From assembly GCA_001940705.1 (NCBI GenBank), contig MEHG01000007.1:1-43001 (forward strand): a stretch of DNA of 43,001 nt. Reading direction: 5' to 3'. Shown in pieces: positions 1 to 43,001 of the stretch. Under the pieces are notes generated by a model. It did not search any database and was not told where the DNA came from. It was given only the letters and a program-made list of their open reading frames with translations. This stretch comes from Candidatus Thorarchaeota archaeon AB_25. Its GTDB lineage: Archaea; Asgardarchaeota; Thorarchaeia; Thorarchaeales; Thorarchaeaceae. The position numbers were made by a program, and so were the translations under genes. The first letter of the stretch is position 1. Each line of letters opens with the position of its first letter.

Positions 1-1111
1 AAGCATAAACATCGCCATAATAGGGAGACCGTTCAAGTTCATCTCTCACGAGTCGAGTACGATGCCAGAAGACAAGTGGTGCAAGAGACTTGACTATCTC
101 GACTGACACCTCCTGAGCTCCTACTAACCACGCTGCGGCTTTTGAGTACCTATTGAGATCTTTCGCCGCTCGCACGCTCAGTGGGATTATCACTTTGTTG
201 CAGACACTCTTTGTTGTGCTAAAGTGGCAGCCATCACAGAGACCAGTTTCGACTGTCAGACCTGAAGACTGACTCTTGTCAACACGGATACAAGCTCCGA
301 ACTCTCTCACAAGCGACCGCATGAATTCTGAGGCTTCAGGCGGCACATGCACCTTATCAGCTAGGTTCCAGATCGTTAGCAAATCCTCTTCCGTGAGTAC
401 TGCGGGGACCTGCCAAAGCTCGTCAAATCCAAAGAGTCGCTCATCGCGAGCTGAAAGGATAAGTTCCAAGTCATTCACGGTAGGCATAGTTATTGGAACT
501 GCCAATCCGAACCGGTCAAGAAAGGGAGGGCCAATATCGAATGTCCCCGCATCAGAGGGGTTTAAAGTCGCATAAAGGCAATATTCATCGCATCGCTTGA
601 TCTCATCGTAATACTTCACCTCGCCCTCTGCCAAAAGGGAAAGTAGAATATTCTGAGCATGCGGTGTGAGTCTGTTCACCTCGTCAATTATCTTCCAGAA
701 GTCAGTGACAAACCGACGCCAGACAACCACCTCAACTCCCTCTTTCATCAGGGGTCCTGGTTTCAGTGTTGCAACCATTTTCTCTTCTGTTAGTTGTGGA
801 TGACCCCTCAGGATTCCATCCTCAATCTCATCAAGAGACCTCCCAGTCATCATTCTGCCTAAGAGTTTGACAAGTGTTGTCTTCCCACCACCATGGCCAC
901 CCACCAGAAGCATGGCAGATCTGGGAGCAAGGGCATTCAGGACACAGGACCCTACTATCAAGGGGAATCTGGTGGTCTTTACAGACTTCTTCTTTGAGCT
1001 CGGGTCGTTATATTTGATTTCAAGGTCTGACGAATGAACGAAGAGACCCCTACTCTCAACAGTGGACATGACATTCAATACTAATTCTCGAAGTTTCTCA
1101 CTCTGACTCAT
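1..1111 (-). CDS. MoxR-family AAA+ ATPase, 3'-truncated by window edge
   Basis: Reading the minus strand from an ATG at 1111 gives 370 codons open to the window edge, so the C-terminus is missing. Visible motifs are Walker A GGHGGGKT (residues 71-78), Walker B IIDEVNR (about 141-147), sensor-1 Asn in ATLNP (about 184) and a sensor-2-like Arg in LSVRAAKDL, followed by the LAPLVFWHR helix typical of MoxR/RavA proteins. MoxR ATPases are chaperone-like motors that usually act with a von Willebrand factor A protein; any partner here lies outside the window. An unusual extra is a cysteine cluster (C292, C295, C304), which could bind zinc or an iron-sulfur cluster. It is transcribed divergently from the TauE/SafE gene. 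The family call is firm; the cellular target is unknown. Confidence 0.85.
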   Translation of the reverse strand, partial: MSQSEKLRELVLNVMSTVESRGLFVHSSDLEIKYNDPSSKKKSVKTTRFPLIVGSCVLNALAPRSAMLLVGGHGGGKTTLVKLLGRMMTGRSLDEIEDGILRGHPQLTEEKMVATLKPGPLMKEGVEVVVWRRFVTDFWKIIDEVNRLTPHAQNILLSLLAEGEVKYYDEIKRCDEYCLYATLNPSDAGTFDIGPPFLDRFGLAVPITMPTVNDLELILSARDERLFGFDELWQVPAVLTEEDLLTIWNLADKVHVPPEASEFMRSLVREFGACIRVDKSQSSGLTVETGLCDGCHFSTTKSVCNKVIIPLSVRAAKDLNRYSKAAAWLVGAQEVSVEIVKSLAPLVFWHRTRLVRDELERSPYYGDVYA

Positions 1112-1285
1112 TGGAACCACCTACCACGAGATACTGTCCGTCTTAACCGTTATGAACATAGCACAGAACGGCGCGAATGATACTCTCAAGACGCCAAGTC
1201 CTCTTTTCAGCAAGGTACAAAAGGAACTTCACCGGGCTAATCGGAGGCATTTGATGCAGGCATCTAGAAGATTATTGTACTAGGG

Positions 1286-2257
1286 TTGGTTCCTGTGCAG
1301 CAGCTGATATTTGAATTCACTACTATTGTTCTAATTTCAGTTGGTATAGGTATTATTGGTTCGATGACCGGAATAAGTGGGGGTGCGTTCAAGACTCCAC
1401 TTCTCATAATTCTATTTGCACTCACTGCAGAGCTGGCTGCTGCCGCATCCCTGATATCAGCTCTTTTTGTCGCTGTTGTAAGCACAGTAGTATACCATAG
1501 ACAGAAACCCCAATTGATAGATTATCAAGTAGGTATCCTATCAGTTGTTGCTACAATTCCAGGAACTTTTGTCGGTATCTATTTGAGAACCATTGCTGCG
1601 CATGCGCATGTCCTACGCTATGTTTTTGGCATTGTCCTATTCCCAGTCGCATTGAAATTGATCTTCGCTATAATTGATAGTGGGGATAGTGTTAGTGGCA
1701 GAAAGGCAAGGCTAGGATTTTCTGAGTTAGGTAAAAGGAAACTAGCTGCTGCTATTTTTGCTATATTCATGGCTGGTGTTCTAGCAGGGTTACTAGGTCT
1801 AGGTGGTGGGACTATCATAGTTCCAGTTCTATGTATCATCTTGAGATTCCCGATGATAGTAGCTGCAGCTACATCGATGTTCACAATGATTTTCACGACT
1901 TCTGCAGGTTCTGTAATCAACTACCTCTATCTGGCTCAAACTGAACAACTGATTGTATTCTTGTATTTTGGATTGACAATGGGAATCGGAATGATATTCG
2001 GTGGTGTAATTGGTCCCAGATATGCGTCCAGGGTAGACGAGATATTCCTTCAGAGAATCTTTGGCTTCCTGCTGATATTTCCACTAGTCAAGATGATGAA
2101 CTTGGGACAGCTCTGGTTGGATCCAGAAGGTTTGAACTTTATCCTAGCAACTATTGGTGATGCCATCATATGGTTAGTAGTTGGCATACCAGTGTGGATT
2201 GTATCTTCAAATCGATTAAGGGCCAAACGTAATGAAACCCAAAGTGTAGATACCTGA
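1286..2257 (+). CDS. TauE/SafE-family membrane permease
   Basis: A 323-residue, strongly hydrophobic protein with about eight membrane segments in two repeats. Each repeat carries a glycine-rich loop: GSMTGISGGAFKTPLL near residue 25 and GLLGLGGGTIIVPVL near residue 170. The second matches the GxGGGxxxVP signature of TauE/SafE anion exporters, a family linked to sulfite, sulfoacetate and other small organic anions. The substrate cannot be read from the sequence. The start is uncertain: TTG at 1286 opens the frame, and GTG at 1295 lies about nine bases after AGGG and may be used instead. It faces the MoxR gene across a gap of about 174 bases and does not obviously belong to the SMC unit, from which it is separated by 118 bases. 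Confidence 0.85.
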   Translation: MVPVQQLIFEFTTIVLISVGIGIIGSMTGISGGAFKTPLLIILFALTAELAAAASLISALFVAVVSTVVYHRQKPQLIDYQVGILSVVATIPGTFVGIYLRTIAAHAHVLRYVFGIVLFPVALKLIFAIIDSGDSVSGRKARLGFSELGKRKLAAAIFAIFMAGVLAGLLGLGGGTIIVPVLCIILRFPMIVAAATSMFTMIFTTSAGSVINYLYLAQTEQLIVFLYFGLTMGIGMIFGGVIGPRYASRVDEIFLQRIFGFLLIFPLVKMMNLGQLWLDPEGLNFILATIGDAIIWLVVGIPVWIVSSNRLRAKRNETQSVDT

Positions 2258-2375
2258 CCATGGTATTGGCACAATATGAGGAGAACGTTGTTCGGCGCGA
2301 AATTGTACCTTGTCCGAAGACGTAATATGCCTTCAGGCGAACGACCGAGAAGCCAGCAGTCAGTGGGGTTGAAAG

Positions 2376-3449
2376 TTGGGCGAAGATAGAGATTTCATTG
2401 AAACGGTGACTCTCACCACTCCCGAACAGGTACCAACAGAACGAGTGAGTCAGTACTCTGTAGTGAACTTCGCAATGGAGTTTCTCCAATTACTCAGACG
2501 GTACGATGTCCTAAAAGCTCAGATGAGCGAGAGAGGATTGGAGTTTGGAGGGAAAGTTCTGTTGATAGGACCACCTGGTAGTGACTTTGGGGCATTTCCA
2601 CACTTTCTCGCACGGGAGGTGCCAATCAAGATTGTCCGCTTTAAAATGGAGGGCGTTCTTGACGAGAACAAAAGGAGTAGTGATGCACTAAGAGAAGGGT
2701 TTGAGTTTGCTCGAAGGAGTTCCCCTGCGCTACTCTATATCGAGAAATTGGAAACCCTTGCACCGAGAGACTCGGTTCAATCTATAGTACTTCAGGATGA
2801 GATCAAGAGCATTAGTTGGAGTGGGGAAGAAATAATCACCATTGCGGCTACAACAAGACCCGAACAGGTGGATAGAGAGTTGCTCTCATTGTACGATAGG
2901 ACATACATTGTAGAGGGAACCTCTATTGATGACAGAATTCGTGTTCTTGAACAGATCTTGAAGGATCGAGAAGACCTTGATGTGTCAGTAATTGCGGAAC
3001 TGACTGATGGTTGGGGTTTCTCGGATGTGAACCACCTGGCAATGAGCCTATTCATGCAAGAGGTAGCTGAAAGTGGAGAGATGCCAAGAGAGAATCTTGA
3101 GGAACTCATTGAGCAAAGTAGAGTGGCGGCTTTTGGTGACTCAAAATTCCTTGAGGCAGTAATAAGAAAGACTAGGGGCACTCAGCAACCAGAACTTAGC
3201 AAGCTGAGTGAAGAGTATCCAGACGACTTTCTGGATCAGCTCTACCTAATGGCAGTTGGTGAGGATTATGCTGAAACTCAGCGCGTGATAGAGGTCCTGA
3301 ATGAGGGGCTGCCTCTTTCAGTAAAGGACCGCGAGTTTCTGAGCCGACATCCTTTCCTCCTTACAGGTTCTGCTGAAGACCGATTGACACGCCTTCTCAG
3401 AGCCAAAAAGAGTAGCGATAGACTTCATAGAATAATGGGAAGACAATAG
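2376..3449 (+). CDS. AAA-fold protein with degenerate nucleotide-binding site, SMC-linked
   Basis: A 357-residue protein that follows the AAA module of Cdc48/PAN-type ATPases, but the nucleotide-binding residues are gone. The Walker A position reads GPPGSDFG (residues 65-72), with Phe71 and Gly72 in place of Lys-Thr. The Walker B position reads LLYIEKLE, with Glu123-Lys124 in place of Asp-Glu. The sensor-1 Asn is Thr160 in IAATTRP. An Arg-finger-like YDR and a helical lid region remain. Start is TTG at 2376, seven bases after GGGG. Its stop codon abuts the ATG of smc with no gap, and scpA follows, so the three are almost certainly one transcript. I infer a structural or regulatory partner of the SMC complex, not an ATPase. 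I do not recognise a named family. Confidence 0.7.
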   Translation: MGEDRDFIETVTLTTPEQVPTERVSQYSVVNFAMEFLQLLRRYDVLKAQMSERGLEFGGKVLLIGPPGSDFGAFPHFLAREVPIKIVRFKMEGVLDENKRSSDALREGFEFARRSSPALLYIEKLETLAPRDSVQSIVLQDEIKSISWSGEEIITIAATTRPEQVDRELLSLYDRTYIVEGTSIDDRIRVLEQILKDREDLDVSVIAELTDGWGFSDVNHLAMSLFMQEVAESGEMPRENLEELIEQSRVAAFGDSKFLEAVIRKTRGTQQPELSKLSEEYPDDFLDQLYLMAVGEDYAETQRVIEVLNEGLPLSVKDREFLSRHPFLLTGSAEDRLTRLLRAKKSSDRLHRIMGRQ

Positions 3450-6400
3450 ATGAGTGAGACCAAAGTAAATATCGAATCAGTGAGATTGGGAAATTTCCTA
3501 TCCTTCTATGCAGGAAAGGTTGAGTTCGACGAAGGTCTCACTGTACTTGCTGGACCTAATGGCTCAGGAAAGACATCAATCTTCCACGCGTTGAAATTCG
3601 TACTTGGCTCCAATCAAAGAGAGAATCGATACAGTAAGTGGAGTGATTTCATCAGACACGGAGCAAGTGCAGCAGAAGTTGAGATCGCAGTAAGGGTGAA
3701 TGGACAAAGTCGCAAGTTCCTGAGACGCATTGACAGAGATGGTATCCCACGAGCATATGCAGATGGAAGACGAATCAAGGCTGCAGAACACAAGCAAATG
3801 ATCAGTGGTCTAGGTCTTGAAGTTGACAATCCTTTGATATTCATGCCCCAGGAGAGAATCAATGCAATACGAGAGATGGACCCCTTTGAGGTCAGGCGGC
3901 TTGTCGAAGAGGGAACGGGTCTTGATGTACTGAGGGACAGAATTGGACTACAGGAAACCGAAGTCACACAGAGTCGTCAAAAACTTGATGCAGCTCTTGC
4001 GGAGTCAAGAACCGTTGAGCGAGAGCTGGAGTTGTTACAACACGACCTCTCTCGACTTGATAAGAAGAGAGCCTTGCAAGACCAAGAGAGAGAGTTGGAA
4101 AAGGAGCTGAAATGGGCAAGCTTTGACGACCTATCTGATAGAATTCAGCAGACCAAAGATGAGATTGAATCAAAGGAATCAGGTCTAGTTGGTGTGCTGG
4201 AAGAGCAGTCAGTTATTGAAGGACAGATCTCTGAACAAGAAGATGAAACCACGGAGTTAGAAGCTAAATTATCTGGAATGCAGACAGAAATTGGCAGAAT
4301 TGACGCAAGGATTGAGGAGGAAGAGAGGAACCTTGCAAAGCTCGAAGGTGACTCTAAGAAACATGTGTCAGAGCTTCGGCAACTTGAGAATAATGTGAGG
4401 GCTGAGAAACGAAAAGAGGAGAAGTTGAAGGAAGACCTTGAACGAGTTTCGATAGCTCGTGAGCAATACATGGACCAGCAGAAAGTTCTGCGTGAAGAGA
4501 TTGGCGAATTAGAAGAAGAAAGAGCAAGGATACGAGATGAACTCGCTGCTTTTGCTGAGTGGAACACGAAGAGAGCAGAAGCACACGGCAACTACAAGGC
4601 GCTCCAAGCGGAGATCGAGGGTAAGGACCTCCTCATGAGAAGTCTCCGTGAAAGACTCCAGATTGAGGAAGCTGAGCTTCAAGCAATGGAGAGTAAGTGG
4701 TCGCATATATGGGACAAGCTAGAGAAGACAGATGCAAAAGAGCTGGAAAAGAAGAAGTCCCAACTGGAGCGAGAGATTGCATCTCTCAATGAGGACCGAT
4801 TCAGAAAAACAAGCCTTGTGTCTCAACTCCAGAAAGACATTGACGATATTAAAATCAGGCTATCAGAAACCTCCAAACGTATCCCAGAATCTGTCAGAGA
4901 CCTGAGTGACGCAGTTTCAGAGCACAAACTTGAGTCTGTGAAGGGGCCTCTCATCAGTCTGTTCATCGCGGATGATGAAATCTCAGCAGCTGTGGAGGGA
5001 GTCCTCTCGGGAAACCTCCCGCTGGCGTTTGTCACAACAGAGCATTCTGATTATCAGCTTCTCCTCAAGCTGCGAAACAAGGAGGAAGCCCCATCTCCAG
5101 TAATCCTCTTGAGAGATGAAGGAGAACAGGAGAAGCCTGAACTACCTCAAGGGACAGGGGTTGAAGACTGGTTATGGGATAGACTATCAGCGGATGCTGA
5201 GATTCAGTCCCTCTTGAGTAGAGTGTTCGGAGATTTTGTGTTAGTCAAGAACTCTCAGACAGCCTCACGTCTTGCTACAAAGCACAATCTCAGGGTGGTA
5301 ACTCGTGACGGTTCTGTCACAATACCGAGTGATGAACAGATTGTCAGTCACCCAAAGAGTGAACCAACTGGAATGGTGTCTACAGCACCTCTTCAAACGC
5401 GGATGGCAAAGATGGAGAAGGACCTCACAGTAGAACGTAAACGTGTCACAGACATAATGACAAGATTGGAAATTCTCTCGAATGAACGAGAAGAAACAAT
5501 GGATCTGATCAGTCAGATGACTCGTTGGGGATCTACATGGGAACGACGAAGGAAGCTCAATGAGAGTATCCCCGAGCTTGAAGAAAGAATTGTGAACATC
5601 GATGATGAGTTAAAGACGTCACAACTAGACTACGGGAAAGCAGAGAGAAGCCTCAGAAAACTTGACAGTACTCAACCCCCAGAACGTAGTAGGTTAGTTG
5701 GGCAGGAGTCAGCAATCCGGACAAAGCATAGACGCCTTCAGAGTGATTTGACCAAAGTAGACAACAAGGCGCATGCCTCTGAGAAAGATGAGGAACTCAA
5801 ACGCCAGGAACTTAAGAGTGTCAGAGAGAGCGTCACAATGCTCTCTGACAGCCTCACTGACTTACGGGAGGAGATCAAACAGTCAAAGGATGCAGCATCA
5901 TCAATTTTAGAGAAGATAGAGATCATGCGTACGGGTAGAGAGGAAACAGAGAAGAGGCAAACAGAGATCAAAGGGGAACTTGCAGAGATAAGAAACACAG
6001 CTCGATCACTGAGTGAACGATTAGTTGAATTGAATTTACTTGTTAAGAATCGCAGAATCGAAGTTCTTCAATCAAAGAGACAACTGACAAACTGGGAATA
6101 TGACCTAGAATTAATTGTACAGGAACTTCAAGGAAAGAACAAGCCTGACAATATACGTGCTATCGACCTTGTCAGGAGTGAACTTGTGAAGCTACGACAT
6201 ATCCTAGATGACTATCAGGATGTTTCCGAAACCGTAGCACATACAGAGAACCAATTGAAGGGCAGGCTTAGAGAGCTTGTTGAGCGTGTGGCGGAGTTGG
6301 GTGAAGAGCTCGAAGAGGCTGAATCTGCAGTACGAAACATAAGGGAGCAGTATCACAACGGAATGAACGAAACACTTCGAAAAGTAGAGAAAGGTGTAAA

Positions 6401-6818
6401 CGAAGTTCTGGGACGAGTCCAATTCCCAGGCAGTGTCAGGTTTGAACTTGCTCTGAGAGATGGAAAATATGGAGTGGAATTCAAGTCAAGAATTAAGACA
6501 GAAGGCTTTGGGGATATCAGTGCGGGTTCTGGTGGAGAGAGGTCTCTAATAGCGATTGGCTTGATACTTGCATTGCAGAGGTTCAATCCAGCACCAGTCT
6601 ATATCATGGATGAAGTTGACACATTTCTAGATGCAACAAATACAGAACTCGTTAGTCGCCTATTTCATGATGCATCCCGACGTAGCCAGTTCATAGTGCT
6701 CACACCAGCTAAGAGTACACACCTGTTGAAACATGCTGACAAAATATTGGGTGTAGTTTCACCTAATGGTGTTGAACCTTCCATAATAATCGAGAGCCCA
6801 AAATTCAAGGCTCAATAG
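3450..6818 (+). CDS. smc: Chromosome segregation protein SMC
   Basis: 1122 residues with the complete SMC layout. The N-terminal head has Walker A GPNGSGKT (35-42) and a Q-loop FMPQERINAIREM near residue 131. A long Glu/Lys/Arg-rich coiled coil follows, then a hinge globule at about 490-640 (GPLISLFIADDEISAAVEG onward), the returning coil, and a C-terminal head with signature SAGSGGERSL (about 1025) and Walker B YIMDEVDTFLD (about 1051-1061). The ATPase residues look intact. SMC dimers with a kleisin extrude DNA loops and organise and segregate chromosomes. The gene starts immediately after the stop of the pseudo-AAA gene and ends three bases before scpA, indicating translational coupling across the unit. 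Length is normal for archaeal SMC. Rad50 is excluded because there is a folded hinge and no CxxC zinc hook. Confidence 0.96.
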   Translation: MSETKVNIESVRLGNFLSFYAGKVEFDEGLTVLAGPNGSGKTSIFHALKFVLGSNQRENRYSKWSDFIRHGASAAEVEIAVRVNGQSRKFLRRIDRDGIPRAYADGRRIKAAEHKQMISGLGLEVDNPLIFMPQERINAIREMDPFEVRRLVEEGTGLDVLRDRIGLQETEVTQSRQKLDAALAESRTVERELELLQHDLSRLDKKRALQDQERELEKELKWASFDDLSDRIQQTKDEIESKESGLVGVLEEQSVIEGQISEQEDETTELEAKLSGMQTEIGRIDARIEEEERNLAKLEGDSKKHVSELRQLENNVRAEKRKEEKLKEDLERVSIAREQYMDQQKVLREEIGELEEERARIRDELAAFAEWNTKRAEAHGNYKALQAEIEGKDLLMRSLRERLQIEEAELQAMESKWSHIWDKLEKTDAKELEKKKSQLEREIASLNEDRFRKTSLVSQLQKDIDDIKIRLSETSKRIPESVRDLSDAVSEHKLESVKGPLISLFIADDEISAAVEGVLSGNLPLAFVTTEHSDYQLLLKLRNKEEAPSPVILLRDEGEQEKPELPQGTGVEDWLWDRLSADAEIQSLLSRVFGDFVLVKNSQTASRLATKHNLRVVTRDGSVTIPSDEQIVSHPKSEPTGMVSTAPLQTRMAKMEKDLTVERKRVTDIMTRLEILSNEREETMDLISQMTRWGSTWERRRKLNESIPELEERIVNIDDELKTSQLDYGKAERSLRKLDSTQPPERSRLVGQESAIRTKHRRLQSDLTKVDNKAHASEKDEELKRQELKSVRESVTMLSDSLTDLREEIKQSKDAASSILEKIEIMRTGREETEKRQTEIKGELAEIRNTARSLSERLVELNLLVKNRRIEVLQSKRQLTNWEYDLELIVQELQGKNKPDNIRAIDLVRSELVKLRHILDDYQDVSETVAHTENQLKGRLRELVERVAELGEELEEAESAVRNIREQYHNGMNETLRKVEKGVNEVLGRVQFPGSVRFELALRDGKYGVEFKSRIKTEGFGDISAGSGGERSLIAIGLILALQRFNPAPVYIMDEVDTFLDATNTELVSRLFHDASRRSQFIVLTPAKSTHLLKHADKILGVVSPNGVEPSIIIESPKFKAQ

Positions 6819-6821
6819 AGA

Positions 6822-7490
6822 GTGATAATCGTGAATGAGAACGTGAGTCTTGCCGACAGTGTCTTTATCATGGTGCAAGCTGTTCGTGCTGGTGAGATTG
6901 ATCCACTTGAACTCCGATTGACTCAAGCTTACAAAGACCTGCAAGAATTGACAGCAAAGATTGACAGCCGTATTGACATTGATGAGATGTTGAATGAGAT
7001 TCTGAGCACTAAGGTCAGCCGAGTTCAGGAACTTGCCCGAATCCTAGCAGCCCCTGAGATCTATGTGAGTCGATTGAAGGAACTCTCCATGAGGAATCTC
7101 GCAAAGCTGGTGACTTTGAAGCAACCAGTCGTCATACGACATCTTGAGCAGGATTCTCTCGGAGGTGCACTAAATCGAGTTGTGGCATTGATTGATGCAA
7201 TGTCAAAAGAGCCGCCTGAGGACCCAATTCCTAAGATCACATCACTGCCTAATGGATTCGCTCTCGATACTGAAGACTCGGTCTTTCTCGAGGATTTGGA
7301 AAGATTCCTAGCGACAATCCCAGAGGATGAGAAGACCAAGTTCGAAGATCTAGTGATGGATGATGAGTTTGAGTTGTTTTTGAAACATTTCCTCTATATA
7401 GTAATCTTGGTCTCCAAGGGTAGATTACACTACGATCCTGACACACGAGAGTTATGGAGACCCTCTGTTTCAGAGATTGACTTAACTTGA
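6822..7490 (+). CDS. scpA: ScpA-like kleisin subunit of the SMC complex
   Basis: Up to 222 residues, acidic and helical. The N-terminal region (VFIMVQAVRAGEIDPLEL and following) and the C-terminal winged-helix segment (FLYIVILVSKGRLHYD near the end) match the two ends of ScpA kleisins, which bind the neck of one SMC head and the cap of the other. The start may be GTG at 6822 or, more likely, GTG at 6831, placed after the AGAGAGTGAT stretch. It follows smc by only three bases, which strongly supports the call. The middle of the protein, where ScpB would bind, is not distinctive by eye. No scpB lies inside this unit; see the tandem winged-helix gene at 9486. Confidence 0.85.
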   Translation: MIIVNENVSLADSVFIMVQAVRAGEIDPLELRLTQAYKDLQELTAKIDSRIDIDEMLNEILSTKVSRVQELARILAAPEIYVSRLKELSMRNLAKLVTLKQPVVIRHLEQDSLGGALNRVVALIDAMSKEPPEDPIPKITSLPNGFALDTEDSVFLEDLERFLATIPEDEKTKFEDLVMDDEFELFLKHFLYIVILVSKGRLHYDPDTRELWRPSVSEIDLT

Positions 7491-7506
7491 AAAAAAGAAA
7501 GAAGGG

Positions 7507-7526
7507 CTGCTTGATTGTTCAAGCAG
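7507..7526 (-). terminator. Hairpin plus T-tract terminator of the MFS gene
   Basis: CTGCTTGA and TCAAGCAG form a perfect 8-bp stem around a 4-base loop. On the minus strand the hairpin is followed by CCCTTCTTTCTTTTTTTTC, a T-rich run. The MFS stop codon lies inside the stem. It sits between convergent scpA and MFS genes and would end minus-strand transcription before it enters scpA. Confidence 0.7.
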
Positions 7527-8856
7527 GGACCTCAACGACTAGTTTTTGTGAAATTATTGGCTCATCACTGTCTTTTGAAAGACCAGCATGAAGGTTAAGT
7601 TTAGCAACTGCTATGAAGCCAAGTATTGAAACCATAACTAGAGCAACTGCAGCACCGATCATTGGAGGACCTGTTGCTGCAACAACCTCAGCCCAGACAC
7701 CACCTATTGCCATTCCAACAACTTGCAATGCTGTAAATGCTACACTGAGAAGTGAAAAGACACGTCCGCGTAGCTCGTCCTCCACAAGTTCTTGCATGAG
7801 GACAGTTAGTGGAATATTCAGAATAACATCCACAGCACCAATCATCACCCATGACAGCATTACTGTCACCAGGTCAAATGCCAGGACAAGTGCAAAGACA
7901 GCAACACCTGCGAGAAGCCCAGCGAAAGCAACGAGATAGAGAGGTCTGTCAATCTCTTTCTTACGACTGAAATACACTGCAGCGATAGCTCCTGATGCTG
8001 CTCCTGCACTCAAGACTAGACCAATCTGAGCTGAGCCCAGTCCGAGCTCACCTTCAAGGAAAGGCATGAACAGTGCATTTAGAATACCTGATGAAACTGC
8101 GAGGAGCATCGCGAATACGAATAGGAACGAGAGAATCGAATTGCCAATGACATATCGAGCGCCCTGCTTAATCTGAGCCATCAGTGACTCCTTATTGTCA
8201 AAATCACGATTGGGGATGAGATTCGTTTTGATTCCTCTAAGCGCAACTGCGGAGAACACGAATGCTGCGGAGTTGATAGTGAATGCAAGAAGGTAGTCGG
8301 GTGCAAGGAGCGCAACAAGGATTCCACCAACTGGAGGGACTACTAACTGAACAACCTGGAATGTCATCTGAGATAGGGAGTTGGCTGCGACTAATTCATC
8401 GCTTTCGACGAGATTGGGGATTGATGCACTCCTTGCGGGAAAGAACCATGCATTAGCAGTAGCATAAAGAAATGTGAGTAGGTAAACCCAATAGATTGTG
8501 GGCATGAAAGAGGGGAAGTATATTGTCAGAGGAATAAGGAGAATCGCGACTGCACGGATAACATCAGAAGCGACCATTATCTTCTTGCGGTTCCATTGAT
8601 CGATGTAGACACCAATCGGACCTGCAAAAGCTACAACTGGTAGAGTCTGTGCAATAGCAAGAATAGCCATTGCCATAGCGGACCCGGTCAAGTCGTAAGC
8701 ATAGAACATGAGAGCTAGTGAAGCGATTGCTGTACCAATGTTTGAAACTAATTGACCAGACCATAATAGTGAGAAGTCGCGATGAGCAAGAACTGCTCTG
8801 AATCCCTTCGGATCATCGCGCATCTCTGTATCTTCAACGCCAACGACTTCAGTCAT
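7519..8856 (-). CDS. Major facilitator superfamily exporter (MFS_3 / EntS-like)
   Basis: 445 residues with about twelve hydrophobic helices. After a short acidic N-terminus comes FRAVLAHRDFSLLWSGQLVS, the usual opening of MFS_3-type drug or siderophore exporters. Motif A between helices 2 and 3 reads GVYIDQWNRKK (near residue 80), and the second half has the related EDELRGRVFSL loop. Such proteins are proton-driven effluxers; the substrate is not determinable here. Start ATG at 8856 is preceded by AGGAGA at 8 bases, and this ribosome site overlaps the stop codon of the upstream micro-ORF, suggesting translational coupling. The gene ends in a hairpin/T-tract terminator. Confidence 0.88.
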   Translation of the reverse strand: MTEVVGVEDTEMRDDPKGFRAVLAHRDFSLLWSGQLVSNIGTAIASLALMFYAYDLTGSAMAMAILAIAQTLPVVAFAGPIGVYIDQWNRKKIMVASDVIRAVAILLIPLTIYFPSFMPTIYWVYLLTFLYATANAWFFPARSASIPNLVESDELVAANSLSQMTFQVVQLVVPPVGGILVALLAPDYLLAFTINSAAFVFSAVALRGIKTNLIPNRDFDNKESLMAQIKQGARYVIGNSILSFLFVFAMLLAVSSGILNALFMPFLEGELGLGSAQIGLVLSAGAASGAIAAVYFSRKKEIDRPLYLVAFAGLLAGVAVFALVLAFDLVTVMLSWVMIGAVDVILNIPLTVLMQELVEDELRGRVFSLLSVAFTALQVVGMAIGGVWAEVVAATGPPMIGAAVALVMVSILGFIAVAKLNLHAGLSKDSDEPIISQKLVVEVPA

Positions 8857-8861
8857 ATGAA

Positions 8862-8960
8862 TTATCTCCTGAAGTAAGTCCTAACCACTGCATCAGTGGT
8901 TACGACAGTCTTAGCTTTCTTCCAAACACGGGGAGTTCCTTCTATCTTTGCAAGTGCCAT
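8862..8960 (-). CDS. Micro-ORF (32 aa) translationally linked to the MFS gene
   Basis: ATG at 8960, preceded on the minus strand by AAGGTGAAGA, opens a 32-residue basic peptide beginning MALAKIEGTPRVWKKAK and ending RTYFRR. Its stop TAA overlaps the AGGAGATAA ribosome site of the MFS gene. Its own ribosome site overlaps the stop of another micro-ORF just upstream. The ending (an aromatic residue followed by RR and a stop) resembles that of the neighbouring small ORFs. It could be a leader peptide coupling translation to the exporter, or a real small protein. No family is recognised and chance cannot be excluded. Confidence 0.4.
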   Translation of the reverse strand: MALAKIEGTPRVWKKAKTVVTTDAVVRTYFRR

Positions 8961-8964
8961 TTCT

Positions 8965-9075
8965 TCACCTTCTTACTGTCAAATATGCATAAGCCAGAGC
9001 CTCAGCCGATTGCACGTGAGTGAATCTGGTTTCGTCGACAAGACGAATGATTCGGGAATTGTTAGTTAATCTCAT
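8965..9075 (-). CDS. Micro-ORF (36 aa), middle member of small-ORF group
   Basis: ATG at 9075 opens a 36-residue peptide starting MRLTNNSRIIRLV and ending YAYLTVRR. Its TGA is embedded in the AGGTGA that serves as ribosome site for the next micro-ORF five bases on. It resembles the peptide at 9225-9329: both begin M-x-L-T-x-N-S-R and end YAY-x-x-V-x-R. That similarity over both ends, at matched length, argues for a small gene family and against random open frames. The function is unknown and the ribosome site of this copy is weak. Confidence 0.4.
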   Translation of the reverse strand: MRLTNNSRIIRLVDETRFTHVQSAEALAYAYLTVRR

Positions 9076-9098
9076 TATCTTTCACACGTTCCTATAGG

Positions 9099-9172
9099 CT
9101 GGTCACAGGATATGCTGTTTCTGAGACGAACTGACCACATCTGTGACCACTGGGTGACCACACTGGGTCACG
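9099..9172. repeat. Cluster of TGACC / GGTCA motifs in MFS upstream region
   Basis: Within 74 bases there are five copies of a TGACC core. The forward copies are TGACCAC at 9132, TGTGACCAC at 9142 and GGGTGACCACAC at 9152. The reverse copies are GGTCACAGG at 9100 and GGGTCACG at 9165. The mixed orientation suggests a multi-site operator or a foldable RNA leader. It lies between two micro-ORFs, upstream of the MFS exporter. Confidence 0.35.
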
Positions 9173-9224
9173 ACAGGATCAACCAGAAGCCAATTCAGAT
9201 GTCTCAGAGGATTGTTCAAACACT

Positions 9225-9329
9225 TCACCTCACAACAGGGACGTAAGCGTAGGAGATTGCGGCAGTGCTTGCGACTGACCGCTTGTTCTTCAACACGGAT
9301 GATTTCCGAGAGTTAGTTGTTAGAGCCAT
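9225..9329 (-). CDS. Micro-ORF (34 aa), upstream member of small-ORF group
   Basis: ATG at 9329 opens a 34-residue basic peptide beginning MALTTNSRKSSV and ending SYAYVPVVR. It lies about 28-40 bases downstream (minus strand) of a TATA-like TTTATACT at 9360-9367, so it could be the first cistron of a nearly leaderless transcript running through the other micro-ORFs into the MFS gene. Its ends match those of the micro-ORF at 8965-9075. It has no recognised domain, and no clear ribosome site is visible. Confidence 0.35.
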   Translation of the reverse strand: MALTTNSRKSSVLKNKRSVASTAAISYAYVPVVR

Positions 9330-9356
9330 GATATTTCACAAGAAATACTGCTCAGA

Positions 9357-9369
9357 TTTAGTATAAATA
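9357..9369. promoter_or_regulatory. TATA-like element, readable in both directions
   Basis: TTTAGTATAAATA reads as TATA-like on either strand. On the minus strand, TTTATACT would place initiation near 9335-9340, just ahead of the micro-ORF ATG at 9329. On the plus strand, TATAAATA would give a leader of about 90 bases for the gene at 9486. The remaining non-coding sequence between about 9080 and 9485 holds only this element and the TGACC cluster. Confidence 0.4.
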
Positions 9370-9485
9370 GCGGAGCCACTTGTGAGGGTCACAGAATGAA
9401 GTCACATATTGTTACTATGCAGACAGTGTGGCGCTCTTTGTCAGATTGAAAAACCGAGACCCTCAGACTTTAAACAACAGGCTGG

Positions 9486-10010
9486 ATGGGCAGAGTGTTG
9501 GGCACAATGAACGAGTATGCCATCCTTATGAAACTCCTAACGAGGTCAGGAGACCCAATAGGTGCAGGTGTAGATGATATGCTTGATGCTCTTGGTCTTC
9601 CTGAAGATTTGGGCAGAGAGGTCCTGTTCAGACGGTTGAGTGAGTTGCATTCGAGACTAGAACCTGTAGGACTCACAATTAAACACAATCCTGTGAGCAG
9701 CGTGTTCTATGTCGACACACTACATCAATCAAAGATGGAACAAGGAGGCTCTATGCTCCCGGACAGGTTAGCTGCAACTCTCCTTATCGTAATCACACTG
9801 GCATATCAGGAAGGAGGATGGGTCTCTTTTGACCGAGTGCGGGAGTTTCGTAAGAAAAGCCTCAGGGGAGTCATGGAAGACCTAAGGGAGTTGCAGAATC
9901 AGGGATACATTGAGATAGACCAAGCAGAAAAGAGAGTCAGACTAGGTATGCGTGTGCCCTTCGAGATAGACTATGAGGCATTCTTCAGAGAACTTGTAGC
10001 AGAGAAATAG
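9486..10010 (+). CDS. Tandem winged-helix protein, possibly ScpB-like (kite) SMC partner
   Basis: 174 residues. The first half (MNEYAILMKLLTRSG onward) looks like a winged helix ending in a hairpin (GLTIKHNPVSSVFYV). The second half (LAATLLIVITLAYQEGGWVSFDRV, then LRGVMEDLRELQNQGYIEI) reads as another winged helix. Two winged helices in about 175 residues, with a hydrophobic ITLAYQ helix opening the second, is the layout of ScpB and related kite proteins, which bind the middle of kleisins. The SMC-ScpA genes lie 2 kb upstream. This is inference from architecture; a MarR-like regulator is the alternative. The start may be ATG 9486 or ATG 9507. A TATA-like CTTTAAAC near 9470 would favour 9507 with a very short leader. 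Confidence 0.5.
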   Translation: MGRVLGTMNEYAILMKLLTRSGDPIGAGVDDMLDALGLPEDLGREVLFRRLSELHSRLEPVGLTIKHNPVSSVFYVDTLHQSKMEQGGSMLPDRLAATLLIVITLAYQEGGWVSFDRVREFRKKSLRGVMEDLRELQNQGYIEIDQAEKRVRLGMRVPFEIDYEAFFRELVAEK

Positions 10011-10076
10011 TAGCCAAACTTCGGCGCCTTCGTTAGTTTTATCAAGGCAACATCTGAGGTCAACTCGGTCGGAATC

Positions 10077-10436
10077 ATGTCACATAGACGTTCACTAAGA
10101 TTCTCAAAGACGACCTGCCCGATCTGTGGTAGTAAGGAAGTCGCCCGGGACGATAACAAAGGAGACCTCCTCTGCACGAACTGCGGCCACATCATAGTCC
10201 GCACTGAAACTAGAGCAGTTGGCAAGTTCGATATTGCTCAACATCTGAAAAGAAGTGGCAAGATGAACTTTGCCGGACTCCAACAGGTCACAGGAGCATC
10301 AGAGGACAAGCTGTTTGGAGTAATCCGTAACATGCAGGACATGGGACTTCTATCAGAGATTCAAGGACAATACTCTCTAACTAAGAAAGGACAGAGATGG
10401 TATCGTCAAAGACTCGGGCAGGAGTGGGGATACTAG
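10077..10436 (+). CDS. Zinc-ribbon plus winged-helix DNA-binding protein
   Basis: 119 residues. An N-terminal zinc ribbon (CPICGS near residue 14, CTNCGH near 33) has the spacing and DLLCTNCGHII wording of TFIIB-type ribbons. A winged helix follows: LQQVTGASEDKLFGVIRNM as recognition region, then GLLSEIQGQYSLTKKGQRW as wing. It lacks the cyclin repeats of a real TFB, so it is a small transcription regulator and not an initiation factor. It stands alone, with a TATA-like TTTTATCA about 40 bases upstream and a compact GC-rich hairpin at its stop codon. The regulated genes are unknown. Confidence 0.75.
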   Translation: MSHRRSLRFSKTTCPICGSKEVARDDNKGDLLCTNCGHIIVRTETRAVGKFDIAQHLKRSGKMNFAGLQQVTGASEDKLFGVIRNMQDMGLLSEIQGQYSLTKKGQRWYRQRLGQEWGY

Positions 10437-10449
10437 CCCCTGAAGGGGC
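10436..10449 (+). terminator. Short GC hairpin at stop codon
   Basis: GCCCC-TGAA-GGGGC is a perfect 5-bp stem with a tetraloop, starting at the last base of the stop codon. No T-tract follows, so its role in termination is uncertain. The rest of 10450-10599 shows only AT-rich stretches and no supported gene. Confidence 0.4.
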
Positions 10450-10599
10450 ACACCCCTCGCATTAGTGGACACTATTTTCAGGCAAACAGCAGATCAGTGA
10501 ACCCGAAATTTTGTGCAATATTCCGGCAAAAATAAGTTTATTAACCGACACCATGCGGTCAACTCAGGATTCGATTCGTCGATTTCTATAAATCTTCAA

Positions 10600-10622
10600 T
10601 CTCCCTCCTACCACGCGATACA
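10600..10622 (+). repeat. Intergenic motif, copy 1 (downstream of DUF362 gene)
   Basis: CTTCAATCTCCCTCCTACC followed by ACGCGATAC here matches CTTCAAACTCCCCTCCTAACC followed by ACGCGAATAC at about 11686-11715, apart from a substitution and a few single-base insertions. Both copies also have TTTCTAT shortly upstream. They are in the same orientation and flank the DUF362 gene. This copy carries CACG-CGATACAT-CGTG, a short foldable segment. Confidence 0.4.
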
Positions 10623-10702
10623 TCGTGCAAGCTCTAACGACTGGCACGATACACACACACCGAATCGGATCCCATCCTCTTCTTGCTGTTCATTGCTCAA
10701 AA

Positions 10703-11527
10703 TCAGTGACCCAATCTCTTGAACGCCTTTGAAATCATCTCTCTCTGTGATTCCAAATCCCCAATAATATGAATCATGTCGAGGTCGATTTCACCCAGTC
10801 CTCTCTTTTTGGCTTCTTGCAATACCGGCATCTCTGTTGGTTCAAAGCCTACAAGATGACCTCCTACAGCCTCAACTGCAAAAGCATCCGTTCCCACAAT
10901 GAGAAGATTCGGAGTAACTGTTATTCTCTTCTTCCCGAAACCTAGGTAGCAGTTAGTCGCATCCAGTACTGCGAGGTCAATCCCACCGATTGCCTCATAG
11001 ATGTCTAACAGTGTAGTGGTCAAGTGTTTGTGGAATCTATGCTTCCTTGTGTCAGGAATCATGCCAAGAAGATTCTTGATGACAAAACCGAGATTCATGA
11101 GATCCTCGAGACCTGCATCTTCGTATCTTCGAGGTACATGTGTGCTGATGAACGTGTTTGGTTGTGAGAATATCTTGGGGAAGGGAACACTCTCTCCAGC
11201 AATGTCAACATCCTTCGTATCTTTGTCATCTGAGAGATTGAAGGGGACTACTCTTTCATTGTAGCAATCATTCCAAATCTCCAATCGTTTCAAACCAGGT
11301 CCTGCGCCACTGTCAGACTCCGTCACTCGAATCTCTAGTGACTTATCAAACGAATCAACAATTGATTGCAGTGTCTTCACTGTCGTACAGATTCCAGTTT
11401 CAGGATTGTATATCCCAACCTTGACTATGACCTTTCTCTCAAGTGAGTTAAGATCGCTCATACCCTCAATATGGTCAAATGCATCTGTCAAAGAATCATT
11501 GTCAACCACGATAACAGTTGGCTTCAT
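10703..11527 (-). CDS. DUF362-family protein
   Basis: The ATG at 11527, preceded by GGGGGT at about five bases, gives 274 residues (MKPTVIVVDND onward). The in-frame ATG 60 bases further upstream is less likely. The C-terminal half carries DUF362 features: DLAVLDATNCYLGFGKK, then VTPNLLIVGTDAFAVEAVGGHLVGF, then a GLGEIDLDMIHIIGD ending. No CxxCxxC ferredoxin motif is present, unlike DUF362 proteins fused to iron-sulfur domains, so electron transfer is not indicated. The family's biochemical role is poorly defined. A TATA-like TTTAATAG near 11567 fits a leader of about 15 bases. The gene converges with the zinc-ribbon regulator. Confidence 0.7.
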   Translation of the reverse strand: MKPTVIVVDNDSLTDAFDHIEGMSDLNSLERKVIVKVGIYNPETGICTTVKTLQSIVDSFDKSLEIRVTESDSGAGPGLKRLEIWNDCYNERVVPFNLSDDKDTKDVDIAGESVPFPKIFSQPNTFISTHVPRRYEDAGLEDLMNLGFVIKNLLGMIPDTRKHRFHKHLTTTLLDIYEAIGGIDLAVLDATNCYLGFGKKRITVTPNLLIVGTDAFAVEAVGGHLVGFEPTEMPVLQEAKKRGLGEIDLDMIHIIGDLESQREMISKAFKRLGH

Positions 11528-11630
11528 GGAAACCCCCACTCGTAAGACTTTATGACGTCTGCTATTAAACAGTGTAGTATTCAGCAAACATAGTGAGCTG
11601 TCACACAGTTAATTTTTACAATTTCCTCTA

Positions 11631-11757
11631 AGGTAATCCTTAATATACTTCGAAATGAGTTTCTATTAGGGTCTGGCGCAGAGGGCTTCAAACTCCCCTC
11701 CTAACCACGCGAATACCTACGAAGTAGGATTACCTACTTTCCCTTTTTACCTCTGGG
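11631..11757 (+). ncRNA. Candidate structured RNA with alternative hairpins
   Basis: No open frame fills this gap. TTAATATACTT at 11640-11650 is TATA-like and would start an RNA near 11670. That RNA would contain GAGGG (11681) pairing with CCCTC (11696), inside TTAG/CTAA, then motif copy 2 (see 10600). Next comes a three-part CCTAC (11716), GTAGG (11724), CCTAC (11733), in which the middle arm can pair with either neighbour, followed by TTTCCCTTTTT. AGGTAATCCT at 11631 and AGGATTACCT at 11726 form a perfect 10-bp inverted repeat around the element. This may be a small RNA, a leader with a terminator switch, or a mini-repeat. The call is tentative. Confidence 0.35.
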
Positions 11758-11823
11758 CCCGATCCTATCTTATTCTGTCTAACTTCTATGGGATAAATCC
11801 ATTCTTCAAAAAGGATAACGATT

Positions 11824-11850
11824 TAGAAACATTGATACCCATCTAAATTC
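11824..11850 (+). promoter_or_regulatory. Promoter of first duplicated gene
   Basis: TAGAAACATTGA-ACCCATCTAAAT is repeated almost exactly ahead of the downstream paralog (12306-12330). The TATA-like CTAAAT lies about 27 bases before the ATG at 11872, the spacing expected for a leaderless archaeal transcript. The conserved GAAACATTGA block just upstream may hold BRE or regulator contacts. Confidence 0.55.
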
Positions 11851-11871
11851 CAGAATCAAATGAGATGAACA

Positions 11872-12255
11872 ATGAGAGGTAGAGGAAGAAGACCACGAAG
11901 CGGTCCGCGAAGAATTTTCAGACCATTTCGAACGTTCCGGAGAAGAAGGCAAGCTCGAATTGTCAGAAGACTACTACGAATTAGTGCTGGTACAGCGATG
12001 TTGTATCTAATAGCGGGTACGAACAGAGCTGTGAAGCTGGAAAGTGATGACGTACATAGACTGGAAAGCGACACTAAGAAGCCAGTGGAGGAGATGGATG
12101 AAGAGGAACTTGTGGAAGCAATGGAACGTTTAGGAATAAGGTCAATCTCCTTGACTGATGAGGAGAAACAACTTGTACTAGTGGTGTGCCCCTATTGTGG
12201 ACACAAGAATGAACAAGGCATAACAAAATGCGAGAAATGCGGAGCAAGCGTCTGA
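11872..12255 (+). CDS. Arg-rich protein with C-terminal zinc ribbon (duplicated pair, copy A)
   Basis: 127 residues. The N-terminus is an Arg/Gly-rich tail (MRGRGRRPRSGPRR and more). A conserved core follows (LLRISAGTAMLYLIAGTNRAVKL, then an acidic segment with EEMDEEELVEAMERLGI), and a C-terminal zinc ribbon (CPYCGHK ... CEKCGAS). The copy at 12354 shares the tail and core but not the ribbon. The basic tail suggests nucleic-acid binding. The core has one hydrophobic stretch too short to be a confident membrane helix, and ends in a SHOCT-like short helical region. No defined function is recognised. Promoter and start region are duplicated with the gene. Confidence 0.65.
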   Translation: MRGRGRRPRSGPRRIFRPFRTFRRRRQARIVRRLLRISAGTAMLYLIAGTNRAVKLESDDVHRLESDTKKPVEEMDEEELVEAMERLGIRSISLTDEEKQLVLVVCPYCGHKNEQGITKCEKCGASV

Positions 12256-12305
12256 TACTGTTTTGATAAGTAACTTCTTGAAAACTAGCTTAAAGGAAAG
12301 TAATG

Positions 12306-12330
12306 TAGAAACATTGAAACCTATCTAAAT
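12306..12330 (+). promoter_or_regulatory. Promoter of second duplicated gene
   Basis: GTAGAAACATTGAAACC followed by TATCTAAAT mirrors the element ahead of the first copy. The TATA-like box is again 27 bases before the ATG at 12354. The match extends weakly further upstream (TTCTTGAAAA against TTCTTCAAAA), showing that the duplication unit included the promoter. Confidence 0.55.
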
Positions 12331-12353
12331 AGCAAAGGCAATTGAGATAGGCG

Positions 12354-12680
12354 ATGAGAGGTAGAGGAAGAAGATCTCCGGATGGTCGACGAAAAAGGAG
12401 ACCTCGGGTAGTCAAAGAATTATTGCGAATTGGTGTAGGCACATCGATGTTGTATCTTGTTGCAGGCACTGATAGGGCAGTCAAGTTACCGAGGGAAGAT
12501 GTGCAACGACTGGAGTATGATACAGGCAAGCACATTGAGGAGATGTATGAGGAGGATCTTGCAAAGGTGATGGAGCGTCTGGGTGTAAAGACAATCCCTC
12601 TGACCGATGATGAGAAACAGATAGTGATGTTAGCATCCAAGTATGTGTTAGCGGGCTACTTCTTGTTAACTGATAATTGA
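12354..12680 (+). CDS. Arg-rich protein lacking the zinc ribbon (duplicated pair, copy B)
   Basis: 108 residues, a clear paralog of the gene at 11872. It has the same MRGRGRR start, the same core (LLRIGVGTSMLYLVAGTDRAVKL) and the same acidic segment (EEMYEEDLAKVMERLGV, then LTDDEKQ). After DEKQIVML the two diverge completely. This copy ends in a hydrophobic SKYVLAGYFLLTDN instead of a zinc ribbon. The DNA beyond that point shows no resemblance to the ribbon of copy A, so the ribbon was lost or replaced; this is not a simple frameshift. The function is unknown. It is separated from copy A by about 100 bases with its own promoter. Confidence 0.6.
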   Translation: MRGRGRRSPDGRRKRRPRVVKELLRIGVGTSMLYLVAGTDRAVKLPREDVQRLEYDTGKHIEEMYEEDLAKVMERLGVKTIPLTDDEKQIVMLASKYVLAGYFLLTDN

Positions 12681-12751
12681 CCATCTTGACCTGAGAAATG
12701 ACTAGATATTTATCGAAGAAATATCATGCACTCCGAAAGGGGTGGATTCGT

Positions 12752-14830
12752 ATGCGACCACAGTCATTTCTTCGAATACTTGCTCTCTGTACAATAGCAA
12801 TCCTAGTGCTTTCTAGTACTAACACAGTTGATGCAGTACCTGCAGAAACTGAGAACCCATGTTCTGGTTCTTATGTTGACAAGGTTGTGTACACTTCGTA
12901 TCCGAATCCGAACGATAGAGTGACTCGACTTATGAGTGGAGATGCTGATGCACTTATTTTTCCAGTTGACCCTTCATTTCTGAGTAGCTTGGAACTTGAA
13001 TCGGATATTGATATTTATTCAATGACAGGCAATGGTTTGAGATACATCGATATTAACTGCATGAAGTATCCACTGAATATCTCAGGTTTCAGAAGAGCCT
13101 TTGCCTATGCATTCGACAAGAACCAGGTCGTAACAGAGGTCTTAGATGGGCATGCAATTGCGCACGATTCAGTAGTTTCTATGAGGGAAGACTGGTGTAT
13201 CGAGGAGCAACTTCCTTGGTACTACTACTCAAATCAATCAGCCGTAGGTGATCAAATCCTTGACACCTTAAACTTCAGTATTGATGGAGTCACAGGTTGG
13301 AGGTTAGCGCCAGATGGCTCTCCGTTCAAAGTTACCGTTGGATATTTTGCGGGTGCTGAAAAATCACAAGGTATTGCAGAAAAGGCGGTGGATGCGCTAC
13401 ACTCAATGAACATAGATGCCGAAACGGTGGGTGAGCACACAATCTTCGTCAATAGGGACAACCATGGTGATTATGATATGGCCGTCACAAAGGACGTCTT
13501 CTATAGTAGAGATCTAGATTGGATATTGGATAATTACTACTCGCAGACCTCGACGATTCCATATATGAATCCATCAATGTACGAAAATGACACATTTGAT
13601 TCACTACGAGAGGTTGTTTTAAGTGCCCCAACATCTGGAGAGTTCCTAGAAGCAGTTGCTGACATTCAGAAACACCTCCATGAAAATGGCCCTGTGTTAA
13701 TTGTGTGTCATGATATCGAATATCATGCGTACGAGAACACATACTTCACCGGCTATGTAGAGGATGGCTATTGGGGAATTCCTGGTCCTTGGACAAACGT
13801 GAAGGTTCATAATAAGATGGGGAGTGTTTTTGGCGGGGTCTTTGATATTGCGATTGGTTCCTACCCAGTCACATTCAATATGTTCCGTACTGATGCATAT
13901 GATGTACAGAGTTTCCTGAGTAGCCTATACTCGGGTGTCTACACGATGGGACCTGATAGAGAGAGATATCTTGACATTGCAAAGGAAGTACTCATTGAAA
14001 CTCATTCTACAAACATAGCGGTACCTGAAGGACAGACATGGATCAAAGTAGAAGTCAAAGATGGTATTGTCTGGTCAGATGGGACTTCACTCACTGGTAG
14101 TGATGTGGCTTTTACATTCACATATCTCTATGAGATTGGACTCCTAGGAAGACCAGCAGGTGTGGGTAGATGGACTGACGATTTTCTTTCCTCCGAGGTG
14201 TTATCGCCAAATATAGCTAGAATTAGACTAGATAGAGACTCGTACTACACACTACTAACCATTGAAAAAATGTTATTGGCAAAGATTATTCCAGAGCACA
14301 TCTTCAATGATGAAACTGGAATTGGGTATGCAGGCTGGGCGACTTGGGACCCTGTGTTGACCTCAGATCCATTCGTCACATGCGGACCATTTTATCTCTC
14401 TGATCACGATTCTCTCTCCTTTGAGCTGAGCAGAAACATGGACTATCACTGGCTATCAGGATTGGCACCTGAGATTCTTTCATCAGCTGATGTCGACTAT
14501 GTTCAAGGGACTACTGGGAATCAAATTGTCTGGAAAGTCACTGATGAAGACCCGCTTTATTATTCAATAATCCAAGACGGCAGTATTGCTGTAACTGATG
14601 ACTGGAATGGGTCAAACATAGTTCACAATGTAGATGGTCTATCAGTTGGATCATACAACTACACTCTTGTTCTCACGGACATCTCTGGACACAGAGTGAC
14701 TAACACAGTATGGGTTAGAGTGAGTGGTTCTGGGACGCCCGAAATGCCAGACATGTTGATTGTTGGAACCGTTGTAGGATCATCCATAGTCATCATAGTT
14801 GCTGTAGTCCTCATTTACGAGAGACGTTGA
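12752..14830 (+). CDS. Secreted, membrane-anchored family-5 solute-binding protein with permuted lobes
   Basis: ATG at 12752 follows GGGGTGG at seven bases, giving 692 residues. An upstream in-frame ATG at 12698 lacks a ribosome site. A signal peptide opens the protein (FLRILALCTIAILVLSS). The next ~300 residues match the second half of SBP_bac_5 proteins (YVDKVVYTSYPNPNDRVTRL, MSGDADALIF, FRRAFAYAFDKNQVV). Only after that comes the usual first half (KDGIVWSDGTSLTGSDVAFTF, PEHIF, DPFVTCGPFYL, SRNMDYHW). A beta-sandwich of Ig/PKD type and a C-terminal membrane helix (LIVGTVVGSSIVIIVAVVLIY) follow. Family members bind peptides or other solutes for ABC importers. No importer permease is nearby. 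Lobe order looks circularly permuted. Confidence 0.75.
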   Translation: MRPQSFLRILALCTIAILVLSSTNTVDAVPAETENPCSGSYVDKVVYTSYPNPNDRVTRLMSGDADALIFPVDPSFLSSLELESDIDIYSMTGNGLRYIDINCMKYPLNISGFRRAFAYAFDKNQVVTEVLDGHAIAHDSVVSMREDWCIEEQLPWYYYSNQSAVGDQILDTLNFSIDGVTGWRLAPDGSPFKVTVGYFAGAEKSQGIAEKAVDALHSMNIDAETVGEHTIFVNRDNHGDYDMAVTKDVFYSRDLDWILDNYYSQTSTIPYMNPSMYENDTFDSLREVVLSAPTSGEFLEAVADIQKHLHENGPVLIVCHDIEYHAYENTYFTGYVEDGYWGIPGPWTNVKVHNKMGSVFGGVFDIAIGSYPVTFNMFRTDAYDVQSFLSSLYSGVYTMGPDRERYLDIAKEVLIETHSTNIAVPEGQTWIKVEVKDGIVWSDGTSLTGSDVAFTFTYLYEIGLLGRPAGVGRWTDDFLSSEVLSPNIARIRLDRDSYYTLLTIEKMLLAKIIPEHIFNDETGIGYAGWATWDPVLTSDPFVTCGPFYLSDHDSLSFELSRNMDYHWLSGLAPEILSSADVDYVQGTTGNQIVWKVTDEDPLYYSIIQDGSIAVTDDWNGSNIVHNVDGLSVGSYNYTLVLTDISGHRVTNTVWVRVSGSGTPEMPDMLIVGTVVGSSIVIIVAVVLIYERR

Positions 14831-14845
14831 GAAGATTTCAGTTGA

Positions 14846-15994
14846 TTACTTCTTGACCACAAGCAACGGACCATCAATCTTGACTGGGGTTTCTGGCGGA
14901 AGATCTAGTAACCAGTCCTCAAGATCTTCCATGCTATGGAATCGTAACAAGATCGCCAGTCGCTCAAGAGGAAGAGTGTCATACCGGGTGATAACTTTCT
15001 TGAGCTGAAACATCCTGAATGCATCGAGTTCAGCTTTCTGTTCCTCTTCGCGGTCCTTGGACGTGTCAATCCAAGGGCTAAACTTCTCAAAGTCCCAGAT
15101 CTCAACATTGCCGTCCATCGATCCAGTGATGACCTGTCGTCCGTCAGAAGTCACTGCCATTGAGTGAGCATTCTCGGTAGAGGTCAAGCTCTGTAGAAGT
15201 ACACCACCACGAAGCAACCACGCTCGAACAGTGCCATCATTGGACCCAGTGATGACATGTTGACCATCCGCAGTGATGTGAATCATAACCACTGCAGAGC
15301 CATGCCCAGTCATTGTCTTCAATAGTGTACCAGTTTCGAGGTCCCAGAGATGGACAACTCCATCCTGTCCTCCTGAAAGGATGTACCGCGAATCAGAGGT
15401 TATGGCAAGTGCAGTAACATGGCCTTTATGCGCTTCCAGGATCTTCAACTCGACTCCCAACTCAAAGTCCCAGACCCAAATGAGACCAGGTGTTTCAGTA
15501 AGGGGAGCTTTCTTACTCCCGCACAGCAGGTGACGTCCATTTGGACTAATTGCGATGGTGTATATTCCTTGTGAGTGTTCAAGATAACGGAGCATAATAC
15601 CACGATCAATGTCCCAGAACCGGGCGATTCCGTCATCCCCACCAGTCACTATGTATCTCTGATCGGGACTCACTGCAACTGCATTGATATGAGCTGAATT
15701 GGGAGCAAGTGAGGTCAGTAGAGTCCTTGTTTGAAGGTCCCAGATTTTCACAGCAAGGTCCTTGTCTGCAATAGAGACCAGTCTATTGTCATCTGGCAGC
15801 AGTACAAGTCCATAGACCGGACCATTATGACCAACAAACTTGTGCAGCTCTTTTCCAGAAGTTGTATCCCAGAGGCGGATAGTCGCATCCTGTCCTCCAG
15901 AAACAATGGTCAGTCCATCCTGTGTTAGTGCCAGCGACCATACCGTGAACTCATGTCCTTCGAGTTGTAAGTTAGGAATCAATTCCCCTTCCAA
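14846..15994 (-). CDS. WD40 seven-bladed propeller with C-terminal winged-helix-like domain
   Basis: 382 residues. TTG at 15994 follows AGGAGCT at eight bases. Seven WD40 repeats are countable from residue 9 to about 315, each with GH, an alternating hydrophobic run and a terminal WD (LWDTTSGKE, IWDLQTR, FWDIDRG, VWDFELG, LWDLETG, AWLLRGG, IWDFEKF). The last ~60 residues (VITRYDTLPLERLAILLRF, then LEDWLLDLPPE, KIDGPLLVV) resemble the winged helix that ends PCI-domain proteins. Such a protein is a scaffold for protein-protein contacts. It has no enzymatic motif. It converges with the solute-binding protein gene and lies downstream of hppA on the same strand, separated from it by a terminator. 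No partner is evident. Confidence 0.85.
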   Translation of the reverse strand: MEGELIPNLQLEGHEFTVWSLALTQDGLTIVSGGQDATIRLWDTTSGKELHKFVGHNGPVYGLVLLPDDNRLVSIADKDLAVKIWDLQTRTLLTSLAPNSAHINAVAVSPDQRYIVTGGDDGIARFWDIDRGIMLRYLEHSQGIYTIAISPNGRHLLCGSKKAPLTETPGLIWVWDFELGVELKILEAHKGHVTALAITSDSRYILSGGQDGVVHLWDLETGTLLKTMTGHGSAVVMIHITADGQHVITGSNDGTVRAWLLRGGVLLQSLTSTENAHSMAVTSDGRQVITGSMDGNVEIWDFEKFSPWIDTSKDREEEQKAELDAFRMFQLKKVITRYDTLPLERLAILLRFHSMEDLEDWLLDLPPETPVKIDGPLLVVKK

Positions 15995-16088
15995 ATTGCT
16001 CAGCTCCTCTCAACCTATTATTGTAGATAGTAGCTTAGCAATCAATCGAACAAAAGGTTGTCGTTTTTTTGAGAAAAAGAGAGGGGTG

Positions 16089-16107
16089 GGTGGCACCAAG
16101 TGCCACC
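16089..16107 (-). terminator. Terminator of hppA
   Basis: GGTGGCAC-CAA-GTGCCACC is a perfect 8-bp stem with a 3-base loop, 24 bases after the hppA stop codon. On the minus strand it is followed by pyrimidine-rich DNA with CTCTTTTTCTC and then a run of seven further A/T bases. It separates hppA from the WD40 gene. Confidence 0.7.
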
Positions 16108-16130
16108 ACCTTACACTAGTTGTTGTTATT

Positions 16131-18536
16131 CTATTGGACTGCTTCTGCAGGGATTTCTCTACCCATACCGAAGTCAGCTGGCTTCATGCTCTTACGAAGT
16201 GACCAGATGGTCAGCACCAAAAGCACGAAGAGTGCTGCTATTGCTGCAATAGCAATATTCGGATCTGTAGCAACATTGTTCTCAATCATGACCAGAAGTG
16301 GAGCCAAGATTAGGGCTAGCAGATTGACTACCTTGATCATTGGATTGAGTGCAGGACCAGCAGTGTCCTTGAGGGGGTCACCAACAGTGTCACCAATAAC
16401 TCCACATTTGTGACGTTCTGAACCCTTACCAGTGTTACCCAGAGGGTCACATGGTTCATCTTCAATAGCTTTCTTCGCGTTGTCGTAAGCGCCACCAGCG
16501 TTAGACATGAATACTGCTAGGAGTTGACCAGACACGATGATACCACCTAGGAATCCACCGAGAGCTCCAACTCCAAGCAGAAGTCCGACCATGATTGGTA
16601 TAGACACTGTTAGAGCAACAAGAGGGATGAGCTCCTTCTGTGCTGCAGTGGTTGAGATACCCACAGCTCGGTCATAGTCAGGATCTTTCGTGCCTTCAAG
16701 AATACCAGGTATCTTGAACTGCCTTCGAACTTCCGTCACCATTTCTCCTGCTGCTCGAGTAACTGCCTTGATGTTAACAGCTGAGAACAACCATGGAAGT
16801 GCAGCACCCAAAAGCAATCCTGAGAACACTCGAGGATCATCAAGGAATAGATGCTCCAAAGGTGGAACTAGTTTGTGCAAAGCAACAACAACAAAGCTGT
16901 CAAAGAGGCTAACTGCAGCAATTACTGCTGAAGCAATTGCGACTCCCTTAGTGATAGCCTTGGTTGTGTTACCAACTGCGTCAAGCTCAGCCATTGTCTT
17001 CATTGATTCCTCATCGAAATCGCCAGGTGAAAGTTCACCAATTCCAGCTGCGTTGTCGGAGATTGGACCAAAAGCATCCATAGCTACATTGTTACCAGTG
17101 TGTGAAAGCATTCCGATACCAATCAGGGCAATTCCATAGAGTGTCCAGAGAGTGCCTTCAATACCAACTACGAAGAGAGGTGCCATAAAGGGTGTGAATA
17201 GGAACCATGCTATTCCGAAAGTTGTCACAATAACAAGCACAGATGCCACTGCAGACTCAAATCCGGCGACAAGACCAGAGAGAATCATTGTTGCAGTACC
17301 AGTATCTGTTGCTTTAACAATCTCCTGAACGGGAGGCTTCTTGAGTGAAGTGAAGTAGCTCGTAAGGGGATTGAATGAAACGGCAAGCAATACACCTGTG
17401 GCAATAAGTATTCCAAAGCGAAGGTCTCCAACATAGACCCAAGACAGAATCATCGATAGGATAATTGTGAAGACACTTGAGGCTTCATAAGAAAGGAACA
17501 TCGCTTTCTCTGCATAGACTGCACTCTTCTTCAATAGCCTTGGCCAGACTGGAACCATGACGGTACCAATCATTGATGAAATTACACCAATAGCTCTTAC
17601 AAAGAGTGGGAATACAACGACTGCAAGTGCGCCACCAGCAAGAAGCGGGTAGACTCCAGCATCTGTCTCAAGATAAAGTACAATTGCAAGAATCAATGAT
17701 GAAACGATAGTGACTTCGTATGATTCGAAGATATCTGCCGCCATTCCAGCGCAGTCTCCGACATTGTCACCTACAAGATCAGCAATCACTGCTGCATTCC
17801 TGGGATCATCTTCAGGGAGTCCTTGTTCAACTTTCCCTACCAAATCTGCACCAACATCTGCTGCCTTAGTGTAGATGCCACCGCCAACTCTCATGAAGAG
17901 GGCTAGGAGTGTGCCTCCAAGACCAAATCCAAGGAGTGCATCGGGGGCCGCTAAGCCGTAGATGATGAATATCATTGTTCCACCAAGCAAACCAAGACCG
18001 TCAGTCAGCATTCCAGTGAATGTGCCTCCACGGTAGGAGATGGTTAGTGCTCGGTTGTATCTGTTTTCGCCTTCACGTGTAGCCTGAGCAACCCTGATGT
18101 TGGATTCAACAGCGATACGCATACCGAGTTGTCCCACAATCAATGAAAAGCTTGCACCAAGAACAAAAGCTATTGATCGACCAATTCCAACAGTGATTCT
18201 AGCATTTTCTATATCTGCTGGAGTCGTACCAAATAATTCCAAGGTACCTGCTTCTGGTGTTGTAATGTATACAGTGAAGAATAGAAGGAATGATAATACG
18301 ATAAGAATTGGTATAATGGATTTTAACTGCCTATCAAGATATGACAAGGCACCTTCACGAATTCCATTCCAGACCTTCTGCATCTGTTCTGTCCCTTTAT
18401 CTTGGGCAAGAACACCTTTCCTCAACCACCAGGCATACACGAGACTTACGAATGCCGCTGCTACAACAGTCAAAATCAGAATTTGTTCTAGCAACGACAT
18501 GTCTTGTAGAAATGTCTCGAATAATTGCATCTTCAA
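16131..18536 (-). CDS. hppA: Membrane-bound proton-translocating pyrophosphatase, K+-independent type
   Basis: 801 residues with about 16 membrane helices. It couples hydrolysis of pyrophosphate to ion pumping across the cytoplasmic membrane. The substrate-binding signature is intact: DVGADLVGKVEQGLPEDDPR and then DLVGDNVGDCAGMAADIFES (about residues 222-265). The C-terminal acidic motifs (SNAGGAYDNAKK, then GDTVGDPLKDTAGPALNP) are also intact. The potassium-dependence position reads GNTTKA with Lys526; in this family Lys here marks potassium-independent, usually H+-pumping enzymes, while Ala marks potassium-dependent ones. ATG at 18536. The leader is about 150 bases and carries a stem-loop. 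Length is slightly above the typical 670-770. Confidence 0.95.
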   Translation of the reverse strand: MKMQLFETFLQDMSLLEQILILTVVAAAFVSLVYAWWLRKGVLAQDKGTEQMQKVWNGIREGALSYLDRQLKSIIPILIVLSFLLFFTVYITTPEAGTLELFGTTPADIENARITVGIGRSIAFVLGASFSLIVGQLGMRIAVESNIRVAQATREGENRYNRALTISYRGGTFTGMLTDGLGLLGGTMIFIIYGLAAPDALLGFGLGGTLLALFMRVGGGIYTKAADVGADLVGKVEQGLPEDDPRNAAVIADLVGDNVGDCAGMAADIFESYEVTIVSSLILAIVLYLETDAGVYPLLAGGALAVVVFPLFVRAIGVISSMIGTVMVPVWPRLLKKSAVYAEKAMFLSYEASSVFTIILSMILSWVYVGDLRFGILIATGVLLAVSFNPLTSYFTSLKKPPVQEIVKATDTGTATMILSGLVAGFESAVASVLVIVTTFGIAWFLFTPFMAPLFVVGIEGTLWTLYGIALIGIGMLSHTGNNVAMDAFGPISDNAAGIGELSPGDFDEESMKTMAELDAVGNTTKAITKGVAIASAVIAAVSLFDSFVVVALHKLVPPLEHLFLDDPRVFSGLLLGAALPWLFSAVNIKAVTRAAGEMVTEVRRQFKIPGILEGTKDPDYDRAVGISTTAAQKELIPLVALTVSIPIMVGLLLGVGALGGFLGGIIVSGQLLAVFMSNAGGAYDNAKKAIEDEPCDPLGNTGKGSERHKCGVIGDTVGDPLKDTAGPALNPMIKVVNLLALILAPLLVMIENNVATDPNIAIAAIAALFVLLVLTIWSLRKSMKPADFGMGREIPAEAVQ

Positions 18537-18622
18537 TTCACCACTTCAAGGGTCTTCAGCACCTCGAGTATCGAGACTGGCTGAGATAGTACTCATTCTG
18601 AATCCCTTGACGTTTCGATTTC

Positions 18623-18656
18623 CGCAAAGTTGGTGCCCTTTAAGGGTTCCTTTGCG
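18623..18656 (-). promoter_or_regulatory. Two-tier stem-loop in the hppA leader
   Basis: CGCAAAG (18623-18629) pairs with CTTTGCG (18650-18656). Inside, CCCTT (18636-18640) pairs with AAGGG (18642-18646). If transcription starts from the TATA element at 18705, this structure lies about 30-60 bases into the leader and about 90 bases ahead of the start codon. It could be a regulatory RNA element or a DNA operator. Confidence 0.35.
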
Positions 18657-18704
18657 ACAGAATTTGGGCAAATCATTAGTTAAGGTTCTCTTCGGATATC
18701 ATCC

Positions 18705-18714
18705 AATTTATAGA
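18705..18714 (-). promoter_or_regulatory. TATA element for hppA
   Basis: On the minus strand TCTATAAATT is a good archaeal TATA box. Initiation would fall near 18680-18685. It lies only about 20 bases beyond the 3' end of the tRNA gene. Confidence 0.5.
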
Positions 18715-18732
18715 ATTAGCAGAAAGAGATAA

Positions 18733-18809
18733 TGGTGGACCGAGCGAGATTTGAACTCGCGACCTTCTGGATGCAAACCAGACGATCTGCCAGGCTGATC
18801 TATCGGCCC
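18733..18809 (-). tRNA. tRNA-Ala (anticodon UGC), CCA encoded
   Basis: The minus strand folds into a full cloverleaf. The acceptor stem GGGCCGA/TCGGTCC has the G3-U70 wobble that marks tRNA-Ala. The D arm is GATC ... GATC. The anticodon stem TCTGG/CCAGA has loop TTTGCAT, giving anticodon TGC. The T arm is GCGAG-TTCAAAT-CTCGC. The discriminator is A, followed by genomic CCA. There is no intron. A TATA-like TTAAAAC lies about 30 bases upstream (near 18842). The gene sits between the ZPR1 gene and hppA on the same strand. Confidence 0.97.
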
Positions 18810-18860
18810 ACGTATATCGAGAGGGTTTTCGGATGATTGTTTTAACCCTTACGCTCTCAA

Positions 18861-19469
18861 CTATTTCTGAGCAGTATAGTCCTCTCGGATTGTATCGATC
18901 CAGAACGGTGCACCCTTCAACTGCGAAGCTTCCTTGATGCTGAGTTCTTCATACTTGACCTGAGACATGTCATCGGTGATGATACCACTCACACCCGCAG
19001 GATCTTCAATCACTAGGGTGAACGGAAAATCACCTTCAATTGCCCGATTCATTTGTTCAAGAATCTCAGCACCTTTAGCTTTCTCTTCAGGTTTCTCAGC
19101 AAAACCGATAGCGGTTTCTACAACAGACATTGTCCGCTGAAGGACTCCCTCTACATTGGTGATGAAGGACTCAGCTGTTGGACCTGGTTCAACATCAATC
19201 CCAAACTCAAGGAATCGAAACGTACCAGAACCTGAACGAACAACGCGTGCACGAAGAAGAGCCGGGTTATCAACATGAAGTGTGAAGCGCGCGGGCTTCC
19301 TCTGTTCTGCAGAGAACACATCACTGTGGCTGAAGTTGCATGATGGACATTCCATTGAGAACATAGCGAGTTCGTTAAAGAAAGGAATGCTATAGAGCAT
19401 GGAACGCACTAGCAGATTTGCCTCATTGCAAGAGGGGCAAACGATGCCAGGCGCTTCCTTCTCAGACAT
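18861..19469 (-). CDS. ZPR1-type zinc-finger protein
   Basis: About 202 residues from ATG 19469 (MSEKEAPGIVCPSC). A TTG three codons upstream (19478) is the alternative start. The single four-cysteine finger is CPSC near residue 12 and CPSC near 42 (FSMECPSCNFSHSDV), the pattern of the ZPR1 N-terminal zinc finger. The beta-rich ZPR1 core follows (ESFITNVEGVLQR, FTLVIEDPAGVSGI). Eukaryotic ZPR1 has two such modules and binds elongation factor eEF1A; the archaeal form has one and is taken to play a related role, though this is poorly tested. It lies 51 bases upstream of the tRNA-Ala gene on the same strand. Confidence 0.88.
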   Translation of the reverse strand: MSEKEAPGIVCPSCNEANLLVRSMLYSIPFFNELAMFSMECPSCNFSHSDVFSAEQRKPARFTLHVDNPALLRARVVRSGSGTFRFLEFGIDVEPGPTAESFITNVEGVLQRTMSVVETAIGFAEKPEEKAKGAEILEQMNRAIEGDFPFTLVIEDPAGVSGIITDDMSQVKYEELSIKEASQLKGAPFWIDTIREDYTAQK

Positions 19470-19660
19470 GTCAATCAACTCTGTTGGCGTGTATCATCCT
19501 ATAAGGGTGACCTTGTGGACCAGTAGTACTTCTTTGAATACATCCCTAGAAGGCTCAAAAGCATCTAGGTTTCATTGAACATGCGCACGCCAAGACTTAG
19601 GTCTAGGGCGAAAGAGGATAGGATTAGAGTCTTCCATCAAGAGATTGAGGTACACCTTCC

Positions 19661-20854
19661 ATGGATATCAACAGTCTGTATATCATTAAGCGAGATACAG
19701 GGGTGTGCATATATCATAAGGACTTCACAGAATCGGGATTTGATCCACAGCTTCTATCTTCATTTCTTGTTGCTATGACTTCGTTCTTCGATGAAGCAAC
19801 TCGATCACTAACCTCACAAGCACGAGCGTTTGAGGGTTCTAATTACAAGATTGTTGTAGAGTTCGGTGACTGGACGCTGGGGGCCATTTCAACTAAGGAG
19901 GACACGGAAGGTATCAGAATCAAACTGAGGAGAATGATTGAACGGTTTGAGGAACAGTTCAATGTTTTGAGATGGGTTGATATCGACTTAGCAGTTCAAA
20001 CACGTTTCGAACAGAACGTCATAGATGAGTTTGTCAGATACCTAATAACCCCGGAAACAGTCATAACTGTACGTGCAGAGTGGCAACACTATACGAACAG
20101 ACCTGATGTCATGTCGTTTTTACGGATTATACCATCGATTTGTTCAGTTAGGGATGCCGCTGAATTTCTCGAAGTTCCCGTAGAAGTCGCATTGAACCTT
20201 GCTGCAGAAGCGCTTTGGGAGAACGCAATCACCGTATATAATCCAGTCAAACCCGACGATATCTATCAGGCCACATCCTTAACAGGACAAGATGTTGGGG
20301 ATGAAGAATTATCTCCAGAAACTGCCAGGACATTGACTGAACTTGACGGTGAAACTCCGGTTTCAATTGCCGCTGAAAGGGTGCGAACCTCAGATATGAA
20401 GAGGTTCCTCAATGATGTAGCGATTCTAGAGAAGAGGAAAATGATAGAACTCGTTACTCCTGCGCATGCAATCGCAGTGCGATATACATCTGTTTTACAA
20501 TCTCTTCTCAAAGGATGCTCCAAAATTGTAGGACTCAATGCTATGAGGAAAGTGTTCTTTGTTTCTAGGGAGGAGCTTGTTGAGATGTATCCATGGATGG
20601 CATATGTAACTTTGGAGGAGGGTATAGACATCGAGATGCGGAGCTCCCTTACTGCGGCGACCATCAGAGGAACAATCAGCCCCGACATTCTGAATGATGG
20701 GTTCAGAGTTCTAATACAGTTCATCACCAGAAGAGTAAAAGACTTGACTGGTGCGCAACCGATTAACAAGATTATCGCTATTACCCGGGATGAAATTCGA
20801 CAACAGTATCCTAGCACAGTTTTTGAGATTGAATGGGAATCACTTGCTGTGTGA
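19661..20854 (+). CDS. Longin-like domain protein with winged-helix-like region
   Basis: 397 residues. The first ~105 residues have the strand-helix pattern of longin/roadblock-type domains found widely in Asgard archaea: SLYIIKRDTGVCIYHKDF, a helix SSFLVAMTSFFDEA, strands YKIVVEFGDWTLGAIS, and a long helix IRIKLRRMIERFEEQF. Two HTH-like segments follow (SICSVRDAAEFLEVPVEVAL near 168; TPVSIAAERVRTSDMKRFL near 233), then a C-terminal domain with no recognised family. Longin domains in eukaryotes occur in trafficking and GTPase-regulating proteins; the role here is unknown. GAGGT about 11 bases upstream supports ATG 19661. The downstream membrane protein gene starts shortly after and may be coexpressed. 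Confidence 0.6.
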   Translation: MDINSLYIIKRDTGVCIYHKDFTESGFDPQLLSSFLVAMTSFFDEATRSLTSQARAFEGSNYKIVVEFGDWTLGAISTKEDTEGIRIKLRRMIERFEEQFNVLRWVDIDLAVQTRFEQNVIDEFVRYLITPETVITVRAEWQHYTNRPDVMSFLRIIPSICSVRDAAEFLEVPVEVALNLAAEALWENAITVYNPVKPDDIYQATSLTGQDVGDEELSPETARTLTELDGETPVSIAAERVRTSDMKRFLNDVAILEKRKMIELVTPAHAIAVRYTSVLQSLLKGCSKIVGLNAMRKVFFVSREELVEMYPWMAYVTLEEGIDIEMRSSLTAATIRGTISPDILNDGFRVLIQFITRRVKDLTGAQPINKIIAITRDEIRQQYPSTVFEIEWESLAV

Positions 20855-20934
20855 GGAGAGTTATCACATCAACACAACATACAAATCTGGATTTCAAATC
20901 CCTAGAGCAGCGGAGAGTTAGGAGCAGGAACCTA

Positions 20935-21738
20935 GTGTCACAATCTGGATGGAAATATGCAGCCATTATCATTTTCACTGGATTTGTAATTCTGATGGTT
21001 GCCGAGGTTCTTTACTTCACAGGAATGAGTACAGTTCTCAGTGCAATGACTACTGCTCTTAGTCCATTCATTGCTCTTTTTCTGGGAATATTAGGACTGA
21101 ATTTCTTTGGAAGAGAATCCTTAGTGAAAGAGGATCGATTTCATGCAATGAATGTCTGGATGGCTCTTGGACTTGTTGTCTTCAGTCTGGCAGAGATAAC
21201 TGGATTCTTGATTCGAATAACTGAGAGCTCAACTGAGATTTTCTTTACTATAGGGCTGGTCCAGATGCCTGCTTTATTGCTATGGGGGGTCGGTGTGATT
21301 GGATATCTTAGGTCATCAAACTCTGCACTTGGAGTCTTTACAGGAAACAGAATAGGTTCAATTCTATTCATCGTCACAGCAATATCTAGTCTAGCTCTAG
21401 TAGTTATCTTGATTTTGATTAACCCGAGTCAGAACCTTCTGGCCACTTTTGTATCCGTGCCAATGATTGTTGGGCTTGGAGTTATCTTATGCGTCCTTGG
21501 CGGCATCATTTGGATTCTGAGAGAAGGATTGATTGCTAGACCTTTGATTCTGATGTTCCTAGGTGTACTCATGCTTCTAATCAGGAGCTTGTTTTGGGGC
21601 ATTGTCACTTATTCTCCAGGATCTCCATTCGACTATGTCACAGCTATTGAAGGGTATATCCTGGTGGGAGCTTCTCTCGCAGCTGCGAGTAGACTTGATG
21701 ACGTGTATATGACTAGAGATGAAGAAGAGGTCGAATGA
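20935..21738 (+). CDS. Polytopic membrane protein of unknown function
   Basis: GTG at 20935 is preceded by AGGAG at about ten bases and gives 267 residues. The open frame extends back to 20833, overlapping the longin gene, but its upstream part is polar and lacks a ribosome site. There are seven or eight hydrophobic helices, starting WKYAAIIIFTGFVILMVAE, and a charged cytoplasmic-looking C-terminus (DDVYMTRDEEEVE). No transport or enzyme motif is recognised. The layout of similar-length helices with short loops resembles sensor-type 7-8 TM domains, but this is a weak guess. It ends three bases from the convergent ABC exporter gene. Confidence 0.55.
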   Translation: MSQSGWKYAAIIIFTGFVILMVAEVLYFTGMSTVLSAMTTALSPFIALFLGILGLNFFGRESLVKEDRFHAMNVWMALGLVVFSLAEITGFLIRITESSTEIFFTIGLVQMPALLLWGVGVIGYLRSSNSALGVFTGNRIGSILFIVTAISSLALVVILILINPSQNLLATFVSVPMIVGLGVILCVLGGIIWILREGLIARPLILMFLGVLMLLIRSLFWGIVTYSPGSPFDYVTAIEGYILVGASLAAASRLDDVYMTRDEEEVE

Positions 21739-21741
21739 CAA

Positions 21742-24024
21742 TCAGTCTTCTGACTCTTCGTCTTCTGCTATACGTCTAGCAATCATCTCACGGACATTAG
21801 GTGGTAATGAAGCGGGATCAGCCTTGTACTGCTCCTTCAACTTTTCAATCATCTCGGGAGTAGGTCTCCCAGACCCGATTGGTCCACCATGACCGATTGT
21901 TTCTTGCTTCCCAACTTTCTTTTTCTTATCATCGTTCATTTCTTCAGCCTCAATCATTTTCTCTATCATTTCGCGCATTGGAGGAGGTATCGAATCCGGA
22001 TCGGACTTGTACCTCTCCTTAATTTTCTCAATCATCTCAGGGGTAGGTCTCATTCCACCCATGCCACCGCCCATTCCACCGTGGCCCATTCCTGTACCCA
22101 TTCCACCACCCATTCCCATCATCATCATACCAGGACCAGATGGTGTGGGGGTCTCTTCTGCTACACCATGTTTTTCGACCTCAGACTTGGCCACCTCTGC
22201 GACCTCCTCTGTGATCTCTTCGATTCCTTGATGTACATAGTAGGTGTCATAGAGCGACTTGAAGACACCATTAAGTGCAAGTAGTTCTTCATGAGTTCCT
22301 TGTTCGACCAAGTCTCCATGATCAAACACAAAGACACGGGAAGCATTTGCAATGGTTGTCAATCGATGTGCGATTACGATAGTTGTCCTGTTTGAGAACA
22401 ACCGCTCTTGGGCATCCTGAACCAAGGACTCGCTATAAGCATCCAAACGGCTTGTTGCTTCATCCAAGATGAGAATCTTTGGATCAGCCAGCATTGTTCG
22501 TGCAATCGTTATCATCTGTCGTTGACCTGCACTCAGGTTCTTTCCACTCTCGATAATTTTCGTATCGTATCCATCAGCAAGAACTTCGATGAACTCATTC
22601 GCACCGATAATCTTACAGATTTCGTAGATCTCTTCGTCAGTTGCTTCAGGACGACCATAACGAATATTCTCAAAGATACTGTCATCAAAGAGATAGGGTT
22701 CCTGAGGAATCAAAGACATTGAATCGTGTAATGATTGCTGAGTCACTAGTCGAATATCCTGTCCGCCTATGAATATTCCACCCTCTGTAGGGTCATAAAA
22801 CCGATTGACCAACGCTGCGATAGTCGTCTTGCCTGCGCCTGTGTGGCCAACAATAGCAACCATTTCACCAGGTTCAATTGAGAAGTTCACACCATTCAGT
22901 ACAGGTGTGTCTTCCACATATTCGAATGTCACATCCTGGAAGTGGATACCATCACTATTATCTTCAAGGGGCATTGCGTCCACAGCATCTGCAATCGCAG
23001 GTTTAGATTCAAGAACATCCATCACACGGTCCATTGCAGCCATTGAGGATTGAACTTGAGTTGACATCATACTAAGTCCTAACAGTGGCCACAGAAACCT
23101 ACTAATTAGAAGAATTCCAAGAAATAGATCACCAATGGTGAGTGCGGGCAGGGTGCCAACAACTAGACCACCTGCAACGAAGAGCATTGTCGCAAGTGCA
23201 AGCTGACCAATTGTACGTACAAGTGGCTGCATTGCACTCATCAAAATCATGAATCTGAAGCCATGATGGTATGATTTCTGATTAAGCTCCATCATATCTT
23301 TTGCAAGTTCTTTTTCTCGGTTGAAGGCCTTGGCAACATGAATGCCACTAAGGTTCTCAGCTATTTGTCCTGAAACAGCACCTGATGCTCTGCGTGAAGC
23401 AAGCATGATCCTTTGGCCCACAGTTCCAAAGAGGACTGTGATAAAGGCTACACCTGGCAGAATTACGAGTGTTGTCAGTGCAAGGGTGGGACCAACCCAC
23501 AAGAGCAGGAGAAAAGTTGACACCAACATTAACACTTGACTTGAGAAGTCGATTATCACTTGAACTCCAGTTCCCAGTTCAACAGTATCTGATGTTACTC
23601 GTGATGTTACATTTCCACTTTGTTCTCCCTTGTGATATGATAGGTCAGCTCCCAGCAGTTTGGTGTAGATATCTTCCTGGATGTTCTGAACAAACCCTGC
23701 TTGGGCACCTGCGAGAATCCACGTGTTGATGCTACTGAGTATCCAAGAGGTCACCTTAAAGATAACATAGAGACTGGTCAAGAAGATTGCGGTTCCAATA
23801 ACTGGATTAGCCACCAGAATTGAATCTATTGCATATTTTAACACTAGAGGGTCAAAGAGAGAAACTATTGTTGCTGCAAGGGATAGAACAGCCCCTATTG
23901 CGACAATCCGTTTGAATCGTCCAAGGTAATGTATCATCTTACCAAGTAGAACTCTAATAGGACGACTCCGTTTTGGTCTCTGACCAGCCAATGCCATTGG
24001 GCCTCGTCTACCGTGCATAGCCAT
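21742..24024 (-). CDS. ABC exporter subunit with consensus ATPase site and Met/Gly-rich tail
   Basis: 760 residues. Six membrane helices fused to an ATPase domain form a half-exporter. Walker A is GHTGAGKTT, the signature is LSAGQRQM, and Walker B is ILILDEATSRLD with the catalytic Glu. The ATPase domain ends near residue 590. The remaining tail is unusual. A Met/Gly run (about 631-658: four Met in a row, then MGGGMGTGMGHGGMGGG) is followed by two copies of a ~35-residue unit starting RPTPEMIEK (659 and 720), with a lysine-rich linker between. The ATG overlaps the stop of the upstream subunit (TAATG), with GGAGGTG as ribosome site. It pairs with that subunit as a heterodimer. Confidence 0.9.
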   Translation of the reverse strand: MAMHGRRGPMALAGQRPKRSRPIRVLLGKMIHYLGRFKRIVAIGAVLSLAATIVSLFDPLVLKYAIDSILVANPVIGTAIFLTSLYVIFKVTSWILSSINTWILAGAQAGFVQNIQEDIYTKLLGADLSYHKGEQSGNVTSRVTSDTVELGTGVQVIIDFSSQVLMLVSTFLLLLWVGPTLALTTLVILPGVAFITVLFGTVGQRIMLASRRASGAVSGQIAENLSGIHVAKAFNREKELAKDMMELNQKSYHHGFRFMILMSAMQPLVRTIGQLALATMLFVAGGLVVGTLPALTIGDLFLGILLISRFLWPLLGLSMMSTQVQSSMAAMDRVMDVLESKPAIADAVDAMPLEDNSDGIHFQDVTFEYVEDTPVLNGVNFSIEPGEMVAIVGHTGAGKTTIAALVNRFYDPTEGGIFIGGQDIRLVTQQSLHDSMSLIPQEPYLFDDSIFENIRYGRPEATDEEIYEICKIIGANEFIEVLADGYDTKIIESGKNLSAGQRQMITIARTMLADPKILILDEATSRLDAYSESLVQDAQERLFSNRTTIVIAHRLTTIANASRVFVFDHGDLVEQGTHEELLALNGVFKSLYDTYYVHQGIEEITEEVAEVAKSEVEKHGVAEETPTPSGPGMMMMGMGGGMGTGMGHGGMGGGMGGMRPTPEMIEKIKERYKSDPDSIPPPMREMIEKMIEAEEMNDDKKKKVGKQETIGHGGPIGSGRPTPEMIEKLKEQYKADPASLPPNVREMIARRIAEDEESED

Positions 24025-25910
24025 TATGCACCACCTCCTCCAGCAGAAGCTGCTGCAAGAATTGACTGCGCTCCAGGAAGTCGTTCGAATATCTTCCTGT
24101 AGTGATCTGAATCACGAAGCAAGTCTTCATGACATCCGGCAGCGATAATCCGCCCCTTGTCGACGATAATGACAAGATCCGATTCGATAAGAGTACGGAG
24201 ACGTTGAGTGACAGTGATACTGGTACGATTGACCATTACTTCTTCCAAAGCCTTTCTCATGAGAAACTCTGTTTGTGCGTCAACTGCACTTACTGAGTCA
24301 TCCAAAAGGAGAATCTTCGGATCTTGAATAATAGCCCTAGCAATTGCAAGACGCTGTCTTTGTCCACCAGAGAGAGTCATTCCTCGCTCACCAATCATTG
24401 AATCATATCCTTCCGGAAGTTCAACTATGAATTCATCAGCTTGAGCACGTTTTGCTGCTTCAACAATTTCCTCATGAGTCGCATCGTCTCTTCCAAAAGC
24501 GATGTTATCTCGAACACTCATCCGAAACAAGAAAATGTCCTGTTCTACAAGACCAACAACGTTTCGGACAGTTTCAGTATTAACATCGTGAAGGTTTACA
24601 TTGCCAATTCGTATTGTGCCCTCAGTTGGGTCGTAAAGTCGAAGAAGTAATTTCAGTATGGAACTCTTACCGCCACCTGGACCTCCAATAAGGGCAACTC
24701 GAGAACCACCAGGTATTGTGATATTGAAGTCTTTCAGCGCATAGTGTTCATTATCGTTGTTATTAGCCCCATACTTGAAACTGACATTTTCAAAAACGAT
24801 GTCACCTAGCCAATCTACCTCGGGGACCTCTTCCTCGGGTTCGATCAGAGTTTCCTTCCAGTTTAGGATGTCAACAATTCTTTGAGCATTCACATATCCT
24901 CCTCTGATCATGAGTAACATTCGAGGCAGCATGAAATTGAAACCTTCAAGTGACATGAGAAGTGCCATTATCGTGACCAAAGTTCCAGGTTCGATTGCAT
25001 TATTGATGACTGCATACGATGCATAGAGAAAGGCGAGCGAAGTCATTGCTATCATAACAAGGGCAGGGATGTAGAAGGCTGCGAGTCTACCTTCTTTCGC
25101 AACCATTTTCTCATATGTTTTACTGACATCATGGAATTTGGTTTGCTCGTAATCCTCTTTCCCAAATGCACGAACAACTTCAATTCCTGAGAACACACCT
25201 TGAGTTGTTGCAGTTAGTTGTTCCATATCTTCGGAGCGTTTCCTACGCACTGGTTCAATAGCATTTGCATATCTGTAAGAGAATGCCATATAGATGGGAG
25301 TACCGATAATCATGATTGCTGTGAAGCCGTAAATCGGAATAGAAAATCCACCGAGGTTCAAAACTAAGAAGTTCTGAAGAGAGGGCATGAAATCAATCTG
25401 AATCAGAATTATTATGGTAATCCCGAATGAGATGAATGCACCAGCAAGGTTACGAAGTGCGGGATTAAGAGAGAAGCGGACCCATGATATATCTTGCATG
25501 GCCACGGACAGGAGTCGTTTGCTGTCAACCTCATCATGAAAGGTCATGCTATAATCTTGTAAAGCTTCAAAGAAGTCTTGACGAGCATCTCGTTCCCAGC
25601 GAAGAGTAACAATTGCCCAAACATAACCTACAAAGAAAAAGAGACCCATATAGAGCACAGCAAGTCCGATTATTATCCAAACGTATGTGATGAAAAGTGG
25701 GGAAACGGTAAGTTCAGGTGTGACGCCATCTGGTTGGAGTAGCTCGTCAACTGCCATTCCAATTATAATTGACGGAATTGTAATAAGTAGCGTTGAGATC
25801 ACTGTTAGAATCAGAGCGAAGGTCGTGACTCCTTTGTTTCGTGCAAGTCCACTAAGCATGTAACGCGCAGGACTCTTTGTGACGGTCTTCCCACCGTTGT
25901 TTCTAGCCAA
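24024..25910 (-). CDS. ABC exporter subunit with degenerate ATPase site (heterodimer partner)
   Basis: TTG at 25910 follows GGAGG at eight bases, giving 628 residues. The frame opens 30 bases earlier inside padR but without a ribosome site. Six membrane helices precede an ATPase domain with Walker A GGPGGGKSS, signature LSGGQRQR and Walker B ILLLDDSVSAVD, where Asp replaces the catalytic Glu. One subunit with a dead catalytic Glu beside one with an intact site is the hallmark of heterodimeric exporters such as TM287/288 and LmrCD. It lies between padR and the partner subunit in a tightly overlapping operon. Likely cargo is hydrophobic compounds or lipids, by family only. Confidence 0.9.
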   Translation of the reverse strand: MARNNGGKTVTKSPARYMLSGLARNKGVTTFALILTVISTLLITIPSIIIGMAVDELLQPDGVTPELTVSPLFITYVWIIIGLAVLYMGLFFFVGYVWAIVTLRWERDARQDFFEALQDYSMTFHDEVDSKRLLSVAMQDISWVRFSLNPALRNLAGAFISFGITIIILIQIDFMPSLQNFLVLNLGGFSIPIYGFTAIMIIGTPIYMAFSYRYANAIEPVRRKRSEDMEQLTATTQGVFSGIEVVRAFGKEDYEQTKFHDVSKTYEKMVAKEGRLAAFYIPALVMIAMTSLAFLYASYAVINNAIEPGTLVTIMALLMSLEGFNFMLPRMLLMIRGGYVNAQRIVDILNWKETLIEPEEEVPEVDWLGDIVFENVSFKYGANNNDNEHYALKDFNITIPGGSRVALIGGPGGGKSSILKLLLRLYDPTEGTIRIGNVNLHDVNTETVRNVVGLVEQDIFLFRMSVRDNIAFGRDDATHEEIVEAAKRAQADEFIVELPEGYDSMIGERGMTLSGGQRQRLAIARAIIQDPKILLLDDSVSAVDAQTEFLMRKALEEVMVNRTSITVTQRLRTLIESDLVIIVDKGRIIAAGCHEDLLRDSDHYRKIFERLPGAQSILAAASAGGGGA

Positions 25911-25911
25911 T

Positions 25912-26463
25912 CTATGTTCCTCCAGATTTAAGCAGGTCAATGAGAGATGAGATTCGAGAGTTCATCTCCTCGAGGTGTTTTAGTAGTCTTTGTCGATCCT
26001 TTGTTTTCAGAGAGTCTGCGATTTCCTCCAGTGTGTCCATTGCAAATTCTGTTCCATGAATATGAAACTGGACACGTTCTGATGGGTCGAGTAGTTTCTC
26101 CCAGATTCGGGGTCCAAGACGGGTTTTATGACCCACTGACCCCCTATGTTTCTTGATGATCATCACCATATGCTCACGACCCTCCTCAGTTAGACTGTAG
26201 GTCTTGCTACGACCCTCTGTCTTGACAGTCTTGATGATGCCAGATTCTTCCAGTGATGAAAGAAGAGGATAGATGGTTCCAGGACCAGGATTCCACTCAC
26301 CTTCAGTCAAATCGTGAAGAGCCTGCATGATTTCTGTACCGGTCATATCACGGGACTTGAGTAACCGTGGAATTAGGTGACGAAGTAGTCCTCTTGGTAC
26401 TGATTGGGGCATTTCTAGTGGCTCACAATCCTTCTGTGGAGCTTCGTCATTCATGATGATCAT
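25912..26463 (-). CDS. PadR-family transcriptional regulator
   Basis: 183 residues. The PadR winged helix is clear: GLLRHLIPRLLKSRDMTGTEIM, then the signature WNPGPGTIYPLLSSLEESGII and the wing VKTEGRSKTYSLTEEG. A helical C-terminal dimerisation region follows. ATG is at 26463, or 26454 if the fourth residue is used. The gene leads the exporter operon. PadR-like LmrR represses the LmrCD exporter in Lactococcus, a precedent for the same arrangement. Three ATCG-N4-CGAT palindromes lie immediately upstream, between this gene and the divergent DUF2070 gene, so autoregulation is likely. The inducing ligand is unknown. Confidence 0.9.
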   Translation of the reverse strand: MIIMNDEAPQKDCEPLEMPQSVPRGLLRHLIPRLLKSRDMTGTEIMQALHDLTEGEWNPGPGTIYPLLSSLEESGIIKTVKTEGRSKTYSLTEEGREHMVMIIKKHRGSVGHKTRLGPRIWEKLLDPSERVQFHIHGTEFAMDTLEEIADSLKTKDRQRLLKHLEEMNSRISSLIDLLKSGGT

Positions 26464-26473
26464 CTTCAGTAAT

Positions 26474-26522
26474 ATCGGATACGATTATCGAATACGATAT
26501 TTTTTGATATCGAATGCGATAT
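26474..26522. promoter_or_regulatory. Three palindromic operators in the padR/DUF2070 divergent promoter
   Basis: ATCG-GATA-CGAT (26474-26485), TATCG-AATA-CGATA (26486-26499) and ATATCG-AATG-CGATAT (26507-26522) share an ATCG-N4-CGAT core. The third overlaps TATAAAG (about 26520-26526), a TATA box for the plus-strand gene. The first two fall where the minus-strand promoter would be (AAAAAATATC near 26500). The likely ligand is the PadR regulator encoded alongside. Confidence 0.65.
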
Positions 26523-26594
26523 AAAGGCTTCGGATGTGACATTCAATATCTATGGGAAGTTTGATAAGACTGCTAGCGACGATGTAGCGAAATA

Positions 26595-28436
26595 ATGAGT
26601 GATGCAATCTTGGGAGAGAAGGCGAAGGTCAAGGAAACAGTCCGGTTGTATTCCAAAGTATGGCAACTACCCCCCTATCGCCAGATAGTTTTGAGAATGA
26701 TTCTCTTAGTCCTCATAGGATCATTGATTCTCAGTGCTGTGAAAGGTCTTCTTCTCGATGTATTCCTCTGTTATCTGGTCATCCTTGGAGCACCAGTGTT
26801 CATCGGCTCAGGTCTTCTCTATGTTATTGCTACCGAAGAGAATTCACCCCTTGATGGAAGAAGGACTGCAGGATTGGTTCAATTTGGATTGCTGTTCTGG
26901 ATTGCACTGAGCGTGGTTGGAGGGATTGTAGATTCATTAGCTGGCTCAACTGCATTTGAGATTAGATTCTCGATATTAGGAGTCGCAATTGCATACCTAG
27001 CATTTGCGTTCCTCGTGAATGGCTTGAGTGATCATCATCCGATCAGAAACACCATTGCTGCCTTGATGCCCCCTATTCTTTGGATTTTAGCGGAGTTATT
27101 TCTGGCTCCGAGGAATGCTGCACTACCGGTATTGCCAACACTATGGTTTATTCCACTTGTCACCTCGTTGACTATCGCTTCATTGGTTGTACATTACATC
27201 TACAGGGCTGTGAGTGTTCCCTTTGAGAGAGACCTCGGAATCAATGGACCGCAACTCCTCAGAGCATTTGGGCATGACTTCCTAGCTAGTAATCCCGAAC
27301 CTCTTGAAGAGATACTTACCAAAATCGCAACTTTTCAGGACATTCCCGTTGAGATCATCATATTTCGAGATGATGCAGGTCCTGTTGCGTGTGGGGTCAT
27401 TCAGTATGTCCATCCTGGACCCTTCCGAGATATTGGAAGTAGTGACCTCCCATCTGTCATAATTGAACACATAAAAGAAACACATGGAATACCTGCATTT
27501 GTCATGCATGGGACTTGCACACATCAACAGAACCTAACAACGAAAGAGGACTACCCAGTTGTTCTAGCAGAGATAGACAGACTCATCGAGGAGACCGAAG
27601 TCCATGAACTCATCTCCGGACCCCACTGGTCCGATGGTGGAAAGTTCAAAGTCTGGAGTCTATTTGTTGGAAATGATGTACTCACTATAAGTACAAGCGC
27701 ACCCGATTTCACAGATGATATATCCCTTGATGTTGGATATGATTTAGCAAACATGATTCGCGAACGCCTACCTCAGGTTGGGGGCGTGGCAGTGGTTGAT
27801 GCGCACAATTGTATTGATGATAGTGCGGTTTCTGTGAATCAGGGAGACCCTGAAGCAGGTGAGTATGTAGGTACGGTTTCAGGAGCTGTTTTCTCAACCA
27901 TAAACAACGATAGAACCAAAGTGCAGCTCGGCATGCATCAGATCCTTCCTAATGACATCAGCCAATCGGAGGGGATGGGTCCAGGTGGAGTGATAGCTAT
28001 TGCCCTCAATCTTGGTGAACGGGAGATGGCACTAATCTCCATTGACGGGAACAACATGGAACCTGGATTTAGGGAACAAGCACAGAGTCTTCTCAAGGCA
28101 CAAGGGTTTGATGATGCGGAGCTCATCACTACAGACACCCATGTTGTGAACGCAATATCTCTCTCAAGTAGAGGATATCCTCCAATTGGTCGTAACAAGC
28201 CAAACGAAACTCTGGAACACATTGTGACTGCTTCGATGAAAGCTCGTGAACGTATTCAACCTGTCAAGGTCGGTCTCGGATTTGGTAAAGCAACAGGTCT
28301 CAGAACTTTTGGAGAGAAAGGGTTCGATATTCTAACACAAGATGTGGCTGAAGCCGCTGATATTGCCAAGAGGGTAGGAATCAGAGCTGGAGGGGGATCG
28401 ATTCTCCTGTACATTCTTCTGGCTTTTCTCTTCTGA
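26595..28436 (+). CDS. DUF2070-family archaeal membrane protein
   Basis: 613 residues. Six or so membrane helices (about 30-200) are followed by a large soluble domain and a short C-terminal hydrophobic stretch (ILLYILLAFLF). The soluble part carries possible metal-ligand motifs: HPGPFRDIGSSDLP near 275, MHGTCTHQQNL near 300 and VVDAHNCIDDS near 397. The membrane-plus-soluble layout and these motifs match the archaeal DUF2070 family. That family has no established function; the His/Asp/Cys-rich motifs suggest a hydrolase-like metal site, which is inference. It is transcribed divergently from padR behind shared palindromes. The flavin prenyltransferase gene lies 63 bases downstream. Confidence 0.8.
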   Translation: MSDAILGEKAKVKETVRLYSKVWQLPPYRQIVLRMILLVLIGSLILSAVKGLLLDVFLCYLVILGAPVFIGSGLLYVIATEENSPLDGRRTAGLVQFGLLFWIALSVVGGIVDSLAGSTAFEIRFSILGVAIAYLAFAFLVNGLSDHHPIRNTIAALMPPILWILAELFLAPRNAALPVLPTLWFIPLVTSLTIASLVVHYIYRAVSVPFERDLGINGPQLLRAFGHDFLASNPEPLEEILTKIATFQDIPVEIIIFRDDAGPVACGVIQYVHPGPFRDIGSSDLPSVIIEHIKETHGIPAFVMHGTCTHQQNLTTKEDYPVVLAEIDRLIEETEVHELISGPHWSDGGKFKVWSLFVGNDVLTISTSAPDFTDDISLDVGYDLANMIRERLPQVGGVAVVDAHNCIDDSAVSVNQGDPEAGEYVGTVSGAVFSTINNDRTKVQLGMHQILPNDISQSEGMGPGGVIAIALNLGEREMALISIDGNNMEPGFREQAQSLLKAQGFDDAELITTDTHVVNAISLSSRGYPPIGRNKPNETLEHIVTASMKARERIQPVKVGLGFGKATGLRTFGEKGFDILTQDVAEAADIAKRVGIRAGGGSILLYILLAFLF

Positions 28437-28499
28437 GTCCTTTCGATAGAGGTATATGCAAAGTTCCTGTTCAGAGATTTTGGTCGATTGGTGACAAAC

Positions 28500-29063
28500 A
28501 TGAAGAAGCGAGTACTTGTCTGTCTAACAGGAGCTAGTGGTGCAATCTACGGAGTTAGACTACTGAGAGCTCTGAAATCAAATGACCATGAAGTACACCT
28601 GATTGTCAGCAAGTGGGGTGAAGAGACCCTCAGGTATGAAACAGGGATTGACTCAGAAACTCTCGCCAAAGAGGCAGACTTCTTCTACAATGAGCATGAC
28701 CTCACAGCAGGTCCAGCTAGTGGTACATTTCCCATCGATTCAATGGTTGTTATTCCATGCTCTATGAAGACACTTGCGGGAATTGCTCATGGGTATGCAG
28801 ACAACCTCATAGCTCGGGCGGCTGATTGCAACCTCAAAGAAAGACGAACGCTCATAATAGTCCCTAGAGAATCACCGTACAATCTGATTCATATTCGGAA
28901 TATGGCAGCAGTGACTGAGGCAGGGGGAATAGTCATTCCAGCCAGTCCAGCTTTTTGGACAAAACCGAAGACTATCGAGAACCTTGTGGACTCTGTGATA
29001 GAACGCGTACTGGTTCATCTAGGAGTATCTGATGACGAACAGGCAATATGGACTGGTGAGTAG
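28500..29063 (+). CDS. ubiX: UbiX-type flavin prenyltransferase
   Basis: 187 residues from ATG 28500 (TTG 28488 and GTG 28491 are weaker starts). Family motifs are intact: LTGASGAIYGVRLL at the N-terminus, IPCSMKTLAGIAHGYADNLIARAADC in the middle, and RRTLIIVPRESPYNLIHIRNM towards the end. The enzyme attaches a dimethylallyl group to FMN to make the prenylated cofactor used by UbiD-type decarboxylases. No ubiD gene is in the window. A TATA-like GGTATATGC about 45 bases upstream gives a short leader, so it may be transcribed separately from the DUF2070 gene. It converges with the zinc-ribbon array gene, five bases apart. Confidence 0.92.
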   Translation: MKKRVLVCLTGASGAIYGVRLLRALKSNDHEVHLIVSKWGEETLRYETGIDSETLAKEADFFYNEHDLTAGPASGTFPIDSMVVIPCSMKTLAGIAHGYADNLIARAADCNLKERRTLIIVPRESPYNLIHIRNMAAVTEAGGIVIPASPAFWTKPKTIENLVDSVIERVLVHLGVSDDEQAIWTGE

Positions 29064-29068
29064 ATATT

Positions 29069-30931
29069 CTATCCCCAGTGTAATGGAGTACCGCAATGTT
29101 CACAAATGATAGTTTCTCCAGGAAGTGCGCGTTTTGGAAGTGCAGCACCACATTCGACACATTGGATCTTTTTCGGTGCAATGTCACCAGTCTTATCTTG
29201 AAGTTTTAGTAGGACCTCTCTGAGATTATCTCGCATCTCTGAAAGTAGTATGTTCATTTTATTCTCATCATCGCTCGCAACTGAAATTCGCATTGTCAGA
29301 TTCTCTTTTGAGACGGAACCAATTACAACATATTCAGTACCTGATAGAGCCTTGCCATAGTACCATGATTCCTCACCGTTCTTGGTACCACTCTTTTCAC
29401 CGATGAACTTCACACTCTGCTGTTCGATGACGTCATTAACAATGTCAAGCATTTCCTGAACATCAGCATCAGGTTCAATCTGGTATTCAGCAGCGCGTTC
29501 TGTCTGTAATCGAGTCTCTAGGAGTTTCTCCAAATTAGACATTGACATGGTTGAGAGATATGCATCTCTCGCTGCTGCTGCATGGGCTTTCGGAATCTCT
29601 ACCCTACTCTCACCATGGTTTGTACAATTGAGGATTGCTTCTGACTTGTCATCCTTTTCACCAATGGTTAAGAGACTCAATGGATTGTGACACTTGTGAC
29701 ATTCGTACAATTGCTGATAGAACCGTTCAATCACTGGCTCGTCTGCACCAACATGTAGATGACGTTCATCACCATGACCATTCATACATTCCATTTTTAA
29801 TTCAACGATGTCGTCACGAACCTTAGTTCCACGAATTGTCATTGGAGCTGTGCACTTCTCGCACTTGAGACTCTCCTCAGTCGAGGGCATCCTGTCGATG
29901 TGCTTATCTCGTTCCTCAACATGTTTGTAGATACCCATACTTACTCCTTTCTTGAAGTCACCATGAACAGGACAGACTAGCTTCAAGTCCACATTATTGC
30001 CGCTGACCTTGGTTTCAACAATGTCGGTCACCATATCACAATCGTTGCATTTCAAGATACCACCGACTATGGCATCAATAGCCTCTTCATCCAGATCAGA
30101 TGGCTGAGAGAGATCAACATTATGACCTTCCATGCAACTGCACTTGAGTTTGTATTTCATCTTGTCAAGTTCAACAGATTTGATTGATAGCGAGTTACCA
30201 CATTCACGACAGTTCAACATCGATTTTATGATACTGCCCTCAGACATAGCTTCAACAATTGATTCTACCATCCATGCATATTCAGCAGGGAGTTCCTTCT
30301 TCATTTTTCCGTGTGCTGGACATGCAATTTCTAACTGAGCTTTGTTACCTTTGGGTTGTGAGCCTAAAATCTGACATGGAAGGCCACATTCATCACAATG
30401 AATGAGTCGCTTGACCATTGTTTTGAGGACTGACTCGTCAGATATCTTTGGTACGAATCTCATTTCTTTGTGCCCATTGGAACATCGTGCTTTGATCTCA
30501 AGGATTCCTTTTTTCTCAGTAATCTCCGTGGCAACGAAAACCTCGCCACACCTTGGACAACTCAAAGAGTCAAGAATCGACTTTGAGGCGTTCATGTTGG
30601 CTTGCATTCCTGTAACCGAGGTGTGATAGAAAGAAGGAACCTGTCTTCCCTGAGGACCATGTATTGGGCAAATGAAGACATACTCAGCTTTGTGCCGACC
30701 CACATCAGTGTTCATCAAGGACATCGTGGATCCACATTCAATACATGTGAAGATTCCTGCGAAGATTTCATTGGCCATACTATCAGCCTGATATTTTGAA
30801 ATGTCCCTCTTCCCTTTGTGACCTTTCAGACATTGGCAATATACTCGAAGTGTGTTACCTCTCAATTCCCCAGCCTGAACGTAGAAAGGTTCCTTACATT
30901 TCTTACAAGTGAAAATCGTTCTCTCCTCCAC
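29069..30931 (-). CDS. Nine-zinc-ribbon array protein, paralog 1
   Basis: 620 residues starting at GTG 30931. Eight ribbons follow in strict alternation of two types. One type ends C-x-(NGH or similar): CKKC..KGH, CPRC..NGH, CREC..EGH, CEKC..NGH. The other ends CPxHG or similar: CIEC..CPIHG, CDEC..CPAHG, CNDC..CPVHG, CHKC..CTNHG. A coiled or helical segment (about 455-490) and an alpha/beta domain (about 490-590) come next, then a last CVECG ... CEHCG ribbon. No enzyme motif is visible. The protein at 30987 has the same order. Zinc-dependent scaffolding or nucleic-acid binding is plausible but unproven. The gap between the paralogs is 55 bases, so they are probably cotranscribed. Confidence 0.7.
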   Translation of the reverse strand: MEERTIFTCKKCKEPFYVQAGELRGNTLRVYCQCLKGHKGKRDISKYQADSMANEIFAGIFTCIECGSTMSLMNTDVGRHKAEYVFICPIHGPQGRQVPSFYHTSVTGMQANMNASKSILDSLSCPRCGEVFVATEITEKKGILEIKARCSNGHKEMRFVPKISDESVLKTMVKRLIHCDECGLPCQILGSQPKGNKAQLEIACPAHGKMKKELPAEYAWMVESIVEAMSEGSIIKSMLNCRECGNSLSIKSVELDKMKYKLKCSCMEGHNVDLSQPSDLDEEAIDAIVGGILKCNDCDMVTDIVETKVSGNNVDLKLVCPVHGDFKKGVSMGIYKHVEERDKHIDRMPSTEESLKCEKCTAPMTIRGTKVRDDIVELKMECMNGHGDERHLHVGADEPVIERFYQQLYECHKCHNPLSLLTIGEKDDKSEAILNCTNHGESRVEIPKAHAAAARDAYLSTMSMSNLEKLLETRLQTERAAEYQIEPDADVQEMLDIVNDVIEQQSVKFIGEKSGTKNGEESWYYGKALSGTEYVVIGSVSKENLTMRISVASDDENKMNILLSEMRDNLREVLLKLQDKTGDIAPKKIQCVECGAALPKRALPGETIICEHCGTPLHWG

Positions 30932-30986
30932 TTGGCGCGCGGTTGCGAAACTATTCCAGATTAGCGATAGTTCCTAAAAGGTATTC

Positions 30987-33263
30987 CTACTGCAAATAAA
31001 GAGTCAGCGTCAGCGTATGAGTACAATATTTGCAACGAATTGGGAGTCGGCGTCCCATTTCCTCAACCTGTTCCAGCTCCAATGGTGCACCACACCGAAG
31101 ACAGATCCAAGAGTCCATTGTATCAGCTAACTCATCAATGGTGGTTGGCAACATAGCCACATCTTCACCTAGTGCTTCAACTTTGACACATGAATGACGA
31201 CCGTTCTCGGGTCCACTAATCAAAATGACCACTGCTATTTTCTTCTGTGTGTACTTCCCTTCAGCATAGCCCCTGATCGTACCGATGAATTCTCCACCCA
31301 CAATGCGTTCCTCACAGTCTACGATGTGGAAATTCTTTGCTGGTAGTATCTTCTCCGCCTTTGTGAATAGGACCTGAGCATTCCAATCTAACGTCTGTTC
31401 TTGTTGTGTCTTCTCGAGTCCTATCAACACAAGGTTGAATGCCTCAGAGGTCTTCTTTGATGGTTGAAGTAAATCACAAACAGACCGTATCAGATATGGT
31501 TCAACGCTCATAGTATGTAACTGGTCTAAAAAGTCAATATAAGATACAGTAGCAACTACTTTGCCTTGAACACAGTCCTTTGTTGGATAGAATGTGAATT
31601 GGGGACTTCTGAAGCCACCAACTTCAATTCGTGATATTGTCTTGACATTTTCACCTGCTAATTCCATACAGTCCTGGGGATATGCGACGATAGAAACGGT
31701 GACATTGGTAATCACATAACCACTGTCGTTCTTGATCTTGACCTTGAAGTCGAACTTACCTCCAACAATCTCACATCCCCGGAGAACCGCAATGCCTGTT
31801 TCGCTCGTAGCCGATGATACGCTTGAAACCTCGAGAATTTCAGGAGATTCTGGTTCATTCGCTTCGACTGGAGGTTTTATCTTGTCCTCTTGTATCTCGT
31901 TGTAAGCCCTTTGCATTGCTTCTGCATGGTCTGGCGGGATGTCTAAGACAGTTTTCCCATGAAGGGAGCATAATAATACAACTCGGTCTTCACGACCTCT
32001 GGGTTCAATGTAGACCAAATCTAGTGGTTCGTAGCATTCTGGACATTGATACAACCTTCTGTAAAGACCTGTCAACGTTTCTTGGTCAAGGCCTGGTATG
32101 AATAAACGCGTGCTCCTGTGTCCATTCCGACATTCAACATCAAATTCGATCAGACCACGTCTTTCTTCAACATCGCGAACGTTAACAGGCATACTACATT
32201 TTTCGCAGCTCAGGCTTCTCACAATGGACGGCATGCGATCTATCAATGCTTGATGTTTTGAAATGAGCTTGAAGACATCAGGAGGTGCCTCACGTGTCAT
32301 AACGCCATGTAACGGACATACTATTCTAAAACCAACTTTCTTCTTGGTCTTCTTTTTGTCCAGAATGTGAGTGAGATGCCCACAATCATCACAGGTCAGC
32401 ATTGCCGTTGTTATTCGATTAATGACAGGGTCGTTCCATGTTAGTGGTAAGACTCTGTCAGAGGTGTTTTTTGTACCTGGACAAACACACTTCAGTTTGT
32501 AGCCCTGTTTACTTTCTTCGATGCTCCTAATTGCAAGAGTACGACGACAATCATGAGATGTTAGAGTAGCCTTCACAACTGCATCTTCAGGGATTTCTGA
32601 AACTGCCTCTTGAAGGAGGTCCACTTGCGTGGAGAGAAGTTCCTTCTTTGTGGTTCCATGAATAGGACAAGCTATGGTGAGTCGAGCGGTATTGTCACTT
32701 CTTTCAACTTCTATTATGTGTCCAGGTAGACCACACCTGTCACAATGAACCACTCGCTGTAGGATGTTCTTGAGTAAAGAGGTTTCAAGACTACTTGGTA
32801 GGTATCTTGTGGCTTTGTGACCATTCGCACATCGAGTTTCTACCTCTATAACACCACGCCGCTGGTCAATCTCGTTGACTGCATAGACGAGACCACATTG
32901 AGGGCATCTGAAGGAGTCAATTATGGAACGAGGACTGTCAACATCTGCACCAGCTAACTCAACAATTGCATGATAAGAACGAGGGAACTCACGTTTCTGA
33001 GGTCCGTGTATTGGGCAAAGGAATATACTCTCAATATTATTTCCGCGCCCCCGTTCCTCAATATGGGTCATATTAGAACCACATTCTGTACAAGTATATA
33101 GTCTCTTGAACACCTCAGGAGCCATGTCCTTTGCCTGATGTTCAGATAGTCGGCGGATACTTTTGTGGCCTCTTATGCACTGCACTTCCATCGTCAGGAT
33201 TTTTTCCTTTAGCTCAGCCCTACGAATGTAAAGAGGGTCACCGCATCTCTTGCATGAGAACAC
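30987..33263 (-). CDS. Nine-zinc-ribbon array protein with beta-sandwich domain, paralog 2
   Basis: 758 residues from GTG 33263. It has the same alternating array as its neighbour (CKRC, CTEC, CPQC, CDRC, then a fifth, then CDDC, CEKC, CPEC). The fifth ribbon has decayed to a single Cys at its start (TSHDCRR) and lost its GH. After ribbon eight comes an extra beta-sandwich (about 505-610: KVKIKNDSGYVITNVTVSIV onward), then an alpha/beta region (about 620-715) and a final CLRCG ... CKYC ribbon. Sandwich followed by alpha/beta platform recalls adaptor or coatomer appendage domains; this is a loose structural analogy. No named family is recognised. Confidence 0.7.
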   Translation of the reverse strand: MFSCKRCGDPLYIRRAELKEKILTMEVQCIRGHKSIRRLSEHQAKDMAPEVFKRLYTCTECGSNMTHIEERGRGNNIESIFLCPIHGPQKREFPRSYHAIVELAGADVDSPRSIIDSFRCPQCGLVYAVNEIDQRRGVIEVETRCANGHKATRYLPSSLETSLLKNILQRVVHCDRCGLPGHIIEVERSDNTARLTIACPIHGTTKKELLSTQVDLLQEAVSEIPEDAVVKATLTSHDCRRTLAIRSIEESKQGYKLKCVCPGTKNTSDRVLPLTWNDPVINRITTAMLTCDDCGHLTHILDKKKTKKKVGFRIVCPLHGVMTREAPPDVFKLISKHQALIDRMPSIVRSLSCEKCSMPVNVRDVEERRGLIEFDVECRNGHRSTRLFIPGLDQETLTGLYRRLYQCPECYEPLDLVYIEPRGREDRVVLLCSLHGKTVLDIPPDHAEAMQRAYNEIQEDKIKPPVEANEPESPEILEVSSVSSATSETGIAVLRGCEIVGGKFDFKVKIKNDSGYVITNVTVSIVAYPQDCMELAGENVKTISRIEVGGFRSPQFTFYPTKDCVQGKVVATVSYIDFLDQLHTMSVEPYLIRSVCDLLQPSKKTSEAFNLVLIGLEKTQQEQTLDWNAQVLFTKAEKILPAKNFHIVDCEERIVGGEFIGTIRGYAEGKYTQKKIAVVILISGPENGRHSCVKVEALGEDVAMLPTTIDELADTMDSWICLRCGAPLELEQVEEMGRRLPIRCKYCTHTLTLTLYLQ

Positions 33264-33372
33264 TAGTATACACCACTGAAAGAGAGTGTTGTCAACTACA
33301 TCTGATTTTCATGATACACTATTAAGGGCATTTCCGGTAAGCCCTTTTTCGATGCCTCTGCGGGTTACTCAA

Positions 33373-33855
33373 TTATTGTTCAGAGGTGTCTGATTCTTCA
33401 GCGGATTCTTCGTCTACATCTACAACTTCTTCTTCTGTTTCCTTCGGTGCTTCTTTCTTCTTCCTTGATTCAATGAAACCTTCTATGTCCTTGACTATGG
33501 GGATATCAGCTCTCTGAAGTGCAAGGGATGATCCATAGAAGAGAATCAAGACTCCACCAATAACTATCAAGGGGGGACTGATAAAGAATCCAAACAGTGG
33601 AATCCAGCCAATATAGTATCCTATGACTTGGATAGCTCCTCCTAACAATAGGCCGGGAAATGCTGAAGTCACAGGTTTTGTCATTGCAGCTTGAACTGTT
33701 GAGATCACAGTTAGCCCGAAACCACACACTACGACCAAAGGTCCAATGAATGGTATGTACAAACCCAAAAGCCAGACGGCAGCTCCTATAACCATCATCG
33801 CAAAATTCTGTGATGATACTACTTGTCCAATTACCTCTGATGGCATGTCACTCAT
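33373..33855 (-). CDS. Small membrane protein with acidic C-terminal tail
   Basis: 160 residues from ATG 33855, with GGTGAG about five bases ahead; an upstream TTG at 33867 is less likely. Four hydrophobic helices (near residues 20-42, 44-62, 70-85 and 90-112) are followed by a hydrophilic tail with a basic SRKKKEAPK stretch and a strongly acidic end (EEEVVDVDEESAEESD). No motif points to transport or catalysis. It lies between the pseudo-HD gene and the zinc-ribbon pair on the same strand, so may share their transcript. Confidence 0.6.
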   Translation of the reverse strand: MSDMPSEVIGQVVSSQNFAMMVIGAAVWLLGLYIPFIGPLVVVCGFGLTVISTVQAAMTKPVTSAFPGLLLGGAIQVIGYYIGWIPLFGFFISPPLIVIGGVLILFYGSSLALQRADIPIVKDIEGFIESRKKKEAPKETEEEVVDVDEESAEESDTSEQ

Positions 33856-33915
33856 TGTTCTCACCAATACTGCAATTCATGGAGTGGGAGATATTATGTA
33901 TTGTGGCATACTGTG

Positions 33916-35190
33916 TTATTGACTGCCTGGTGTGTCCACACTCTCAAGAACTCGGTCTGCGGATTTTTTCACCTTAGGTCTGTATCCGCGTGTAGTGTAG
34001 ACACGCACTGGCTTTAGGATTCTTGAGAAGCTCCTAGCCATTGGACTTAGGTCAGTAGCATGCCAAAATTCGTAGCCGCTTGACCCTCGTTCAAAGAGTG
34101 CTAGATCTTCAAAACCAAATCGTCCAGGATAAAAGGTCACTGAGATTCTGTCTGGAAAGTCGATGTAGACATGACCAGGATCGATTCCAGCATCATCAGC
34201 GATCTCCTTCTCAAGCCCATATATCCCGTCAGCTGTAGAAAGTCTCCCCAAGAATGTTGGATCTGATATGGCTCTGGAACTAGCCAACTTAATGAGATTC
34301 CTTCTACTGAAGTCATCAAAGATGCGATTAGCAGTACGAATCTCCTCGCTGTCATCAGGATTGACATGGAGTAAACGGTGGAGAAAAGTCAGGTCATCGC
34401 ACCTCAGATATGATTCTGAATCTTCTGTAGGCAAGGCAAAGAGTTGCGACCCAGCCTCATCTAAGACTCTGAGTAACATGAGCTCTGCAGCTCGTACAGT
34501 CTTATGGAAGTAGACAGCTTCGAACATATTCGCTGCTGCAGACAAGTAAGACTCGAGAGTGAATAGAGAACTCCGTTCAACAGCGATCTTATTCTTCGCA
34601 ATCCTTGTTGCAGAGAACAGTCTTCTGAACTCTAGCTGGGCATATTCTACTCCTGCAAAGTATGAGTCCCGTATAAGATCGTCAATTAGCTCTGGGTTAA
34701 TGGGACAATGGATAAGATCAAGTCGGAGTCCCCTTATTGGGATTCCTTTGTGAATGAGGTCAATTACCTCATTTTTCGTAAACCCATGTTTTTCAACTAA
34801 ATCTCCAACTGTTGACTGCTCGACGATTATCTTGGCAATCTTTGGTCTGTCAACACCTCGCACAGAGAGGTACTCCTCGGAAACATTCGCCCATGGTCCA
34901 TTGGTCAGCATGAGCAGGAGGGATGCCAAACGACCCTTGAGCACCTCATCAACTTCTCCGCCTAAGTACTCCAAAAATACTTCAGTCATGTGCATAAAAC
35001 CAAAGGTTCTACCCATTAGAGAAATAGCTGCTCCAGGGTATACAAGAGAGAGACCGGCAGGTCCCTGAATGTATCGGAGTCTCTGACTTAGTCGTAAATC
35101 AATGATTTCTTTCTCCAATGCAGTGAGAGAAACATAACCATGAATCGGATCCTTGATTTTTAAGACGGTGGGGAAATCTGCTATTGGCAT
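33916..35190 (-). CDS. Catalytically dead HD-domain protein (dNTPase-like fold)
   Basis: 424 residues from ATG 35190. The family frame is clear: DPIHGYVSLTALEKEIIDL, QRLRYIQGPAGLSLVYPGA, then IDDLIRDSYFAGVEY and FEAVYFHKTVRAAE, as in SAMHD1-like/YpgQ-type HD phosphohydrolases. The metal site is destroyed. The usual HTRFEHSLG is AISLMGRTFG (His to Arg61), and the usual LLHDIGHGPFSH is LLLMLTNGPWAN (His-Asp to Leu93-Met94, His to Asn97). Only the distal Asp170 remains. It cannot be a normal HD hydrolase. A regulatory or nucleotide-sensing role is possible. A TATA-like GATACAAT near 35224 fits a leader of about eight bases. Four genes follow on the same strand. Confidence 0.75.
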   Translation of the reverse strand: MPIADFPTVLKIKDPIHGYVSLTALEKEIIDLRLSQRLRYIQGPAGLSLVYPGAAISLMGRTFGFMHMTEVFLEYLGGEVDEVLKGRLASLLLMLTNGPWANVSEEYLSVRGVDRPKIAKIIVEQSTVGDLVEKHGFTKNEVIDLIHKGIPIRGLRLDLIHCPINPELIDDLIRDSYFAGVEYAQLEFRRLFSATRIAKNKIAVERSSLFTLESYLSAAANMFEAVYFHKTVRAAELMLLRVLDEAGSQLFALPTEDSESYLRCDDLTFLHRLLHVNPDDSEEIRTANRIFDDFSRRNLIKLASSRAISDPTFLGRLSTADGIYGLEKEIADDAGIDPGHVYIDFPDRISVTFYPGRFGFEDLALFERGSSGYEFWHATDLSPMARSFSRILKPVRVYTTRGYRPKVKKSADRVLESVDTPGSQ

Positions 35191-35304
35191 TTATAATTCA
35201 ACCACTTTCTTCGACACCCAAATTGTATCAAAAACCCTGAAATACCTACGCTTCTTTGCTGCTAGGAGAACCTTCTTGAAGGGTTTTGTATCGGGCAAGA
35301 TAAC

Positions 35305-37137
35305 ATGAAACGTCTGTGGATTCTAAGTGTATTGGTACTATTATTAGTCATGCCCATGGTTCCAAGTGTGGATATTGCACCAACTGAAAATACCGTGCAG
35401 GCTGATACTCCATCAGATATCCTAACAAGAGTCTATGGTGAAGATTACTCAGAGGACATATTCGCAGAGGTTTCACTGTCTAGTTACACTGGTTTTGTAC
35501 AGAAATTTACTGAGAACGGTTCGAGATGGATCCTGGACTACTCCATGGCAACTGCAGGAGCTAACATGTACGCCAGGAATTACATTATACAACAGTTAGA
35601 AGAACTCTCACATGGAAGAATTGAAACCGAGATAATTGGAAACTGTTTGAACGTTGTAGGAAAACTACCCGGATACCTCCCCGGTGATAATCCCGCATTT
35701 GCAATAACCGCGCATTATGACTCAGCTCAGGGGTCTCCAGGTGCTAATTGTGATGGGAGTGGGATAGCAGCAGTCTTGGAACTCGCCAATGTGATGTCGA
35801 TGTATGAGTGGCCGCTCGATATTTACTTCATCGCATTCAATGGTCTCCTCAGTTGGAACGGTATGGATGGCAGCCCACAGGTTGCGAGCGCTTTCGTGAG
35901 CAGAGGAATTGAGCTGCTGATGCTTTACAATGTTGACACACTCTTGGTCGGAGACGGTTCATTACCTATGGATGAGAGGGTCCAGTTTGGTTATTCAGAG
36001 ATGGGATACCACACTGGTCTTTACTGGGCAAATCTGGCTCGTCAGATGAGCAACAACATTGGAACGAACCTCATTGTTCCTGTTCCATCCAATTATTTCT
36101 ATCTCTGGGAATCCTCAGACCATTACCCTTTCTATCAAAACGGCTTTCCTGTGATGTGTGCATTTGAATCCGGCCTAACAAATGATGATGCATATCAGAG
36201 CTCAACTGATAGATGGAACAAAATTGGATACAGTTACAATCTTGGCCGAGAAGCAACCGCAGCGATTGGTGCGAGTATTGCCTATACTATGAGTCGTGGC
36301 TTGGGTGAACAGATAAGGATTGAGTCAGAATTCTCTCTCAGAAATGATGTTTGGGAACAGATCTATATAACTGTCACAACACCAACTATAATGAACATCT
36401 CAGCAAGATGGTTTGGCGGCACATCATCCTTCTACTTGTTTAATCCTGAGGGTACTCTGATAGCATCTAGAGAGTATAATCACTCTTCAGCATGGGGCCC
36501 ATCAGAAGTCCTCAGCCAGTCTGTGACTCAAAATGGGCAGTACACATTGATTGTGTACAACAGTCACAACAGTGTTGTTGGTTATGAGATCAGTGTCACT
36601 ATTGAGGCTGATATTGAGGGCAACGGTGTATTGGATAGTCAGGAATACTGGATCGACCCAGGGCTCTTTGAAACTGATCAAGACGGTGATGGTTTGAGTG
36701 ATGCGGAGGAACTGTTTCTAGGAACGAACCTTTTTCTTGCTGATTCGGACAACGATGCAATGCCTGATAAATACGAGGTCGATAACGGCTTTGATCCGAG
36801 AGACCCCTCAGATGGCAGCGAGGACGTGGACTCGGATGGATTAAGCAATGCGCAGGAGTATTCTGGAGGACTCAATCCCTTCTCCGCAGATTCTGACAAT
36901 GACTTGATCCCCGACCTCTGGGAGCTCGAGCATGGACTAAATCCATTGGAAGACGATGCGAATCTTGATCTTGACAAAGATGGAATCAGCAATCTCGAGG
37001 AGTACCTTAATGGAACGGACCCACAAGAGCCCGAGCCTATGGATATTCCTACAGAGCTGGTCGTCACACCAGTGTTACTAATTGCTGTAATCGGTGCATT
37101 TGTTTATATTCGTAGTAGAAAAGACCCATGGAATTAG
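35305..37137 (+). CDS. Secreted M28-fold protein with lost metal site, calcium-type repeats and membrane anchor
   Basis: 610 residues. Signal peptide ([17 protein letters not shown]), M28 aminopeptidase fold, a beta-sandwich (about 350-435), Asp-rich type-3-thrombospondin-like calcium repeats ([60 protein letters not shown]), and a C-terminal membrane helix. It aligns residue for residue with the next gene through the catalytic region. His137 and Asp211 are kept. The bridging Asp149 is Cys (GANCDGSG) and the catalytic/ligand pair Glu181-Glu182 is Leu-Leu. It should therefore be inactive as a peptidase. It is probably a surface-anchored binding partner or decoy of the active paralog, and is cotranscribed with it (13-base gap). 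Confidence 0.8.
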
Positions 37138-37150
37138 AAGAGGCCATAAT

Positions 37151-38971
37151 ATGAAACGAGGACTTCCAATCTTCCTCATCTTTATGTTCATACTTGTTAG
37201 TCCAGTGAATAATGAGATTGTTGTACTGGATGATGCCTCTACCTCGGTGCATGAACTAGCAGTTGCACCACCTGAAAGGGTCTATGGAGTGGACTATGCA
37301 CAACGAGTCTTCGATACAGTTTCCATGAGCTCATTTCAGAGCTACATCATAAAGCTCACTGAGAACGGGTCGAGACCCGCAGGAATCCCAACCGATTTGG
37401 GAGCAAAAAATATCGCTGCAAGAAACTGGATTGTTGATGAATTATATGCAGTTTCCAGTGGCAGAATTGAGGTGGAAGTCCTCGGAGAATACGCGTCAGT
37501 CTTAGGCAAACTACCGGGGTACTTACCTGTGGATGCACCAGCTCTCATGGTGGGAGGACATTATGATTCAGTTTCAATTGCACCAGGAGCCAATGACGAT
37601 GGCACTGGTGTCGCCGCATCCTTGGAACTAGCCAGGGTGATGTCGATGTATGAATGGCCATTAGACATCTACTTCGGATTTTGGAATGCTGAAGAGGTTG
37701 GGCTCCTGGGAAGCACAGAAGTCTCCCACATCATGAAGGACAGAAATATCGAACTCTTAGCATACTACAACGTGGACATGCTTTTAGTGCCAGACCCAGG
37801 AGCTCCGCAGGGCGCCCAGGTTCTGATGGTATATCCCATTGGCTCATATCATGAAGGAGCATATTGGGCAGACTTAACCAGGGCGATGAGCCAGACTTAT
37901 GGCCAACATATGATTCAGCCAATCATGTCCATTGATTTCTCAGCATGGACACGTTCCGATCATTACCCATTTTCGCAACGGGGATACACCGCGCTCTTTG
38001 CACATGAGAGTGGTTTTGCATATGACACAGCCTACCACACACCACTAGACAGATGGAACAATCCTCTCTATGACTATCCGGTAGCCACTGAGGCAGTAAA
38101 AGCAATTGGGAGCGCTATGGCATTTACTATGGCGAGAACCTATGGAGAACCTACAACATATGATCTAAGTTTTACATTAGTAACTAGTCATGAGAGAAAT
38201 TTCACATTTGCAATCAGTACTCCTACTGCAATCAACGTGACGTGCCGATGGTTTGGTGGTGGTACAACAATTTCGCTCTATAATCCCAACGATCAGCTTG
38301 TGACTCAAATGGTTGATCCTGATGCATCTCCATGGGAACATACCCAGATAATCAGTGAGCACGTGGTTTCTAAAGGACTATACAGATTGCACATTGCCAA
38401 TACTGGCGGAACAGGTGTTGGACATGAATTGAAATTGTCCTATGAAACTGATATCGATGGTAATGATATACTTGATAGTGAGGAGTTCTGGTTTGACGAC
38501 GAGTACTTCTCTTTGGATTCAGATCTAGACACAATTAGCGACGCTCAGGAGATGTTTATTGGTACAAATCGTTTCTCAAACGATTCAGATTCAGATACAC
38601 TCCCTGATCCTTGGGAGGTTGAACACGAACTCGATCCCCTAGACCCAAGTGATGCGGAAGGAGACAATGATTCTGATGGTGTTCTGAATCTAGTTGAATA
38701 TCTTTACAACTGCAACCCAAATCACCCGGATTCGGACTCGGACACAATGCCAGATCTATGGGAGATTCAGAATGGGCTTAATCCTGCAGTCGATGATTCC
38801 TTAGAAGACCCAGACAACGATGCTGTGACGAACGTCAAAGAGTATGAGGATGGTACAGATCCACAATATGCAGAGTTTAGACCAGAGCGACTTGTTATAC
38901 CGGGACTTATAGTTGGCTCTGTTGCAGCAATAGTAGTGGTGGCATACAAAACGATTCGAAGAAGAACCTGA
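37151..38971 (+). CDS. Secreted, membrane-anchored M28 metallopeptidase
   Basis: ATG 37151 follows AGAAGAGG at about eight bases, giving 606 residues. The frame opens earlier, inside the preceding gene, without a ribosome site. Signal peptide (LPIFLIFMFILVSPV), then an intact M28 site: GHYDS (His137), APGANDDGTG (Asp149), NAEEVGLLGS (Glu181-Glu182), YYNVDML (Asp) and SDHYPF (His). A beta-sandwich, Asp-rich calcium-type repeats (DLDTISDAQE, DSDSDTLPDPWE, DNDSDGVLNLVE) and a C-terminal helix (LVIPGLIVGSVAAIVVVAY) follow. It is likely a two-zinc aminopeptidase or carboxypeptidase acting outside the cell on peptides. Its dead paralog is immediately upstream. Confidence 0.88.
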   Translation: MKRGLPIFLIFMFILVSPVNNEIVVLDDASTSVHELAVAPPERVYGVDYAQRVFDTVSMSSFQSYIIKLTENGSRPAGIPTDLGAKNIAARNWIVDELYAVSSGRIEVEVLGEYASVLGKLPGYLPVDAPALMVGGHYDSVSIAPGANDDGTGVAASLELARVMSMYEWPLDIYFGFWNAEEVGLLGSTEVSHIMKDRNIELLAYYNVDMLLVPDPGAPQGAQVLMVYPIGSYHEGAYWADLTRAMSQTYGQHMIQPIMSIDFSAWTRSDHYPFSQRGYTALFAHESGFAYDTAYHTPLDRWNNPLYDYPVATEAVKAIGSAMAFTMARTYGEPTTYDLSFTLVTSHERNFTFAISTPTAINVTCRWFGGGTTISLYNPNDQLVTQMVDPDASPWEHTQIISEHVVSKGLYRLHIANTGGTGVGHELKLSYETDIDGNDILDSEEFWFDDEYFSLDSDLDTISDAQEMFIGTNRFSNDSDSDTLPDPWEVEHELDPLDPSDAEGDNDSDGVLNLVEYLYNCNPNHPDSDSDTMPDLWEIQNGLNPAVDDSLEDPDNDAVTNVKEYEDGTDPQYAEFRPERLVIPGLIVGSVAAIVVVAYKTIRRRT

Positions 38972-39925
38972 TTGATATCTGAAGTGGACACTTGCCAAAG
39001 ATTCAAATTCTATGTGAACATCCGCAACATCGGGACCGGTGAGAAGTTTTTGTACATACCGAGTAAGAGGTCACTACGGCTGGTCGAGATTCAGGAAAGC
39101 GTTCTTCCTGAAGATGAGTGGTTGATAGGAGTCTCTGATCTCGGTTATTTCCAAGGTGTAGGGTACTCTATGCCCCTTGTCAACGAGGGTGAGGAAACAA
39201 CTGAATCCGAAAACCTCTATGCTTTCCTCCCCGGGTTGTTCTACTGTTCAGCCCAACAAACATCAGTTGACGCTGTGTTGATTGAAGTTACTCACAAGAG
39301 CTTATCAGGAGTGATGCTGCCCAGCTTCAGACCAGAGGATGTCAGAACCTTTGATGTCGCTGGTGGAATCGTTCTTGACGAGATGGGACAAATCAAACCT
39401 GTTGAGATTACGATTGACACTCTTGGTAGTTTCGGAGTTGAATCATTTCTGAAAGACTCCGGGATTGGCCTTGAAACATTCAGTTACAAAAGGGAGATTC
39501 AAATCGCGTCGCATCTTGCTGAGAGGATTCCTCTTAGTGACTTAAAGAGAGCATATGTTTCAAGCTCATTCTTACAGACTAGACTCACGAAATTACTTGA
39601 TGATATTGAGTTCTATGGGCTAAAGCCCCGAATGAGGGTTTATGTTAGAAATAGAAGCAATCCATATGGTACGGTGGTTGATGTAAGGTACAGGGGTCTA
39701 GATGATGTCATTGAGTTTGACTCTGGAAAGAGCCTCAAGGTCCCCGATAATGCTGAGTTGGAAAAAGAACTAGGAAACCTGTCCTTTTCAAAGATGGTTG
39801 ACTCGGGCGTGGAAATTGATGTAGAGAGAGCAATTCTTGATATGCTCCTTTACATCAGATTCGAGCTCGAGGGAAACGTGACCCGTCAGGACGTCTTGAA
39901 TAACCTGTTTGAGGAGGATGGTTGA
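38972..39925 (+). CDS. Unrecognised protein, cotranscribed with M28 peptidases
   Basis: 317 residues from TTG 38972, which directly follows the stop codon of the M28 gene; GTG 38984 is an alternative. It is mixed alpha/beta with no signal peptide or membrane helix, so likely cytoplasmic. The middle is rich in beta (YCSAQQTSVDAVLIEVTHKSL), and a segment near residue 225 (RVYVRNRSNPYGTVVDVRYRG) looks like a small SH3-type barrel. The C-terminal ~40 residues are helical. I do not recognise a family. The ATG of the next gene overlaps its stop (TGATG), implying the two products are made together and may interact. Confidence 0.6.
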   Translation: MISEVDTCQRFKFYVNIRNIGTGEKFLYIPSKRSLRLVEIQESVLPEDEWLIGVSDLGYFQGVGYSMPLVNEGEETTESENLYAFLPGLFYCSAQQTSVDAVLIEVTHKSLSGVMLPSFRPEDVRTFDVAGGIVLDEMGQIKPVEITIDTLGSFGVESFLKDSGIGLETFSYKREIQIASHLAERIPLSDLKRAYVSSSFLQTRLTKLLDDIEFYGLKPRMRVYVRNRSNPYGTVVDVRYRGLDDVIEFDSGKSLKVPDNAELEKELGNLSFSKMVDSGVEIDVERAILDMLLYIRFELEGNVTRQDVLNNLFEEDG

Positions 39926-41454
39926 TGAGCTCTGACCTTGGGTCTATGGCAAGAGCAATTGTTGACAACGTCCATCAGACCTGGCTCTATAGAGCAATTG
40001 AGGGGTGGTGCAGGAAGGACGCTCTTGAGTTGAGAGAAGATCTTGGACTTGCTAGTTTCTCTATCACTTCCTCAGATCCTCTGGAAATGTATCAAACAGT
40101 CAAGAAGCATTTACTCTCTAAGACTTTCCATAATGATGAAACTATGCAGTTCCTCATGGATGCTCCCCGCTGGGTAGGTTTCACATTGGACAACGATGAG
40201 TTCCAGTCAGGTCAACAAATCATCAATGCTGCAAAAAATGAGGCAATTGCACTACTTTGGCTGATGGCAATTCCTAAGCTCATCATTAGTCCGACTATAA
40301 TGCCTGAGGAGTACCCAATTGATGGCATAATGCAGTTCATTGGCAACCTAATGAAATCAGATGAGTCACGAGATTCACTTGTGAAGCATATGTCTAGTGC
40401 AATGGAATCCCGAGGTATACATGACATCGTATTCGAACCTAATCCCATCGGTAGAGGGTATACAATTGATGAAACAATGAGGGCTCAGAGGCTCAGTTCA
40501 CTTGTCGCTATGGTGATAATGCGTTCAACTAAGTACCCCTTTGACATTGATCAAGTATTCCCGCTCAATGAGGAACAGATAGTTGAAGAAACAGCAGCAT
40601 ACATAGCATCAATGCAAGCCAAGACAATGTTGAAGAATCAAATCACTGGGGGCGCAATGCGAAGACCTTTTGATTGGCCTCTAATTGGAAATCCCAAGAT
40701 TTGTAGTAGATTATTCAAAACATTGGATGTACTGAAACATTATGCTTCAAAAATAACAACGTGTTCACTATATTCATCTGAAATCGCAGGAGAGAGTGTT
40801 CCCTGGGGCCAACGAGAATTCATTTCATTCCTGTTGCATGAGCTTACAGACAATTACTCGGAGATACACAGAATTCGTCATGGCAAAAGTAAGAGCAGCG
40901 AACTTGACCATTTCATAAAATTACTCACAGGAGAAAATATCGAGATTGCGGAGAGACTCTCGCAGGAGTATGATCCCGGAGCTGCTTTGTTTGAGGAGTT
41001 GAAAGATTACAAACAGAAAGCGAAGATTGGGGAGAAACCTCGAATTACTCCTGAACGTCGTTTCAGAATCATACTCGCTTCACTGAAACAGAAGGTTTCA
41101 GAAGAAACATTGGAAGAAATAGCATCAGATGAGATCATCGACCAAATCATCGAAGCTTTCGATGTAATAATCGAGGTAGTTGAAGGTCACAGGAGCTCAC
41201 TTGGTGAGGAAACAGAGAGATTCGCTCATGCCCTCTGTTTTGAAACAGCTTATCGAATATTGCAGCTTCTTGATGTTGGAGATGCACTCATGGATCTCCC
41301 ATGGGTTTCAAGGTTCATTGCTGAGGAGTCAGCTCGTTCAGACATATCTATTGGAGATATAGACCACTTAGATGAGGAACACCGCATCAGGAGAATTGTT
41401 TCAGCATACGCAGGTGGTCTCACATACCTGATTCTCCAAAGTTTAGAACAGTAA
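39925..41454 (+). CDS. Unrecognised helical protein, coupled to the preceding gene
   Basis: 509 residues from ATG 39925, with GGAGG nine bases ahead and a TGATG overlap with the upstream stop. The sequence is predominantly helical and soluble, with no signal peptide and no cysteine or nucleotide-binding motif. Segments such as EFISFLLHELTDNYSEIHRI and RFAHALCFETAYRILQLLD look like helical-repeat packing. A charged region (YKQKAKIGEKPRITPERRF) sits near residue 360. The protein ends in a helix. I do not recognise a family. As last gene of the four-gene peptidase run it may be the cytosolic partner of the gene before it. The following 60 bases hold no clear terminator. Confidence 0.6.
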   Translation: MSSDLGSMARAIVDNVHQTWLYRAIEGWCRKDALELREDLGLASFSITSSDPLEMYQTVKKHLLSKTFHNDETMQFLMDAPRWVGFTLDNDEFQSGQQIINAAKNEAIALLWLMAIPKLIISPTIMPEEYPIDGIMQFIGNLMKSDESRDSLVKHMSSAMESRGIHDIVFEPNPIGRGYTIDETMRAQRLSSLVAMVIMRSTKYPFDIDQVFPLNEEQIVEETAAYIASMQAKTMLKNQITGGAMRRPFDWPLIGNPKICSRLFKTLDVLKHYASKITTCSLYSSEIAGESVPWGQREFISFLLHELTDNYSEIHRIRHGKSKSSELDHFIKLLTGENIEIAERLSQEYDPGAALFEELKDYKQKAKIGEKPRITPERRFRIILASLKQKVSEETLEEIASDEIIDQIIEAFDVIIEVVEGHRSSLGEETERFAHALCFETAYRILQLLDVGDALMDLPWVSRFIAEESARSDISIGDIDHLDEEHRIRRIVSAYAGGLTYLILQSLEQ

Positions 41455-41517
41455 GCAGTTTTTCAATGGTTATTTCTTACTTGCAAAGGAATCCTCATAT
41501 CGAGGATAATGGACTAG

Positions 41518-42423
41518 CTACGTGAAAGTCCGCATGAGCATGTCCCATCTGTGCTGGATGAAGTCCTCGAACTCCTTGATCTTCTTGTCAGCCCGTTTTG
41601 GCTTATAGAGATGTGAGAATCGACCTTGCATCTTCAAGAACTCATCGATGGGTTTCCTCTTCTCAGGGTCCTGGAATCTCTTGCTATGTCTTCCGAGTGT
41701 GAACTCATCACCTACACGTTCCCATTGAATCCAGTATCCAGTCTCTACCGCAAGCTTTCCAATCTCGACTCCCTTCTCCACTGGATAATTCCATGCCTGA
41801 GGACAGGGTAGGAAGATGTGTCCAAATTTGGGACCCTCGAACTCACGTGCCTTCTTAACCTTATCAAAGAGGTCTCGAGGATAGGAAGTATTTGCTGTGA
41901 ACTGATATACGGGTTCATGAGCAGCCACGATGAAATCAAACATCTTTTCAGGCTCAGCCTTACCGAACCATGCAGTCGTTGTTTTAGCGTGAATTGGTGT
42001 GGCTCCAGAACTCTGAGTGCCTGTGTTGCTGTAGACTTGGTTATTGTAACAGATATACAGGAAATCGGTCCTCCGCTCGAACGCTCCGCTTAAGGCTTGG
42101 ATACCAATATCAAAGGTTCCACCGTCACCCGCCCACACCATCACTGTGGTATGGTCGTTGCCCTTTGCTTTTAACGCGGCCCTCACTCCTGATGCAGTGG
42201 CGGCTGATGCCATGAATGCAGTGTTGAGAACCGGAATACCAAGACCGCTTTTTGGCCAGAGTGACTGAACAACAGCTGTACAACATGCAGGGACAACTTG
42301 GATAACGTCTCCTTCGAGTGCCTTGTTAGCATGTCTGAGAGCAACCATGTCCTGGCAACCAGCACATGCCGCGTTACCCTTCAACACATATTCCTTGAGT
42401 GGCATTTCTTTAGTTGCTACCAT
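41518..42423 (-). CDS. porB: Pyruvate:ferredoxin oxidoreductase beta subunit (TPP-binding)
   Basis: 301 residues from ATG 42423, with GGAG eight bases ahead; a GTG three codons upstream overlaps the porA stop. The thiamine-diphosphate motif is GDGGTFDIGIQ (about 98-108) followed by YNNQVYSNTG. Cluster cysteines are in NAACAGCQD near the N-terminus, with another in LPCPQAW. TPIHAKTTT is the usual loop. With the alpha, gamma and delta parts it decarboxylates pyruvate oxidatively to acetyl-CoA, reducing ferredoxin, in the cytoplasm. A related 2-oxoacid enzyme is possible because specificity is set largely outside this subunit, but the wording fits PorB best. Confidence 0.92.
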   Translation of the reverse strand: MVATKEMPLKEYVLKGNAACAGCQDMVALRHANKALEGDVIQVVPACCTAVVQSLWPKSGLGIPVLNTAFMASAATASGVRAALKAKGNDHTTVMVWAGDGGTFDIGIQALSGAFERRTDFLYICYNNQVYSNTGTQSSGATPIHAKTTTAWFGKAEPEKMFDFIVAAHEPVYQFTANTSYPRDLFDKVKKAREFEGPKFGHIFLPCPQAWNYPVEKGVEIGKLAVETGYWIQWERVGDEFTLGRHSKRFQDPEKRKPIDEFLKMQGRFSHLYKPKRADKKIKEFEDFIQHRWDMLMRTFT

Positions 42424-42428
42424 TTCAC

Positions 42429-43001
42429 TCACTCCTTCAAATCGTTCCAGGTCTCTTCTGGACCCAGATCCCCACTCTCCACGGCTTTGAATGTGTCCAA
42501 GATCACCGCTTTGATGTCAGACACTGTCATATCCCGGCCCCCAAGCCCACCAATGTAACTCTTGATCATTGGGCGGTGTTTTGTGTGGTACAATGTAGAA
42601 CGAATATCATTAGCCACAGGACCACCAAACCCGTATGAAACCCCACGGTCAAAGCTCGCAAATGCTTTCACTTGGTTTCCAAGCTCTCGGATTTTGTCAA
42701 CTGGGAAGGGTCGTATCATTCGAATCCTTGCGTTCCCTACCTTGTAACCCTCTTCACGAAGCTCGTCAATGGCATCCTTTGCCTCGGCTCCCATTGAGCC
42801 CTGAGAGGTGAAGACGACATCAGCATCATCACACTTGTAACAGTCGACGGGACCTCCGAAATACTTGCCAAACAGTTTCTTGTACTTCTTCTCAATCTCT
42901 TCATAGACAGGGAGGGCGTTCTTTGTTGCCTCGTGCATTAAGTTTCGGAACTCGCCAAAATAGTCTGGGAACACCATATTTCCATGACTCACTGGATTCT
43001 C
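42429..43001 (-). CDS. porA: Pyruvate:ferredoxin oxidoreductase alpha subunit, C-terminal part
   Basis: 190 codons open to the right window edge, so the N-terminal half lies outside. Visible features are VFPDYFGEFRNLMHEAT, then YKCDDADVVFTSQGSMGAEAKDAIDELREEGYKVGNARIRMIRPFPVDKIREL, which is the domain II/III region of PorA, and a YGFGGPVANDI segment near the end. The alpha subunit binds pyrophosphate of the thiamine cofactor and contributes to the CoA and substrate site. The stop codon is five bases ahead of the porB ATG, so the two are one operon, with the gamma and delta subunits presumably further upstream. Confidence 0.9.
   Translation of the reverse strand, partial: ENPVSHGNMVFPDYFGEFRNLMHEATKNALPVYEEIEKKYKKLFGKYFGGPVDCYKCDDADVVFTSQGSMGAEAKDAIDELREEGYKVGNARIRMIRPFPVDKIRELGNQVKAFASFDRGVSYGFGGPVANDIRSTLYHTKHRPMIKSYIGGLGGRDMTVSDIKAVILDTFKAVESGDLGPEETWNDLKE

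Follow-up and report, generated by a model that had tools for sequence, protein, structure and literature searches.

SMC proteins are DNA-loop motors, and SMC complexes organize chromosomes in all domains of life. The accessory subunits of these complexes are thought to decide the role that each of them plays. In eukaryotes, non-ATPase accessory proteins, namely the HAWK proteins (built from HEAT repeats) and Nse5/Nse6, load or regulate the SMC motors. The closest described system to the locus analyzed here is the prokaryotic Smc-ScpA-ScpB condensin, which likewise has an SMC protein with hinge and heads, a kleisin and a KITE protein encoded in a row, and of which the same genome holds a true copy. 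The locus belongs to the Asgard archaea, the lineage closest to eukaryotes. It codes for an SMC protein of a different clade together with an AAA-like protein whose nucleotide site is lost.

Gene order and nucleotide site of the pseudo-AAA protein

The window, i.e. the whole stretch of DNA that was analyzed, comprises 43,001 nt from Candidatus Thorarchaeota archaeon AB_25 (GCA_001940705.1, contig MEHG01000007.1, positions 1–43,001, forward strand). The relevant features are:

2376..3449, + strand: pseudo-AAA protein gene (357 aa, TTG start), with an AAA core and lid, a linker and a C-terminal helical domain (CTD)
2568..2591, + strand: Walker A remnant GPPGSDFG (aa 65–72; compare GPPGTGKT), Lys replaced by Phe71 and Thr by Gly72
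2742..2747, + strand: Walker B remnant in LLYIEKLE (IEK for IDE), Asp-Glu replaced by Glu123-Lys124
2853..2855, + strand: sensor-1 site in AATTRP (compare AATNRP), Asn replaced by Thr160
3213..3446, + strand: helical CTD (aa 280–357), the most conserved part of the pseudo-AAA protein, found only upstream of SMC-B
3450..6818, + strand: gene of SMC-B (1122 aa), a second SMC of divergent sequence in which Walker A, signature and Walker B are all intact
6822..7490, + strand: gene of a divergent, ScpA-like kleisin (222 aa) with a C-terminal winged helix
9486..10010, + strand: KITE (ScpB-like) gene of the SMC-B system

The stop codon TAG of the pseudo-AAA gene (3447–3449) is followed without a gap by the ATG of the smc gene (3450), and three bases lie between the smc stop codon (6816–6818) and the GTG start of the kleisin gene (6822). 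Both junctions are as the initial annotation had described them. The KITE gene of the window is parted from the kleisin gene by an MFS gene. The same arrangement occurs in the window's genus; in many Thor genomes and in Loki archaea the KITE gene is found directly 3' of the kleisin gene.

The pseudo-AAA protein matches Pfam family PF00004 (E = 7e-10), and a profile of 31 of its relatives matches Cdc48/p97 over residues 51–235 (E = 1e-36). Its AlphaFold model (pLDDT 86) is predicted to adopt an AAA fold. A Foldseek search with this model gave p97 and FtsH as best matches (approximately 1e-12), with spastin and entries of the FtsHi/Ycf2 motor also among the matches. The protein is a classical AAA fold of the Cdc48/p97 clade in which none of the three sites (Walker A, Walker B, sensor-1) has its functional residues. 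The loss of Lys-Thr, Asp-Glu and Asn from an otherwise kept fold had been noted before, and coordinates, motifs and fold (the latter by Pfam, profile and model) were all confirmed. Judged by these similarities, descent from a Cdc48/p97-type AAA protein is the best explanation of its origin.

The Walker A lysine is missing in all 32 Thorarchaeial members and is replaced by phenylalanine in 31 of them. The preceding glycine is an aspartate in 30 of the 32, which yields a conserved GTDF motif. The Asp-Glu pair of Walker B and the sensor-1 asparagine are replaced in nearly all members, the asparagine being kept in only one of 32. The open reading frame is nevertheless intact in each of the 32 Thorarchaeial genomes that carry it. 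A comparison of the window with its nearest relative resulted in dN/dS values of ~0.065 for the whole pseudo-AAA protein, 0.055 for SMC-B and ~0.02 for the CTD, all of them rough, as dS is near 1 and thus close to saturation. By this measure the gene is under strong purifying selection, a product neither of chance nor of decay, and the constraint is strongest in the CTD.

In the AlphaFold model the CTD is preceded by a low-confidence linker. None of the PDB profile matches among those listed covers the CTD (aa 280–357), and no similarity was found between it and kleisin or KITE profiles. It can be aligned across pseudo-AAA relatives from Thor to Loki archaea. When the CTD was compared with SMC, kleisin and KITE for coevolution, the signal with KITE and with SMC exceeded that of within-clade shuffles. 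The shuffles keep the phylogeny, however, and an Meff of ~50 is too low for a reliable signal, so that this excess does not count as evidence here.

The order and spacing of the genes would also suit an assembly factor or dedicated chaperone, which is made just before SMC-B, aids its folding or its meeting with the kleisin, and then leaves. The AAA gene always comes first and the genes nearly abut, as is typical of co-translational assembly, and a Cdc48-like ancestry would fit such a function. The loss of the ATPase, however, removes the usual engine of a chaperone, and a CTD that is more constrained than SMC-B itself is better explained by a permanent interface. We consider an assembly factor unlikely, but it is the strongest of the competing explanations.

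SMC-B with its kleisin and KITE partners

The SMC protein of the window matches PF02463 (3.5e-38) and the hinge family PF06470 (1.2e-8), and contains two heads and a hinge. The motifs GPNGSGKT, SGGE and DE are kept. Judged by these motifs, the SMC-B motor is alive, whereas its AAA neighbor is not. The hinge score is weak (~40 bits, compared with 118 bits for the other SMC of the same genome), and SMC-B scores 70 bits against this canonical SMC versus 2379 bits against itself. The canonical SMC is encoded on contig C40, followed by ScpA (PF02616, 2e-6) and ScpB (PF04079, 1.5e-33), and no AAA gene precedes this operon. Canonical SMC-ScpA-ScpB operons lie apart from the SMC-B loci and are devoid of an AAA gene. 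Because the genuine SMC-ScpA-ScpB operon sits on C40, the operon in the window represents a second, paralogous SMC system; its identification as the ordinary SMC-ScpA operon, as first proposed, was abandoned.

In a phylogeny built from the head regions of SMC proteins (52 taxa, 331 columns, no outside root), the canonical SMCs are set apart from all AAA-linked SMCs with a support of 100. The SMC-B proteins with a dead AAA partner form a clade of their own, again with a support of 100, and SMC-B groups apart from the canonical Asgard SMCs. No affinity to Smc5/6 was seen in a single-sequence PDB search, in which prokaryotic Smc scored top. A hint from the hinge search that SMC-B might be the sole SMC of Lokiarchaeia was discarded, as a further SMC-like open reading frame of ~1,490 aa is present there.

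The 222-residue protein encoded after SMC-B had been labeled scpA. It has no match to Pfam ScpA, nor to any other Pfam family, and a direct profile match between the SMC-B kleisin and canonical ScpA fails. A chain of profiles nevertheless leads from the Thor to the Loki kleisin (99.6%), from there to an intermediate (96.0%) and from the intermediate to ScpA (88.8%). The model predicts that the N-terminal region is helical, one of its helices being long, and that the chain ends in a winged helix. A sequence search gave weak matches to C-terminal chains of ScpA (E from 0.015 to 0.042), and Foldseek returned 4i99_C (probability 1.00, E = 0.03). The best kleisin matches thus come from structures in which the C-terminal domain of ScpA binds an SMC head; each of them is weak by itself, but they fall in the right region. 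With the profile chain as its link to ScpA, the protein is a very divergent kleisin; the label held as far as the kleisin identity is concerned, but not for an ordinary ScpA. The KITE protein behaves in the same way: its profile does not match that of canonical ScpB directly, but finds an intermediate Asgard KITE (98.2%), a member of which (L128) matches PF04079 (2.8e-13). Both partners of SMC-B escape the Pfam models of ScpA and ScpB.

Wadjet/MksBEFG is likewise built around an SMC protein, a kleisin and a KITE protein. The locus might accordingly be suspected to serve in defense or against plasmids, like Wadjet/MksBEFG or Lamassu, with sensing or recruitment as the task of the AAA-like protein, and SMC-B does show a generic similarity to PADLOC models, the best being mad3. 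However, neither the JetD/MksG nuclease nor JetA or JetB was recognized in the operon; no nuclease gene was seen there, no JetA, JetB or JetD model was matched, and PADLOC gave no match for the kleisin or the KITE. The genes are also single-copy and conserved over deep lineages, unlike mobile defense islands. This makes a defense function improbable. The features of the IetAS defense system, an IetA ATPase paired with an IetS protease, were not found either: the similarity is of a generic AAA kind only (E = 8e-6), and the neighbors are SMC, kleisin and KITE genes with no protease.

Distribution, linkage and loss of nucleotide function

A scan of genome contigs with the window protein returned close relatives only, the named ones being Candidatus Thorarchaeota MAGs. 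Within Thorarchaeia, 32 of 47 genomes contain a pseudo-AAA homologue, one each. In all 32 it is followed on the same strand by SMC-B, with 0–29 nt between the AAA stop and the SMC start, and the kleisin gene comes next wherever the contig reaches that far. Both genes are missing from 14 of the 47 genomes, and wherever SMC-B is absent in Thorarchaeia, the CTD is absent too. The system is therefore not needed in all Thorarchaeia.

The system had been thought to be limited to one lineage. It is in fact spread across Asgard archaea: SMC-B is found in 103 of 228 genomes (E ≤ 1e-40), where matches outside Thorarchaeia were confirmed by gene order and, for representatives, by the tree. Beyond the first set, SMC-B loci were inspected in 13 further genomes and then in 57 more. 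Outside Thorarchaeia, every SMC-B locus with upstream sequence has an AAA-related gene directly before SMC-B. A CTD profile, searched against the 228 Asgard genomes, matched in 110 of them, each time at a single place, which in all 110 cases lies directly upstream of SMC-B. The proposed locking of a nucleotide-dead AAA protein to smc is borne out by this result, and no homologue was scattered away from smc. Only G003 and G141 have SMC-B at E ≤ 1e-40 and yet lack a CTD match, and in both of them SMC-B lies at a contig end. Two early outside matches (G077, contig C287, and G104, contig C11) turned out to be AAA proteins with intact motifs and no SMC gene beside them in the DNA seen.

With all catalytic motifs lost and the AAA core eroded in Loki archaea, one could think of a decaying AAA gene that merely hitch-hikes in the operon. 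This reading is already contradicted, and we regard it as highly improbable: the gene is intact wherever the contig is intact, it is under purifying selection similar to that of SMC-B, its CTD is conserved across Asgard archaea, and it is retained exactly where SMC-B is retained.

In Loki archaea the AAA-related protein has ~420 aa, and the member that was run against Pfam gave no AAA domain. So little of the AAA part can be recognized there that the CTD may be more important than the AAA fold. This bears on another idea, in which the protein acts as an adaptor or pseudo-subunit and brings an active ring of Cdc48-type AAA proteins to SMC-B, e.g. to unload it from DNA. The AAA core is closest to Cdc48/p97, the genome has two-domain AAA proteins of this kind, and an arginine-finger-like residue is kept in 27 of 32 Thor members. 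Loki archaea, however, have lost this arginine together with most of the AAA sequence, and the linkage to SMC-B is still perfect. We judge such an adaptor to be somewhat less probable than the assembly factor.

The Walker A motif GK[ST] is intact in only eight deep members, which belong to families f14 (with G207), f16, f17 and f27; none of the close relatives has intact Walker motifs, so that the supposed uniformity of the dead site holds for these and not for the deep relatives. In the Walker-A-intact members the Walker B pair is DN, EN, ED or DD, with no clear catalytic glutamate. Members of f16, f17 and f27 were assigned by their AAA core and gene position only, because their C-terminal region differs from the CTD and showed no profile similarity to it. 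When the SMC head tree is rooted on the canonical SMCs, the Walker-A-intact forms branch first; the direction of loss is one that we infer, since this tree has no outside root. Deep relatives with Walker A but no clear Walker B glutamate point to a stepwise loss of nucleotide function. The ancestral AAA partner would have been able to bind ATP but, as the Walker-A-intact relatives lack a clear Walker B glutamate, was probably poor at hydrolysis. ATP binding would then have been lost in the branch that leads to Thor and Loki archaea.

Proposed role and comparison with known systems

Synteny alone can also fit co-regulation of the pseudo-AAA protein with SMC-B or its co-translational chaperoning. 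Taking together the single-copy, exclusive adjacency to SMC-B, the joint presence and absence, the dead site within a kept fold in Thorarchaeia and the constraint focused on the CTD, we propose that the pseudo-AAA protein is probably an obligate, non-catalytic accessory (fourth) subunit of a second Asgard SMC complex, next to SMC-B and the kleisin and KITE that belong to it. The CTD would anchor the protein on the SMC-B/kleisin/KITE core. The AAA body may serve as a rigid platform on which DNA or a partner is placed, or it may gate the heads, and all ATP hydrolysis would be carried out by SMC-B. Loader, clamp, head regulator, scaffold and adaptor are indistinguishable as possible roles within this proposal.

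The exclusive linkage points to a permanent accessory subunit, of a kind not described before, in a chromosome-organizing machine; the predicted accessory subunit would be of a new type for an SMC complex. The literature covered, which did not extend to van Hooff et al. 2025 (Cell Rep 44:115855) on archaeal SMC evolution, yielded no AAA subunit of an Asgard SMC complex. We give about even chances to the wider proposition that, beside HAWK and KITE, there is a third obligate class of SMC accessory proteins: a Cdc48-derived AAA protein of ATP-binding origin that became nucleotide-independent within Asgard archaea, in a paralogous complex beside the canonical Smc-ScpAB. If true, the regulators of SMC complexes would gain a new class, derived from AAA proteins, nucleotide-dead and tied to a paralogous Asgard SMC, in which the steps from an ATP-binding to a dead partner can be traced. 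This would also bear on the SMC complement of the archaeal ancestor of eukaryotes.

The system differs from Smc-ScpA-ScpB by its distinct SMC-B clade, by a kleisin and a KITE outside the Pfam models and by the presence of the pseudo-AAA gene. Cdc48/p97-type ATPases share the fold and are the closest sequence family of the AAA core; the pseudo-AAA protein, in contrast, has a single AAA module and a unique CTD, and the Walker A lysine, the Walker B Asp-Glu pair and the sensor-1 asparagine are gone. In the FtsHi/Ycf2 import motor of chloroplast membranes, AAA-fold subunits, some of them non-catalytic, are likewise kept as structure. That assembly is a membrane import motor, whereas the pseudo-AAA protein is linked to SMC. 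By analogy, its role would be comparable to that of the proteins without ATPase activity that load or regulate other SMC complexes. The likeness to HAWK proteins and Nse5/Nse6 would be one of function only, as the folds are unrelated: an AAA core with a helical CTD in the pseudo-AAA protein, HEAT or other helical repeats in its eukaryotic counterparts.

Genes adjoining the SMC-B operon

Two genes lie close to the kleisin and KITE (ScpB-like) genes of SMC-B, the divergent second SMC paralogue of the window:

7519–8856, − strand (opposite strand): MFS transporter gene, between kleisin and KITE
10077–10436, + strand: small protein with a TFIIB-type zinc ribbon (PF08271, 1.9e-8) and a winged helix

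The arrangement with the transporter gene between kleisin and KITE is found in the window's genus and in some others. The zinc ribbon/winged-helix gene neighbours the KITE gene and is conserved in many Thorarchaeial SMC-B loci. Its product may be an additional member of the operon.

Distribution and variants of AAA-linked SMC loci

Both SMC-B and the AAA-related protein encoded directly upstream of it (AAA partner) are missing from 14 of the 47 Thorarchaeial genomes (e.g. G042, G009 and G025). Since nine of these 14 retain the canonical SMC, repeated loss of the pair is suggested.

The AAA-linked SMCs of loci L128, L129, L131 and L193 (genomes G128, G129, G224 and G225) are intermediate in their similarity to canonical SMC. 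Their AAA partners keep Walker A and end in a region weakly similar to part of ScpB (74%). Walker A is also kept at L090–L093 (family f14 and G207), where the SMC is short (~831–841 aa) and the AAA partner carries an additional N-terminal region, coiled coil in appearance.

A further SMC-like ORF in Lokiarchaeia

Another SMC-like ORF was observed in a Lokiarchaeial genome (G165:C35:222053–226462), with similar ones in other genomes of this class. These ORFs (~1,485–1,494 aa, with a longer middle) were absent from the matches of the hinge search (PF06470). Their heads share 30–41% identity with canonical SMC.
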